From positions 2,480,001-2,544,000 of the forward strand of contig NZ_LWLN01000001.1 in the NCBI RefSeq assembly GCF_001953745.1: a DNA stretch of 64,000 bases, written 5' to 3'. The notes beneath the pieces are model-generated. The model had not been told where the DNA came from. It saw only the letters and a program-made list of their open reading frames with translations, and did not search any database. The position numbers were made by a program, and so were the translations under genes. This DNA is from Natrinema saccharevitans (GTDB lineage: Archaea; Halobacteriota; Halobacteria; Halobacteriales; Natrialbaceae). Positions 1 through 64,000 of the stretch are shown in pieces; the stretch's first letter is position 1; every line of letters starts with the position of its first letter.

Positions 1-1
1 G

Positions 2-847
2 GAAGCGGCCGAACGCGCGGCCGCGACGGGTGCCGACGGCGTCGGCCTCCTCCGGACGGAACACATGATCCTCTCGCTGAACCAGACCCCCGAGAAGTTC
101 ATCGCGGAAAACGGCACGGACGCCTACACGAAGGAACTCGTCGACGGGATCCGCGGCGTCGCAGACGAGTTCTACCCTCGTCCCGTCCGCGTGCGAACGC
201 TGGACGCCCCCACCGACGAGTTCCGCCAGCTCGAGGGCGGGGCCGACGAGCCCGACGAACACAACCCGATGCTTGGGTATCGAGGCATCCGGCGCTCGCT
301 CGATCGACCCGACGTCTTCGCCCACGAACTCGAGGCGTTCCGGCGGCTCTACGAGATGGGCTACGACAACGTCGAGATCATGCTGCCGCTGGTCAACGAC
401 GCCGAAGACGTCTATCGGGCCAAAGCGTGCATGAAAGAGGCCGGCATCGACCCCGAGAAGCGCAAGTGGGGGGCGATGATCGAGACGCCGGCGGCCGCGC
501 TGTCGGTCGAGGAACTGGCCGAGGCCGGCATCGACTTCGCCTCCTTCGGGACGAACGACCTCACTCAGTACACGCTGGCGGTCGACCGCAACAACGAGAA
601 CGTCGCCGACCGATTCGACGAACTCCACCCTGCAGTGTTGCGCCTGATCGGCGACGTCATCGAGACCTGCCGCGAACACGGCGTCGACACGAGCATCTGC
701 GGGCAGGCCGGCTCCAAGCCCGAGATGGTCAAGTTCCTCGCCAACGAGGGAATCACGTCGATCTCCGCGAACATCGACGCCGTCCGCGACGTCCAACACG
801 AGGTCAAACGCGTCGAACAGAAACTCCTGCTCGATTCGGTCCGCTAA
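2..847 (+). CDS. ppsA: Phosphoenolpyruvate synthase, C-terminal part (5' truncated by window edge)
   Basis: The reading frame is open from base 2, so this is the last 281 residues of a longer protein. It corresponds to the TIM-barrel PEP-utilising domain of PEP synthase, which converts pyruvate and ATP to PEP, AMP and phosphate in gluconeogenesis. Visible family hallmarks are GADGVGLLRTEHM at the left edge, an ETPAAAL stretch, FGTNDLTQYTLAVDRN, and the catalytic-cysteine segment SICGQAGSKPE near the C-terminus. The swivelling phosphohistidine and ATP-grasp domains must lie to the left of the window. The gene ends with TAA and a small membrane protein gene lies convergently downstream. Pyruvate phosphate dikinase is the alternative, but the C-terminal motif spacing fits haloarchaeal PEP synthase better. 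Confidence 0.93.
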   Translation, partial: EAAERAAATGADGVGLLRTEHMILSLNQTPEKFIAENGTDAYTKELVDGIRGVADEFYPRPVRVRTLDAPTDEFRQLEGGADEPDEHNPMLGYRGIRRSLDRPDVFAHELEAFRRLYEMGYDNVEIMLPLVNDAEDVYRAKACMKEAGIDPEKRKWGAMIETPAAALSVEELAEAGIDFASFGTNDLTQYTLAVDRNNENVADRFDELHPAVLRLIGDVIETCREHGVDTSICGQAGSKPEMVKFLANEGITSISANIDAVRDVQHEVKRVEQKLLLDSVR

Positions 848-940
848 CGGCCGCGGGCTTCCGAGTATCGCTGATCATCTGCCGTTCGCGCCGCGAGCAG
901 CCGCTCTAGCGACGCCACCAGCAGCCACCGACGGCCGTCG

Positions 941-1150
941 TCACCACGAGTACGCCTGCCCCGCGACGACGAAAAACCCGAGGCCGACGCCGAGGGCTGC
1001 GACCGCGATCGCGGTCCCTAGAAGCCGAACCAGATCCGTCAGCAGCGTCGGGTACTCCGGCTGGGGCTCGAGGTTCGCGACGAGGACCGAGACGAACGCG
1101 CCGACTCCGAGGCCACACAGGCCGGCGATCGCCGGGCCGAGCCAGCTCAT
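941..1150 (-). CDS. Small two-helix membrane protein (hypothetical)
   Basis: This 69-residue protein has two clear hydrophobic segments, at about residues 4-24 and 41-63, joined by a short polar loop (EPQPEYPTLLTD). No enzymatic motif is visible. It is convergent with the PEP synthase gene and divergent from the membrane protein at 1229, about 80 bases away. Its ATG is the only sensible start in frame. I do not recognise the family. The hydrophobic pattern and haloarchaeal codon use support it being real. Confidence 0.6.
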   Translation of the reverse strand: MSWLGPAIAGLCGLGVGAFVSVLVANLEPQPEYPTLLTDLVRLLGTAIAVAALGVGLGFFVVAGQAYSW

Positions 1151-1228
1151 AGGCTCGGTGGGGCGGCCGGCGACCTATAGCCTGTGGCCGGGGAAAGGCC
1201 CATGCCGACGGCCGCCCTCCGTTCGGCT

Positions 1229-1855
1229 ATGAGCGATCGCTCGGACGAGGTGACCGAGAGCCGGGATCCCGCCGCCACCGACGACCTCCTCGAGGAGACG
1301 GACCGACTGCTCTCGGAGTCGGACGCGGATGTCGGCGGCGCGCGGGCGGCGGGCGACGCCGCCGGGAACGAGCCGTCGGCCCCGATCGACGATCCGTTGA
1401 GCGACTCGTCGTTCGGTTCCGGCACCGAAGTCGACCGCGATGCCGAGCCAGCGGCCGACGACGGCGACGACTCGCGGTCGTGGCTCGCCCCCGTCACGTC
1501 GCGGCTCTCGCTGGGTCGGTATTTCTCGCCGAAGGAATACCTCGCGCTCGTCGCGCTGCTGGGGACCGGCCTGCTGGGCGGTGCGACCGTGCTGCCCGTC
1601 GCCGGCCGCCTGATCGGGATGTTCGCCGTCGCCTTCTTCGTCGGTCTCGTCGCGTCGAAGCGGCGCTACCTCGAGGTGGGGATCGCCGGTGTTTCGGTCG
1701 GTGGCGTCGCCGCGGTGCTGAACAACGCCGTTCTCGCGGCGGTCGGCTCGGGCCAGTCGCTGGTCGCCGTCGGCGCGACAGTCGGGCTGCTTGCGGCCGT
1801 CGTCGGCTACTACTTCGGTCGCGACCTGCGCGACGGGCTCGCGCGGGACGTCTAA
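1229..1855 (+). CDS. Membrane protein with acidic N-terminal domain (hypothetical)
   Basis: A 208-residue protein. The first ~85 residues are acidic, low in complexity and probably disordered. The rest contains about four hydrophobic helices beginning after SPKEYLAL, with a final segment ending in YYFGRDLRDGLARDV. I chose the ATG at 1229 (MSDRSDEV) because the in-frame upstream extension to 1184 is proline/alanine-rich and non-acidic. The last 4 bases overlap the convergent ArsR-like gene. No catalytic motif is seen; it may belong to a DUF456-like group of haloarchaeal membrane proteins, which is a guess. Confidence 0.7.
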   Translation: MSDRSDEVTESRDPAATDDLLEETDRLLSESDADVGGARAAGDAAGNEPSAPIDDPLSDSSFGSGTEVDRDAEPAADDGDDSRSWLAPVTSRLSLGRYFSPKEYLALVALLGTGLLGGATVLPVAGRLIGMFAVAFFVGLVASKRRYLEVGIAGVSVGGVAAVLNNAVLAAVGSGQSLVAVGATVGLLAAVVGYYFGRDLRDGLARDV

Positions 1856-2511
1856 CCGTTGGTCGTCAGCTCCCAGCCGCGTTCGGTCCGCCGGACCACG
1901 CCGTTGTCGGCCATCACCTCGAGGAGTTCGGCGACGACCTCCCGCGGAGCGTCGATGGCGTCGCTGAGTTCGCCGACCGACTTGGGTTCGGTCCGGATGC
2001 TCGCGAGCAGGTCGGCGTAGATCCGGCTTTCCGGACCGGCGCCGACGGTTTCCGAGACGCGATCGAGAACCTCGTAGAGCTGGCCCTGCACCCAGCGCTG
2101 GGCCAACGAGAGTTCGTTCTCCAGTTGTTCGAGGTCCTCCAGCGTCGCGAGCAGGTCGTCGAGGTCGTCCGTTTCGTCCCAGGAGACGTCCGTCGAGAGG
2201 TGCCGACAGGTAGCGATATCGAAGCTACTGTTGGCCGGATACGCGCTCTTGCTGGCGAAGCCGTACGGGGAGACGTTCACCTCCAGCCGAACGTTCCGAG
2301 CGATGTGAAAGTACTTTCGCCGCTGGTCGTCGACCCGGCTCTCGACTAACCCCGCCTCCTCGAGTTTCCGCAGGTGTTCGATGACCGCCTTGGGACTCAC
2401 GCCGATGTACTCCGAAATCTCGGTCACGTAACACGGTTTGCGGGCGAGCAACCGAAGGATCCGTCTCCGGTTTTCGTTCCCGAGTAAGTCCAACAACGCG
2501 GCGGAATCCAT
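1852..2511 (-). CDS. ArsR-like winged-helix transcriptional regulator
   Basis: A 219-residue protein with an N-terminal winged helix-turn-helix: LLGNENRRRILRLLARKP, then the recognition-helix region EISEYIGVSPKAVIEHLRKL and a wing containing RRKYF. A long helical stretch (residues about 105-150) may mediate dimerisation. A second HTH-like segment near the C-terminus (SVGELSDAIDAPREVVAELLEVM) suggests a two-HTH architecture. I start at ATG 2511 (MDSAALLD) rather than the in-frame GTG at 2532. It is convergent with the membrane protein gene and upstream of the secreted coiled-coil gene on the same strand. Its target is unknown. Confidence 0.85.
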   Translation of the reverse strand: MDSAALLDLLGNENRRRILRLLARKPCYVTEISEYIGVSPKAVIEHLRKLEEAGLVESRVDDQRRKYFHIARNVRLEVNVSPYGFASKSAYPANSSFDIATCRHLSTDVSWDETDDLDDLLATLEDLEQLENELSLAQRWVQGQLYEVLDRVSETVGAGPESRIYADLLASIRTEPKSVGELSDAIDAPREVVAELLEVMADNGVVRRTERGWELTTNG

Positions 2512-2676
2512 CGAGCGTGGGTAAGTGGTCACCGCTGAAAAGCGTGTCTGCTCGCCGGGTCAGAGACGGAGGCGGGTCAGGACGGAGCGACGACGCTCGT
2601 ACGGACTGCTGTCCGTCAGTTCCGGCGCAACCGTACCGTCTCGCGGGGACACCGAAAACAGGGACCGGAGACCGTA

Positions 2677-3504
2677 TCAGTCGTCGGAATCAGTCGGCAC
2701 CGAATCGCCCGCGGTTTCCCCGTCGGGAGTCGCTCCCGGATCGGACGCCGGTGGCGTCGTTCCGGACGACTCGCCGCCGGAGTCGGATCCGGCGGGCCGA
2801 TCGTCCGGGCCGCCGGAACCGTTCGCAGTCGGCTTCCCATCGGAACCGACATTATCCGGTCCGTTTCCCGCTGCCTCCTCGCCCGGGTCGGTCGCCGGAC
2901 CGTTCGGACCGCCGCCTTCGCCCGGCGGACCGGCGTCGTCCGGCGGTCCACCGCCGTTTGCCAGCCCGCGGGCGACGCCGCGGACGCCGGGCCCGCCGCG
3001 TTCAGACGCGGCCTCCCGGGCTGCAGTGACGTTTCCGCGGAGTTCCGCGAGGCGGTCGGTCGCGACGCCGGCCTCGGCGGCGTGGCGTTCGGTCCGTTCG
3101 ATCGACCGCTCGAGACTGGCGAGTTCGATCGTTAGCTTCGACATTCGAGATCGATAGGCTCCCTTCGTGACGGTGCCGTTCTCGTAGTCGGCCTCGAGAC
3201 GCTCGCGTTCGGCCTCGAGGTCGGCCGACCGCGACTCGAGTTCGGCCGCCCGGTCGGTGAGCAACCGGCTCTCGTTGTCCGCGTTCTCGAGGGCGGCTTC
3301 GAACTGCTCGGAATCGACTGTACTTTCCGTATCGGCCGCACTCGCCTGCAGAAGCGTTCCGACGGAGGCGTTCCCCGCTACCGACTCGTTCTGGCCGACA
3401 GCGGGCTCGGCGAACGGACTCACGACGGCACCGCTCGCGAGCGGCGCGACCGTGAGGCCGACTGCGAGGGCCACCAGGAGGGCGACCGACCGAGTGGTTG
3501 TCAT
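2677..3504 (-). CDS. Secreted coiled-coil protein with Gly/Pro/Asp-rich tail
   Basis: A 275-residue predicted exported protein. It has an N-terminal hydrophobic signal (SVALLVALAVGLTVAPLASG), then a helical charged region (about residues 75-165) with heptad-like Leu/Glu repeats. The tail is long, low-complexity and rich in Gly, Pro, Asp and Ser, typical of extracytoplasmic haloarchaeal linkers. It matches my recollection of the DUF7096 group found beside HTH regulators; the family name is not certain. The ATG at 3504 (MTTTRS) is preferred over an upstream ATG at 3528, since the signal peptide follows directly. An AT-rich TATA-like stretch (TTTTTACTAT on the coding strand) lies about 25 bases upstream. 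Confidence 0.7.
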   Translation of the reverse strand: MTTTRSVALLVALAVGLTVAPLASGAVVSPFAEPAVGQNESVAGNASVGTLLQASAADTESTVDSEQFEAALENADNESRLLTDRAAELESRSADLEAERERLEADYENGTVTKGAYRSRMSKLTIELASLERSIERTERHAAEAGVATDRLAELRGNVTAAREAASERGGPGVRGVARGLANGGGPPDDAGPPGEGGGPNGPATDPGEEAAGNGPDNVGSDGKPTANGSGGPDDRPAGSDSGGESSGTTPPASDPGATPDGETAGDSVPTDSDD

Positions 3505-3528
3505 CGCGTGTGTCGTCTGCGGGAACAT

Positions 3529-3824
3529 AGTAAAAAGACGAACCTTCGTTCGGACCGTTTAATCGATCGCGTCGTCGTTCGAGATACCGTTTGAGCGTTC
3601 AAGGCGGGCGGAATCGTCGTCGTTTCCGGTCGATCGCCGCCGTCGATCCGGTGGCACGAACGGTTCGGTCACCGACCGTTCGAACCGTTTCACCGACACC
3701 GGAACCGTCGGCAGCGGCGTCGATATCCCTCCCGAATCGCGGAGCGGACGCGACCCGAGATCGCACCACGTGTCGCCGACGAAACGGTCTGTTAGCGCGA
3801 CGGTTTAAACCTATCCGAAAAGGG
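3529..3824. other. Intergenic divergent control region
   Basis: The stretch between the divergent genes at 3504 and 3857 holds no convincing gene. Several short frames exist but are arginine-rich shadows. It contains AT-rich promoter-like patches near both ends, including a TTTAAACC motif near 3803. Confidence 0.5.
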
Positions 3825-3830
3825 TTATAC
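3825..3830 (+). promoter_or_regulatory. TATA box for the DUF5802-like gene
   Basis: TTATAC lies about 30 bases before ATG 3857, within GGGTTATACAAC. The spacing implies a transcript with a leader of only a few bases. Confidence 0.5.
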
Positions 3831-3856
3831 AACTGCGTCCCCTGTCACCAAGTACC

Positions 3857-4240
3857 ATGTTCGAGGTGTTTTCGCAGAGCTACTATCTCGGACGACTCTA
3901 CGTGACTCCCACCGACGGGGATCACGCACTCATGCACAGCGACCAACACGAGCGGCTCAACGAGGAAGTGTACGCCAGCGGCGAGGGTCTCGAGCCGCTC
4001 GATACCCCGCTCGTGATGAAACTCGAGTCGCGACACTTCGCGGTTCACGGGGGAGAGAACGTCCCGACGAACACGCTCGCGCTCCCCGAGTCGATGCTCG
4101 AGGGAATCGACGTACGGAACCCGCCGTCGCTCCGGGAGGTGTTTCTCGCCCGGCGCGACCGCGCCCGCCAGTTGCTCGCGTTCGCCGGCGGGTGGCACCC
4201 CGACCACGTCGGTGGGAACCTGTCCAACGCCGGAACCTAG
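3857..4240 (+). CDS. DUF5802-like haloarchaeal protein
   Basis: A 127-residue soluble acidic protein starting MFEVFSQSYYLGRLYV, which I recognise as the haloarchaea-specific DUF5802 family. Conserved-looking segments are the N-terminal SYYLGRLYV strand, DTPLVMKLESRHFAVHG, and a His/Trp-containing end (GGWHPDHV). No catalytic motif is evident and the function is unknown. It lies 29 bases upstream of the Vms1-like gene in the same direction and probably shares its transcript, so a translation-related role is possible but unproven. Confidence 0.75.
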   Translation: MFEVFSQSYYLGRLYVTPTDGDHALMHSDQHERLNEEVYASGEGLEPLDTPLVMKLESRHFAVHGGENVPTNTLALPESMLEGIDVRNPPSLREVFLARRDRARQLLAFAGGWHPDHVGGNLSNAGT

Positions 4241-4269
4241 AAGTAGGCTCGCTTCCCGTTTTCCGCCGA

Positions 4270-5190
4270 ATGATCGACGAGTTGCTCGGCCGCGCGTCGC
4301 TCAAGGAGCGCATCGAGGACCTCGAGGACGAAAACGAGCGGTTACGCAAGCGCTACGAGGCCGAGTCCGACCGCCGGGCCGAGGCGGCCACGGCGAGACA
4401 GGAGGCCGAACAGCGGGTCAACCGCCTCGAGGATCGGATCGCCCAGCTCGAAGGGGAACTCGAGCAGGTCGACGACGCCGACGACGGCGTCACCGTCCGC
4501 CGCCGCAGGCAGGTACGGGGGCGGCGTCTCGAGGCGGTCCTCGACCGACTGGACTCGTTCCGGACGGGGCCGGAGGGCGCACTGACCGCCGCGATCGACG
4601 AGACGGGGCTGCCCGAATCGATCCGGTCAGATCTCGAGGGGGCGCTCGGCGACCGGATCGCGCTGCTCGAGGACGCCGCGCCGTGTCTGTGCTGTGTCGA
4701 CGACGCCGGTCTGCTCGCGGTGGCCCTGTCGCCGCCGGTCGAGCCGACTCGCGAGCCGACGTGGGACGACGGGTTCGTCCTCGACCGCGAGAACTTCCTT
4801 CCGACCGGCCGCCACGCCCTCGCGCTGGTCCGGACGGATCTGTTCGCACTCGGTGTCTACGACGGCGACGAACGGGTCGACTACCGCGGGTTCGAAAGCG
4901 ACGTCAAGGGCAGTCACTCGAAGGGCGGGTTCTCACAGGCCCGGTTCGAACGGATCCGCGACGAACAGATCGACGACCACCTCGAGCGCTGTCGGGAGGC
5001 CATCTCGACGGCCCGCGACGGAGTCGACCGGCTGTTCGTCGTCGGCCAGCGCGGCGTCGTCGACACGCTCGTCGAAGAGGCCGGCCTCGAGCCGACGGGA
5101 ACCGCCGCGGTCGACGCGACCGGTGATCCGGAATCCGCGCTCACGGACGCCTATCGGTCGTTCTGGACGACGGAGCTGCGAGTCCTCTAG
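4270..5190 (+). CDS. Vms1/Ankzf1-type peptidyl-tRNA hydrolase (archaeal VLRF1 protein)
   Basis: A 306-residue protein. Residues about 10-75 form a strongly charged coiled coil (KERIEDLEDENERL and following Glu/Arg repeats), and the rest is an eRF1-like VLRF1 domain. The diagnostic segment is GSHSKGGFSQARFERIRDEQ, whose glutamine matches the position used by Vms1/ANKZF1 to cleave peptidyl-tRNA on stalled large ribosomal subunits. Further family landmarks are HLERCREA and LFVVGQRG. A role in ribosome rescue is inferred from the family. The ATG at 4270 (MIDELLGR) is chosen over upstream starts, whose extension is basic and overlaps the previous gene. The end overlaps the convergent small gene by 4 bases. 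Confidence 0.85.
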   Translation: MIDELLGRASLKERIEDLEDENERLRKRYEAESDRRAEAATARQEAEQRVNRLEDRIAQLEGELEQVDDADDGVTVRRRRQVRGRRLEAVLDRLDSFRTGPEGALTAAIDETGLPESIRSDLEGALGDRIALLEDAAPCLCCVDDAGLLAVALSPPVEPTREPTWDDGFVLDRENFLPTGRHALALVRTDLFALGVYDGDERVDYRGFESDVKGSHSKGGFSQARFERIRDEQIDDHLERCREAISTARDGVDRLFVVGQRGVVDTLVEEAGLEPTGTAAVDATGDPESALTDAYRSFWTTELRVL

Positions 5191-5372
5191 TAGCCGCCGC
5201 CGTCCTCGAAGCAGCGACCGCAGCGGTTCGCGTCGTCGGCCCGTTCGACGGGGACCAGCCGGAGGTCGTCGTGGGCGACGTGGGCGGTCGCACCACAGGC
5301 CGTCTGGAAGTCCGACCGACCGTGTTCGTGCTTGTGGATCTTGTTCGTCGTCTCGTTGAGGACACCATTCAT
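5187..5372 (-). CDS. Small Cys/His protein (putative zinc-binding)
   Basis: A 61-residue protein beginning MNGVLNETTNKIHKHEHGRS. It has single cysteines at FQTACGAT and a CGRCFEDGGGY ending. The paired C-x2-C near the C-terminus plus the upstream Cys and histidines could ligate one metal. ATG 5372 is preferred over 5387. It overlaps the end of the Vms1-like gene by 4 bases on the opposite strand. The function is unknown. Confidence 0.6.
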   Translation of the reverse strand: MNGVLNETTNKIHKHEHGRSDFQTACGATAHVAHDDLRLVPVERADDANRCGRCFEDGGGY

Positions 5373-5550
5373 GGCATACGGTGCCACACCACACAGGCAT
5401 AAGTCTACCGACCGTTGTCGATCGATCGGTCGGCCCGAGGAACGAAACGGTCAGTCCGCGAACGGAATCGGGATCGAAAGGGCGGCTTACGGACGGTCGC
5501 CGGAGCGCCCCGACACGTTTTGACGTTCGAAGCCGTCCTTGCGAACGGGT

Positions 5551-5670
5551 GTGTCCGACTTCGAAACCGTCACCTGTGATCAGTGTGGCGACGATTTCAA
5601 GGTGTATCCGGACTCCAACGCGGCCGAACGCGGGTTCTGCAGTCCCGCCTGTGCGCTCGAGGCGAACTGA
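5551..5670 (+). CDS. 39-residue zinc-finger microprotein
   Basis: A GTG-initiated reading frame encodes 39 residues with two C-x2-C-type knuckles, TCDQCGDDF and FCSPACALEAN. This is a typical tiny treble-clef-like zinc finger of haloarchaea. The second half (GFCSPACALEAN) resembles the C-terminal knuckle of the 55-residue protein at 46215. The frame is compact, ends in TGA and lacks a long leader. Its role is unknown; members of this class are thought to bind nucleic acids or proteins. Confidence 0.7.
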   Translation: MSDFETVTCDQCGDDFKVYPDSNAAERGFCSPACALEAN

Positions 5671-5784
5671 TTCCGATCCGGCTCGTTCTTTCGGGACACT
5701 CGAGGCGGGGAGTCGCTTACCCGCGACCCGTTAAGCCCTGATGTTTGCCGGCCGGTTCCGATTCCCGTCCACCGATCGCGCCAC

Positions 5785-5793
5785 TTTACTTAA
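5785..5793 (+). promoter_or_regulatory. TATA box of the dgcN-dgcA-like operon
   Basis: TTTACTTAA is centred about 24 bases before ATG 5813. This spacing predicts a leaderless transcript. The same TTTACTTA core precedes metY at 24971. Confidence 0.65.
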
Positions 5794-5812
5794 CCCCCGT
5801 CTAGATCCCGGT

Positions 5813-6832
5813 ATGCGCGTCGCAATTCTTGCCCACGAGCAGTTTCCCGACCGAGCCAAGACCGCCCTCGGGGTTCTCCGCTACGCCGACCACGACGTCG
5901 TCGCCGTCCTCGACCGCGACCGCGCCGGCCGACGGGTTTCGGACTTCGTCCCGGACGTCCAGGACGCGCCGATCGTCGCGGGCATGGACGACCTCGAGCC
6001 CGGGACCGCCGACGCCCTGCTGATCGGGATCGCACCGATCGGCGGCGGCTTGGAAGAGAGTTGGCGTGACGATATCCGGACCGCGCTCGAGCACGGCTGT
6101 GACGTGATCTCCGGGCTGCACTACTTTTTGGCCGACGACGAGGAGTTCGCCCGACTGGCGGCGGAACACGACTGCGAGTTGCGGGACGTCCGGAACCCGC
6201 CCGAGGGCCTCACAGTGGCCGACGGCGTCGCCGACGAGGTCGACGCCGAAGTGATCCTCACCGTCGGCACGGACTGCTCGGTCGGCAAGATGACGACGAC
6301 GATGGAGCTGGCCCGGGACGCCCGCGCGGCCGGCCACGACGCCGCCGTCGTCCCGACCGGCCAGACCGGCATCATGATCGAGGGCTGGGGCACCCCGATC
6401 GACCGCGTCGTCAGCGACTTCACCGCCGGCGCGGTCGAGGAGATGATCCTCGAGATCGGCGACGACCACGACTACCTCTTCGTCGAGGGACAGGGCAGCA
6501 TCGTCCACCCGGCGTACTCGCCGGTCACGCTGGGCATCCTCCACGGCTCGATGGCCGACAAGCTCGTCCTCTGTCACGAGGCCGGCCGGGAGGCGATTCA
6601 CGGCTACGAGTCGTTCGCGCTGCCGTCGATCCCGACCTACGTCGACCTCTACGAGAGCGTCGCCGCGCCGGTCGCGGAGGGGCGGGTCGTCGCCGGCGCG
6701 CTCAACACGTCGGGGCTCGCGGACGACGCGGCCGCCAGCGACGCGGTCGCCGCGTACGCCGACACCCTCGGCGCGCCGGCCGACGACGTCATCCGGTTCG
6801 GAACCGACGACGTCCTCGAGGCGCTGCTATGA
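5813..6832 (+). CDS. DUF1611 / DgcN-like P-loop protein (putative D-glutamate N-acetyltransferase)
   Basis: A 339-residue DUF1611-family protein. It has an N-terminal Rossmann-like domain (MRVAILAHEQFPDRAKTALG; LLIGIAPIGG) and a C-terminal P-loop domain with GTDCSVGKMTTTMEL, a Walker-A-like segment. Further landmarks are VPTGQTGIMIEGWG and FVEGQGSIVHPAYS. The family includes DgcN, reported to N-acetylate D-glutamate in marine bacteria together with the enolase-superfamily racemase DgcA. The next gene here is such an enolase-superfamily protein, overlapping by ATGA, which strongly supports a coupled pathway. The substrate is inferred, not shown. ATG 5813 is chosen because it lies at leaderless distance from the TATA box. 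Confidence 0.82.
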   Translation: MRVAILAHEQFPDRAKTALGVLRYADHDVVAVLDRDRAGRRVSDFVPDVQDAPIVAGMDDLEPGTADALLIGIAPIGGGLEESWRDDIRTALEHGCDVISGLHYFLADDEEFARLAAEHDCELRDVRNPPEGLTVADGVADEVDAEVILTVGTDCSVGKMTTTMELARDARAAGHDAAVVPTGQTGIMIEGWGTPIDRVVSDFTAGAVEEMILEIGDDHDYLFVEGQGSIVHPAYSPVTLGILHGSMADKLVLCHEAGREAIHGYESFALPSIPTYVDLYESVAAPVAEGRVVAGALNTSGLADDAAASDAVAAYADTLGAPADDVIRFGTDDVLEALL

Positions 6833-7875
6833 GCCTCGAGACCTCGTTCGAGCGGCGGTCGCTGCCGCTCGAGTACCCGTTCGGAATCGCCCGCGGCACG
6901 ACGACCGAGACCGAGGTCGTCTACGTCCGGATCGAAGACGACGAGGGGACGACCGGCCTCGGAGCCGCCGCCCCGGCGACACACTACGGCGAGACCGCGG
7001 CCACCGTCGCGGCCGTCCTGCCCGACCTGCTCGCGGTCGTCGAGTCGGTCGGCGATCCCCACCAACTCGAGCGGATCGAACGCCGCATGCGCGAGACGGT
7101 CCGAAAGAACCCGGCCGCCCGCGCCGCGGTGAGCATCGCGCTCCACGACCTCGTCGCGAAGCGGCTCGAGGTGCCCCTCTATCGCTACTGGGGGCTCGAC
7201 CCGACCGAGACGCTCTCGACCTCGTATACGATCGGCCTCGACGATACGGAGACGATGCGAGCAAAGACCGAAACGGCCCTCGAGCGCGGGTTCGAGACTC
7301 TGAAAGTCAAACTCGGCACCGATCGCGACCTCGAGATCGTCCGGACGATCCGGTCGGTCGCGCCCGACGTGCGGCTGTTCGTCGACGCGAACGAGGCCTG
7401 GACCCCCCGCGAGGCGGTCCGAAAGATCGACCGGCTCGCCGAGTTCGATCCCGCGTTCGTCGAGCAGCCGGTCGCCGCGGAGGATCCCGAGGGGCTTCGG
7501 TTCGTCTCCGAGCGATCGGCGCTGCCGATCGCCGCCGACGAGTCCTGCCGGACGCTCGCGGATATCCCCCGTATCGCGGACCGCTGTGACATCGCGAACC
7601 TGAAACTGATGAAATGCGGCGGGCTCCGGGAGGCAAGACGGCTGATCAGCGCCGCCCGCGCCCACGGCCTCGAGGTCATGTGCGGCTGTATGACCGAGTC
7701 GAACGCCTCGATCGCCGCGGCCTGTCACCTCGCGCCGCTGCTCGACTACGCCGACCTCGACGGCTCGCTGTTGCTCGCCGACGACCCCGTCGACGGCGTC
7801 CCCCTCACGGACGGCCGGATCGACCTCGCCGCCCTCGAGCGATCGGGAACGGGTGCCGGCTTCGGCCCGTCGTGA
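6829..7875 (+). CDS. Enolase-superfamily epimerase (DgcA-like / dipeptide epimerase)
   Basis: A 348-residue muconate-lactonising-type enolase superfamily member. Catalytic features are TLKVKLG (the lysine pair at the end of strand 2), the metal ligands in VDANEAW, FVEQPV and IAADES, and the second-half lysine in NLKLMKCGG. A C-terminal DLDG motif, seen in L-Ala-D/L-Glu epimerases that bind a free amino group, is present at YADLDGSLLL. This leaves two hypotheses: dipeptide epimerase, or N-acetyl-D-glutamate racemase (DgcA), the latter favoured by the overlapping upstream DUF1611 gene. The ATGA overlap implies translational coupling. Confidence 0.85.
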   Translation: MSLETSFERRSLPLEYPFGIARGTTTETEVVYVRIEDDEGTTGLGAAAPATHYGETAATVAAVLPDLLAVVESVGDPHQLERIERRMRETVRKNPAARAAVSIALHDLVAKRLEVPLYRYWGLDPTETLSTSYTIGLDDTETMRAKTETALERGFETLKVKLGTDRDLEIVRTIRSVAPDVRLFVDANEAWTPREAVRKIDRLAEFDPAFVEQPVAAEDPEGLRFVSERSALPIAADESCRTLADIPRIADRCDIANLKLMKCGGLREARRLISAARAHGLEVMCGCMTESNASIAAACHLAPLLDYADLDGSLLLADDPVDGVPLTDGRIDLAALERSGTGAGFGPS

Positions 7876-7978
7876 CCGCCCTCGAGTCCGCGTTCAGCTG
7901 ACTCGTCCTCCCACTGTCGGCGACTGTCGGGGAAACCCGAACGGGGTTTCATACCGGTCGTCGGTGTGGGACGTGAGG

Positions 7979-8864
7979 ATGTCTGATAGCGACGACGAGC
8001 GGACCGTCTCCCGACGACGGCTCCTGCGGGATTCAGCCGGAACGGCCGCGCTCTCGGCCGTCGGCAGCGCTCGCGCCGACGACAGCGGTCGCGGGACCGA
8101 CCTCGCCCGACGGTTCGGGAGCGACTGTCCCGACGCGACGATCGAGCCCGGCACGGCCCACTGCGAGGGGACGAGCGCGGGGGGCAGTGCGGACTCATCC
8201 GGCGACGGTCGAGTTGCGGTCGGCGGTCACAGCGGCCCTCGAGATCCAGTACCCGGCCGTCGACGCGCTGCTCGAGGCGGGCTACAAACCGTACTTCGAA
8301 ACGCTCGAGACCGGCGACGACAGCTGGTCGCACTGGCTCAACCCGGCATTTATCGGCGACGACGACCTCCTGAACCCGGAGCGACCGGAATCGGTGCTGG
8401 TCGACAACGAGACGTGGCGCTCGATCGGCGTCATGTTCATCGCGACGCAGGACGGAGCGGCCGTCGACCCGCCGGCGGTGTACGGCGAGGACGCCGAGTT
8501 GTGTTCGCCGTGGCACGTCCACACCGGCCTCCCCGGGCGGTTCGCGTGGTGGTTCTACCGGCGGACCTACGAGGGGGCGGCCGCGGACGGCCACCTCGAG
8601 TTCCCCTGTCGAACCCCCTGTATGCACCACGTCTGTACCGTCGACCACCCCGAGAGCGTCTACGCCCACGACGCGCCGCCGCGGGAGTACCGCGACGTCG
8701 ACCCCGCCGACGAGCCGACGTTCGACACCGACGCGGTCCCCGGCGAGGACGACCTCGGCTGGGAGGCGCTCCCGGAGGACGTCGTTCCCGACGAACTGCC
8801 CGCCGACCTCGCCGCGGTCGATCCGTCCGGCTTCGACCCGTTCGGCATCGATCTCGGGCTGTAA
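7979..8864 (+). pseudogene. Tat-secreted haloarchaeal protein interrupted by a frameshift
   Basis: From ATG 7979 the protein begins with a Tat signal (SRRRLLRDSAGTAALSAVG) and runs about 68 codons to a run of six G at 8179-8184. The frame then switches to one ending at 8864. Removing one G gives a continuous protein of about 294 residues that joins HCEGTSAG to VRTHPATVELRSAV. The downstream part has the segments DSWSHWLNP, PESVLVDNE, APWHVH-like (SPWHVHTG) and PCMHHVCTVDHPESV. An internal GTG at 8187 could in principle restart translation, but the product would lack the export signal. A homopolymer sequencing error is also possible. The exported protein family is unnamed to me. Confidence 0.7.
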
Positions 8865-9039
8865 TCGTCTCGAGACGACTCTCCGACTCGAGAAGTCGTC
8901 GGAGTGGACGGTCCGGAGGGGGATCGAGCGCGCCGCGAGGCGGTCGCGGACGCGAGCCGTCACGGTGGCTTTGCCCGCGCCGACGATCACGTTCATCCGC
9001 CGGGAGACCGCTCGCGGAGCCGACGTGGACCGGGAGGAA

Positions 9040-10086
9040 TCAGCGGTCCTCGCCGTAGATCGCATCGAAGGGATCTTCGTCGGGGTCTTTCTGGGGGATG
9101 AACGGCCCGACCGACGCGGTCCGGCGGGTGACGGTCGCGGTCCGGAGGATGTAGGAGGCCAGCAGGGAAAGCGGCGAGAGGACGACGACGATCAGGACGG
9201 CGACGACGTAGGGGAGCGCAACGACGCTGAGACTCGGCCCGGCGAAGTCGGCGTAGAGGAGGCCGACGACGATCGCCGACAGGATCGACGGGACGCCGCA
9301 GTAGACCGTCAGCTGCGAGAACCGGGTGAGTTCCCGTTGCAGATAGGTCGTCTTGAACTGCTCGCGGGCCACCCTGAACAGTTTCAACGTGCCGATCAGG
9401 TCGTCGAACTGCTCTTTCGCCGTCGGCGACAGCGACTCGTCGTAGTCGTTGCGCAACTGGGTCGCGACGTACAGCTGCCAGGCTTCGTCGTAGTGGATCG
9501 CCGCCGACACGGCTGAGAAGGTACTAAAATCGGACTGCTCGAGCGTCTCGTCGACCCGGTCGGCCCGCTCCCTGACGCTGTTCGTGTACCGAACGACCGT
9601 CTCCCGGACCTCGTCGTCGTGATCGGCGACCCCGTCGGCGAGTTCGGCCGCGTCGCGTCGGATCGACTCGACGAGCAGTTCGAGGACGCTCGTGGGCGCG
9701 GTCGGCGTCGCGGGAACGGCCGCCTTTTCGGCGACGTCCTCGCGGAACGCCACGACGCTCTCGAATCGGTCGCGGGCCTTCCCCGCCGCGCCGAACTCCT
9801 GGGAGAGGATGAGCTGGTTGACCGAGACGACGAGCGTCACCAGCGAGAACGTGCCCGCGATCATGCCGCTTGCCACGCTCGTCACGGAACTCCCGTTGAC
9901 GAAGTTGATCACGCCGAGTTCGTACAGGCCGACGACGAGCGCGAAGACGACGATCGAGAGCAACGCCGCGACGGTCAACCGGTTCCCCCGAATCAGAACC
10001 CACTCGCGAAGCCGCGTCAACGGCCCCCCTCGGCCGTCCACGTCGGCCCCGTAGGACTCGAGCGTCTCGTCGGTCTCGGCGGACAT
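9040..10086 (-). CDS. Four-helix membrane protein with cytoplasmic helical domain (hypothetical)
   Basis: A 348-residue protein. Two N-terminal helices lie at about 37-60 and 70-95, including TVAALLSIVVFALVVGLYEL and GMIAGTFSLVTLVVSVNQLIL. A long soluble helical domain follows (about 100-260). Two more helices (PSILSAIVVGLLYADF; VVAVLIVVVLSPLSLLASY) precede a polar tail ending FDAIYGEDR. The architecture resembles bestrophin- or DUF2254-like channel-type membrane proteins, but I see no defining motif. ATG 10086 (MSAETDE) is chosen over 10134 because the extra residues are not acidic. Confidence 0.75.
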   Translation of the reverse strand: MSAETDETLESYGADVDGRGGPLTRLREWVLIRGNRLTVAALLSIVVFALVVGLYELGVINFVNGSSVTSVASGMIAGTFSLVTLVVSVNQLILSQEFGAAGKARDRFESVVAFREDVAEKAAVPATPTAPTSVLELLVESIRRDAAELADGVADHDDEVRETVVRYTNSVRERADRVDETLEQSDFSTFSAVSAAIHYDEAWQLYVATQLRNDYDESLSPTAKEQFDDLIGTLKLFRVAREQFKTTYLQRELTRFSQLTVYCGVPSILSAIVVGLLYADFAGPSLSVVALPYVVAVLIVVVLSPLSLLASYILRTATVTRRTASVGPFIPQKDPDEDPFDAIYGEDR

Positions 10087-10297
10087 GGAGTCACGTTCAA
10101 TCGACCCGAGGATAAGGGCCTGCGTTGCACACACCGCCGAGCGCCGTGTCGCACCCTCGAGCCGGGCGGGCCGGTCCGTGGTGGGACCCGAGCGGTCCGA
10201 GCGCCGTCGCTTCAGGGCCTACACTGAAATGCGTCGGCGATGTCCCCGAAGACATGCTCGGCACCGGAATCGACTCGCGGACGACGGGCAGGTCGCG

Positions 10298-10807
10298 ATG
10301 ACGCGCTCGGAGACGACGAGCAGACGGCGACTGCTCGCGTCGCTCGGCGTCGGAATGGCGACTGCGGCCGCCGGCTGCACCGGCAGCGACGCGCTCGGCG
10401 GTGATCCCAGCTACGAGAGCGGTAACGTCGGCCCGATAAACGCCAGCAACGCCTCGAGCAGGACCGCAAGCGAGATGTCCACGGCCTCGTCGCTGGCCCA
10501 ACAGCAACCGACCAACTCGGTGACGCCGCTCGATTCCCTCGAGTTGGTCGAACACGAGTTCGTCCTCGAGGACGGCTACCTCGGCTCGACGGTCCAAGGG
10601 GTCGTGACCAACACGGGATCGGACCGGCTCCAGACCGTCGAGGTCCGGACCCGGATCTACAACGCCGCCGGCAACCTCCTCGGTCGGTATTTCGCCAGCA
10701 CCGGCGACCTCGGGGCCGGCGACGCCTGGGAGTTTCAGGTCGTCGTCCTCGAGGCTCCCGGCGACGTGGCCGACTACGACATCACGGTGCTTGGAACCCC
10801 CTCGTGA
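10298..10807 (+). CDS. Tat-exported lipoprotein with FxLYD-like domain
   Basis: A 169-residue protein with a twin-arginine signal (SRRRLLASLGVGMATAAAGC) ending in a lipobox cysteine, so it is probably a lipid-anchored extracellular protein. After a Ser/Asn-rich linker, residues about 80-165 form a β-sandwich-like domain (VEHEFVLEDG; GVVTNTGSDRLQTVEVRTRIYN; WEFQVVVLEAPGDVADYDITV) typical of FxLYD domains. ATG 10298 places the twin arginines at residues 9-10. The upstream extension to 10085 is arginine-rich and rejected. Confidence 0.8.
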   Translation: MTRSETTSRRRLLASLGVGMATAAAGCTGSDALGGDPSYESGNVGPINASNASSRTASEMSTASSLAQQQPTNSVTPLDSLELVEHEFVLEDGYLGSTVQGVVTNTGSDRLQTVEVRTRIYNAAGNLLGRYFASTGDLGAGDAWEFQVVVLEAPGDVADYDITVLGTPS

Positions 10808-10858
10808 CCGGCGCTGGGACCGGCGACCGCGACCGTCGCTCCCCCGATCGCCGCGGTG

Positions 10859-11206
10859 TCAGTCCCGAGCCCCCTCGACCAGGTCGTCGGCGACGCCGTC
10901 GTGGACCGTGTCGGACTCGACGGCGAGCGCGTAGGCCGGCCGCCCCTTCCCCGTCGGCGACGTCTCCGCGGCCGGAACCTCTTCGACCAGTTCCTCCTCC
11001 TCGAGTCGGTAGAGCGATCGGATGACGTCGGCCTCGGAGATCGTCCCGACGACCTCCGTATCGACGCCCGAGAGCCGCTGTTTACAGTGTTGTCTCACGT
11101 TGTGGGTCTGGACCGGCGTCTCTCCCTCGCTGGCGAGGTCAGCGAGACCCAGCAAGACGGCCTGATTGGTCAGGGAAATCGATTCGAACCGCGAGGCGTT
11201 GCCCAT
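10859..11206 (-). CDS. Winged-helix DNA-binding protein (small, haloarchaeal)
   Basis: A 115-residue protein with a winged-helix profile: FESISLTNQAVLLGLADLASEGETPVQTHNVRQHC, then ISEADVIRSLYRLEEEELVEEV and a wing-like SPTGKGRPAYALAV. Similar short proteins occur across haloarchaea. The lack of a ligand-binding domain points to a simple repressor or a component of a larger complex. It is transcribed away from the pspA promoter region and 52 bases from the end of the convergent lipoprotein gene. No operator is identified. Confidence 0.75.
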   Translation of the reverse strand: MGNASRFESISLTNQAVLLGLADLASEGETPVQTHNVRQHCKQRLSGVDTEVVGTISEADVIRSLYRLEEEELVEEVPAAETSPTGKGRPAYALAVESDTVHDGVADDLVEGARD

Positions 11207-11317
11207 ACCGGTCTTTGATCGTGAACGATGGTAACAGTTTCTCCCGACTACAGCAGCGGAGATCGAGCGTCGGCTCGAGACGCTCGCGGTCGCGGTACCG
11301 CTGTGACTCCCCGTTGC

Positions 11318-12148
11318 TCAAGTGCTCTCTTCGTCCTGCAGCTCCGCGAGTTCGGCCTCGACCTCGTCCCGGTCCTCGCCTTCGAGGTCGGTCAGCTCCG
11401 CCTCGTCGATCTCGCTGGCCGCCTCGGCCTCCGAATCGGTGTCGGACTCGTCGGCCCCCACGTCGGACTTCAGCGTCTCGAGTTCGGCCTCGACGCCGCT
11501 GTCGGTCGAGAGCTGCTCGAGTTCGCGGTCGATGTTGTCTTTGTCAGAGAGGACGTCGTCGAACGCGCCCGACTCGTGGAGTTCGTCCATCGCGGCGGCC
11601 CGGGCCTCCATGTCCTCGGTCTGCTCCTCGGCGCGTTCGATGGCGCGGCCGACGTCCTCGAACTCCTCGCCGGTCGCGGTCATGGCCTCCGAGACCGTGG
11701 AACTGGCCTTGGCGGCCTCGTGGCGGGCCTTCATCGTCTCCTTCTTGGTGCGGAACTCCTCGATGCGGCTCTGGAGTTCGTTCTTCTGGTCGATCAGCCG
11801 GTCCTGCTGGTTCTGCAGGTCCGAGATCTGGCGCTCCAAGTCCTCGATCTGGTTCATCTTCGTCTTCTTCTTCTCTAAGGCGCGTCGCGCCAGGTCCTCC
11901 CGACCCTGCTGGACCGCCGTCCGTGCCTGATCGTTGTGTTTCTCGACGTTCTCCTCGAGGCGGCGCTTTTGCATCTCGAGGCGCTTTTTCTGCGTGGTGA
12001 GATCGGCGATGCCGCGTTTGACCTGCTGGAGCTGGTCGCGCATCTGCTCGTAGGAGTAGTCGAGCGTCTCGGTCGGATCCTCGGCCCGGTTGAGTACCGA
12101 GTTGAGTTTCGACCGGATGACGTAGGAAGCCCGAGAGAGGATGCCCAT
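11318..12148 (-). CDS. pspA: PspA/IM30 family membrane-stress protein
   Basis: A 276-residue almost entirely α-helical protein. It starts with the amphipathic MGILSRASYVIRSKLNSVLN helix that binds membranes and continues EDPTETLDYSYEQMRDQL, a family hallmark. The long central coiled coil is rich in Gln, Arg and Glu (residues about 35-190). The tail from about residue 215 is extremely acidic, longer than in bacterial PspA and typical of halophiles. The family assembles into ESCRT-III-like rods that protect membranes. A TATA-like element (TTTTTAAGG on the coding strand, about 12172-12180) sits 29 bases upstream, implying leaderless transcription. Confidence 0.93.
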   Translation of the reverse strand: MGILSRASYVIRSKLNSVLNRAEDPTETLDYSYEQMRDQLQQVKRGIADLTTQKKRLEMQKRRLEENVEKHNDQARTAVQQGREDLARRALEKKKTKMNQIEDLERQISDLQNQQDRLIDQKNELQSRIEEFRTKKETMKARHEAAKASSTVSEAMTATGEEFEDVGRAIERAEEQTEDMEARAAAMDELHESGAFDDVLSDKDNIDRELEQLSTDSGVEAELETLKSDVGADESDTDSEAEAASEIDEAELTDLEGEDRDEVEAELAELQDEEST

Positions 12149-12247
12149 ACTCGCTACGTATTGCTCGCGGGCCTTAAAAATGTCACTTCAGGAATATCCA
12201 ATGTTGGCGAGCGCGGGCTCGGCGTCGCCGGCGACACGCGCCGCGAG

Positions 12248-13117
12248 CTATCGGTCGATATCGACCGAACTGACGGCGAGTGAGTCGTCGACGACGATCG
12301 TCGCCGTCCCCGCGTCGCCCTCGACCGCGAGCGCGAACCGGGCCGGATCCCGGGACTCGACCCTGGTCGTCGGCGCGGGGAGTTCCCAGTCCGGGCGCTC
12401 GAGGTCGATCCCGACGTCGGTAAGGGCCGCGGCGACGCGACCGTCACGGAGCAGCGCCGAGAGCGGGTCCACGCCGACGAGGAACGTACAGGTGTCACAC
12501 GTGATCTCGACGATGTCGTCGCCCGCCTCGCTCTCGAGGCGCGGGTCGACGGTCGTCGTCCCGGCACAGAAGGGACACTGGCCGGTGCGGGCCAGCCCGA
12601 CGTGAAAGCGGGCGCGGCGCGCGGTTTCGCGCGCGACGGCGTCCGCGCTCCGCCCCGCGAAGCCGTTCGTCGGGAACGGGTACGTGAAGCCGGGCCACGC
12701 CTCGCAGTCCGGACACGCGACGGTGACGAACCCCCGTTCGTACCGCAGGACCGCCCCCGCGCCACACTGCGGGCACTCGGAGTCGATCGGCGACGGTTCG
12801 GACGGCGTCCGACCCGCGGCCCCTTCGGCCGGCCGGTGAGCGAGGACGGCCCGGTACAGCGCCGTCACGGCCGCCGTCGGGACGTAGCCGTCCTCGACCT
12901 CGCGGACGTAGACCCCCCGGAGCTTGTCGAGGTGGTAGTTGAATTTCCCGCTGTCGCGCATGCCCACCGCGTCCATCAGCTCCGCGTACGACCGCGGCTC
13001 CGTGTAGACCGCGTGCCAGTCCTCGAGCAAGGCGAGCAGGATCTCGAGGCGGATCTCGTGACCGAGCAGGGAGAACGCGTCCCGAACCGCGGCCGCCGAC
13101 TCGTCGTCCGGACGCAT
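12248..13117 (-). CDS. ArsR-like HTH regulator with zinc-ribbon C-terminal domain
   Basis: A 289-residue protein. An N-terminal winged helix (VRDAFSLLGHEIRLEILLALL; YAELMDAVGMRDSGKFNYHLDKL) is followed by two cysteine-knuckle pairs, CPQCGAGA with CPDCEA and CPFCAG with CDTC. These make zinc ribbons likely in the effector domain. The start at ATG 13117 (MRPDDES) gives a compact N-terminus; an in-frame ATG at 13189 would add an uncharacteristic Gly/Thr-rich extension. It is divergent from the M23 peptidase, 123 bases apart, which could be its target; that is inference from position only. Confidence 0.82.
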   Translation of the reverse strand: MRPDDESAAAVRDAFSLLGHEIRLEILLALLEDWHAVYTEPRSYAELMDAVGMRDSGKFNYHLDKLRGVYVREVEDGYVPTAAVTALYRAVLAHRPAEGAAGRTPSEPSPIDSECPQCGAGAVLRYERGFVTVACPDCEAWPGFTYPFPTNGFAGRSADAVARETARRARFHVGLARTGQCPFCAGTTTVDPRLESEAGDDIVEITCDTCTFLVGVDPLSALLRDGRVAAALTDVGIDLERPDWELPAPTTRVESRDPARFALAVEGDAGTATIVVDDSLAVSSVDIDR

Positions 13118-13240
13118 GGTTCCCCGTTGTCTCGACACCGCATTGACCGTTCCGGTTGCGCCACCGGTCCCCGTGACAACCCCACTCATGAACTCCACTT
13201 CACAAAGCGATTACGTGTTCCCGTCACCATCGTTACTCCC

Positions 13241-14761
13241 ATGATCGAACGGATTCACACCGCCGAATCGACGACGATCGCCGCGCGCGTTCGGCGTCGC
13301 CTGCGGTCCTTCGAACCGCTGTATCTGGCCCTGCTCGGCCTGCTTGCGGTTCCCAGCTACGTCGTCGACTCGCTGGCCGTCCTCGAGGTCTTCGAGGTCT
13401 TTTTCCTCTTTTTTCTCTGGCCGCTCGTCTCGCCGCTGCTTGATCTGGCGCTGCGACGGGGAACGGACGAGAGGCGCGAGGAGCCGACCGACTGGATTCA
13501 CATGGGGAACTGGCGGGAGTACGCGGCGTGGTTCCTGACGATGCCGCTGACGTTTCTCAACCCGCTCGTGCTGGCCCAGGACCTCTCGCAGTGGTTCGGG
13601 ACCGGCGTCGCGTACGTTCGCCACCGCGGATCGTTTCCCGACGTCGACAGCGACGATCAGCGGGTGTCCTACCGGCTGCCGTTCGACGGCACCTGGACCG
13701 TCGTCAACGGGAGCTACGACCACGACTACTCCCACTCGTGGCTCCCGGCCACCCAGCGATACGCCTACGACTTTGTGATCACCGACGCGGACGGCCGGAC
13801 CTCCCCCGCCGGCTCCGGATCGGCGGTGGGCTCGTACTACTGCTACGACGAGCCGATCCTCGCTCCCGCCGACGGCGTCGTGGTCGACGTCTTCGACACT
13901 GACTTCGAGTCGCCCCGCGGCGGCGGCCTCTCCCATCCGCTGAAACGGGACATCCGGGGGAGCTACGTCGTGATCCAGCACGCTCCCGACGAGTACAGCT
14001 GTCTCGCGCATCTGGTCCCCGGCAGCGCGGCGGTCGCCCTCGGGGACCGCGTCGAGCGGGGCCAAGAGATCGGCCGCTGTGGCCACTCCGGGAACTCCTC
14101 GGAGCCGCACCTCCACTTCCAGCTGCAGGATCACCCCCGGTTCGAACTCGCGGCGGGGCTCCCGATCGCCTTCGACGCCGTCGACGCCGAGTGGCCGGGC
14201 GCTCGAGCGGACATCGACGAGCCACGCCCCGACGGGACCGGGGACGCCACCGACGACGGCCGCACGTACCTCAGCGCCGGCCAGCGCGTCGCCCCCCTCG
14301 AGCCGGCCGACACGGCCCCGAGTCCGGATCGGAGCGACGCGGTCGAAAACGACGCGGCGCGGCCGGCCGCCGGGAGCGGCGGGCGACTCGCCGCGGTGCA
14401 ACGCGCCGCGTTCGGGACCTGCGTCGGCGGCGCCGTCGCCGTCTTGGGGCCGATCGTCGTTTCACGGGCCGCCGTCGCGCTCCTGCTGGTCGCCGGGGTC
14501 GCGCTCGCGGCGGGCTGGCACGGCTGGGTCGCGGTCCGCCGGACAGCCGAGCGCCGTCCCGGCGGCCTCGGCATTGCGGTCGGCCTCGGACTCGTCGCCG
14601 CGGCCGTCCGGGCCACCGGGGCCGGCACGCCCCTCGAGGTCGGCACCCAGACGCTCGGCGCTCTCGCCATCCTCGGCGGCTTCGTCGCCTACGCCGCCCT
14701 CGGCGAGTTCGAACGGTACTGCCTGCGCGAGTCGTTCCCCGCTTTGCGGATCCGGCCCTGA
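13241..14761 (+). CDS. Membrane-embedded M23 (LytM-type) metallopeptidase-like protein
   Basis: A 506-residue protein. N-terminal hydrophobic helices (LYLALLGLLAVPSYVVDSLAV; VFFLFFLWPLVSPLLDLAL) are followed by an M23 domain. Zinc-site candidates are a His/Asp pair in SHSWLPATQRYAYDF and the H-x-H in EPHLHFQL, with the helper motif DGVVVDVFD. The C-terminal third holds about four more hydrophobic helices (VAVLGPIVVSRAAVALLLVAG and later ones). M23 enzymes usually cut Gly-Gly or peptidoglycan cross-links, and haloarchaea lack murein, so the substrate here is unknown. It is divergent from an ArsR-like regulator and followed 72 bases later by an α/β hydrolase. Confidence 0.85.
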   Translation: MIERIHTAESTTIAARVRRRLRSFEPLYLALLGLLAVPSYVVDSLAVLEVFEVFFLFFLWPLVSPLLDLALRRGTDERREEPTDWIHMGNWREYAAWFLTMPLTFLNPLVLAQDLSQWFGTGVAYVRHRGSFPDVDSDDQRVSYRLPFDGTWTVVNGSYDHDYSHSWLPATQRYAYDFVITDADGRTSPAGSGSAVGSYYCYDEPILAPADGVVVDVFDTDFESPRGGGLSHPLKRDIRGSYVVIQHAPDEYSCLAHLVPGSAAVALGDRVERGQEIGRCGHSGNSSEPHLHFQLQDHPRFELAAGLPIAFDAVDAEWPGARADIDEPRPDGTGDATDDGRTYLSAGQRVAPLEPADTAPSPDRSDAVENDAARPAAGSGGRLAAVQRAAFGTCVGGAVAVLGPIVVSRAAVALLLVAGVALAAGWHGWVAVRRTAERRPGGLGIAVGLGLVAAAVRATGAGTPLEVGTQTLGALAILGGFVAYAALGEFERYCLRESFPALRIRP

Positions 14762-14833
14762 ACGGTCGAACCACCGGCTCGAGGCCGCCGTCGACGCCGG
14801 GGATTGATTAGCGCCGGTTCGGAACAACCCGCC

Positions 14834-15457
14834 ATGAGCGACGTGTTGGTCCCGGGCGGTCGCGACGTCCGGGGCACGCTCGAGGAACCGCCAGCGGAAC
14901 CGCGGGCGATCGTCGTCGCCTGCTCGCCCCATCCACAGCAGGGCGGCTCGCGCAGCGACGGGCGACTCCGCGCGGTCTCGGACGCACTCGTCGAGGCCGG
15001 GATCGCCTGCCTGCGGTTCGATTACGGCGCGTGGGACGAGGGCGACGGCGAGCGGAAAGACGTCCGCAACGCCGTCCGGTGGGCCCGCGAGGAGTACGGC
15101 GGCGGCGACGGCGACGATCTCCCGGTCGGCCTCTTCGGCTACAGCTTCGGCGCGTCGCTGGCGCTGCTCGCCGCGGCCGAGGCCGATCCCGACGCCGTCG
15201 CCGTCCTCGCGCCGACCGCGCGACTCGCCGACGACCTCGACGCGCTCGCGGCGCTGGACCGGATCGAGCGCCCGGTTCACGTCCTCTACGGCGAGCGCGA
15301 CACCACCGTCGACTGGGAGTCGGTCGTGGAACGGGCGCGGGAACGCGGCGACGAGACCACGTCGCTGCCCGCCGACCACTTCTTCCTCGGCACGCGCGAC
15401 GAGATCGCGACCACCGTTCGGTCGTTCTTCGAGCGGACGCTGCTCGAGGCGGCCTGA
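14834..15457 (+). CDS. Alpha/beta hydrolase
   Basis: A 207-residue protein with the α/β hydrolase fold. The nucleophile elbow is GYSFGAS (Ser), a likely acid follows in the YGERDTTVDWES segment, and the late His is in PADHFFLG. Near the N-terminus SPHPQQGGSRSDGRL resembles the HPHPQ-type motif of the DUF4153/YfhR-like dienelactone hydrolase relatives. It is short for the family, consistent with a minimal cytosolic esterase. The substrate is unknown. ATG 14834 follows the M23 gene by 72 bases and may be co-transcribed. Confidence 0.85.
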   Translation: MSDVLVPGGRDVRGTLEEPPAEPRAIVVACSPHPQQGGSRSDGRLRAVSDALVEAGIACLRFDYGAWDEGDGERKDVRNAVRWAREEYGGGDGDDLPVGLFGYSFGASLALLAAAEADPDAVAVLAPTARLADDLDALAALDRIERPVHVLYGERDTTVDWESVVERARERGDETTSLPADHFFLGTRDEIATTVRSFFERTLLEAA

Positions 15458-15676
15458 CGGGTGGAATCGAAAGCGGCTCGTGAGATTCCGGCGAGACGTA
15501 CGGGCGTCGGACGATCGCGAGAGGTCGTGATATCCCCGCTTCTCGGCAGAAACGGCGCGCCCGAGACGGGATGCGAGCGCATCACCGAGTGATGACCGAC
15601 GTCGAGGTTCGGCCGACGGTCTCAACGGGTAGGATCCGACGGAAGGTTCATTCGTCTACACTTCCCAACGTCTCAT

Positions 15677-15964
15677 ATGGACAGTTCGAAATGCCGCAGA
15701 TTCGGATCGCTATGGATGATCGGACAGGGACTGCTGACCGCACTCGTCCCACAGCTCTGCGTACGGATGATGAAGCGAATGATCGGGAATAACTTCGAGA
15801 ACGCGGAGACGCTCAGTGCGAAACCAGCGTACCTCCGACAGCTTCGGGCACTCGGGATCGGCCTGGCTGCCGCCGGGATCGCCGGCTTCGCCATGGAACG
15901 GGTCGCTTCCGAACCGGACGGGGCGAGCGACTCCGACGAACTCGAGGGCGCCACGGAAGCGTGA
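15677..15964 (+). CDS. Small membrane protein conserved in haloarchaea (hypothetical)
   Basis: A 95-residue protein. It starts with a hydrophobic segment (GSLWMIGQGLLTALVPQLCV), then MKRMIGNNFENAETLSAKPAYLRQLRALG and a second hydrophobic helix (IGLAAAGIAGFAMERVA), ending in a short acidic tail. The pattern is familiar from uncharacterised haloarchaeal proteins. It stands alone, with 219 bases of sequence without a gene on its left. The function is unknown. Confidence 0.65.
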   Translation: MDSSKCRRFGSLWMIGQGLLTALVPQLCVRMMKRMIGNNFENAETLSAKPAYLRQLRALGIGLAAAGIAGFAMERVASEPDGASDSDELEGATEA

Positions 15965-16139
15965 CCTTCCCCGGCGACGACTGACGCGGACCACTGTCAG
16001 TCGGTGCGATGCGACCGCAAGACGGGCCGCGACTGTGCCGGGACCGCGGTACAGGAGATCGTACGAGCGAGTCGTGCTTGATCCCCCACACGGCGCTCCG
16101 CACCGACTCTACAATCGGGTGAAATCCGATAGTAGTCGG

Positions 16140-18044
16140 TCAGTCCCTGCCGTGCCGGGTCAGACATTTCGGGAGCCCGATCAGTTCGACCGGTTCGGAG
16201 TTGTCCGGCGAGTAGACGACCATCTGCCCTTTCTCCATGTAGGGGACTTTGGACTCGAGGTTGCTCGGAATGTTGACGCTCTTGATGGCGTCCTCGTCGC
16301 CGAGATTGAGGACGACGGTGGTGTTGATCTGCTTGAAGACGGCGTCGTGGATGTCCTGGGGGTCCTGCGTGATGAGAAAGAGGCCGAGCCGTTCCTTGCG
16401 GCCCTGTTTGGCGGCCTCGGTGAACTTGCTGATGACCTTGCCCGCCTGGACCGAGTCCGCGTCGGTCAGGAAGTTGTGGGCCTCGTCCATCCCCAGCAAG
16501 AGTGGGGTCTCCTTGATCCGGTCGTACTCGGGGTCGTTCGAGAGCTTCTGGTCGATGAGCAGCGAGGAGACAGCGAGGACGACCGTCTCCGTCGCCCGGC
16601 TGTCGTTGATGTGGTAGGTCGGGACGACGGTCAGCCCGCCGGGGCGGACGAAGTCACTGACCAGGTCGGTGATCGGACGGGCGTCCTGATCGAAGACGGT
16701 ATCGAAGCCCAGCACGCGCCGGCGGACGGCGTCGAAGGTCGCCTCGTGGACCCGGCCGGACTCGTCGAGTTCCTCGCGCAGGGCCGGATCGTCGAGGAAG
16801 GTCGTGAACTCGTCGTAGGTGCCGTCCGCTCGCGGACTCCGTCCGCTCGCATTGTCCGCGGAACTACGTTCCGCGCCACCCCCGTACTGCTTGCGAAATC
16901 GCGGCAGGAGCACGCTGACTAACGCGCCGTACTGGTTGTCGTTCAGTCCGCTGCCCGCGACCAGCCACGGGTTGTCGTGGACCATCGAGAACGGGATGGT
17001 GAACTCGACCTGCCGGGCGCGGTGGTGGCCCGCCGCGTACGACGCCGACCCGACCTTCGGGACGAACGCGGTCGTGTCGTCGTGGCCGCCGTAGGCGATG
17101 GCTTCGCGATCGAGGCGGCGCGCGAACTCGTCGTCCAGGTCGGGGTTGTCGTCGTGCATCTGGGCGTACTCGTCCTGGGGGTCGAACTGGACGACGGCGG
17201 GGGTGACCTCGCGGCCGTCGGCCATCGGGTAGGTCCGCTCGTCCGCGAGGTACTGTCGCAGGATGTTTTTCGCGCCGTGGGTCTTCCCCGATCCGGTCCC
17301 GCCGGCGATCAGCGTGTGCCGGAAGACCAGCGGATCGCCCGCGTCGTAGTCGTCTTTGAGCCGGTAATCGATGGTGGGCGGCGAGGCGGCGGTCCGGACC
17401 TTCTCGCCGCCGACCGAGAGGTGGCCCAGGAAGACCCCGTCGTCGGGCATCTTCAGCCCGGTCTTGATCTCGGCGGTGTCGTCGGCCTGCCGGATCACCG
17501 TCTGGGGTTTCGGCACGCGGTCGGTCATCCGTCGTTTCAGTTCCCCACCGTCGTCGTAGAGGACGGCGACGGGCTCGAGTTCGGCGACGAACTTGTAGTC
17601 GGACTCGTCGATGTCGTCGGTCCGCATCGCCCGGCGGGCGTGGATCTCGGTCGCGTCGTCGGCGTGGTACTGCTGGGCGTACTCGAGGCCGACGATCCGG
17701 CAGAACAGCGTCTCGCCGTCGGGGTAGGGCGCGAGCAGGTAGCTCCCGATGCGGACCGACGATCGGTTGCCGCGGGTGACGTAGGCCCGGAGGGTGGTGT
17801 CGTCGCCGTCCTCGGCGACGCGCAGTCCCTGCGAGACGCAGATGGTCCCGATGCCGACGTCCTCGCCGCTGGGCTCGACGCTCGTCGGTTCGAACTCGTC
17901 GGTCGTCGAACTCGTCGCCGCGCGCTCGGTCTCCGACGACGCCGGCGACGAGTCCGCCGCGTCCGCCGCGTCCGCCGCGCCGTCGTCGGTGTCGTCGGTG
18001 TCGGCGTCGGCATCGAAATCGCCGAAGTCTCCCAGATCGCTCAT
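16140..18044 (-). CDS. herA: HerA-type ATP-dependent DNA helicase/translocase
   Basis: A 634-residue protein. It has an acidic disordered N-terminus (to about 70), a HAS-barrel-like β domain, and a RecA-like FtsK/HerA ATPase core. Walker A is GGTGSGKTHGAKN, Walker B is LLLGMDEAHNF, and ITQDP and the arginine-containing C-terminal region complete the core. HerA forms a hexameric pump that works with NurA in resecting double-strand breaks. NurA is encoded 2.4 kb away (20483-21760, same strand). Within the core, residues encoded around 16824-16875 form an in-frame insertion (GAERSSADNASGRS) made by hairpin DNA, reported separately. ATG 18044 (MSDLGDF) is chosen over 18071. Confidence 0.9.
   Translation of the reverse strand: MSDLGDFGDFDADADTDDTDDGAADAADAADSSPASSETERAATSSTTDEFEPTSVEPSGEDVGIGTICVSQGLRVAEDGDDTTLRAYVTRGNRSSVRIGSYLLAPYPDGETLFCRIVGLEYAQQYHADDATEIHARRAMRTDDIDESDYKFVAELEPVAVLYDDGGELKRRMTDRVPKPQTVIRQADDTAEIKTGLKMPDDGVFLGHLSVGGEKVRTAASPPTIDYRLKDDYDAGDPLVFRHTLIAGGTGSGKTHGAKNILRQYLADERTYPMADGREVTPAVVQFDPQDEYAQMHDDNPDLDDEFARRLDREAIAYGGHDDTTAFVPKVGSASYAAGHHRARQVEFTIPFSMVHDNPWLVAGSGLNDNQYGALVSVLLPRFRKQYGGGAERSSADNASGRSPRADGTYDEFTTFLDDPALREELDESGRVHEATFDAVRRRVLGFDTVFDQDARPITDLVSDFVRPGGLTVVPTYHINDSRATETVVLAVSSLLIDQKLSNDPEYDRIKETPLLLGMDEAHNFLTDADSVQAGKVISKFTEAAKQGRKERLGLFLITQDPQDIHDAVFKQINTTVVLNLGDEDAIKSVNIPSNLESKVPYMEKGQMVVYSPDNSEPVELIGLPKCLTRHGRD
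16857..16875. repeat. Perfect 8-bp hairpin with TAC loop inside herA
   Basis: CGCGGAAC, a TAC triloop, and GTTCCGCG make a perfect 19-base hairpin inside the coding sequence. On the coding strand the loop reads GTA closed by C-G, and the arm and loop are read as Glu-Arg-Ser-Ser. A second, tighter inverted repeat (GTCCGC-TC-GCGGAC) lies at 16824-16837. The same element type occurs in purC. Confidence 0.8.
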
Positions 18045-18100
18045 ATCATGCCCATCAAACCGGGTCCCCAAACGCGTTTCCCTCCAGTCGGACGGACTGT

Positions 18101-18883
18101 TTATCCGCGCCGACGGTCACGGGCGACCGCCAGAGCCGCCGTTCCCAGCGCGAGGGCCGCGAGCACGGCCCCGATCGTCATGCCCGGAACCGACTCGCCG
18201 CCGTCGCTCGCGGCGGCGTCGGTATCGTCCGCGTCTCCGCTCGAGTCGAACTCGCCGTCGCGCTCGAGGCCGTCGGGGTCGGGGTGGTCGAACGAGCCGA
18301 GCGATTCGTTCCCGCCGGCGATGGCGACGGTCGCGGACTCGTCGGCGACGGCGGGCGGATAGTCCCCGGTCAGCGTCACGTCGGTTTCGCCGAACGAGAT
18401 CGGCGTGGTGCCCGCCGGGGCGTCCTCTGCGACCCGCACCGTCAGCGTCGCGATCGTCCCCGAGCCGGTCGTCCCGCCGGCGGCCGGCTCGCGGCGCTGC
18501 TCGAGGATCGCCGTCCCAGCCTCGTCGGCGAGCGTCGACCGCGCTTCGACCTCGGTGCCCTCGCCCTCGAGCCACGGCCCCCGCTCGACGTCGGTGACGG
18601 TGAGGTACTCGGGGTCGTACTGGGCGATCAGCGCGACCGCCGTGACACCTTCACCGCCGTGGCCGCCCCGGCTCTCGAGCGCGACGGTGAGCTCGACCGT
18701 CTCGCCGGGATCGGCCTCGAGGTCGGTCCGGTCCGGGGAGACGAAAGCGACCTGATCGATCGCGGCGACGCTCGGGACGGCAGTGACCGACGCGAGCGCG
18801 AGCGCGACGACGAGGACGGCGACGGCCCTGCGGGCGTCGCCCGGCGGTCCGCGAGCGCGGTCGCCGTCGTCGGCCGGCGTCAT
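18101..18883 (-). CDS. Cohesin-domain-like secreted surface protein with C-terminal anchor
   Basis: A 260-residue exported protein. Its N-terminal hydrophobic signal (AVAVLVVALALASVTAVPSV) is preceded by an Arg-rich start. The β-rich body (VSPDRTDLEADPGETVELTVALES; VTAVALIAQYDPEYLTVTDVERG; ATLTVRVAEDAPAGTTPISFG) has the strand pattern of cohesin domains. A Gly/Asp-rich linker leads to a C-terminal hydrophobic helix (GMTIGAVLAALALGTAALAVA) and Arg-rich tail, reminiscent of PGF-CTERM anchors but with PGM in place of PGF. It is upstream of herA on the same strand, 56 bases away; I see no functional link. Confidence 0.78.
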   Translation of the reverse strand: MTPADDGDRARGPPGDARRAVAVLVVALALASVTAVPSVAAIDQVAFVSPDRTDLEADPGETVELTVALESRGGHGGEGVTAVALIAQYDPEYLTVTDVERGPWLEGEGTEVEARSTLADEAGTAILEQRREPAAGGTTGSGTIATLTVRVAEDAPAGTTPISFGETDVTLTGDYPPAVADESATVAIAGGNESLGSFDHPDPDGLERDGEFDSSGDADDTDAAASDGGESVPGMTIGAVLAALALGTAALAVARDRRRG

Positions 18884-19046
18884 GAATCGACCGGTGCTAC
18901 GGTCGAGGCCCGCTTACAGGTTCCGGATGTCGCGGCCGGCAGTACCGAGCGGGGAGCGACGAAACGCCGCTCGACGCCGGGAAAGCAATCGGTACGCAGT
19001 AGAGACGGCGAGAAACGGTCGGGATCGGACGCGGCCGAATCGGCGG

Positions 19047-19673
19047 TTACTGGACGATCGAGACGGCGTCGTCGTATCGGGTCACCAGCCCCGACTCGGG
19101 GTCGTAGTTGAGGACGCCGACCGCCGCCATCGCGGGGAAGTGGGAGTGATGCAACGCGATCGCCGCGCGGTCGGGGTCGGCGAAGGGGCCGCCGTCGGGG
19201 GTAGCGAGTCGGCCCGCCAACTGCTCGACCGACTGCGGACGGTCGCCGTCGGCGAGGACCGACAGCAGGCGCATCCGGACGGGGTCGACGAGCGTCTCGA
19301 GCAGTTCCGCGCCGTCGCCGTCCCCGCAGAGATCGAGCAACACCGTGAGGTCGGCGGGGTGAACCGGCGACTCGTCGACGAGCGCGACGCCGTCCCCGTC
19401 CCACTCGAGGACGTCGTAGTCCGCGAGCCGCGGCAGGTGGTTGTGGACGAGGCTGACCCGAACCTCGCGTCGCCCCCGGTCAGTGTCGTCCGTCGCGGCC
19501 CGCTCGAGCAGTTCGGTCGTCAGTTCCGACAGGGAGAGTCGCGTCTCGTGAGAGCCGAGAATCTCGAGGACGCGGAGCCGACGGGGATGGCGAAGGACCT
19601 CGTAGCACTCCGTCGGGACGGTCGCGAGTGGGTGGGATACGTCGTCGCCGCCGAGGTGAGCGTCCGAACTCAT
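19047..19673 (-). CDS. DUF7344-like tandem helix-turn-helix regulator
   Basis: A 208-residue protein with two winged-helix units. The first is CYEVLRHPRRLRVLEILGS followed by VRVSLVHNHLPRLADYDVLEWD. The second is DPVRMRLLSVLADG followed by AIALHHSHFPAMAAVGVLNYD. The paired (V/L)HxHxP..A pattern is typical of the haloarchaeal DUF7344 HTH group. ATG 19673 (MSSDAHLGG) is used. A TATA-like GGGCTTATCC lies about 28 bases upstream. The target genes are unknown. Confidence 0.82.
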   Translation of the reverse strand: MSSDAHLGGDDVSHPLATVPTECYEVLRHPRRLRVLEILGSHETRLSLSELTTELLERAATDDTDRGRREVRVSLVHNHLPRLADYDVLEWDGDGVALVDESPVHPADLTVLLDLCGDGDGAELLETLVDPVRMRLLSVLADGDRPQSVEQLAGRLATPDGGPFADPDRAAIALHHSHFPAMAAVGVLNYDPESGLVTRYDDAVSIVQ

Positions 19674-20101
19674 TACCCACACCAACCCCTGCAACGGGGA
19701 TAAGCCCGTTTCCAAAACGATTTGGGACGCAAGTCAGCTGTTACTCCCGCAACCTCGTAGTAATAGGTTGAGACGCCCGAAAACGGCAGGGAAGGCGGAC
19801 CTGTGGTGAAAATACGAGTCTATGGGTTCAAAAACTACCGCAGCGATAGTTGATTCACGAACCGGCTACTGTCGATCGATCGGAACGGTAGGTGAGTATT
19901 ACGGCGTTCGGACCGAAGTCAGTGTCACCGCATCACATAATTACTACCCTAGTAACAGACTTATAAGACGGGTCGACCCACAAGCGGTCGCTCGAGGCCC
20001 GACTCTCGGCCGACCGCTCGCGAGGGGCGGACGGCGCTCGGGTAAACAAGTACGAATCCCGATGCGTCGTGTTTTTGCCGCCACGAGCCCTAGAGTCGGT
20101 C
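19674..20101. other. 428-bp intergenic region, AT-enriched, no gene seen
   Basis: This divergent spacer is noticeably richer in A/T than its surroundings, especially 19730-19990. It contains TATA-like CTTATAAG near 19961 and TGTTTTTGCC at 20070, the latter at leaderless distance from ATG 20102. A 114-codon frame at 19822-20166 crosses it but overlaps the next gene and has no protein-like composition. Confidence 0.5.
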
Positions 20102-20434
20102 ATGTTACTGGTACGCGGTCGCGCGGGCGGAACGGAACTCACCGGGACGCTGTACGAACGGGGTGAGCGGGCCCCGACCTTCAGCGGTGCGCCCGACGAG
20201 GACGCCGCGTACGTCTGGGTCTGTGACGAGTTCTACGAGGTCGACAGCGGCGGAACGACCCAGCTGGTCGACGGCCGGGAGGTCAACCTCGCCTTCGAGT
20301 CGCCGATGCCGCGGGGGTTCGATACCCGCGAGCAGGCCCTCGAGGGAGCCAAGGAACACATTCGGACGCAGTTCGCCCGGATCGGCGTCGATCCCGAAGA
20401 CGTCGACCTCGAGGTCGAGAAAAGCGACGGCTAG
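20102..20434 (+). CDS. DUF7113-like haloarchaeal protein
   Basis: A 110-residue acidic soluble protein beginning MLLVRGRAGGTELTGTLYE. Segments such as APDEDAAYVWVCDEFYEVDSGG match a haloarchaeal family I recall as DUF7113. The C-terminal half is helical (TREQALEGAKEHIRTQFARIG). No catalytic motif is visible. ATG 20102 is preferred over 20069 because a GTTTTTG promoter element sits 27 bases upstream. It is convergent with nurA, which ends 48 bases later. Confidence 0.7.
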   Translation: MLLVRGRAGGTELTGTLYERGERAPTFSGAPDEDAAYVWVCDEFYEVDSGGTTQLVDGREVNLAFESPMPRGFDTREQALEGAKEHIRTQFARIGVDPEDVDLEVEKSDG

Positions 20435-20482
20435 CGCCCGCTCGATCGGACCGACGGGCGAGCCCCGAGGCGCGAGACCTCG

Positions 20483-21760
20483 TCAGTAGGGCTGCTCGTC
20501 CCACCGATGGTCGTCGTACGTTCGATCCTGTGCGGCGTCGAACCGCTCCTCGAGGGTGTCCCGGAGCGACGCCTTCTCGGCGTTGCTGATCCGGGCGAGT
20601 TCGTCGGCCTTCTCGACGATGGTCGGCGGGCCGTGGGCGACGGCGACGTCCTGTAACAGCTGCATCGTCAGCCGCTCGCGGGTGTCGGGATCCTTCGTGA
20701 ACGCGTAGGGGGCCTCGATCCGGTACAGCAGGTCGTCGCGGGGGTCGTAGATCACGAAGAACGTAACCTCGTAGGCCGCGCGCTCGAGGCGGCGTTCGAC
20801 GCCGAGGGCGTCGCCGTCGGTCGACAGCGGCCGATCGACGCCGCCCCGCGATCGGAACCAGTTGGTGTAGGAAAGCGCCGAGTCGTCCCGCTCCCAGCGG
20901 TCGCCGTCGACGTCGTCGACGTACTCGCCGCGCTCGAGTAGACGGGTGAACAGCGCCGAATCGTCGGCCCACGGGACGCTGACGTCGACGTCGCGGTTCG
21001 ACTTGAGCGAGCGCGTGATGACCCGCGTCGCGGGGTTCTTGACGAAGCCGACCAGCGGCACCGAGCGGTTGACGAACTCCTCGACCAGCCGGACGTAGTT
21101 CTCGAGTACCGTCGTCGGCCGGGGGTCCTCGAGCAGGAAGTCCGCGAGGTCGGGGTGTTGGTCGGCCCAGCGCAACAGGCCGCGGGGGTAGAGCGGGCCG
21201 TCGAGGACGAGCAGGTCCGAGACCGCGTCGGCGTGGTCGCGGGCGTGTTTGCTCTCGGCGAGATAGAGCGCCAGCGCGTGGACGACCCCCTCGGCAAAGC
21301 GCGGCAGCGGCGGGACCTTGACGGCCCGGCTCCGGCTGTATCCCGCGTCGAATTTCCCCCAGGACTCGTCGACGGTCATCGTCTCGTCGTTGGAGTGGAC
21401 CGTCATCACGGTCGTCCGCGACCGGTGGAGGTCGAGGTCGCTCGGGGTGGCGCTCATCGCCGCCTGCGCGATGTCGATCACGAGCCCGTTCTTGAACGTC
21501 GTCGGATTGATCGTCCCCGCGTCGAGGCCGTGTTCGGTCGGAAACTCACGGTCGCGCAAGGCGACGGCCTCGCAGTCGACGAGCCGTCGCGCTCGGTCCG
21601 CAAGCGGCTCGAGGATCGGCCGTCCGTCGACGACCAGCGGGTCGAGAAACTCCTCCCAGACGGTCTCGGCGAAGGCGCGGCGGTCGCGTTCGTCGGTCCC
21701 GTGGTCGATCCGTCCGGCGAGTCGCGCGATACCGTCGAAGTGGACCGGATCGAGCGTCAT
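20483..21760 (-). CDS. nurA: NurA 5'-3' nuclease for double-strand-break end resection
   Basis: A 425-residue NurA-domain protein. NurA is the nuclease partner of HerA and degrades the 5' strand at breaks with Mre11/Rad50. Conserved features include VALRDREFPTEHGLDAGTINPTTFKNGLVIDIAQAAM (quoted in part: DAGTINPTTFKNGLVIDIAQ), the acidic LLVLDGPLYPRGLLRWAD motif carrying a catalytic Asp, PLVGFVKNPATRVITRSL, and a C-terminal PPTIVEKADELARIS. I chose ATG 21760 (MTLDPVHFDG) over 21820. The gene is on the same strand as herA but separated from it by three other genes. Confidence 0.9.
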   Translation of the reverse strand: MTLDPVHFDGIARLAGRIDHGTDERDRRAFAETVWEEFLDPLVVDGRPILEPLADRARRLVDCEAVALRDREFPTEHGLDAGTINPTTFKNGLVIDIAQAAMSATPSDLDLHRSRTTVMTVHSNDETMTVDESWGKFDAGYSRSRAVKVPPLPRFAEGVVHALALYLAESKHARDHADAVSDLLVLDGPLYPRGLLRWADQHPDLADFLLEDPRPTTVLENYVRLVEEFVNRSVPLVGFVKNPATRVITRSLKSNRDVDVSVPWADDSALFTRLLERGEYVDDVDGDRWERDDSALSYTNWFRSRGGVDRPLSTDGDALGVERRLERAAYEVTFFVIYDPRDDLLYRIEAPYAFTKDPDTRERLTMQLLQDVAVAHGPPTIVEKADELARISNAEKASLRDTLEERFDAAQDRTYDDHRWDEQPY

Positions 21761-21885
21761 GCACGGTGGGACCGACCCGACCGGGAAAAAGCCAGTGGTC
21801 ACAGCGGCGCAGACGTTCACTCGAGCCCGTGTAAATTACTATCAGAAAGCGTATGTATGGGCGGTTCGAGGGTCGGCATATCTCG

Positions 21886-22149
21886 ATGTCCGAGCGAGAG
21901 TCGGCGGCGGTCGACCGCGGGGACAGCCCAGTCAACTGGCGACAGACCAGCTCCGGCGTCACCCTCTACGAGGAGGGCAACGCCGACGCCTGGATCCACG
22001 CCGAGTTCGAGGCCGGAGTCGATCCCGAACACCGGCTGTTCATGGTCTGTGACGAGTGTGGCGCGGTGTTCGCCCAGCGGAGCAAACCCGGCAACGGCAC
22101 CGTCTGTGGCGACTGCGGCACGGCGTTCGATCACGCCACGCGGGACTGA
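21886..22149 (+). CDS. Small zinc-ribbon protein (DUF7129/rubrerythrin-like-domain type)
   Basis: An 87-residue protein whose C-terminal half has a zinc ribbon, MVCDECGAVF followed by VCGDCGTAFDH. The N-terminal part (SGVTLYEEGNADAWIHAEFEAGVDPEHRLFM) resembles haloarchaeal rubrerythrin-like-domain proteins. ATG 21886 (MSERESAAV) is chosen; the in-frame upstream ATG at 21853 adds 11 less acidic residues. It is divergent from nurA, 125 bases away. The role is unknown. Confidence 0.7.
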   Translation: MSERESAAVDRGDSPVNWRQTSSGVTLYEEGNADAWIHAEFEAGVDPEHRLFMVCDECGAVFAQRSKPGNGTVCGDCGTAFDHATRD

Positions 22150-22325
22150 TCGAACGGGCGCGGACCGCTCGAGCGACGCTCCGAGTCGAGGCGGGACGGG
22201 TGCGGACGGCGTCCGCTCGAGTCGGCTCCGTCGACTGGCACTGTTCTGAGTGGTCCGTCGAAACCGGCGTCGTGGCGACGGCGAACAACGACAGCTAGTT
22301 ACGGGACGCCGAGTTGCGATTTCGT

Positions 22326-23846
22326 ATGGAAGCTGCGCTGATCGTCCTCGACGGCTGGGGACTCGGTGACGGCGGCAGAGACGCGGTCGCGGCGGCCGAA
22401 ACGCCGGTCTTCGACCGGCTCGCGGAATCGGGTGCGTACGGCGGACTCGAGGTCGCGGGCCGACGCGTCGGGCTCCCGGAAGGCCAGATGGGCAACAGCG
22501 AGGTCGGCCACCTCAACATCGGTGCGGGACGGGTCGTCTATCAGGAGTACACCCGCATCTCGGACTCGATCGCGGACGGCTCCTTCCGCGAGAACGACGC
22601 GATCAACGCGGCCTTCGACCGCGCCCGCGAGAACGACGGTCGCGTCCACTTCGTCGGCCTCGTCAGCGACGGCGGCGTCCACTCGGACCAGGAACACCTG
22701 CACGCGCTGATCGAACTCGCGGGCGACCGGGACGTGGAGGCGGTCACCCACGCGATCACGGACGGCCGCGACACCTCGCCGACCGGCGGGCGGGCGTCTC
22801 TCTCGACGCTCGAGGACGTCGTCGACGACCACGGCACCGGCCACGTCGCGACGGTGTCGGGCCGCTACTACGCGATGGATCGCGACCAGAACTGGGAGCG
22901 GACGAAGCGAGCTTACGACGCCATCGTCGACCGCGAGGCAGAGTGGACCGCCGAATCGGCCGTCGAGGCCGTCGAGGCCTCTTACGGGCGGGACGTGACC
23001 GACGAGTTCGTCGAGCCGACGCTGATTCGGGACCAGCCCGCGCTCGAGGACGGCGATTCGGTCGTCTGGTTCAATTTCCGCTCCGATCGAGCGCGGCAGC
23101 TAACCCGGATGCTCGCTGACATCCGGCCGGAGGACTGGGCCGACGAGGTCGAGACCAGCCCACCGGACGCCGAGGTCGTGATGATGACCCAGTACGACAA
23201 GACGTTCGACCTCCCCGTGGCCTACCCGCCGAACCAGCCCGAGCAGGTGCTGGGCGAGGTACTGGCCGACGCGGGCCGAACCCAACTGCGGATCGCCGAG
23301 TCCGAGAAGTACGCCCACGTCACCTACTTCCTGAACGGCGGCCGCGAGGTCGAGTTCGACGGCGAGATCCGGGAGATCGTCGAGAGCCCCGACGTGCCGA
23401 CCTACGACCTGCAGCCGGAGATGCGCGCGCCCGAAGTCACCGACACGGCGATCGACGCGATTACGGCCGACGATCCGGACGTCCTCGTCCTCAACTACGC
23501 CAACCCCGACATGGTCGGCCACACGGGCGACTACGAGGCCGCGATCGAAGCCGTCGAAGCCGTCGACGCGCAACTGGGTCGGCTCGTCGAGACGCTCGAG
23601 GACGCCGGCGCGCACGTCCTGATCACCGCCGATCACGGCAACGCCGATGATATGGGAACCGAGGACGACCCCCACACCGCCCACACGTACAACGAGGTGC
23701 CGCTGATCTATCTCTCCCCCGACGGTACCGACGGGGGCCGAACCGTCCGCGAGGGCGGCACGCTCGCCGACATCGCACCCAGCATCCTCGAGGTCATCGG
23801 CCTCGAGCAGCCGCCGGAGATGACCGGCGAGTCGCTGCTCGAGTAG
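22326..23846 (+). CDS. gpmI: 2,3-bisphosphoglycerate-independent phosphoglycerate mutase
   Basis: A 506-residue protein of the alkaline-phosphatase superfamily that interconverts 3- and 2-phosphoglycerate using two Mn ions. Key segments are LDGWGLG at the N-terminus, the phosphorylated serine in MGNSEVGHLNIGAGR, HAITDGRDTSPTGG, FRSDRARQLTRML, LNYANPDMVGHTGD and ITADHGNADDM. The length matches the classical iPGAM (about 510). The ATG at 22326 starts MEAALIVLDG. It is followed 42 bases later by a Na/Ca exchanger gene in the same direction. Confidence 0.96.
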   Translation: MEAALIVLDGWGLGDGGRDAVAAAETPVFDRLAESGAYGGLEVAGRRVGLPEGQMGNSEVGHLNIGAGRVVYQEYTRISDSIADGSFRENDAINAAFDRARENDGRVHFVGLVSDGGVHSDQEHLHALIELAGDRDVEAVTHAITDGRDTSPTGGRASLSTLEDVVDDHGTGHVATVSGRYYAMDRDQNWERTKRAYDAIVDREAEWTAESAVEAVEASYGRDVTDEFVEPTLIRDQPALEDGDSVVWFNFRSDRARQLTRMLADIRPEDWADEVETSPPDAEVVMMTQYDKTFDLPVAYPPNQPEQVLGEVLADAGRTQLRIAESEKYAHVTYFLNGGREVEFDGEIREIVESPDVPTYDLQPEMRAPEVTDTAIDAITADDPDVLVLNYANPDMVGHTGDYEAAIEAVEAVDAQLGRLVETLEDAGAHVLITADHGNADDMGTEDDPHTAHTYNEVPLIYLSPDGTDGGRTVREGGTLADIAPSILEVIGLEQPPEMTGESLLE

Positions 23847-23888
23847 TCCGTCGATCGTTTTATCAGTCGCTCGTCTGAACGGGCCGTC

Positions 23889-24899
23889 ATGTTCGCGGTC
23901 GCGACGCTGTTGGGACTGGCCGCCGTCGGCACGGCGATCGTCTGGAAAGGCAGTAGCTGGCTCGAGGACTCGGCGAACAAGCTCGCGATCGCGTACGGGC
24001 TGCCGGCGATCGTTCAGGGTGCCGTCATCGCCGCTGTCGGCTCGAGTGCGCCGGAACTGGCGAGCGTGTTGCTCGCGACGCTGGTACACGGGGAGTTCGA
24101 ACTCGGGGTGGGATCGATCGTCGGCTCGGCGGTGTTCAACCTCCTCGTGATTCCGGGGCTCGCGGTCGTCGTCGCCGACGGCGGAGTCGACACGACGCGA
24201 GAACTGGTCTACAAGGAGTCGCTGTTCTACATGCTCGCGGTCGCGGCGCTGTTGTTGACGTTCTCGCTGGCGGTCATCTACAACCCCGCCGACGCGGCCG
24301 GCGGCCACATCGGCGGCGTCGTCTCGAGACCGCTCGCCCTGTTCCCGCTCGCCCTGTACGGACTCTACCTGTTCACGCAGTACTTGGACGCCGCGGAGTC
24401 CGAGCAGCGAGCGGACGGATCGATCGCGATCGCACGCACGTGGTTCTGGTTCGTCGTCGGGCTGGCGTTCATCGTCGTCGGCGTGGAGGCGCTCGTCCGG
24501 GCGGCGATCGGGCTGGGAGAGGCCTTCGGGACCCCCTCCTTTCTCTGGGGGATGACCGTCGTCGCCGCCGGCTCGAGTCTGCCGGATACGTTCGTCAGCC
24601 TGACGGCCGCGCGGGCCGACCGACCGACGGTCACGCTGGCGAACGTCCTTGGCAGCAACACGTTCGACCTGCTCGTGGCCGTGCCGGTCGGCGTCGTCGT
24701 CAAGGGGGCACTGACCGTGAACTTCGCCAATATCGTCCCGATGATGGGGTTCCTCGTCCTGGCGACGGTCGCGTTCTTCGCGATTTCCCGAACCGGGATG
24801 GTCCTCACCAGACGCGAGGGGTGGCTGCTCTTGGGGCTGTACGGAGCGTTCGTCTGCTGGCTGCTCGTCGAAAGCCTCGGCGTCGTCAGCGTTCTCTGA
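23889..24899 (+). CDS. Calcium/sodium antiporter (CaCA family)
   Basis: A 336-residue integral membrane protein with about ten helices and the two inverted α-repeats of the Ca2+:cation antiporter superfamily. The repeats are VIAAVGSSAPELASVLLA with GSIVGSAVFNLLVI in the first half, and TVVAAGSSLPDTFVSLTA with NVLGSNTFDLLVAVPVG in the second. The Glu/Asp of GSSAPE and GSSLPD are the cation ligands. It probably extrudes Ca2+ in exchange for Na+. It is 42 bases downstream of gpmI and probably co-transcribed. Confidence 0.92.
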   Translation: MFAVATLLGLAAVGTAIVWKGSSWLEDSANKLAIAYGLPAIVQGAVIAAVGSSAPELASVLLATLVHGEFELGVGSIVGSAVFNLLVIPGLAVVVADGGVDTTRELVYKESLFYMLAVAALLLTFSLAVIYNPADAAGGHIGGVVSRPLALFPLALYGLYLFTQYLDAAESEQRADGSIAIARTWFWFVVGLAFIVVGVEALVRAAIGLGEAFGTPSFLWGMTVVAAGSSLPDTFVSLTAARADRPTVTLANVLGSNTFDLLVAVPVGVVVKGALTVNFANIVPMMGFLVLATVAFFAISRTGMVLTRREGWLLLGLYGAFVCWLLVESLGVVSVL

Positions 24900-24970
24900 T
24901 ACGGCCCGCTGTCACTGGGTCCCGGAGCGACCGCGCCGTTGCTCGCCCGCCGAAACCACACGTCTAGTGG

Positions 24971-24979
24971 TTTTACTTA
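24971..24979 (+). promoter_or_regulatory. TATA box of metY
   Basis: TTTTACTTA is centred 27 bases before ATG 25002, which predicts a leaderless mRNA. Confidence 0.7.
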
Positions 24980-25001
24980 GGCCGCCTGCGACGGGGCGGG
25001 T

Positions 25002-26294
25002 ATGAGCGACGATTCAGACTCCGAGGGGAACCGATTCGCCACGGACAGCGTCCACGCCGGACAGGAACCCGATCCGACGACCGGGGCCCGCGCGCCGCCG
25101 CTGTATCAGACCACCTCCTACGAGTTCGACGACACCGGCCACGCCGCCGCCCTGTTCGGCTTAGAGGAGACGGGGAACATCTACTCGCGGATCATGAACC
25201 CGACGAACGCGATGTTAGAGGAACGCATCGCGACGCTCGAGGGGGGCGTCGGTGCCCTCGCGACCGCGTCGGGGATGGCCGCGTTCGATCTGGCGACCTT
25301 CATCCTCGCCGACGTCGGCGACAACATCGTCTCCTCGTCGGCGCTGTACGGCGGGACCTACACCTACCTCACCCACACCGTCGCAAAACGCGGCGTCGAG
25401 ACCACGTTCGTCGACACGCTGGACTACGAGGCCTACGCCGAGGCCATCGACGACGACACCGCGTTCGTCCACCTCGAGACGATCGGCAACCCCGCCTTGG
25501 TGACGCCGGATATCGAACGCATCGCCGACATCGCTCACGATCACGACGTGCCGTTGTTCGTCGACAACACCTTCGCGACGCCGTATCTCTGCCGGCCGCT
25601 CGAACACGGCGCGGACCTGGTCTGGAACTCCACGACCAAGTGGATCCACGGCGCGGGTTCGACCGTCGGCGGGGTCCTCGTCGACGGCGGCTCCTTCCCC
25701 TGGGAGGACGGCGACTACCCCGAGATCACCGAGCCGAATCCGGCCTATCACGGCATCAACTTCCGCGAGGCGTTCGGCGACGCGGCGTTCGCCTTCACCG
25801 CCCGCACCCGCGGGCTGCGCGACTTGGGCAACCAGCAGTCGCCGTTCGACGCCTGGGTCACGCTGCAGAAACTCGAGTCCCTGCCGCTGCGCATGGAGAA
25901 ACACTGCGAGAACGCCATGGCCGTCGCGGAGTACTTAGAGGACCACGAGAAGGTCTCGTGGGTCAACTACCCCGGCCTCGAGAGCCACGAGACTCACGAG
26001 AACGCCGAAAAGTACCTCGAGGGCGGCTACGGCGGCATGATCACCTTCGGCCTCGAGGGCGGCTACGACGCCGCCGAGACGGTCTGTAACGAGGTGAACC
26101 TCGCGAGCCTGCTGGCAAACGTCGGCGACGCGAAGACGCTGATCATCCACCCCGCGAGTACGACCCACCAGCAGCTCACCGAGGAGGAGAAGCTGGCAAG
26201 CGGCGTCACCGACGACCTCGTGCGGCTCTCGGTCGGGATCGAGGACGTCGACGACGTGATCGCGGACCTCGATCGCGCGATCGAGCAGGCGTAA
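25002..26294 (+). CDS. metY: O-acetylhomoserine aminocarboxypropyltransferase / PLP sulfhydrylase
   Basis: A 430-residue PLP enzyme of the Cys/Met metabolism family. The N-terminal signature is [20 protein letters not shown]. The PLP lysine lies in [17 protein letters not shown], preceded by [14 protein letters not shown]. The C-terminal [14 protein letters not shown] is also typical. The length near 430 and the N-terminal ADSVHAG-like motif favour O-acetylhomoserine sulfhydrylase (homocysteine synthesis) over cystathionine γ-synthase (about 390). It is a stand-alone gene with its own leaderless promoter and is followed by an 86-bp palindrome. Confidence 0.93.
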
Positions 26295-26337
26295 GCGACC
26301 GCCGCTGCGGCCGACCGGCGTTTTCACTGCGCCACGG

Positions 26338-26423
26338 CTATCGTAGCCGCTGAAAGTCATTGCACACCTGATCGCACGACAGCGTTGCGATCAGTGTGTG
26401 AATCGTTTCAGCGGCTACGATAG
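26338..26423. repeat. 86-bp palindromic repeat, copy 1
   Basis: The outer arms CTATCGTAGCCGCTGAAA and TTTCAGCGGCTACGATAG are perfect 18-bp inverted repeats. Inside, CACAC-(C)-TGATCGCA pairs with TGCGATCA-(G)-TGTGTG around a short loop. It lies between metY and the next gene, so it can also act as a terminator hairpin. A diverged copy of identical length occurs at 62248-62333, which marks it as a dispersed element. Confidence 0.9.
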
Positions 26424-26461
26424 CCCCCGCGGTTAAGGGATCGGCGTTCGACTGGTCGGAC

Positions 26462-26851
26462 ATGGCAACCGGGATACTCACAGACGATGCGGCGGAGCAG
26501 ATCGTCGCGACCTGTCGGACGGCCATCGGCGACAGTCTCCGGTCGGTCACCTACTTCACCCGTGACGACTTCGAGCAGGTCTACCTGCGGGAGGACCTCG
26601 AGCGCGACGCCGACCTCTCGACGTTCATCGGCCACGAGTGGCGCGGCTTCAAGACGACTCAGACAGCCTACGAGGGGTCGGAGCTGGGCGGGTACGACTA
26701 CACGATCCGGGTCTTCGAGAACGGGTTTCTCATCCGCGTAACGAACGACAGCGAGGGGGTCTTCGCCACGACTGACGGCCTCACGGTCAAGGACTTCGAA
26801 GAAGTCGCGACGGCGCTCGATACGTTCCTCAGCGAGCGCGAAATCGACTAA
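26462..26851 (+). CDS. DUF7522-like protein (paralogue A)
   Basis: A 129-residue soluble protein: IVATCRTAIGDSLRSVTYFTRDDFEQVYLREDL, then YDYTIRVFENGFLIRVTNDSEGVFATTDGLTVKDFEEVATAL, described here by its two blocks. The second gene at 37723-38145 shares the blocks GDSLRSVTYFT/GDTLRSVVYFT and FENGFLIRV/FHEDGFVVRV, so the two are paralogues. I recall the family as DUF7522. It has no catalytic residues that I can identify. It overlaps the convergent gene at 26848 by 4 bases. Confidence 0.72.
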   Translation: MATGILTDDAAEQIVATCRTAIGDSLRSVTYFTRDDFEQVYLREDLERDADLSTFIGHEWRGFKTTQTAYEGSELGGYDYTIRVFENGFLIRVTNDSEGVFATTDGLTVKDFEEVATALDTFLSEREID

Positions 26852-27036
26852 TCCGCGCTCGAGTCGTCGGCGTCGGTATCGTCGGCCTCGGGACGGTCGT
26901 CCGCGTCCGCATCGGCGTCGGCATCCGCCCCGTCGCTGTCGTCGCCGCCGATCGGCAGGCCGGAACCGCGGTCACCGTCCGTCCCGAGGAGACGAGCGAA
27001 CCGACGGCGATCGGCGGCGTGTCTATCGAGACTCAT
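26848..27036 (-). CDS. 62-residue acidic protein (hypothetical)
   Basis: It starts MSLDRHAADRRRFARLLG, a basic amphipathic helix, and continues into an alternating Ala-Asp run (ADADADADAD) and an Asp/Ser-rich tail. The long frame that extends far upstream overlaps the gene at 27220 antisense and is a shadow, so I take the ATG at 27036. A basic helix joined to an acidic tail is unusual but occurs in haloarchaeal small proteins. The function is unknown and the prediction moderate. Confidence 0.5.
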   Translation of the reverse strand: MSLDRHAADRRRFARLLGTDGDRGSGLPIGGDDSDGADADADADADDRPEADDTDADDSSAD

Positions 27037-27219
27037 GCCGACGACAGATGGGGGTCTCCCTTGTAGTAATAGGGGCCGTTTGCGCTCGAAACGCCGCGCT
27101 TCCCGGGTGAAACGATCCCCGCGCAGTCGTGCGATTTCGCTCGAAACGGTCGCCGACGTGTCGAACGCGCCGCGTCGGACAGCGTAACACCCTTTTCCGC
27201 CACGCCCGTTGGTCCCCCA

Positions 27220-27750
27220 ATGACCGACTGTCCCAATCCCGTCGCCGACGCGCTCGCGTCCCACGACGCGTTTACGGCCCGCGAAGACGCCTACGACCTC
27301 GAGACGACCGTCTTCGAAACGACTGTCACGGCCGACGAGGCCGACGGAAAACGCGACGGCCGGTTCGCGATCACCGTCGTCCTCCCGACGCTGGACGCGG
27401 CCGTCGCCGACGAAGTCGTCGCGCCTCCCGTCGAGGACGGCTGGTTCGAAACGCTCGAGCGACGGCTCGCGGACGTCTTTACCGTCGCCCACACGGACAC
27501 CCACGACGAGCCGGTCGTCGAACGCGACGACAACGAAGTCAGGGTCCGCCTCGAGTACACCGCCTGGGACGCCGCCGAGGGCGTCGCGGACGCCAAGGCC
27601 CTCATCGAGTTCGTCGAGGGCACGTTCGCACAGGGGATCATCCCCGGCTACGAGTATCAGGCCGAAGCGGCGACGCTGCTCGAGAACGCCCAGAACAGGG
27701 GCCAGCAGGCCGCGGACGGCGACGGAAATAGCGGCGGGATGCCGATGTGA
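27220..27750 (+). CDS. DUF5813-like haloarchaeal protein
   Basis: A 176-residue acidic protein, recognised as the haloarchaeal DUF5813 family from ADALASHDAFTAREDAYDLETTVFETTV and the central EDGWFETLERRLADVF segment (parts of a continuous region). The C-terminus has IIPGYEYQAEAATLLENAQNRGQQA and ends in GGMPM. No enzymatic signature is seen. It is immediately followed by the 27753-27801 hairpin and the hairpin cluster. Confidence 0.75.
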   Translation: MTDCPNPVADALASHDAFTAREDAYDLETTVFETTVTADEADGKRDGRFAITVVLPTLDAAVADEVVAPPVEDGWFETLERRLADVFTVAHTDTHDEPVVERDDNEVRVRLEYTAWDAAEGVADAKALIEFVEGTFAQGIIPGYEYQAEAATLLENAQNRGQQAADGDGNSGGMPM

Positions 27751-27752
27751 AC

Positions 27753-27801
27753 CTAAATTTTGCTCTGCGGGCCGCCGTAGGCGGCCCTCGGCAAAATTTA
27801 G
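27753..27801 (+). terminator. Strong stem-loop after the DUF5813-like gene
   Basis: CTAAATTTTGC (27753-27763) pairs with GCAAAATTTAG (27791-27801). An inner perfect GGGCCGCC-GTA-GGCGGCCC hairpin lies at 27769-27787. It begins three bases after the stop codon, as expected for a transcript 3' end. Its GTA triloop closed by C-G matches the hairpin family downstream. Confidence 0.7.
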
Positions 27802-27839
27802 TATAAAAGCCTCCTCGCTCCCGATGGTCGCTCGTCGGC

Positions 27840-28333
27840 CCGAGCGCACAGCGCTCGGTGAACGGCGTCGCTCGGGTTCTCCGAACCGCTCGCTCGCCGA
27901 TATACTATTCGTGGAACGGTTCAGTGTAGTTTAGCAGCCGGGAGCGGGGCTCGAGCAGACGCGAGAGCCCTGCGACCCGACGGAAGAGCAAGCTCTTCCG
28001 AGCGGCGAGGGACCAAAGGTCCCTCGAGCAGTCGGCGCGAAGCGCCGACGACCTCGCGGAAGCGAAGCTTCCGCTCAGCGGGGGAAGGCAGGCCCTTACC
28101 TATACTCACCGCGAGCGACCGCAGGGAGCGAGCGGGCCGACGACTGATGTGAGTGACTGAAAGGAACGAACGGAAGGAGGAGTGCTTTTGGTCCAGCTTT
28201 TACCGAGGGACGCCGCGCTGTGCGGCAGCTCCGCTGCCGTCAGCGCGGCAGACCGTCGTTCGAGACGGCGAAGCCGTCTCGTGATCACGGAAGACGCTAC
28301 GCGTCTTCCGAACGACAGCGTAAAAGGTGGATC
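27840..28333. repeat. Cluster of short perfect hairpins between convergent genes
   Basis: No gene is seen here. Perfect hairpins (arm length, loop) are at 27840-27858 (8, ACA), 27875-27887 (5, TCC), 27981-28000 (9, AA), 28006-28026 (9, AAA), 28031-28049 (8, GAA), 28056-28074 (8, GAA), 28212-28249 (outer 9, inner 7 with TCC), 28261-28281 (9, GAA) and 28288-28310 (10, TAC). The last three sit inside a larger closing stem, 28192-28203 with 28320-28331 (11 of 12 paired). Most loops read as C-GNA-G on one strand. Confidence 0.85.
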
Positions 28334-28564
28334 TTAGTCCATCGCGATGTACGTCTGCGTGTCCTCGACGCCCTCGATAGCCTGAATGTGGGTGGCGGTG
28401 ATCTCCTTGACCTTCGCGGGCGTCTCGACGCTGGCCTTGGCGATGAGGTCGACGTCGCCGGCGACGATGTGAGCCGACTCCACGCCCGCGATCGATTCGA
28501 TGCTGTCTCTGAGCCGATCCGCCTCGCCCGTGTTCGCCTTGATCATGACGAATGCCGTAACCAT
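28334..28564 (-). CDS. Stand-alone Lrp/AsnC ligand-binding (RAM) domain protein
   Basis: A 76-residue protein consisting only of a RAM domain: MVTAFVMIKANTGEADRLRD, ESAHIVAGDVDLIAKA, and VEDTQTYIAMD. There is no DNA-binding HTH, so it probably oligomerises and binds an amino acid or nucleotide to modulate a partner. Its ATG overlaps the stop codon of the upstream trkA gene (TGATG), implying translational coupling. Its stop abuts the multibranched hairpin element at 28192-28331. A paralogous RAM protein lies on the other side of trkA. Confidence 0.88.
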   Translation of the reverse strand: MVTAFVMIKANTGEADRLRDSIESIAGVESAHIVAGDVDLIAKASVETPAKVKEITATHIQAIEGVEDTQTYIAMD

Positions 28565-29310
28565 CAGTTGGCACCTCCGTCGGAATCGCCCTCGAGCAGT
28601 TCGGTCGCGGCCGAACTCGTCCCCGTCCCGGCGTTGGCGGCCGCTCGTTCCGCGGTCTCGCCCACCAGCAGCTGTCGGACCTCGCTCAACACGTCGAAGT
28701 CAGCGAGGACGACGAGCCGGTCGCCGTCCTCGAGCGAGAGGTCCTCGGTCGGAATCTCGAGTGGGTCCTCGCCCTTGCCGAACGCGAGGACGGTCGCGTC
28801 GGCTGGCAGGTGCAGTTCGCTGATCGTGTAGCCGTTGACGGGGGCGTCGGCGGTGATCGTGAGTTCGACCACCTGCAGATTGGGTGCGACGTCGGCGATG
28901 GCGCGGATCGTCCCGCCCAATAAGGCGTTTTTCGCGCCGATCGCGCCGAGTCGTTCCGGGTAGATCACCTCGTCGACCTGATCGGCGTACTTGCGGTAGA
29001 TGCCCTCGCGGTAGGCCTCGTCGATCCGCATCACCGTCCGACAGCCGTGGTGGTTCCCGATCATGCAGGCGGTGAAGTTGACGTTCAGATCGCCCGTCAG
29101 CGCGCCGAGAGCGTCGGCCTCGGCGATCCCGGCTTCCTCGAGGACGTCTTCGCGGGAGCCGTCGCCGTCGACGACGGTGAACCCCTGTTCACGGGCGCGT
29201 CTGCGCGTCGGCTCGTCGCGCTCGACCATCGTCACGTCGTGGTCCTCGTCGCGCAGGACGCGCGCGGTGCGCAGCCCGACCCGTCCGGCCCCGATAATCA
29301 CGAACCGCAT
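28564..29310 (-). CDS. trkA: TrkA-type RCK protein regulating potassium transport
   Basis: A 248-residue protein. An RCK_N Rossmann domain (MRFVIIGAGRVGLRTARVL, with GxGxxG, and an acidic VERDE after strand 2) is followed by a TrkA_C domain (VVELTITADAPVNGYTISELHLP and DGDRLVVLADFDVL). It should bind NAD(H) or an adenine nucleotide and gate a membrane K+ transporter. No transporter subunit lies nearby. The start is ATG 29310; the 29337 start adds nine unlikely residues. It is coupled to the downstream RAM gene, and another RAM gene lies 140 bases upstream on the same strand. Confidence 0.9.
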   Translation of the reverse strand: MRFVIIGAGRVGLRTARVLRDEDHDVTMVERDEPTRRRAREQGFTVVDGDGSREDVLEEAGIAEADALGALTGDLNVNFTACMIGNHHGCRTVMRIDEAYREGIYRKYADQVDEVIYPERLGAIGAKNALLGGTIRAIADVAPNLQVVELTITADAPVNGYTISELHLPADATVLAFGKGEDPLEIPTEDLSLEDGDRLVVLADFDVLSEVRQLLVGETAERAAANAGTGTSSAATELLEGDSDGGAN

Positions 29311-29450
29311 GCAGGGGGATACGCCGGCCCCGGTCAATAAGCTTGTCCCAGTTTACCATGGCACTCGTTCGGTCGGAGGACTCGAGGGCGCGATGCGAGG
29401 GCGGCGAGAAACGGCGGCTGGCCCACGAGACGGACGGCGCTCGAGCGGCC

Positions 29451-29681
29451 CTAGCCCATCGCGATGTAGGTCTTCGTGTCGGTGACGCCGTCGAGGGCCT
29501 GCAGGCCAGAGGAGACGGTCCGAAGAACGTCGTAGACCTCCGGGGTGTCGACCTCGGCGATGATGTCGTAGTTGCCCGCGACGATGTGGGCGTCGGTGAT
29601 CGACTCGAGGTCGCCGATCTCCGCGAGCAGGCGCTCGGACTTCCCGGCGGCAGTCTTCACCATGATGAAGGCGTGGACCAT
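29451..29681 (-). CDS. Second stand-alone RAM (Lrp/AsnC ligand-binding) protein
   Basis: A 76-residue RAM-only protein. It shares with the protein at 28334 the segments AFIMVKTAAGKSERLL, DAHIVAGNYDIIAEVDTPEVYDVL and TDTKTYIAMG. The shared AHIVAG and TYIAM motifs and equal length show recent paralogy. ATG 29681 (MVHAF) is chosen over 29705 because it aligns with the MVTAF start of the paralogue. The trkA gene lies between the two copies, suggesting that they act together on K+ uptake control; this is inference from context. Confidence 0.86.
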   Translation of the reverse strand: MVHAFIMVKTAAGKSERLLAEIGDLESITDAHIVAGNYDIIAEVDTPEVYDVLRTVSSGLQALDGVTDTKTYIAMG

Positions 29682-29750
29682 CGGCGGTGTGGTACACCCT
29701 GCCACGACTAAAGCCTTTGCCCGAATCCGCCGAGACGCGGCCGTGCCCGT

Positions 29751-30356
29751 TCAGCGGTCGTGCGACCGCGCGTCCTCGAGCGCGTCGACGACGGCCTCGA
29801 GGACCGCATCGGGCGATCGAGTCGCGTCGACGCGGACGAACCGGTCGGGGTCGCGCTCGAGCAGGCGTTCGTAGTTGTCACGGACCGACTCGAGGTAGGC
29901 GGCGTGCTCGAACTTGTTCGTCGTGCCCGCGCGCTCGGCGGCGGTCTCGGGGTCGAGGTCGAGATAGATCGTCAAATCCGGCTCGGTCGAGAACGGCCGG
30001 TGGAGGTCGACGACGTACTCGAGGGGGTCCGCGAGGTCGTAGGCCGGGGCGTTCGCGAGGGTCGCGCCCTGGTAGGCGAAGCGGGAGTCGGAGTAGCGGT
30101 CGGAGATCACGAGGTCGCCGGCCTCGAGGGCGGGGCGGACCACCCGCGAGAGGTGGGCGGCGTGGTCGGCGGTGTAGAGGAAGAGTTCCGCGAGGGGGTC
30201 GGCATCGTCGTCTTCGATCGAGCGGTAGACGGCCTCGCCGTACCAGGAGTCGTCGGTCGGCTCGCGAGTGAACGTGGCGTCCGGATAGCGCTCGCGCAAG
30301 GCTTCCACGAGCGTCGTCTTGCCGCTGCCGTCTAACCCCTCGAGCGTGACGAGCAT
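29751..30356 (-). CDS. tmk: Thymidylate kinase
   Basis: A 201-residue dTMP kinase making dTDP for DNA synthesis. The P-loop is [11 protein letters not shown], the DRY/substrate motif is [15 protein letters not shown], and an acidic [15 protein letters not shown]-region segment is visible. The REPTDD motif near residue 30 binds the substrate phosphate. It is probably co-oriented with, but separate from, the RAM/trkA genes (69 bases apart). Confidence 0.95.
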
Positions 30357-30455
30357 GCCCGGACCTCGGCGTGACGGCTACTACAATCTGTCGAGACGGC
30401 CGACCTTACTGCGTAGCCGACTAGGTATTTATCGCTCCGGGATCACGTTTCGGGT

Positions 30456-31376
30456 ATGGAGATCCTCGTCGCCGGCGGCACCGGCTTCATCGGGACGAAC
30501 CTGTGTGCGGAACTGGCCGAGCGCGGCCACAAGGTGACGGCGCTGTCGCGCTCGCCCGACGGCGGCGGGCTGGCAGACGGCGTCGAGGTCGCGATGGGCG
30601 ACGTGAGCGCCTACGACTCGATCGCCGACACCGTCGCGGGCCACGACGCGGTCGTCAACCTCGTCGCGCTCTCGCCGCTGTTCAAGCCCCGCGGCGGGAA
30701 GAGCCACGAGGACGTCCACCTCGAGGGCACCGAGAACCTCGTGCGGGCCGCCGAGGCCGGCGACGTCGACCGATTCCTCCAGTTGAGCGCGCTCGGGGCC
30801 GACCCCGACGGGACGACCGCCTACATCCGCGCGAAGGGGCGGGCCGAGGCGGTCGTCCGGTCGTCCGACCTCGAGTGGACGATCGTCCGCCCCTCCGTCG
30901 TCTTCGGGGATGGCGGCGAGTTCGTCGAGTTCACGAAGGCGCTGACGACGCCGTACGTAACGGGGCTCCCCGGCGGCGGGAAGACGCGATTCCAGCCGAT
31001 CTGGGTCGGCGATCTCGCCCCGATGCTGGCCGACGCGCTCGGGGACGAGGCCCACGCCGACGAGACCTACGAACTCGGCGGACCGGAGGTGCTGACCCTC
31101 GCGGACGTGACCGAACTGGCCTACGCGGCCGAGGGCAAGGAGGTGACGATCGTCCCGATTCCGATGGGGCTGGCGAAGGTCGGCCTCTCGGCGATCGGCC
31201 CGGTCCCGTTCCTGCCCTTCGGCCCGGATCAGGCGCGTTCCCTGAACTTCGACAACACCGTCGCCGACAACGACGTGACCGCGTTCGGTCGCGATCCGGC
31301 CGACCTGACGACGCTCGCCTCGTATCTCGGCCTCGCGGGAACCGGCCGCCGGGAGCGGCCGGCGGGAACTGCCTGA
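30456..31376 (+). CDS. NDUFA9-like atypical short-chain dehydrogenase / NmrA-type NAD(P)-binding protein
   Basis: A 306-residue extended SDR. The dinucleotide motif is MEILVAGGTGFIGTNLC, and later segments are VVNLVALSPLFKPRGGKS, FLQLSALGADPDGTTAYIRAKG and WTIVRPSVVFGDGGEF. The Tyr-x3-Lys pair is TAYIRAKG. The closest group I recognise is complex I NDUFA9-type proteins, which bind NADPH and lipids, rather than a sugar epimerase. It is divergent from tmk with a 99-base spacer holding a TATA-like TAGGTATTTATCG around 30423. Confidence 0.85.
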   Translation: MEILVAGGTGFIGTNLCAELAERGHKVTALSRSPDGGGLADGVEVAMGDVSAYDSIADTVAGHDAVVNLVALSPLFKPRGGKSHEDVHLEGTENLVRAAEAGDVDRFLQLSALGADPDGTTAYIRAKGRAEAVVRSSDLEWTIVRPSVVFGDGGEFVEFTKALTTPYVTGLPGGGKTRFQPIWVGDLAPMLADALGDEAHADETYELGGPEVLTLADVTELAYAAEGKEVTIVPIPMGLAKVGLSAIGPVPFLPFGPDQARSLNFDNTVADNDVTAFGRDPADLTTLASYLGLAGTGRRERPAGTA

Positions 31377-31617
31377 TCGCGTGCCTCCTCGACCGGGTCG
31401 GCCCCGGTCCCGTTCGGCGGCGATCACGCCCGAAACGTAATATAAAAAACACCATTGGGCGAGGTAAAATTTCGTTCACACCTCGTAATATCGGGTGTTT
31501 CGCTGCTTCTACGCGGCGCTCTCGAGCAATAGTGTATTAATCGAGAATTTCAGATTAGCACAAGACTTATATCCTCTATCCCACTGTTACCAATCCAACG
31601 GAGCCCCCTGATAAACA
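31377..31617 (+). promoter_or_regulatory. AT-rich promoter region of cetZ
   Basis: This 241-base spacer is strikingly AT-rich from 31437 onward. A TATA-like ACTTATATCC at 31564-31573 lies about 48 bases before ATG 31618. The transcript should therefore have a leader of about 20 bases, containing a GGAG Shine-Dalgarno-like tract at 31600-31603. No gene is seen in the spacer. Long AT-rich upstream regions often mark regulated haloarchaeal genes. Confidence 0.6.
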
Positions 31618-32796
31618 ATGAAGCTGGCGATGATCGGATTCGGACAGGCCGGTGGCAAAATCGTCGATCGGTTCCTCGATTACGACGATCGGACGGGAAG
31701 CGGAATCGTCCGGGCAGCGATCGCTGTCAACTCCGCGAAAGCGGACCTCATGGGCCTGGAGAATATTCCACAGGAGAATCGCGTACTCATCGGCCAGGCC
31801 CGCGTGAAGGGCCACGGCGTGGGTGCTGACAACGAACTCGGCGCGGAAGTCGCCGAGGAGGACATCGACGAGGTCCAGAACGCGATCGACGCGATCCCGA
31901 CCCACGAGGTCGACGCCTTCCTCATCGTCGCCGGGATGGGCGGCGGCACCGGGAGCGGCGGCGCGCCGGTCCTCGCGAAACACCTCCAGCGGATCTACAC
32001 GATCCCCGTCTACGGCCTCGGCGTCCTTCCGGGTACCGACGAGGGCGGGATCTACACGCTCAACGCGGCGCGATCCTTCCAGACGTTCGTCCGCGAGGTC
32101 GACAACCTGCTCGTCTTCGACAACGACTCCTGGCGACAGACCGGCGAGTCCGTCGAGGGCGGCTACGAGCAGATCAACGAGGAGATCGTCCGCCGCTTCG
32201 GCATCCTCTTTGGCGCCGGCGAAGTCGGCGACGGCCAGGAGGTCGCCGAGAGCGTCGTCGACTCCTCGGAGATCATCAACACGCTTTCCGGCGGTGGCGT
32301 CTCGACCGTCGGCTTCGCTTCGGAGGAGGTCGAGATGAACACGGGCGGCGGCCTCCTCTCTCGCTTTACCGGCGAAGGCGGAAGCGAGGACGACTTGGAC
32401 GCCGCGAACACGACCAACCGCATCACGAGCCTCGTCCGCAAGGCCGCGCTCGGCCGGCTCACGCTCCCCTGTGAGATCGAGGGCACCGAGCGCGCCTTGC
32501 TCGTCCTCTCCGGTCCCTCCGAGTATCTCAACCGGAAAGGTATCGAACGCGGCCGCAAGTGGCTCGAGGAGGAAACGGGTAGCATGGAAGTTCGCGGCGG
32601 CGACTTCCCGCGATCGGAGCCCGAGGTGTCCGCTGCGATCTTGCTCTCCGGCGTGACCAACGTCCCCCGGATCAAGCGACTGCAGCAGGTCGCCATCGAG
32701 GCACAGGACAACATCGACGACATCCAGCAGGAGAGCGAGGAGAACCTCGAGGAACTCGTCGAGGACGACGAGGACGAACTCGAGCCGCTGTTCTAG
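31618..32796 (+). CDS. cetZ: CetZ tubulin/FtsZ-superfamily cytoskeletal protein
   Basis: A 392-residue GTPase of the archaeal CetZ family, which polymerises and controls cell shape and motility in haloarchaea. It carries the N-terminal nucleotide loop MIGFGQAGGKIVD, the tubulin signature AGMGGGTGSGGAP, YGLGVLPGTDEGG, and the NTTNRITSLVRKAALGRLTLPCE region, followed by an acidic C-terminal tail ending EPLF. Its position ahead of cofC-cofG matches the known CetZ1 neighbourhood in haloarchaea, favouring the CetZ1 subtype. A short leader with a GGAG tract precedes it. Confidence 0.94.
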   Translation: MKLAMIGFGQAGGKIVDRFLDYDDRTGSGIVRAAIAVNSAKADLMGLENIPQENRVLIGQARVKGHGVGADNELGAEVAEEDIDEVQNAIDAIPTHEVDAFLIVAGMGGGTGSGGAPVLAKHLQRIYTIPVYGLGVLPGTDEGGIYTLNAARSFQTFVREVDNLLVFDNDSWRQTGESVEGGYEQINEEIVRRFGILFGAGEVGDGQEVAESVVDSSEIINTLSGGGVSTVGFASEEVEMNTGGGLLSRFTGEGGSEDDLDAANTTNRITSLVRKAALGRLTLPCEIEGTERALLVLSGPSEYLNRKGIERGRKWLEEETGSMEVRGGDFPRSEPEVSAAILLSGVTNVPRIKRLQQVAIEAQDNIDDIQQESEENLEELVEDDEDELEPLF

Positions 32797-32956
32797 GCCG
32801 CCGCTCTTTCGACGACCGACGGGGCGAGCGCCGCGCTCGCCGGGAGGGGACAGTCGATCGCCAGCGTTCTCGAGCGCCGATGGCCACCGTCGGCCGCCCT
32901 CGATCTTCGCTCCGACGTGTTTTTGAGGCCGCCCCGGCTACCGCAACTAGACTCAC

Positions 32957-41401: not shown

Positions 41402-41744
41402 CTACCTCGTCCGTCGCCCGTTCCGCTCGCATCAGCTCGCTCGCCGCTCGAGACGAACCGATGGCTCGAGCGTCGACGACTCGATCGGATGCGGTTCCTG
41501 CGGTTGCACCCGCCTGCGCTCGCCGCCGAACCGCGACGGAGTTCCGGACCGTACGGAATCAGTACACTTTTGACGGATCGTGCGGTCCCTCTCAACGATT
41601 CGTTCTATGACCCGCCGGATCTCGGTTCGTCCGGTGTTCGACCCCCTCTCGCCCCCCGCCGCGTGACGGGCCCGATAGCCGCAGCACTCGGGTTCGTTTC
41701 GCTACCGCCGCGGTAGCCGCACTTTCTCTCGACCGAACACGCAC
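41402..41744. other. 343-bp stretch with no supported gene
   Basis: Short frames here are Arg/Ser-rich shadows. A tight palindrome (GCTACC-GCCGC-GGTAGC) at 41701-41717 could be a terminator or an operator for the following genes. Nothing else is recognised. Confidence 0.4.
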
Positions 41745-41879
41745 ATGCCGACATCCACCGAGCCACCGGTCACCGACCGGGGCTCGCACGACCGCGTCTC
41801 GATATTCGAATCGCCGCCGACCCGCTCGCTCGAGTCGCCCGGAGCCGCGCCGACGCTCCGCGGGGGTGGTCCGCGATGA
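41745..41879 (+). CDS. 44-residue open frame coupled to the MFS gene
   Basis: MPTSTEPPVTDRGSHDRVSI begins a Pro/Ser/Arg-rich 44-residue frame whose TGA overlaps the ATG of the MFS gene (ATGA). The coupling geometry is typical of haloarchaeal operons. The composition is not strongly protein-like and no domain is visible, so this may be a leader frame rather than a functional protein. Confidence 0.35.
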   Translation: MPTSTEPPVTDRGSHDRVSIFESPPTRSLESPGAAPTLRGGGPR

Positions 41880-43171
41880 TCGCCGCCGGGCGCTTGCTGC
41901 GGCGGAACCGGGACTTTCGCCGCTTCGTCGCCGGTCAGTTCGCGACGAACGCCGGGGACAGTCTCTACACGGTCGCCGTACTCTGGCTCGCCTTCGAACT
42001 GACCGGGTCGACCCTCGTCACCGGCGCGCTGAACGCGATACTGCTGCTCCCGTGGCTGTTGCAGGTGTTCGCCGGCCCGCTCGTCGACCGGCTGCCGCTC
42101 AGATCCGTCCTCGTCGGTTCACAGGTGGTTCAGGGCGTCGTCGTACTCGTCCTGCCGCTCGCAGCGGTGACCGGACGGCTCCGCATCGGTCTCCTGTTCG
42201 TCGTCGCCCCCGTGTTGATGCTCGCGACGCTGGTGATGGGACCGATGGAGTCCGCGCTGCTCCCCCGGATCGTCGACGAGGACCGGCTCTCCGAGGCCAA
42301 CTCCGCGCTGGCGACGGTGACGCTCGGGCTGGACATGGTGTTCGACGCGATCGGGGGCGGGTTCATCGCCGTCTTCGGCGCGGCGACGCTGTTTCTCGCC
42401 GACTCGCTCACGTTCGCCGTCGCAGCGGCACTCTTCGCCGGAATCACGATCGGAACGCCCGGGAGTTCGAACGAGAGCGGTGAGGCCGCCGAGTCCGCAC
42501 CGTCCGTCGGATCGGTACTCCGGTCGTACGGTTCGGACCTCCGAGCGGGTATCGAGGTCCTCCGCGGGACCCTCTTCGTCGAACTGATTCTGATGACCGC
42601 GGTGGCGAACTTCGCGACCGGGATCGCGCTGGCGATTCTGCCGGCGTTCGGCGACGGACTGGGCGGCCCCGCGATCTACGGCCTGCTGCTGGGAGCGCTC
42701 GGCATCGGTCGGCTCGTCGGATCGATCCTCGGCCCGTACGTGGCCGGCGTCCCCTACGGAACGGTACTGCTCTCGCACGGGCTCGGTGCGGGGTGCTGGG
42801 TCGCGGCGGCCGTCGCGCCGTCGCCGGCGCTCACGGTCGCGCTGTTCGGCCTCGCGTGGGTACCGATCGGCGCATCGGGCGTACTCACGGCGACGCTGAA
42901 CCAGCGACTGTTTCCGGCCGACCTACTGGGCCGGATCTCGGCGACGAAGGGAACCGCTTCGGGGGCGACGCTCCCGCTTGGCTCGCTCGTCGGCGGGGTC
43001 GTCGCCGAAGCGCTGGGAACGACGACGACCATGACACTGGCCGCGGGCGGCTTCGGCTTCACGGCCGTCTACGTCCTTCTGCGGCCGCGGCTCCGCCGCC
43101 TCCCCGCGGCCGAGGCCGCGACTCCGGACGACTTCGATCTCCGGACCGAGACGGAGCGACCCGAACCGTAA
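41876..43171 (+). CDS. Major facilitator superfamily transporter (MFS_3/drug-efflux type)
   Basis: A 431-residue protein with about 12 hydrophobic helices. The first loop motif is NRDFRRFVAGQFATNAGDSLYTVAV, with a cytoplasmic GPLVDRLPLRSVLVGSQ motif (motif-A-like D-R-x5-R). A central charged loop (residues about 195-220) separates the two halves. VMGPMESALLPRIVDEDRL is typical of enterobactin-exporter/MefA-like MFS_3 carriers. It probably exports a small molecule or drug. The acidic C-terminal tail is short. No regulator is adjacent. Confidence 0.88.
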   Translation: MIAAGRLLRRNRDFRRFVAGQFATNAGDSLYTVAVLWLAFELTGSTLVTGALNAILLLPWLLQVFAGPLVDRLPLRSVLVGSQVVQGVVVLVLPLAAVTGRLRIGLLFVVAPVLMLATLVMGPMESALLPRIVDEDRLSEANSALATVTLGLDMVFDAIGGGFIAVFGAATLFLADSLTFAVAAALFAGITIGTPGSSNESGEAAESAPSVGSVLRSYGSDLRAGIEVLRGTLFVELILMTAVANFATGIALAILPAFGDGLGGPAIYGLLLGALGIGRLVGSILGPYVAGVPYGTVLLSHGLGAGCWVAAAVAPSPALTVALFGLAWVPIGASGVLTATLNQRLFPADLLGRISATKGTASGATLPLGSLVGGVVAEALGTTTTMTLAAGGFGFTAVYVLLRPRLRRLPAAEAATPDDFDLRTETERPEP

Positions 43172-43266
43172 CGGGATCGCTTCGATCCCCACCGTGCGGA
43201 GCGCCACGACGGCCTCGAGCGGCGGGCGGCGGTCGGTATATGTGGCCGGTCGCCCCAGTAGTCGGT

Positions 43267-43539
43267 ATGGAGACCGAAGTCACGGTGTACGGCCCGATCC
43301 GGAGCGCGACCGGCGACAAGACGGTGGTCCTCGAGTGGGCGGGCGGCACCGTCGCCGACGCGCTCGCGGCCTTCGTCGAGGCCTATCCGCGCGCCGAGTC
43401 GCAGCTCTACGACGGCGACGCGGTGCGCGCGAGCGTCAGGGTCTCGATCGACGGTGACCGAGTCGAGTTCGAAGACCGGGTTCCGGAAGGCGCGGCGCTG
43501 GCTGTCGTTCCCGCCGTACAGGGGGGATCCAGCGAGTAG
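43267..43539 (+). CDS. Ubiquitin-like β-grasp protein (MoaD/ThiS/SAMP family)
   Basis: A 90-residue β-grasp protein: METEVTVYGPIRSATGDKTV, AGGTVADALAAFVEAYPRAESQLYDGD, VRVSIDGDRVEFEDRVPEGAALAVVPAVQGG. This matches MoaD/ThiS/SAMP. Canonical members end in Gly-Gly for adenylation and conjugation or sulfur transfer, but here GG is followed by SSE. A protease would have to remove the tail, or the protein has lost activation. The start ATG 43267 lies 95 bases after the MFS gene. Confidence 0.85.
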   Translation: METEVTVYGPIRSATGDKTVVLEWAGGTVADALAAFVEAYPRAESQLYDGDAVRASVRVSIDGDRVEFEDRVPEGAALAVVPAVQGGSSE

Positions 43540-43592
43540 CGTCGCGTCCGAGGTCGAGAACAGTTATTTCTGGCGCTGAGCTACGTCAGGAT

Positions 43593-44393
43593 ATGCCCGC
43601 CGAGCTGAGCCGAACGCACCGCCTCGAGTGTGAGGGATTCGCCACGGAGTTCCGGGCTCTCCTCGAGCTGGTCCTTCCCGACACGACGACTGCGGTCGTT
43701 CGCCTCCGCGAGGACGAGATGGAGACGAACCCGGACGGCGAGGACTGTCGGCGGACGTGGAACGCCGTTCGGGATCGACTGGAGCGAGTCCCCGAAAGGG
43801 ACCGAAACGGAGCCACCGCGTGGCGCGTCTCGACGACGACCGACCCGGGACGGGAGGCGCTGTTCGAACTGGTCGCACTGACGGACGGGATCGCCGGCGC
43901 GCACTTCGTGTGGCAACTCGAGTGTCGCGACGAGGGAACGGCGGTACTCGAGGCGATCCCCCATCATTCGGATGCGAGAATCGATGCGACGCTGCTCGGT
44001 GCTGAGATCCAACCCGGCGACATCGCCGGGCTACGTGGGCACGATGCATGTCTGGTTCCCACCGGGTGCCAGTTCGAATGGGTCGCCGAGGATCGCCAGT
44101 GGAGAATAGAGGGCGGTTCGCTCTGCATCGAGACGCTCGACGGTCGGAAAGCGACGTGCTACGGATTGACGAATCTCGAGCAGGCGACGATCACCGACGA
44201 CGGGACGGTTCTCGCGCTCGTCTGGGAGCCGGGAGAGCTACCGGATGATGCCGTGGGGAAGTTGCTCTCGTGGATCATGGACAAACTGTACACTCCGCCG
44301 CCGGCGCTGCCCTGCGAGACGGCCGAGCGAGCAACGGCAGTGAAGACACATCTGCAGGAGTTGGTCGTGGCCTACGATGGACGCGAGATATAG
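43593..44393 (+). CDS. Hypothetical haloarchaeal protein
   Basis: A 266-residue soluble protein. I see ELSRTHRLECEGFATEFRALLELV near the start, VWQLECRDEGTAVLEAIPHHSDARID in the middle and WRIEGGSLCIETLDGRKATCYGLTNLE later. A promoter-like CAGTTATTTCTGG lies about 30 bases before the ATG. Cysteines are scattered, so no zinc site is evident. There is no recognised fold. It is followed by a gene-free stretch. Confidence 0.65.
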   Translation: MPAELSRTHRLECEGFATEFRALLELVLPDTTTAVVRLREDEMETNPDGEDCRRTWNAVRDRLERVPERDRNGATAWRVSTTTDPGREALFELVALTDGIAGAHFVWQLECRDEGTAVLEAIPHHSDARIDATLLGAEIQPGDIAGLRGHDACLVPTGCQFEWVAEDRQWRIEGGSLCIETLDGRKATCYGLTNLEQATITDDGTVLALVWEPGELPDDAVGKLLSWIMDKLYTPPPALPCETAERATAVKTHLQELVVAYDGREI

Positions 44394-44717
44394 AACGGGC
44401 CGTTGCAGACCGATTGCGGGTGTCCGCGACGGGACGTTGCGATCCTGGTACGCTTTACTGTCAGTCAGTACCGGTGAACGAGGTGAAACGGGTTTGCTGC
44501 TATCGTGGCAACAGGGAATGGCCACACCCTCCCCAACCGATTCGCTCTCTCCCTTCGGTCGTTCGCTCATCCACTGGAAAACCCGGAGCGTCTTCCAAGC
44601 CTTCGCTCGTTTCACTCACGAAGACCTCGAGCAAGTTTGTTGCGCGGTTCGCCGTCGGCTCACCGCGCCACAGCGCGCGCCACCGCAATCGAAGTCCGGG
44701 CCGTGTCCGTTCCGGAC
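44394..44717. other. 324-bp intergenic stretch, no gene seen
   Basis: All long frames here are extensions of shadows from the acetamidase gene on the opposite strand. There is no promoter, RNA or repeat that I can support. Confidence 0.4.
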
Positions 44718-46025
44718 CTACAGCCCGTACTGCTCGCGCACGAGGTGGTCCATCCCGCGGTCCTCGAGGACGTCCATCGGGGCGAGCATGTCCAGTTGGA
44801 CGACGCCGGGGAGCCGGCCGATCTGGACGCCGCCGGTGAACGTACACCGCGAGCGGACCTCTCCCTCGCTCATCTCGAGCAGCTTCCCGGCGCGGTCGAA
44901 GGCGTTCTGCGTGGCGTCGTTGACCGTCGCGCCGGAGCCGACGACCTGGATGGGGCCCATGTCCGTCTCGACGTCGACGCCGTGTTCCGCGCCGAGGTCG
45001 CGGCCCGCCTCGCGTTCCGCGTCGCTGTAGGGCTTGCTGATAAACGGCAGGTCCTCCTCCGGCGGGAGCAGGACGGGGCCGTCGATCTCGAGACCGTCGA
45101 TGACCTCGACGTCCATCCGGACGGTGCCGCTGACGTCGGTCGTGTGCAGCGAGAGTTCGCCGTCGCCCTGGTTGGCGTGGAGGTCGCCGACGTAGACCCC
45201 GCCCCCGTCGACCTTGACGGGACAGATCAGCGTCGCGCCCTCGCGGACCTGCGGGATGTCCATGTGGCCGTCGGTGCGGGCCTCGAGGTCGGCCTCGCTG
45301 TCGACGCCGTAGTCGTGGTCGGCCCCGATGAGGAACTGGCCGAAGTCGCCGGCGTTGTGCGAGTCGGGCATCGTGACCGGCGGCGTCGTCCCGACGTTGC
45401 CGATGAACGGGCGCAGCCGGCCCAGCGTGCCGGGCATCTCGCCGGGTTCGTACAGCAGGATCGGGTGCTGTCGGGAGTTTTCGGGGAGGTCCATTACCTC
45501 CGCGGCGTTCTCGGCGAGTTCGTGGGCCGCGTCCTCGTCGAGGGTGATTCCGACGGTATCGTCGTCGTCGAAGGCGACGGTGTAGCCGTACTCGAAGCCG
45601 AACGAGGAGGCGTTCGCGCCACACTCGGCGCACTTGATCGCGTCCTCGCCGGTCCCCTCGACGACCGAGTCGGGCCACTTCGTTCCGCACTCCGGACAGC
45701 GGTGGTCGACGAACGGGTCGTCGCCGAAGGCCTCCTCGCGTTCGGCCATCGAGCCCGTACTCGTCGCCATGCTCGTGACCTCGACGTCGCGGATGTGCAA
45801 GGCGACCGCGTCGCCGACCTCGGCCCCCTCGACGCGGATCGGCCGGGTCACCTCGTGGCCGCCGTGGAACGCCGGCGTCACCATCGGCCCCCAACAGCCC
45901 GGCGGGGTGTAGGTCTCGATCGTCCCGCCGTCCGCGACGGTCCCCGCCCACTCCTGATCGGGGCCGACGAGCCCGAGCGTGTACTGGTCGACGTGAAGCT
46001 CCCGTTGAACATCTTGCTGCGACAT
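44718..46025 (-). CDS. Acetamidase/formamidase family protein
   Basis: A 435-residue metalloamidase of the FmdA/AmdA family, which hydrolyses formamide or acetamide to the acid and ammonia. Landmarks are VGPDQEWAGTVADGGTIETYTPPG, FHGGHEVTRPIRVEGAEVGD, IGNVGTTPPVTMPDSHNAGDFG and LHANQGDGELSLH (quoted in part). A central zinc ribbon, CPECGTK with CAECG, is inserted in the N-terminal half. ATG 46025 (MSQQDVQREL) is chosen; the 46070 start is upstream of likely coding sequence. Confidence 0.87.
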   Translation of the reverse strand: MSQQDVQRELHVDQYTLGLVGPDQEWAGTVADGGTIETYTPPGCWGPMVTPAFHGGHEVTRPIRVEGAEVGDAVALHIRDVEVTSMATSTGSMAEREEAFGDDPFVDHRCPECGTKWPDSVVEGTGEDAIKCAECGANASSFGFEYGYTVAFDDDDTVGITLDEDAAHELAENAAEVMDLPENSRQHPILLYEPGEMPGTLGRLRPFIGNVGTTPPVTMPDSHNAGDFGQFLIGADHDYGVDSEADLEARTDGHMDIPQVREGATLICPVKVDGGGVYVGDLHANQGDGELSLHTTDVSGTVRMDVEVIDGLEIDGPVLLPPEEDLPFISKPYSDAEREAGRDLGAEHGVDVETDMGPIQVVGSGATVNDATQNAFDRAGKLLEMSEGEVRSRCTFTGGVQIGRLPGVVQLDMLAPMDVLEDRGMDHLVREQYGL

Positions 46026-46214
46026 ACCATTCCAAGCTTGGTCGCTGGCGTCGATAAGGGTGCCGCTCACGGAACCGGCGGGGAACTATATCGCGCGACG
46101 CCGACCGATATCGAGAGAGACCGCCCGTCGGATCGAGCGAACCTGTTCGGTCGGCCGTGGCCGAATCCGCCGCAACAGATTCGTTCAAGTGGCTCTCGTG
46201 TTACCTGTCAAGCG

Positions 46215-46382
46215 ATGACTGACTCGACGGACGCGGATTCGCCCACGTGTCGACAGTGTGGGAGTCCAGTGGAATCGTCTTCCGAACAGCGCGTGATCAC
46301 GACCGTCGAGGACGGCACCGCCGTCCACCGCCATTTCTGTAGCGACGACTGCCGCGACCGGTGGGAGTCCAACGCAGCCTGA
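46215..46382 (+). CDS. 55-residue zinc-finger protein (DUF7576-like)
   Basis: MTDSTDADSPTCRQCGSPVE starts a small protein with two knuckles, CRQC and HFCSDDCRDRWE. It has the haloarchaeal treble-clef-like zinc-finger form I recall as DUF7576. The fold resembles a TRASH-like treble clef. A promoter-like region lies between it and the divergent amidase gene. Its function is unknown. Confidence 0.72.
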   Translation: MTDSTDADSPTCRQCGSPVESSSEQRVITTVEDGTAVHRHFCSDDCRDRWESNAA

Positions 46383-46442
46383 CCGACTCCGGCCGATCCG
46401 CCCACGGTGCGGACAGGAGGGGGCCACGGACACTTCCCGCGG

Positions 46443-46461
46443 CCGAATCGCAGCGATTCGG
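46443..46461. terminator. Hairpin between convergent genes
   Basis: CCGAATCGC-A-GCGATTCGG is a near-perfect inverted repeat between the zinc-finger gene (ends 46382) and purU (ends 46488 on the other strand). It is a plausible bidirectional terminator. Confidence 0.55.
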
Positions 46462-46487
46462 GCCGGTCTCCCGAACGGCGCGTCGTC

Positions 46488-47447
46488 TTACCGATCTTCT
46501 GCGACCGCGCTGCCGATCCCGTCGACCGGGCGATCGGGCGTGAACTCGTCGATCTCGTCGGGAAGCCCGAGCTGGTACTGGGTGCCGTTCTCCCGGACCG
46601 AGGTCCGGCCGCGGTGGACCGAGACGTCGCCGTTTAAGTGAAGCTGGACGGCCTCGAGCAGGGCGTCGGCCTCGAGCGGCTGGCCGCGGCGTTTCATCTC
46701 GTCGACGTCGGCGTCGTCGGGGACGTCGAACGCGCGCTGGGTGATGATCGGCCCCTGATCGAGGTCGGTCGTCACGTAGTGGGCGGTGACGCCCGCGACG
46801 CGGACGCCTTCCTCGACGGCCTGCCGGTAGGCCTCCGCGCCGGGGAAGGCCGGCAGCAGGGAGGGGTGGACGTTGATGATGCGGTCCTCGTAGCGGAAGA
46901 CGACGTTCGGGCTGAGGATCCGCATGTACCGCGCGAGGACGATTAGGTCGACGTCGTACTCCGCGAGGAGTTCGAGGAGTCGGTCCTCGTTTTGCTGGCC
47001 GCCCTCGTCGCCGATGTCGTGGAAGGGGACGTCGTAGTGTTCGGCCAGCGGCTGTAAGTCGTCGTGGTTGCCGATGACGACCCCGATGTCGGCCCCGAGT
47101 TCGTCGTTGGCCCAGGCCTCGAACAGCGCCTCGAGGCAGTGGCTCTCCTTGGTGACGAGGACGGCGATCTGCTGGCTCTCGCGGTCGGCGGGGAACCGGA
47201 CCTGGACGTCGAGTCCGAGGTCGTCGCCGAGGTCGTGGAGGTCCTCGCGGAGCGTCGACTCGGTACAGACCATCTCCGAGGTATCGACGGCCAGATACAT
47301 CCGGAAGACGCCGTCCCGGACCGCCTGGTCGAGGTCCTCGATGTTGATTCCGCGCTCGAACAGGAGGCTGGTCACGTTCGCGATCAGTCCCGTGTCGTCC
47401 TCTCCGATCACCGTGATCTCGGTTACGTCGGTCGTCAACGCTGCCAC
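46488..47447 (-). CDS. purU: Formyltetrahydrofolate deformylase
   Basis: A 319-residue protein releasing formate from 10-formyl-THF, formate that ATP-dependent purine formyl-transfer enzymes can use. An N-terminal ACT domain (EITVIGEDDTGLIANVTSLLFERGINIEDLDQA, partial) is followed by the formyltransferase fold with VIGNHDDLQPLA, RIINVHPSLLPAFPGA (catalytic His) and DLDQGPII (catalytic Asp). The C-terminal 40 residues (after HLNGDVSVHRGRT) extend beyond the usual 280-290 residue enzyme. It is on the same strand as the formamidase gene. Confidence 0.93.
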   Translation of the reverse strand: MAALTTDVTEITVIGEDDTGLIANVTSLLFERGINIEDLDQAVRDGVFRMYLAVDTSEMVCTESTLREDLHDLGDDLGLDVQVRFPADRESQQIAVLVTKESHCLEALFEAWANDELGADIGVVIGNHDDLQPLAEHYDVPFHDIGDEGGQQNEDRLLELLAEYDVDLIVLARYMRILSPNVVFRYEDRIINVHPSLLPAFPGAEAYRQAVEEGVRVAGVTAHYVTTDLDQGPIITQRAFDVPDDADVDEMKRRGQPLEADALLEAVQLHLNGDVSVHRGRTSVRENGTQYQLGLPDEIDEFTPDRPVDGIGSAVAEDR

Positions 47448-47724
47448 CTCCGCTCGAGCGATTCGCGATTCATCACGACGGATCCCAGTCTACGAGCGGC
47501 TAAAAGTCCTGCTTTCCGACCGAGTGTGTGAGAATGTCCCGCATTCCGTTTCGGAGCGGTCCGGCGGGTCGACATTTCCGCTCGAACCGGAGCAAGTGGG
47601 TGACTGCACTGCCGACAGCGAGACTGCTCTCTCGGGCGGGAACGCCGTTGGAACCGAGAGAACGGCGCGGGAATTCGAGTCAGTGAGGCGGGCCGAACCG
47701 GCTCCTCCCCGCTCTCGCTGGCGT

Positions 47725-47937
47725 ATGACACGCTCGAGCGTCGCGGAACTGGCCGGGAGCGATCCGACCGAGATCGAGCGGCCCCACGACTGCATCGATC
47801 CCGACGGCCTCGAGGCGTTGTTCGCGCCGACGGGCGACGCGACGGATCGGGCCGCCGGACAGGTGTCGTTCCGGCTGGACGCCGACACGGTGACCGTCCA
47901 CGCGACCGGCGACATCATCGTCGCGCGGGAAGGGTGA
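47725..47937 (+). CDS. Small HalOD1-like output-domain protein
   Basis: A 70-residue protein: IDPDGLEALFAPTGDATDRA, then GQVSFRLDADTVTVHATGDI. The pairing of a helix with two β-strands and the LDADTVTVHATG end resembles the haloarchaeal HalOD1 output domain of regulators. The start at ATG 47725 (MTRSSVAE) is chosen because the upstream frame is Ser/Arg-rich. It lies ahead of purS but probably not in its operon. The function is unknown. Confidence 0.6.
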   Translation: MTRSSVAELAGSDPTEIERPHDCIDPDGLEALFAPTGDATDRAAGQVSFRLDADTVTVHATGDIIVAREG

Positions 47938-48066
47938 CCGAACGGGAGGGATCGGCTGCGGCGGCAGGGTCTCGGGTCGAGCCGCCGTCTCGTGGTGATA
48001 TCCACGAACGTGTATTACGGAGCCAAGGCGAAAGCGTTTTTGAGCACGGTTACGGGGTATCAGGTG

Positions 48067-48318
48067 ATGACCGCCTACACCGCGACGGTGACGGTTCGAC
48101 TCAAACGTGGCGTCCTAGATCCGGAGGCCGAGACGACTGCACGGGCCTTGGAGCGGCTGGGCTTCGAACTCGAGGACCTGCGCTCGGCCGACCGCTTCGA
48201 GGTCGACCTCGAGGCCGAGAGCGCCGAGGCCGCGCGCGAGCGTGCCGAGGAGATGGCCGAACGGCTGCTCGCGAACCCGACCATCCACGACTACGACGTG
48301 GAGGTCGCCGAACGGTAG
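48067..48318 (+). CDS. purS: Phosphoribosylformylglycinamidine synthase subunit PurS
   Basis: An 83-residue PurS, the small subunit bridging PurL and PurQ in the FGAM synthase complex. MTAYTATVTVRLKRGVLDPE and the end NPTIHDYDVEV are the classical PurS ends. The promoter has a GTTTTTGAG box about 28 bases before ATG 48067, suggesting leaderless transcription. The longer frame starting at 47992 is rejected for that reason. purQ follows 59 bases later. Confidence 0.94.
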   Translation: MTAYTATVTVRLKRGVLDPEAETTARALERLGFELEDLRSADRFEVDLEAESAEAARERAEEMAERLLANPTIHDYDVEVAER

Positions 48319-48377
48319 ATGACAGTCGCCACCACACCGATCGAAACCGTCGGTCACAACACTGCGGGGTGTCGCCT

Positions 48378-49055
48378 GTGACGGTCTCGATCGTCAGATT
48401 CGGCGGCTCGAACTGCGACCGCGACGCCGAGCGCGCGCTCGAGCACCTCGGCATCGACGCCGAAATCGTCTGGCACGAGGACGGACTCCCGGCGGACACG
48501 ACGGGCGTCGTCCTGCCCGGCGGGTTCTCCTACGGCGACTACCTGCGGGCCGGCGCGATGGCGGCCCGGTCGCCGATCATGGCCGAGGTTCGGGAAGCCG
48601 CCGCGGACGGCGTCCCCGTCCTCGGGGTCTGTAACGGCGCGCAGATCGGCTGCGAGTCCGGGCTCACCGAGGGCGCCTTTACGACCAACGAGAGCGCGCG
48701 GTTCCAGTGTGAACGCGTTCACCTGCGCGTCGAGCGGGCCGACACCCCCTGGACCGCCACCTACGACGAGGGCGAGGTCATCGAACTCCCGATCGCCCAC
48801 GGCGAGGGCCGCTACGAGATCGCCGACGATCGACTGGCCGACCTCGAGGACGAGGGTCGGGTCCTCTTCCGGTACTGCGACGCGGACGGCGAGACGAGCC
48901 CCGAGGCCAATCCCAACGGCTCGAAACACGCCATCGCGGGCGTCCTCGGCGAACGCGAGTCCGTCGCGGTGTTGATGCCCCATCCCGAACGCGCGACCCT
49001 CCCCGATATCGGCCCGACCGACGGGCAGGGTGTGTTGCGCGGCTTCGACCGGTAA
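48378..49055 (+). CDS. purQ: Phosphoribosylformylglycinamidine synthase, glutaminase subunit PurQ
   Basis: A 225-residue class-I glutamine amidotransferase supplying ammonia to PurL. The nucleophile is in LGVCNGAQIG, preceded by VVLPGGFSYGDYLRAGA, and the His-Glu pair is in LMPHPERAT. The start is GTG 48378 (MTVSIVRFGGSNC), which matches PurQ N-termini; an in-frame GTG three codons earlier is an alternative. purL is not in the window. It follows purS directly. Confidence 0.95.
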   Translation: MTVSIVRFGGSNCDRDAERALEHLGIDAEIVWHEDGLPADTTGVVLPGGFSYGDYLRAGAMAARSPIMAEVREAAADGVPVLGVCNGAQIGCESGLTEGAFTTNESARFQCERVHLRVERADTPWTATYDEGEVIELPIAHGEGRYEIADDRLADLEDEGRVLFRYCDADGETSPEANPNGSKHAIAGVLGERESVAVLMPHPERATLPDIGPTDGQGVLRGFDR

Positions 49056-49185
49056 TTCGCAGCGTCGCGACCTCTCGAGTCGTTTCGCCTTCCTTCGTGA
49101 ACGATGAGAACCGCGACTCAGTTCGTGAACCGAGTGAAACAGTAATAGGGAGTGGGTTCGTTGAAGCCGACCGGACTACCGAGGC

Positions 49186-52100
49186 ATGGGTACAATCATC
49201 GGACCGCACACCCGAGCCGTCCTCGTCGGTGCCGACACCGGCGACATCGAACGCACCCTCGAGGAGCGCGGCGTCTCGGTCACGCCGGTTCGAACGGTGG
49301 CCGAGTGCTTCGACCGGCTACCGACGGCCGACTGCGTCGTGATCGGCGACTCGGGTCTGGATGTCGATCCGGTCACGTGCTGTCGACGACTCCGTGATCG
49401 GCGACCCGAGATCCCGCTGGTCGTCTCCCCCGACGACGGCAGCGAACGGCTCGCAGGCGACGTCGTTGCGGCGGGAGCCGACGGCTACGTCCCCCGATCG
49501 CAGAGGCCGCAAACGCTCCTCGAGCGGCTTCGAGAACTGCTTGCGGACCGAGAGACCGGGAACCGGGACCCGTCGGACACCGGACGCGAGCGTCCGTTCG
49601 CGGTCGCTCCGACATCGACGGCCGACCCCTCGAGCCGACTCGAACTACTCGTCGAACAGTCACCGCTCGCGATCGTCGAGTGGGACCTCGAGTTCAGGGT
49701 CAAAAACTGGAACCCGACGGCGACGGAACTGTTCGGATACACCGCCGACGAGGCGATGGGACGGGCCGCGCCCGACTTCCTCGTTCCCGAGGGGGAACGC
49801 AAAGAGGTCCGGGAGTACTGGGATCGGCTCGTCGACGGCGATCCGGACGAGTTGCCCTCTCGACAGGTCACCCGCAACCGGTGCGAGGACGGGACGCCGA
49901 TAACCTGCGAGTGGTTCAACACGCCGATCGTCGAAGACGGCGAGGTCGTCAGCATCCTCTCGTTCGGGCAGGACGTCACCGCGGATGTCAAGCGCGCGAC
50001 CGCGCTCGAGGCGCTTCAGAAGACGACCCGGGAGCTGCTCCGGGCGGGATCGACCGACGAGATAGCCGACGTCATCATGGCGGCGACCGAGGACGTGATC
50101 GACCGGCCGCTGGGCGCGATCAGGATCTACGACGAGGAGACCGACCGCCTCGAACTCGCCGGGATCACGTCCGAACTCGACCGACGAACCGACGACATTT
50201 CGTCGGTCAGAGGCGAGTATACCACGCTCTGGGACGCCTACACCGAGGGCGAACCGATATTCGTCGAGGAACCGTCCCCCGAGCGAGTCCCCTACGACAT
50301 CGGGACCGGCGTGGGGAACGCAGTCGTACAGCCGCTCGGCGATCACGGAACGCTGTCGGTCGCGTCCTCGGGGGGAACCGAACTCGACGCCGCCGAACGA
50401 AACCTCCTCGACGTCCTCGCGACGACGGCTGAAGCGGCGCTCGATCGGGCCGTCCGAGAACGCGAACTCGAGCGGACGAAGACGGTCGTCGAGACGGTCG
50501 GCGACTGCGTCTATCAACTCGACACCGAGGGCCGGTTCGTGACCGTCAACGATACGATGGCGAAGACGACGGGCTACGGCCGCGAGGACCTCCTCGGCGA
50601 ACACGTCTCGACGGTACTCACCGACGAGAGCGTCGCGCGCGGTGAGCGCTACGTCGAGGAGTTGCTGACCGACGATCGCCTCGTCGCGACCTACGAGATC
50701 ACGCTGACGGACACCGACGGGACGGAAACGCCAGTCGAGGTCAATATGGCGCTGCTGACGACCGACGGCGAACTCGAGGGAACGGTCGGCATCGCCCGCG
50801 ACATCAGCGACCGCAAGCGCATGGAGCGACAGCTGGTCGACCGGAAGGCGAAGATTCAGGGACTTCACGGCGTCGCCTCTCAACTCGACGATTGTGAGAG
50901 TCGCGCGGAGATCTACGACGTGGCTATCGAGGCCGCGGAGACCGTCCTCGATTTCGACGGTTGTGTCGTCGACACCGTCAGCGGGGACGAACTCATCACG
51001 GAAGCCGCGTCCGCGGACCTCACGGCCGACCTCGAGGACGGAGCCCCAGTCGAAGACTGTCTCGCCGGCCGGACCTATCGCACCGGCCAGTTGCTCCGGC
51101 TGGACGACATCACGGACGAACGGGCCCCACGGATCGAGGACTACCGGTCGGTTCTGTGTGCCCCGATCGGCGATCGCGCCGTGTTCCAGGCCGTCTCGCG
51201 GGAGCTGTCGGCGTTTTCTCCGACCGACGAGGAGCTGGCGGAGCTGTTGCTCTCTCACGTCGCCGACGCGCTCGATCGGATCGCGTTCGAGAAGCGACTG
51301 CGAACCGAGCGCGACCGGTTCGCCGCCCTATTCGAGAACGTCCCCGACGGCGTCGTCAGCGTCAGCAACCTCTCGGCTGGGCCGATCGTCGAGGCGGTCA
51401 ACCCGGCGTTCGAGCGGCTCTTCGGCTACCAGGAGTCGACCCTCGTCGGCGAACCGCTCGATGAGTTCGCCGTCCCGACCGACAGGACGGACGAGGCCGA
51501 GATACTCAACCAACGCGGCAGCCGAGGGAAGGTCGGCGAGGCCGAGGTCAAACGGCGGACCGCAAACGGCCTGCGCGATTTCCGGCTTCGGGTCGTCCCG
51601 ATCGAGATGGACGGCTCGTCGGACCGTGCTTTCGGCCTGTACACCGACATCACCGAACGGAAACAGCGCCAGAAGCGCCTCGAGATCCTCAATCGCGTCC
51701 TGCGACACGACCTGCGAAACGGGATGAACATCATCGAGGGCTGTACCGAGATGCTCGCCGACGCCATCGGCGAGGACGAGTACGTCGAAACCATTCGAAA
51801 CCGGACGGACGAACTCGTCGGGCTCGCGGAGAAAACCCGCGCCGTCGAGCGCGTCCTCGACTGCGATGAGTCCCCGACCGGCCCGCTCGACGCCTCGGCG
51901 GCGATCGACCGCGCGATCGACCGCCTCGAGGACGCCGGGCCCGACGTCGAGGTCACCCGAACGGTGCCGGATCGGGTCTATGCGCGCGCCGACAAGTACC
52001 TCGAGACGGCGATCTATCAGGTCCTCGAGAACGCCGTCGAACACAGCGATCGCGATCGGCCAACCGTCGACGTGACCCTTCGGGACCGACCGGACGAGGA

Positions 52101-52365
52101 CCTGCTCGCGCTCTCGATCGCCGACGACGGCCCCGGGATCCCCGACGAGGAGCGGGCACTGCTCGAGGGCGAACGGGAGATCACCCAACTGCGCCACGGC
52201 AGCGGGCTCGGCCTCTGGCTCGTCAACTGGGTCGTCACCCAGACCGGCGGCCAACTCTCCTTCGCCAACAACGACCCCCGCGGGACCGTCGTCACGCTCG
52301 AGATTCCGCGCGCGGACGCGGAGCCGATCCGCTCGGTGTCGGACGAGACGGCCACCGGGGACTGA
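49186..52365 (+). CDS. Multi-domain PAS/GAF sensor histidine kinase
   Basis: A 1059-residue soluble kinase. The N-terminal ~110 residues resemble a degenerate receiver domain. PAS domains follow at about 150-265, 435-545 and 705-825, with GAF domains at about 275-430 and 560-695. The HisKA phospho-acceptor is His841 in NRVLRHDLRNGMNII. The HATPase has the N-box YQVLENAVEHSD, G1 DDGPGIP and G2 GSGLGLWLV. No membrane helix is present, so the stimulus is likely internal (redox, light or small ligand). The partner response regulator is not adjacent. Confidence 0.92.
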   Translation: MGTIIGPHTRAVLVGADTGDIERTLEERGVSVTPVRTVAECFDRLPTADCVVIGDSGLDVDPVTCCRRLRDRRPEIPLVVSPDDGSERLAGDVVAAGADGYVPRSQRPQTLLERLRELLADRETGNRDPSDTGRERPFAVAPTSTADPSSRLELLVEQSPLAIVEWDLEFRVKNWNPTATELFGYTADEAMGRAAPDFLVPEGERKEVREYWDRLVDGDPDELPSRQVTRNRCEDGTPITCEWFNTPIVEDGEVVSILSFGQDVTADVKRATALEALQKTTRELLRAGSTDEIADVIMAATEDVIDRPLGAIRIYDEETDRLELAGITSELDRRTDDISSVRGEYTTLWDAYTEGEPIFVEEPSPERVPYDIGTGVGNAVVQPLGDHGTLSVASSGGTELDAAERNLLDVLATTAEAALDRAVRERELERTKTVVETVGDCVYQLDTEGRFVTVNDTMAKTTGYGREDLLGEHVSTVLTDESVARGERYVEELLTDDRLVATYEITLTDTDGTETPVEVNMALLTTDGELEGTVGIARDISDRKRMERQLVDRKAKIQGLHGVASQLDDCESRAEIYDVAIEAAETVLDFDGCVVDTVSGDELITEAASADLTADLEDGAPVEDCLAGRTYRTGQLLRLDDITDERAPRIEDYRSVLCAPIGDRAVFQAVSRELSAFSPTDEELAELLLSHVADALDRIAFEKRLRTERDRFAALFENVPDGVVSVSNLSAGPIVEAVNPAFERLFGYQESTLVGEPLDEFAVPTDRTDEAEILNQRGSRGKVGEAEVKRRTANGLRDFRLRVVPIEMDGSSDRAFGLYTDITERKQRQKRLEILNRVLRHDLRNGMNIIEGCTEMLADAIGEDEYVETIRNRTDELVGLAEKTRAVERVLDCDESPTGPLDASAAIDRAIDRLEDAGPDVEVTRTVPDRVYARADKYLETAIYQVLENAVEHSDRDRPTVDVTLRDRPDEDLLALSIADDGPGIPDEERALLEGEREITQLRHGSGLGLWLVNWVVTQTGGQLSFANNDPRGTVVTLEIPRADAEPIRSVSDETATGD

Positions 52366-52570
52366 GACGGCGGTCCAGCTACCGACCCTACCGTCGAACC
52401 ACCAGCAACCCCGCGCCGAACGCGGACGGGGTCGTGGGAAGCGACGAGGAGAATGCCGATGACGATCAGGACGGCGGCTCGAGTTCGTTGACGTTCCGGG
52501 TGGCACTCGAAGCACCAGACGTCACCGACCCGCGACGGCGCGAAAACGGATCGTCCTGCGACTGCCGACG

Positions 52571-53671
52571 TTATCGCGTCAGCGGCTGGTTGAAGCTCCG
52601 TTCGCGCTCGAGGATCGTCTCCCAGGTCAGTTCGCACTCGCAGGTGACCTGCTCGAAGACCGACGGGTCCTGCCGGAGATCGAAGTCCTTGATCGCCTTC
52701 TGAACGCGGTCGTCACACTCCCCGCAGTTGTGCGGACCGCGGTCGGAACCGTGGCCGACCGGATCCGAGACGACGATCGCGTCGGCGTCTGCCGTTTCCG
52801 CTAAGACCTGCGCCACCGACCAGAGCCACGGCGGCCGGTAGCCGTCCTCGAAGTAGAGGTCGTCGACCATGGTGTAGCGCTGGACGTTACAGGGGTTCAT
52901 CGAGACGGTGTGACAGCCGGAGACGGCGGCACAGCGCTCGACCGAGGAGATCATGTCTTCGACCGCCTCGGACTCGGTGAGGAACGGGGGCTTCATCAGG
53001 AGGTAGGCCTTGATACCGGCCTCGATGCCGCTGCCCGCTTTCTCGTCCGCCGCGGCGGCTTCGGCGCAGGCGTCCTCGAAGTCCGCGAAGTCGAAGTACT
53101 TGTTCACGCAGTCGTGACGGACCCGGTCGGTGGCCGTCTCGAGGCCGATCGCCACGTCCGTGTCGAGCCCGTGTTGGGTGAAGTCGGCAATCTTCTCGCG
53201 GTCGACGAAGTCGGGCAGCGACTCGACGACGATCCGATCGCGATCCGCGAAGGTGTCGGCGATCGCGCGACGGCTCTCCGCGCCGACCTCGCGCTCGTCG
53301 AGGAAGGAGCCGGAGGTGTAGATCTTGATGAGGTCGGCGGGCTCGTCTGCGTTCTCGGCCTCGTGGTCGAGACAGACGTCGATCTGGTCCATCAGGGCGT
53401 CGTGGGAGACCGAGCCGCCGTCGACGCTCTCGGCGACGTAGCCACACATCGTACAGCCGCCGGCGCGAGCCCACCGGCAACCGCCGGTGTTTAAGATGAT
53501 CGTCAAGCTCGTCTTGACGCCGTCGGGCGTATTGTCCTCGTCGAGCCAGACGCGGGTCGGCTCGTGGGGGTCGTAGCTGGCCTCCTTTCGCGAGCGGATC
53601 TCCCGCATCGCCTGGTTGTGGGCGTCCATACCCTTGCCCTGCTCGTAGACCTCGGGGCTCGGTTTGCTCAT
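52571..53671 (-). CDS. raSEA: Archaeosine biosynthesis radical SAM protein RaSEA
   Basis: A 366-residue radical SAM protein. It works with ArcS to convert the lysine-preQ0 adduct on tRNA into archaeosine. The cluster motif is C-x7-C-x2-C in GGCRWARAGGCTMCGY, with the radical SAM motifs LIKIYTSGSFLD and DVAIGLETATDRVRHDCVNKYF (partial). The C-terminal cysteines are CGECDDRVQKAI and CECELTW, consistent with extra metal binding. It lies head to head with tgtA, 120 bases apart. ATG 53671 (MSKPSPE) is used. Confidence 0.92.
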   Translation of the reverse strand: MSKPSPEVYEQGKGMDAHNQAMREIRSRKEASYDPHEPTRVWLDEDNTPDGVKTSLTIILNTGGCRWARAGGCTMCGYVAESVDGGSVSHDALMDQIDVCLDHEAENADEPADLIKIYTSGSFLDEREVGAESRRAIADTFADRDRIVVESLPDFVDREKIADFTQHGLDTDVAIGLETATDRVRHDCVNKYFDFADFEDACAEAAAADEKAGSGIEAGIKAYLLMKPPFLTESEAVEDMISSVERCAAVSGCHTVSMNPCNVQRYTMVDDLYFEDGYRPPWLWSVAQVLAETADADAIVVSDPVGHGSDRGPHNCGECDDRVQKAIKDFDLRQDPSVFEQVTCECELTWETILERERSFNQPLTR

Positions 53672-53791
53672 TAGGAGACGCAAGCGGCCCGGAGCGTAAA
53701 GCGCCTTCGTCTATGGCTGTCCGACCGGAACCGCCCGCTCGACCGATCGAAAACCGTCACGACTTACGTCCGACGGGCCAACCCGAAGGCA

Positions 53792-55270
53792 ATGCGCGAG
53801 TCCTTCGAGATCCGGGACACCGACGCCGGCGGCCGCATCGGGGAGCTAACCGTTCCCCGCGCCGGGACGACCGTCGAGACCCCGGCCCTGCTACCGGTCA
53901 TCAACCCGAACCTGGACACGATCAGCCCCCGTCGGCTCGCCGACGAGTTCGGCGCCGAGATCCTCATCACCAACTCCTACATCATCCACGGCGACGACGA
54001 CCTCCGCGAGCGGGCCCTCGAGGAGGGGCTGCACGACCTGCTGGATTTCCCCGGCGCGATCATGACCGACTCCGGCTCGTTCCAGCTGTCGGAATACGGT
54101 TCCATCGACGTCACCACCGAGGAGATCCTCGCCTTCCAGCGCGAGATCGGCTCGGACATCGCCACGCCAGTCGACATTCCGACCCCACCGGACGTCTCCC
54201 ACGGCCGGGCCGAAAGCGACCTCGAGACGACACAGGACCGACTCGAGATCGCCGAGGACGCCGACACGGGCGAGATGCTCGTCAGCGCCCCGGTCCAGGG
54301 CTCGACGCACCCGGACCTGCGCGAGCGAGCCGGCGGCCACGCCGCGGGCACCGACCTCGACGTCTTCCCGGTCGGCGCGGTCGTCCCGCTGATGAACGAC
54401 TACCGGTACGACGACATGATCGACGTCGTCGCCGCCGCCAAGCGGGGACTGGGCGCCGACGCGCCGGTCCACCTGTTCGGGGCCGGCCACCCCATGATGT
54501 TCGCGCTGGCCGTCGCCGCGGGCTGTGATCTGTTCGACTCGGCTGCCTACGCGCTGTACGCCCGCGACGACCGCTACCTGACGGTCCGAGGGACCAGACA
54601 CCTCGCGGATCTGGACTACCTCCCCTGTTCGTGTGCCGTCTGTACCGACCATTCGCCGGCGGAACTGCGCGCGTTACCGGACGCCGAACGCGAGTCGGAG
54701 CTTGCCGCCCACAACCTCCACGTCACCTTCGCGGAGATCCGCCGGATCAAGCAGGCGATCCGCGCCGGGAACCTGCTCGAACTCGTCGAGCAACGCGCCC
54801 GCTCCCATCCGGCGATGCTCGACGGCTACCGCACGCTGCTCGATCACGCCGCCCAACTCGAGCGCTCCGACCCCGTCTCGAAGGGCTCCTTTTTCTACAC
54901 CTCCCACGAGAGTGCCCGCCGCCCCGAAGTCGTCCGCCATCACCAACGCCTCGAGCGGCTCGCGGTTCCCAACTCGCTGTTGCTCACCGTCGATCGCTCC
55001 GCGCCCGACGCGGGGTACGACGACGTCTGGCGGGTCCAGCCGCCGTTCGGCCCCTTCCCGCGAGCGCTCTCGAAGACGTATCCGCTCACCGCCGAAACCC
55101 CATCGCGGACCGACCGGGCCGCCCTCGAGGCCGCCGCCGACGGCGTCGCCCGGCTCGTCGAGACGAACCCGGGGACCGACGTGACCCTCGCCCACCGGGA
55201 CTGGCCCGCCGACGTCCTCGAGCGGCTTCCCGACGGGGTGGCGCTCGTCGATCTCGCCGACGAGACATAA
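53792..55270 (+). CDS. tgtA: tRNA-guanine(15) transglycosylase
   Basis: A 492-residue TIM-barrel enzyme that inserts preQ0 at position 15 of archaeal tRNAs. The catalytic Asp is in [13 protein letters not shown], the zinc ligands CSCAVC with downstream His in TDHSPAELR, and the loop [21 protein letters not shown] is typical (shown in part). The protein lacks an obvious PUA domain at the C-terminus; in haloarchaea the PUA part is carried by ArcS. It is divergent from raSEA and upstream of a TRAM gene. Confidence 0.95.
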
Positions 55271-55397
55271 CACGGGGCCGTCCGAACGCGACTGTCGGAG
55301 TTGTTCCTCGGACCGCGGGTCGAAAGTACTCCAACCCGGTAGACGACTGGCGGTCGGAATCGGAACACCGAAGCCGGCAGCGCCGCCCGTTCCCGGT

Positions 55398-55760
55398 ATG
55401 TTCGGCCCAGCCGTACTCGGCGTCGGCCTGCTCGTTACGTTCGTAATCGGAACGTGGCTGTTCAGACGGATTCGCGGCCGCGGGCGGTCGGCGTCCGCTC
55501 GCCGCTCCCGAAAGCGCCACGAGGAGGCACAGGACCGCGATCCGCCGGTCGACATGGGCGATGTCGAAACCGTCGCCATCCGGGAGTTCACCGATCACCA
55601 CTCCGGCGAGCGACAGGCCGTCGGCAAGGTCGAGGGGTTCGTCGTCTTCGTCGAGGACGTCCCCGACGACTGCGAGCCGACCGACGCGATCCGGATCAAG
55701 ATCCTCTCGTTCAACCGCGGCCACACCTCCGCGACGGCGACGTATCTCGAGCGCGCCTGA
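55398..55760 (+). CDS. Membrane-tethered TRAM-domain protein
   Basis: A 120-residue protein. The N-terminal hydrophobic helix (GPAVLGVGLLVTFVIGTWLF) is followed by an Arg-rich linker (RRIRGRGRSASARRSRKR). The C-terminal half is a TRAM domain: VGKVEGFVVFVEDVPDDCEPTDAIRIKILSFNRGHTSATA (shown as blocks). TRAM domains bind RNA/tRNA, and Arg-rich linkers can also bind RNA. The unusual feature is an anchor on an RNA-binding fold. It sits between tgtA and arcS in the archaeosine neighbourhood, but a role there is inference. Confidence 0.82.
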   Translation: MFGPAVLGVGLLVTFVIGTWLFRRIRGRGRSASARRSRKRHEEAQDRDPPVDMGDVETVAIREFTDHHSGERQAVGKVEGFVVFVEDVPDDCEPTDAIRIKILSFNRGHTSATATYLERA

Positions 55761-55806
55761 GCGTCGCGTCGCTACCGGTCGAACGGCCGAAAAAAAAGCG
55801 ATCGTC

Positions 55807-57792
55807 TCAGTTCCGCTGACGGAGCAGCAGTGCCGTCAGCAGTCCCGCGACCGACGCGAGCGCGATCCCCGGACCGAAGCCGGGGGTGCTGTCGTCTTCG
55901 TCCTCGCCGTCGTCGGTCTCGTTACTCGTCTCGGTGCTTTCGGTGCTGAGATACTCGCTCATCGTGTCGGTGGGGACCTCGGAGAACTCCTCGTCCCACT
56001 CGCCGGCCTCGTGGACGGTCGTCTCGTCGCCGACGACCTCGAGGTGGTCGACGTCGGCCTTCGTGGCCGACGCGGTGTCGACGTCGCCCATATCCTCGAC
56101 GTGGACGTACATCGACGCGGTGTCACCGGACGTCGCGGTGGAGACGCCGCTGACGGCCATGCTCCCCGTGACGGTGTCGGTCAGTTCGCTCATGTTCTCG
56201 AACTTCGCACCGCCCTCGAGGCGCACCGTCCCGTCGCTCATGTCGGCGTCGACGCGGGCGACCTGCAGGTCGGCGTCGGACAGCGCCTCGACGTACCGGG
56301 TGGTCTCGGGTGCCGTTCCGGCCGGGCTCGTCTGAGCCGACTGAGCCATCGTATCGAGGGTCTGGCCGGCCAGATCCTCACCGCCGATCTCGAACGTGCC
56401 GTCGAGCGAGAGCTGTCCATCGGCGGTTTCGGCCGACAGATCGAAGCGGACATCGTTAGGACGCTGGACGTCACGCGACTCGAGTTCGTCGAGGTAGGCT
56501 TCCCAGTTCTCGGTGTCGCCCGAGACCTCGGCGTCGAACGTCACCTCCTGACCGGCGGTCTGCTCGACCGACGCGTCCCAGTCGAACGTCGTCTCGAGGT
56601 CCGCGGCCTGCTGTGCTTCGATGGCCGCTCTGGTCTGCTCGATGTTCATCTGCTCGAGTTCTTCCTCCGAGGCGACCGATTCGGCCGCATCGAGCATCGC
56701 CAGCGTGAGTTCGTCGTAGTTCGCGATCTGAACGTCCCACTCGGCGTTCATCGAGTCACCGCGGTCCTCGACTCGGAAATCGACGGTCTCGATCTGCATA
56801 TCGGTGACGCCGGTGGCGATCGCCTGGGCCTCCTCCTGGTCCAGTCCGGCGGTGTCGTCGTTCATCAGCGCCACCGGGAGCATCTGTTCGATCCCGCTGT
56901 CGATGCCGGTGTACTCGATCGTGAACTCGAGTTCGAGGCGGTTGGTCTCCTCGTCGAAGTCGTAGTTCTCGATCGTGACCTCGCTGCTTCCACCGAGCTG
57001 CGTGGCGACGCTGGCGTACTGTTCGGTGAGCGTCTGTTTGGCCTGCTCTCGAGTCTCCCAGTCGGACGCGGCGAAGCTGGAGACGGTCCGTTCGTCGGTC
57101 ACGTCGAGGACGTAGCCGTCGGACGTCTCCTCGAGGGCGACGTCGAGCGTCTGCCCGTCACTCGTCGTGCCCGTCGGGCTCTCGGTCGCGACGGTCGCGG
57201 AACCACTCGTCTCGAAGCGGTCTCCGGACATCGTGACCTGCCCGTCGGAATCGACCGACATCGGGGTCGAGTCCTCGCTGGTGAACGCGCCGGTCGCGGT
57301 CGCGTCGAACTCGTTGGCCTCGTCGCTGACCTCACCGGAGACGTCGAGGTCGAGTCGCTCGAGGTCTTCGGGCTGTTGCATCACCATCGATCCGTTCCCG
57401 GAGAAGCCGTCCTGATCGAGGACCGCCGAGAAGGAACCGCTCTCGAACTCGTCGGTCTCCTCGTAGCTGCCCTCGGCCAGCATGTATGCGAGCCCTTCGC
57501 TGACGTCCATGCCGACCTCGAGTTGCTCGAGGTCGTTCATCTCGTCCTCGTACTCGAGGACTGCACTGCCGTTTTCGCCGAGATAGACCTCGTCGGCCGC
57601 GCCGAGTTCGGAGCCGGCCTGGGAGGCAGTCTGATACGATTCGACGGTCGGTTCCGCTGCCGAGGCAGTCGTCGTCGACCCGCCGTAGATGACCGGCAGA
57701 CCGATGGTTGCGAGGGCGACTGCAGCGACCACGGACAGGATCAGGAACGCCCTGAACCCATCCGTAGAGCGGAGGTTCGATTTCGCTTCCAT
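55807..57792 (-). CDS. PGF-CTERM-anchored secreted β-rich protein
   Basis: A 661-residue surface protein. The start is a signal anchor (FRAFLILSVVAAVALATIGLP), then many repeats of polar β-strands with Asp/Thr/Ser-rich composition. The C-terminus is STPGFGPGIALASVAGLLTA followed by LLLRQRN, a PGF-CTERM tail processed by archaeosortase A with lipid attachment. The acidic DDGEDEDDS linker precedes it. There is no enzymatic motif. ATG 57792 (MEAKSNLRSTDGF) is chosen over 57819. It is convergent with the TRAM gene. Confidence 0.85.
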   Translation of the reverse strand: MEAKSNLRSTDGFRAFLILSVVAAVALATIGLPVIYGGSTTTASAAEPTVESYQTASQAGSELGAADEVYLGENGSAVLEYEDEMNDLEQLEVGMDVSEGLAYMLAEGSYEETDEFESGSFSAVLDQDGFSGNGSMVMQQPEDLERLDLDVSGEVSDEANEFDATATGAFTSEDSTPMSVDSDGQVTMSGDRFETSGSATVATESPTGTTSDGQTLDVALEETSDGYVLDVTDERTVSSFAASDWETREQAKQTLTEQYASVATQLGGSSEVTIENYDFDEETNRLELEFTIEYTGIDSGIEQMLPVALMNDDTAGLDQEEAQAIATGVTDMQIETVDFRVEDRGDSMNAEWDVQIANYDELTLAMLDAAESVASEEELEQMNIEQTRAAIEAQQAADLETTFDWDASVEQTAGQEVTFDAEVSGDTENWEAYLDELESRDVQRPNDVRFDLSAETADGQLSLDGTFEIGGEDLAGQTLDTMAQSAQTSPAGTAPETTRYVEALSDADLQVARVDADMSDGTVRLEGGAKFENMSELTDTVTGSMAVSGVSTATSGDTASMYVHVEDMGDVDTASATKADVDHLEVVGDETTVHEAGEWDEEFSEVPTDTMSEYLSTESTETSNETDDGEDEDDSTPGFGPGIALASVAGLLTALLLRQRN

Positions 57793-57942
57793 ACGAATGA
57801 CATCCGACCGAGTGGTCATAAAGGTTGATTTTCACACGTGTCTATCAATGGTCGACCGGGAAGCCCTGCGCCACGGCCGTCGGCGGCCGAACCGACCGCT
57901 CGCTATCGACAACCTCTTTCGCTCGCCGCGGCCATATCGAGT

Positions 57943-59694
57943 ATGACCGAGTACTTCGAAATTCACGAGCGCGACGGGGCCGCGCGCGTGGGCGAACTCC
58001 GCCTCTCCCCGCCCCGAACGACGCCCGCGCTCGTCGACGACGTCCTCGAGGACGCGGGCTCGCTCTGGAGCGCGGACCGCGATCTCTCCGACGGCGACGA
58101 GTCGAAACTCACCGTGTTGCCCCACCGGGCGTTCCCCGGCGGCACCCCCGAGGAAGTCCAGGAGTCGTTCGCCGTCGACGCCCCCGACGTCGACTACCCC
58201 AGTGTCGCGGTCGTCTCGAGCGAGGCAGTCGAACCGCAGGGAACGGACGCCTACGCCCTCTCGGACGTCCAGTCGGTGACGGGCCACGGGGCGGCGCTGG
58301 TCGAGGCAGTCGTCGACGTCCGCGAGGCGATCCCGGCCGACACTGCCCTGTTGTTCTCCGGGGTCGCGACGCCCCGAAACGTCGCCCTGCTCGCTTACGC
58401 CGGCGTCGACCTGTTCGACGCGACCGCGGCGGTCGTGAAGGGCACCGAGGGGCGCTATCTGACGACCGACGAGGCCTACTTCCTCGAGGACCTCGAGGAA
58501 CTCCCCTGTTCGTGTCCCGCCTGTCAGGGGCCCCGCGAGGAGTTCACCCGCGAGGACTGTGCCGACCACAACCGGAACGCCCTCGAATCCGAACTGGCGA
58601 TCGTCCGCCGACGGATCCGCGACGGGCGGCTACGGGACTACCTCGAGGGGCAGGCCCGCCACGACCAGTGGCTCACCGCGGCCGTGCGCGAACTCGACGA
58701 CCAGTGGGGTTATCTCGAGGAGCGGACGCCGATCCTGCGGGACGCGCGAATCGACGCCGCGACGGGCGACACCCTCCGACGCGTCGAGATCCAGCGCTTC
58801 GCCGACCGGGTGACCACGCGCTATCGCAACCGCTTCGACAACCCGCTGGTGCTGGTGCCCTGTTCGGCGGCCAAGCCCTACAGCGAGTCACAGAGTCACC
58901 GCCAGTTCCACGACGCGATCCAGTGGCGCGGCCATCTGGTCTCGATGACCTCGCCGATCGGCGTCGTGCCGCAGGAACTCGAGACGACCTACCCGGCCCA
59001 GCACTACGACACCGTCGTGACCGGCCGCTGGACGGAAGACGAGAAGGAGTTCGTCGCGGAAGTGCTACAGCGATACCTCGAGCGCAACGAGTACCCGAAG
59101 ATCGTCGCCCACGTCCCCGACGAGGGCTACCGCGACATCGTCGAACGCGTCGAGGAACGGCTCGGCCTCGAGATCACCTACACCGTCGCCGACCACCCGA
59201 CCGACGACGAGTCGCTCTCGAACCTCGCCGAGGCGCTGTCGGGCGAACTCAAGTACTCCAAGCGCGAGCGCGAACACAACACCGTCCGCGCGCTCGCCGA
59301 TTACCTGCTCGGTGACGGGGCCGGCGACGACCTCTTCGAGGACATCCAGACGACGAGTCGCTACCCCAAGATCCAGGTCCGGGATCGCGAGGACACCCAG
59401 CTCGCGACGATGGTCCCCCAGTACGGCACGCTGTCTTTTACGCTCGCGGGCGCTCGCCGCTGGCTCGAGAGCGCAGCGCCGACCAAACGCGTCGAGATCG
59501 ACGGCTTCGTCCCCCACGGCAGCGTCCTCGCACCGGGGGTCGTCGACGCGGACGAGGACATCCGCGTCGGCGACGAGGTGATCGTCGAGGGGCCGCGGGC
59601 CTTCGCCGTCGGCCGCGCCGAGATGTTCGGCCGGGAGATGGCCGAGAGCACGCGCGGGATCGCCTGCGAGATCCGCCACGTCGAGGAGACGTAG
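57943..59694 (+). CDS. arcS: Archaeosine synthase α subunit (ArcS)
   Basis: A 583-residue TGT-paralogue that adds lysine to preQ0-tRNA; RaSEA completes the reaction. The N-terminal region resembles the TGT barrel (ATPRNVALLAYAGVDLFDATAAVV) with zinc knuckles CSCPACQG and ADHNRNALESELA. The ArcS-specific signature is LVPCSAAKPYSESQSHRQFHD (partly shown). The C-terminal PUA domain runs from about residue 505 (VEIDGFVPHGSVLAPGVVDADE) to the end. It lies between the PGF-CTERM gene and small zinc proteins. Confidence 0.94.
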   Translation: MTEYFEIHERDGAARVGELRLSPPRTTPALVDDVLEDAGSLWSADRDLSDGDESKLTVLPHRAFPGGTPEEVQESFAVDAPDVDYPSVAVVSSEAVEPQGTDAYALSDVQSVTGHGAALVEAVVDVREAIPADTALLFSGVATPRNVALLAYAGVDLFDATAAVVKGTEGRYLTTDEAYFLEDLEELPCSCPACQGPREEFTREDCADHNRNALESELAIVRRRIRDGRLRDYLEGQARHDQWLTAAVRELDDQWGYLEERTPILRDARIDAATGDTLRRVEIQRFADRVTTRYRNRFDNPLVLVPCSAAKPYSESQSHRQFHDAIQWRGHLVSMTSPIGVVPQELETTYPAQHYDTVVTGRWTEDEKEFVAEVLQRYLERNEYPKIVAHVPDEGYRDIVERVEERLGLEITYTVADHPTDDESLSNLAEALSGELKYSKREREHNTVRALADYLLGDGAGDDLFEDIQTTSRYPKIQVRDREDTQLATMVPQYGTLSFTLAGARRWLESAAPTKRVEIDGFVPHGSVLAPGVVDADEDIRVGDEVIVEGPRAFAVGRAEMFGREMAESTRGIACEIRHVEET

Positions 59695-59823
59695 TCACGT
59701 CGCGTCGGACTCACAGTCGCGGCCGTCCGCCCGACAGGACGGACACTGACGGCCGTTCACGAATCGGTTGACGGATCGACCACACGCCGGACACTCCCAG
59801 ATGCTCGCGTCGAACGCCCCCAT
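59695..59823 (-). CDS. 42-residue zinc-ribbon microprotein
   Basis: MGAFDASIWECPACGRSVNR and the continuation FVNGRQCPSCRADGRDCESDAT contain C-x2-C and C-x2-C knuckles that form a rubredoxin-like zinc ribbon. It starts at ATG 59823 and ends in TGA one base after the convergent arcS gene. The compact size and Cys spacing make it convincing. The role is unknown; such proteins often bind partner enzymes or RNA. Confidence 0.68.
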   Translation of the reverse strand: MGAFDASIWECPACGRSVNRFVNGRQCPSCRADGRDCESDAT

Positions 59824-59904
59824 CACTGTCTCGCCCTGATTCCGACGAGCCGCATAGGCGTTTCCCTTGATCTCACCGCGAGAAAACGACGACCGTCGAC
59901 GCCG

Positions 59905-60006
59905 CTACCGGCCCGGACACTCCTTGAGCAGGTGTTCGTGATAAACGGCGGTCGGAACCGATTCCCCACAGAGATCACACTCGAGATCGTCGCGGTCGTC
60001 GGTCAC
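59905..60006 (-). CDS. 33-residue zinc-knuckle microprotein
   Basis: A GTG-initiated frame encodes MTDDRDDLECDLCGESVPTA followed by VYHEHLLKECPGR, with C-x2-C, a central His pair and C-terminal Cys, consistent with a C2HC-type zinc knuckle. It is smaller than any usual annotation threshold. Acidic composition and codon use match the host. It is adjacent to the 42-residue protein on the same strand, 81 bases apart, so a joint transcript is plausible. Confidence 0.55.
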   Translation of the reverse strand: MTDDRDDLECDLCGESVPTAVYHEHLLKECPGR

Positions 60007-60162
60007 GCCTCGAGATGAGGCTCGAACGAAAATGGGCGTTTCGACGGACCGACGGCGGCACGAGCTCGAGCCGCCCGGGATCCGTTCGGATCGGTCCGAA
60101 GCCGAGAGAGACTGTCAAACCGTAAACTCGTTTTATTGCCGTCCGCGACGTAGGGGAAGGCG

Positions 60163-60774
60163 GTGAATGAGATGAACAGTATCACAGCAATCACCGGACA
60201 CGGCGAGGGCACGGCCCTCGAGAACGACTGGCAGCGGCTCGCGATCGCAGGGGGGATCGTCGGACTGCTCGGGCTGCTCGCGATGGCCGCGCCGGCAGTA
60301 ACTGGACTCTCGGTCACGCTCGCGTTGGGACTGCTCCTGATCGCGGGCGGGATCGTCCACGCGGGCCACGCGGTCGCGGTGCGGGGCTGGCGCGGCTCGG
60401 TCTGGCAGGCGGCGCTGGCGGTCGTTTCGATCGTCGCCGGAGCGGCGGTCCTCGCGGCTCCGGCCATCGCGCTCGTCACCCTGACGGTCGCGCTCGTTGC
60501 GTATCTGGCCGTCGAGGGTATCGCGGAACTCGTGGCGGCGACGCGGCTACCCGCCTCCCGCGGCCGGACCTCGATCGCCGTCAGCGGCGTCGCCGCGCTC
60601 GTCCTCGCGGGCCTCCTGTGGGCCGGCTTCCCGGCGACCGCCGCGTGGGCGATCGGCCTGCTCGTCGGCGCGAACCTCCTCGTGACCGGGATCGCGATGG
60701 TAGCCGTCGCCGCGGCCGCTCGTCGCCCGCTCGAGGACGTAACCCCGTCTGCGACCGAACCTCGAGGGGCGTGA
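60163..60774 (+). CDS. HdeD/DUF308-like membrane protein
   Basis: A 203-residue protein with six hydrophobic helices in repeats, e.g. IVGLLGLLAMAAPAVTGLSV, VSIVAGAAVLAAPAIALVTLT and VSGVAALVLAGLLWAGFPATA. The pattern matches the HdeD (acid-stress) family. It starts at ATG 60163; ATG 60172 is an in-frame alternative. A TTTTATTG element lies about 31 bases upstream. It may help membrane stress tolerance, but no stress genes are adjacent. Confidence 0.78.
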   Translation: MNEMNSITAITGHGEGTALENDWQRLAIAGGIVGLLGLLAMAAPAVTGLSVTLALGLLLIAGGIVHAGHAVAVRGWRGSVWQAALAVVSIVAGAAVLAAPAIALVTLTVALVAYLAVEGIAELVAATRLPASRGRTSIAVSGVAALVLAGLLWAGFPATAAWAIGLLVGANLLVTGIAMVAVAAAARRPLEDVTPSATEPRGA

Positions 60775-60944
60775 CCCCGGGTCGAACGACGGGACGGCTC
60801 GGACGGTCTCCTGTCAGCCATTGCCGGCGCAACCGCGACTCCGGCGGCGGTTGCGCCGGTACATCGGTACGGCAATCCGTCTCAGTCCGGAATCGGCCGA
60901 CGTTCGCCGTACCGACGGAGTCCGAGCCGCAACTACTTTACTGT

Positions 60945-60960
60945 TTTAGGCAAGCCTAAA
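60945..60960. promoter_or_regulatory. Iron box (DtxR-type operator)
   Basis: TTTAGGC-AA-GCCTAAA is a perfect 7-2-7 palindrome matching the DtxR/IdeR-type iron-box core TTAGGC...GCCTAA. It lies between the TATA-like TACTTTACTG (60934-60943) and ATG 60965, a position suited to repression. Its target includes the DtxR gene 133 bases downstream, suggesting autoregulation. Confidence 0.85.
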
Positions 60961-60964
60961 TCAT

Positions 60965-61096
60965 ATGGACGACGATCCGCGCGGGGATCGCGGGTCGACG
61001 CGGCAGTCCGTCGCGTCGTCACCGGAGACCCGCTCCGCTGTCGCTCGTGAGGCCCGTCAGCGACTCGACCGTACTCGGTCCGCCCGGCGGGGATGA
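60965..61096 (+). CDS. 43-codon frame coupled to the DtxR gene
   Basis: ATG 60965 opens 43 codons (MDDDPRGDRGSTRQSVASS...) directly after the iron box. Its TGA overlaps the dtxR ATG (ATGA). The product is Arg/Ser-rich with no known domain. It is either a translated leader coupling dtxR or a small protein; I cannot tell. Confidence 0.4.
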   Translation: MDDDPRGDRGSTRQSVASSPETRSAVAREARQRLDRTRSARRG

Positions 61097-61479
61097 CGGA
61101 CGCATCCCAGTACCTGCTCGCGTGCTATCACATAGCACGGAAAGAGGGCGAGCCGGTGTCGCCGGGCTCCGTCGCCGACGAACTCGAGCGGTCGCCGTCG
61201 GTCACGACCGAGACGCTCCAGCGCCTCGAGAAGCGAGGGTACGTGCGCTACCAGCCGTACGAGGGAGCGACGCTGACCGAGCGGGGACGCGAGACGGCTG
61301 CCGATCTCCACGAGCGCTACGTCGTCCTGGCGACGTTCTTCCGGGAGGTCCTCGATCTCGCGGAGCCCGACCGCGAGGCGATGGCGCTGGCCGGCAGCGT
61401 CAGTTCGCTCGTGACCGACCGGGTGGCCGAAACGCTGCTCGAGGCCGAGGGCGTGGAAGCGACCGACGTCTCGGTCTGA
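61093..61479 (+). CDS. DtxR-type metal-dependent transcription regulator
   Basis: A 128-residue regulator. The winged helix is SQYLLACYHIARKEGEPVSP, SVADELERSPSVTTETLQRLEKRGYVRYQ, with a wing at PYEGATLTERGRETA. A short dimerisation region follows (HERYVVLATFFREVLDLAEPDRE). It lacks the SH3-like C-terminal domain of longer DtxR proteins. It most resembles haloarchaeal SirR/Idr iron regulators. An iron-box palindrome upstream suggests autoregulation, and dpsA is its likely target. Confidence 0.88.
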   Translation: MTDASQYLLACYHIARKEGEPVSPGSVADELERSPSVTTETLQRLEKRGYVRYQPYEGATLTERGRETAADLHERYVVLATFFREVLDLAEPDREAMALAGSVSSLVTDRVAETLLEAEGVEATDVSV

Positions 61480-61560
61480 CGCAACGATCGAAAGAAAACC
61501 GAAACCGGCGTCGGGAGAGCGATTCGCGAGCGGACGGGAGAAACCCCGTGCGAGCGACCG

Positions 61561-62106
61561 TCAGTTCGTCGCCGACTCGAGGACCAGCGTGTCGTCCTCG
61601 AGGTAGTGTTCGATGTGGTGGGTGTGTTCCTCGATCGTCACGAGCTGTTCGCGGAGCAGTTCGGCGGTGACGTGATCGCCGAGGTTCTCGGCGAGTTCGA
61701 TGTGTTCGCGCGTACTCTCGATGATGTCGCCCATCATCTCGAGGTCGTTGGCCAGCGACGTCCGGATGTCGTATACGTCTTCGTCTTCGGGTTCGACGGT
61801 CGCGTTCTCGGCGAGGGTCGTCATGTTCGCGTGCGGAACGCCGCCGAGCGCCTGCAGTCGTTCGGCGATCTCGTCGGCGGCGTCCTCGACGTCCTCGTAG
61901 ACCTCCTGGAGGAAGACGTGAACGTCGAGGAACTCGGCGCCTTCGACGTTCCAGTGGTGCTTGTGGAGCTGGTGGTAGAGGACGTACGCGTCCGCGAGAT
62001 CGCGGTTGAGCGCCTCGACGATCTGCTCGGCCTTCTCGGGCTCGAGCCTGAGCGCGTTCTCCTCGACGGTACCGGCTTCCTGTTGGACGGACTTCTGAGA
62101 GTTCAT
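61561..62106 (-). CDS. dpsA: Dps-type ferritin (DpsA)
   Basis: A 181-residue Dps protein that stores iron and protects DNA. The di-iron site at the subunit interface is seen in LYHQLHKHHWNVEGAEFLDVH and LQEVYEDVEDAADEIAERL (blocks). DVYDIRTSLANDLEMMGDIIES and EEHTHHIEHYLEDDTLV are haloarchaeal DpsA segments. ATG 62106 (MNSQKSV) is chosen, since MSTQKN-type starts are known in relatives; an ATG at 62136 is the alternative. The promoter has an iron-box-like half-site about 55 bases upstream. Confidence 0.93.
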   Translation of the reverse strand: MNSQKSVQQEAGTVEENALRLEPEKAEQIVEALNRDLADAYVLYHQLHKHHWNVEGAEFLDVHVFLQEVYEDVEDAADEIAERLQALGGVPHANMTTLAENATVEPEDEDVYDIRTSLANDLEMMGDIIESTREHIELAENLGDHVTAELLREQLVTIEEHTHHIEHYLEDDTLVLESATN

Positions 62107-62132
62107 CACAGTAGTCGGTAGGGCACCCACAC

Positions 62133-62170
62133 TCATATAACTTATCTTATGTTTTTCGTATTGCCTAAAA
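62133..62170 (-). promoter_or_regulatory. dpsA promoter with iron-box half-site
   Basis: On the coding strand TTTTAGGCAATACGAAAAAC (62170-62151) contains the half-site TTTAGGCAA plus a degenerate second half. Its TATA-like AAGTTATATGA (62143-62133) lies about 30 bases before ATG 62106. The site lies just upstream of the TATA box, where a regulator could bind. Confidence 0.65.
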
Positions 62171-62247
62171 CCGCGTCGCGGGTACACGGCGATCGTGTCC
62201 GAGTTCCCGTCCCGATCGGCCGGCACCGGGCTAGCGTTGCAGCCACG

Positions 62248-62333
62248 CTATCGTAACAACTGAAACGATTTACACACCGATCGCACGACGACTGTGCGAT
62301 CGGGTGTGCAGGGACCTTCAGTGGCTACTGTAC
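62248..62333. repeat. 86-bp palindromic repeat, copy 2 (degenerate)
   Basis: Identical in length to copy 1 (26338-26423) and sharing CTATCGTA...CTGAAA at the left, GATCGCACGAC in the middle and TTCAG(T/C)GGCTAC at the right. The right arm includes the last codons and stop of the Bat-like gene (62318-62320). Confidence 0.8.
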
Positions 62334-64000
62334 TCGCCGATGACCGACTCGAAGAACTTTCGCTCGGCCGTCCGCAGGTGCTGGTTGAACGTCGCGGGCG
62401 CGATACCGAGGCGCTCGGCGATCTCCTCGCCCGTACTCTCCCGCGGCCAGTCGAAGTAGCCAGCGAAGTAGGCCGTCTCGAGGGCCGCCCGCTGTTTGTC
62501 GGTCAGTTCGTCCGCGAGGATCGACAGCGGGCCGGCGTCGTTGCGCTCGCCCCGTTCGGTGGTCCGCTGGGCGAGGTAGGTCGCGTCGTCGCGCTGGTCC
62601 TGAATGAGTTCGATCATCCGGCGCGTGTCCCGGCCCCGCGGCAGTTCGACGACGAACCGGAACTCGCCGTCGGCGATCGTCGCCGACGCGACGCGACCGC
62701 CGTGGGTCGCGATCGTCTCGAACAGCGACACCGCCGCCGGAGCGACGAGTTCGAACTCGAGTTCGTCGCGCCTGACCGAGAGGAACCGAACGTTGCCGAT
62801 CCCGTCGGTGTCGTCGATGCTGTCTTCGAACTCCTCCTGTGAGACGCCGCGTGCCGTGCCGTATGCCAACAGCGCCTCGCCGCCGCCGACCAGCTGTTCG
62901 AACTCGATCGTACACGACTCCCCCGCCGAGAGTTCGACCAGTTCCTCCGCCATGTCCTCGACGCGGAACTCGAGTTCGACGACGGCGTCGCTGACGAGGG
63001 CGTCCTTGCGTTCGATCGCCGTGATCGCGTGGGCGATAACGTCGCCGGTCCGGGCGAGGACCTCGGTCTCGGCCCCCACGAACGCCCGCGGCGACGACGA
63101 GTAGACGTTCAACACGCCGTAGACGAGATCCTCGTGGACGATCGGGACCGCGGCCGACGACCGGTAACCGCGAGAGCGTGCGGCCTCCCGCCACGGTCCG
63201 AACGCCGGATCCGCCTGCGCGTCGTTCATGACCTGCACCTCGCCGGTCCGGACGGCCGTCCCGGCCGGTCCCCGTCCGGCCTCGTCGTCCTCGTCGACGG
63301 AGACGTCGATCTCGTCGAGGTAACCCTCCTCGACGCCGGCGGCCGCCTTCGGCACGACGCGGTCGCTGCCCGGATTGACGCCGCCGATCCACGCGAACCG
63401 GTAAGCGTCGGAGTCGGCGAGCCGATCGCAGACCTGCTGCTCGAGTTCCGTGCGCGTCTCGGTCGTGATCACCGCGTGACCGATGTCGTGGCCGATCCGA
63501 TTGAGGCGGTTCAGCGCCTCGAGTTGCTCGCGTTGTTGGCGGCGCTGTCGCTCCTGATGGGCGCGCTCGATCGCGTGATGGATCGTTCGCACCAGCAGTT
63601 CGCTGGTCACCTCGTCCTTGACGAGGAAGTCCTGTGCGCCCCGCTGGATCGCCTTGACCCCGACCTGCTGGTCGCGGACGCCGGTCAGCACGACGATCGG
63701 CGTCTCGCCGGTCTCCTCGTGGACCGTCTCGAGGGTCTCGAGTCCCTCGCTGTCGGGGAGGTTCAGATCGAGCAACACGACGTCGGTCGGGTCGGCCTCG
63801 GCGGTCGCGAGTCCGTCCTCGAGGCGGGTTTCGCGGTCGATCTGGGGAGCCCCGCGGGCCGCGTCGCCGGGGCTGACCCGCTGGGCCAACTCCTCGGTGT
63901 CCCGGAGCATCTCCTGGATCAACCGGGCGTCTCCGGGGTTGTCCTCGATCAGGAGGACGCGGAGGGAATCGGCCGCGTCGCCCTCTCTACCCGCCTCCGC
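62318..64000 (-). CDS. Receiver-GAF-Bat (bacterio-opsin activator type) HTH regulator, 5' part beyond window
   Basis: The frame is open to the window edge, so only 560 C-terminal residues are visible. The N-terminal receiver domain shows RVLLIEDNPGDARLI, the phospho-acceptor Asp in DVVLLDLNLPDSEG and a Lys in FLVKDEVTSE. A GAF domain follows, then a bacterio-opsin activator middle region and an HTH_10 domain with LTDKQRAALETAYFAGYFDWPRESTGEEIAERLGIAPATFNQHL (seen in blocks). It probably activates target genes in response to signals through phosphotransfer. Its last five codons come from a repeat sequence. Confidence 0.9.
   Translation of the reverse strand, partial: AEAGREGDAADSLRVLLIEDNPGDARLIQEMLRDTEELAQRVSPGDAARGAPQIDRETRLEDGLATAEADPTDVVLLDLNLPDSEGLETLETVHEETGETPIVVLTGVRDQQVGVKAIQRGAQDFLVKDEVTSELLVRTIHHAIERAHQERQRRQQREQLEALNRLNRIGHDIGHAVITTETRTELEQQVCDRLADSDAYRFAWIGGVNPGSDRVVPKAAAGVEEGYLDEIDVSVDEDDEAGRGPAGTAVRTGEVQVMNDAQADPAFGPWREAARSRGYRSSAAVPIVHEDLVYGVLNVYSSSPRAFVGAETEVLARTGDVIAHAITAIERKDALVSDAVVELEFRVEDMAEELVELSAGESCTIEFEQLVGGGEALLAYGTARGVSQEEFEDSIDDTDGIGNVRFLSVRRDELEFELVAPAAVSLFETIATHGGRVASATIADGEFRFVVELPRGRDTRRMIELIQDQRDDATYLAQRTTERGERNDAGPLSILADELTDKQRAALETAYFAGYFDWPRESTGEEIAERLGIAPATFNQHLRTAERKFFESVIGEYSSH

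Follow-up and report, generated by a model that had tools for sequence, protein, structure and literature searches.

The hairpins that crowd one convergent gap of the Natrinema saccharevitans genome (G000) reflect a loop bias that is real, genome-wide and specific to the C-GNA-G class, and they do not stand alone but belong to modular cassettes, fixed in their linkers and order, that occur both in a repeat, here called element A, and in protein genes. The window, that is, the whole stretch of DNA analysed here, comprises 64,000 nucleotides. We put at about even the chance that the cassettes are made, inverted and kept perfect by fold-back of single-stranded DNA and template switching, with GNA tips working best.

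The gap lies between a DUF5813 gene and an Lrp-like gene, and contains two inverted copies of element A, one per convergent gene. The strand antisense to the gene is referred to as X.

27220-27750, plus strand: DUF5813 gene (PF19130, E 1e-54), upstream of element A copy 1.
27753-27896, plus strand: element A copy 1, shortened, 3 nt past the stop codon.
27753-27801, plus strand: stem P1 of copy 1, CTAAATTTTGC / GCAAAATTTAG, enclosing the hairpin 27769-27787 (C-GTA-G).
27840-27858, unstranded: perfect hairpin CCGAGCGC-ACA-GCGCTCGG.
27936-28330, minus strand: element A copy 2, that of the Lrp-like gene; the folding strand (X) is the plus strand.
28193-28330, unstranded: stem P1 of copy 2, CCAGCTTTTAC / GTAAAAGGTGG, enclosing the hairpins 28223-28239, 28261-28281 and 28288-28310.
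28334-28564, minus strand: Lrp/AsnC ligand-binding-domain gene (PF01037), upstream of element A copy 2.

Nine perfect hairpins, none of which overlap, were found in 27753-28331; their arms measure 7-10 bp. They lie at positions 27769, 27840, 27981, 28006, 28031, 28056, 28223, 28261 and 28288, with the loops GTA, ACA, AA (2 nt), AAA, GAA, GAA, TCC, GAA and TAC in that order. Read on the opposite strand, TCC in the hairpin at 28223 is GGA and TAC in that at 28288 is GTA, so that six of the nine have a C-GNA-G loop on one strand. Together with two hairpins in purC and one in a herA-like gene, the proportion is 9 of 12. The preliminary description of this DNA had spoken of about ten perfect hairpins in the gap and of C-GNA-G loops in 10 of 13 when purC and herA were included; the hairpins are real and the proportion is close, with both counts slightly lower. 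The three exact instances of GCGAAGC that it had reported were recovered in the hairpins at 28031, 28056 and 28261.

Loop classes were counted in a 1.26-Mb sample of G000 that was split into coding and intergenic DNA (223 kb intergenic) by a self-trained gene caller, scoring hairpins with perfect arms of at least 8 bp and a loop of 3. Intergenic DNA yielded 62 such hairpins compared to 8.6 expected (seven-fold), and C-GNA-G loops made up 37 of these 62 versus 2.2% in an order-3 Markov null (p about 1e-45, a value that is too small because it treats hairpins as independent and many sit in repeated cassettes). The C-GNA-G excess over intergenic composition nulls was more than 20-fold. Coding DNA showed little triloop excess under the null used for the intergenic total; against within-gene synonymous shuffles, C-GNA-G hairpins were found 15 times versus 2.3 (6.4-fold), other coding triloops reached 1.4 to 1.6-fold, and coding C-GNNA-G tetraloops showed no excess (2 versus 1.7). 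The effect size and the coding result stand despite the non-independence of the hairpins. Enrichment of C-GNA-G over other triloops relative to shuffled sequence, which had been proposed earlier as a check on the loop rule, was thus borne out in this sample. In two other haloarchaeal families, the intergenic bias was present at lower density (5 versus 0.16 and 3 versus 0.08), and a loop bias in their coding DNA was not clear. Although convergent gaps make up 17% of gaps, they held 23 of 46 GNA hairpins. C-GNA-G loops match the most stable DNA mini-hairpins known; since the ViennaRNA DNA parameters contain no GNA bonus, this stability argument rests on published chemistry.

Hairpins with a loop length of 9 were also strongly over-represented in the intergenic DNA of the same sample. 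One inverted repeat with such a spacer, CTGATCGCA-N9-TGCGATCAG, lies at 26368-26394 of the window upstream of the gene at 26462 and has several further intergenic copies within the sample; it looks like the putative operator of a regulator.

Element A extends well beyond this gap. The gap sequence matched 30 places in the G000 genome, iterative nhmmer searches recovered about 17 copies of the element in the 1.26-Mb sample, and most copies begin 1-9 nt past the stop codon of a co-oriented gene. At the orthologous gap, the copy following the Lrp-like gene was present in nearly all congeners with conserved gene order. A covariance model built from the element A core detected it in all 29 genomes of the genus, with 1-29 copies each, and in 107 of 121 genomes of the family, as well as weaker yet multi-copy relatives in other families. 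By record name, the carriers are Natrinema, Haloterrigena, Natronorubrum, Natronococcus, Natrialba and relatives; a pattern match in Labedella (L175) was dropped, as the covariance model did not confirm it. Some sites are kept across genera and follow genes that we take, from protein ends read by eye, to resemble those of ribosomal protein L10e, a DNA polymerase subunit and transcription factor S. Rfam curated covariance models gave no match at gathering thresholds across the window. These searches reveal that most genomes of the family carry, behind genes, a conserved structured element previously without a name; it may have a role at gene 3' ends. In G015 (locus L073), the orthologous element behind the DUF5813 gene appears to be split by a stretch of other DNA that may be a transposase gene. 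A second palindromic intergenic family, with a GTTGCCACGATAGCAG centre and AATCGGCTGGGGAGG arms, bears the same hairpin cassettes as element A and was seen on contig C1 of G000 near 201874, 227850, 242911, 352112, 2186111 and 3184341.

Comparison with sister species captured the steps of cassette gain, cassette loss and loop flipping directly. Within copy 2, four hairpins form a single insertion:

27978-28078, unstranded: four-hairpin insertion of 101 bp (27981-28000, 28006-28026, 28031-28049 and 28056-28074), which the sister species G012 and G025 do not have.

Conversely, G012 carries a 49-bp double-hairpin insertion that its sisters lack. The four-hairpin block, joined by the linkers AGCGG, AGCA, GACCTC and TCA, recurs together with these linkers at the same place in other element A copies of several genomes, and parts of it recur at another element A site and in protein genes. 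A typical cassette consists of two hairpins and spans about 45-50 bp, sometimes comprising four hairpins, and linkers such as TGATGA and TCATCA occur beside AGCA and GACCTC. A second cassette is found at stem P2 in some element A copies and at P3 in others. One cassette word, CGAGGGAYC-NNN-GRTCCCTCGAGC (at most one mismatch), was found 36 times in 18 of 29 genomes, at element A sites and in genes, compared to zero times for the reversed control. In G012 and G025, which are 92% identical here, the arms CGAAAGGCGC/GCGCCTTTCG are shared and the loops are TTC versus GAA, an exact inversion; identical arms enclosing a loop and its reverse complement were seen elsewhere too (GAA/TTC, GTA/TAC). Cassette loops occur in both orientations, with GNA 17 times on X and 23 times on the other strand. 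Triloops predominated in the 61 elements compared, and the seven tetraloops were all different, none being UUCG or a standard GNRA loop. Wobbles in cassette arms were few, and one and the same position was filled by different perfect arms in different species. At two loci (L097 1136-1400 and L398), cassette hairpins lie beside an apparent tRNA gene accompanied by repeats of partial tRNA ends, an arrangement like that of an integration site.

Cassettes have also entered protein genes, two of them in the window:

40232-40276, plus strand: 45-bp double hairpin in frame in purC (hairpins 40228-40246 and 40250-40268), shared by G000 and G001 alone.
16832-16882, minus strand: 51-bp double hairpin in frame in the herA-like gene, present in G000 only among 27 genomes compared.

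The purC insert is identical in G000 and G001 and absent from 27 congeners, three of which have a 96% identical PurC; this patchy insertion may have spread via inter-species recombination. Outside the window, the gene at C1:2180731 carries, in 5 of 25 genomes, a 45-bp double hairpin of the type seen in the gap, with loops decayed in some carriers, and the gene at C1:33998 has a 45-bp insertion common to G000 and G015. All four coding insertions (45, 51, 45 and 45 bp) keep the frame open and are patchy among close relatives, and each length is divisible by three, as reading-frame selection demands. They represent a route by which protein genes acquire short in-frame segments. In two of them, a host hexamer in the first arm is mirrored inside the insert around a 7-nt GNA tip (TGTCGA around GCGTAGC in purC, CGCGGA around ACGTAGT in herA), which suggests fold-back copying, albeit in two cases and dependent on the alignment. 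Another double hairpin of the CGAGGGA type lies within a long acidic open frame (L400; G000 C1:3415781-3415804).

The region is a mosaic of two layers. The first is element A itself, a conserved structured repeat directly after stop codons whose core folds on X; the second consists of the small hairpin cassettes placed in the joints of element A, in the other palindromic family and, without loss of frame, within protein genes. In fold-back of single-stranded DNA with template switching, a hairpin whose tip is a very stable C-GNA-G mini-loop would form on one single strand, and a polymerase would copy one arm from the other, yielding perfect arms and allowing the loop to invert, so that a dedicated transposase may not be needed. 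Template switching has been reported to yield perfect arms, stem extension and inverted loops (PMC8794818), and perfect arms together with extended stems and inverted loops are indeed what it predicts. The earlier proposal that consistent loops with variable arms suggest selection for, or a mechanism generating, single-stranded DNA folds fits in so far as perfect arms around varying loops, and loop flips within unchanged arms, agree with a process at the DNA level; its single-stranded state is a conjecture, the hairpins proved to be parts of modular cassettes, and the core fold also agrees with RNA. Speaking against fold-back, no insertion with a clear template source for the entire cassette was caught. 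The shared linkers and the fixed hairpin order look like copying of a ready-made unit, for which template switching alone is insufficient, and this whole-unit copying, by recombination between copies or by some enzyme, is the weakest part of the explanation.

A second explanation is that the cassettes are non-autonomous mobile elements moved by a hairpin-recognising enzyme (an HUH/Y1 transposase or another recombinase), with perfect arms and loop flips as by-products. Copies scattered over several types of site, the conservation of linkers and of hairpin order, and a copy number ranging from 1 to 29 inside one genus are all in line with it, as is the insertion of SMR-type repeats of Haloquadratum into palindromes (PMC3119063). 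However, Y1_Tnp (PF01797) had no match in 8 of 29 congeners that bear 9-29 copies of element A, a distribution that led us to reject dependence on a RAYT enzyme. In addition, a consistent target duplication was not seen by eye at six insertions (the four coding ones, the 49-bp and the 101-bp insertion), no autonomous copy was found, and arm sequences vary freely, which an end-recognising enzyme would forbid. Neither terminal inverted repeats nor IS605-like boundaries were recognised in the cassettes. We regard an enzyme of this kind as a rather unlikely driver.

The core of element A in copy 2 comprises two stems that fold on X:

27936-27973, plus strand: core stem P4 on X with tandem G.A pairs, GCGGGGCTC-GA-GC-AGAC-GC-GA-GAGCCCTGC.
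28109-28135, plus strand: core stem P3 on X, CCGC-GAGCGA-CC-GCA-GG-GAGCGA-GCGG, with tandem G.A pairs and a C-GCA-G triloop.

Covariation in P3 and P4 amounted to 202 two-sided cells versus 50 in shuffles, and none of 500 shuffles reached 202. The general form of P3 is CCGC-GA-NN-GA-..GNA..-GA-NN-GA-GCGG; its outer tandem G.A pairs were identical in 69 of 69 copies, and the pair between the tandems switches from C-G to T-A. Sheared G.A pairs and GNA triloops both require purines on one and the same strand, and both motifs are very stable in oligonucleotides. Core folding is confined to one strand: the P3 loop read GNA 30 times on X and never on the other strand, and G.T wobbles in P4 numbered 43 on X versus 11 on the other strand (22 versus 5 when re-counted in a strand-neutral way). 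P4 was perfect in 20 of 71 copies and has a longer loop than the cassettes, whose arms were about 90% perfect in a crude count. Folding that is strand-specific and includes G.T wobbles is as compatible with RNA as with single-stranded DNA.

Selection on RNA, a third explanation, would make element A a 3'-end terminator, stabiliser or processing signal, with all hairpins serving a folded transcript. The position just past stop codons of co-oriented genes, the orthologous sites conserved within the genus and across genera, the covarying stems with their wobbles on X and the enrichment in convergent gaps all agree with such a function. Yet cassettes occur inside coding genes too, their triloops appear in both orientations with few tetraloops, and sister species differ in their hairpin sets at one site. 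Moreover, the core pairs on the antisense strand, and no conserved promoter-like (TATA-like) box was found upstream of it on X, which weakened the case for an independent X-strand transcript. Our search of the open-access literature yielded no paper that combined all aspects of haloarchaeal 3'-UTR stem-loop termination. RNA selection as the overall explanation appears improbable. That GC-rich composition and codon usage explain the hairpins with no special process has next to no probability and was rejected: GC content does stand at about 66-67%, and coding DNA has a mild excess of perfect hairpins whatever the loop length, but the intergenic and coding nulls rule this out and cassettes are inserted as whole units.

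Taken further, fold-back and template switching could amount to a genome-wide, transposase-free process in haloarchaea, in which GNA mini-hairpins seed fold-back synthesis and cassettes proliferate, invert their loops, repair their arms, build element A across the family and add in-frame peptides; we offer this wider picture tentatively and hold it to be possible rather than probable. The notion that hairpin DNA templates itself becomes testable in culturable archaea.

Hairpin-forming repeats are known in bacteria and organelles. No prior report of haloarchaeal REP-like elements was found in the open-access literature, nor did we come across elements of the present kind described from archaea. 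Like REP/BIME sequences with RAYT, the hairpins described here are palindromes dispersed after genes and between convergent genes (PMC3733652), here also inside genes; unlike REP/RAYT, they form double-hairpin cassettes with GNA triloops and do not depend on a Y1 transposase, and no REP-type GTAG or CGTC tag was seen by eye at the hairpin foot in the cassettes. They share with Haloquadratum PATEs, MITEs and small mobile repeats, of which SMR-A inserts into palindromes, the character of transposase-free dispersed haloarchaeal repeats (PMC3119063), and differ from all of these, as described, in the one-strand-folded core and the in-frame coding insertions. Template-switch hairpins likewise show perfect arms, compensatory changes, inverted loops and a preference for DNA-stable loops (PMC8794818), and the exact loop inversion over unchanged arms between G012 (TTC) and G025 (GAA) is of this kind; those mutations are described as single events in RNA genes, whereas here a dispersed cassette family shares linkers. 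Rickettsia palindromic elements (RPE) are palindromic units in frame within protein genes as well (PMC10969869), but, compared by description, they are about 150 bp long and comprise ten families, whereas the double hairpins here measure 45-51 bp with varying arms and a constant loop type. Finally, the double-hairpin or repetitive hairpin-forming elements of fungal and sponge mitochondria and the GC clusters of yeast mitochondria are short GC-rich hairpins dispersed between and inside genes, in which arm pairing is kept, loops vary and sets differ between close relatives (PMC2800124). In the same manner, paired hairpins here are present or absent as a unit among relatives (purC, the herA-like gene, C1:2180731 and the 49-bp insertion of G012), and arm sequences change while pairing is kept; an archaeal chromosome, the C-GNA-G rule, the inverted loops and fixed-order strings in a conserved 3'-end repeat set them apart. 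The cassettes are best placed near the mitochondrial double-hairpin elements and RPE, as an archaeal variant with a loop rule of its own.
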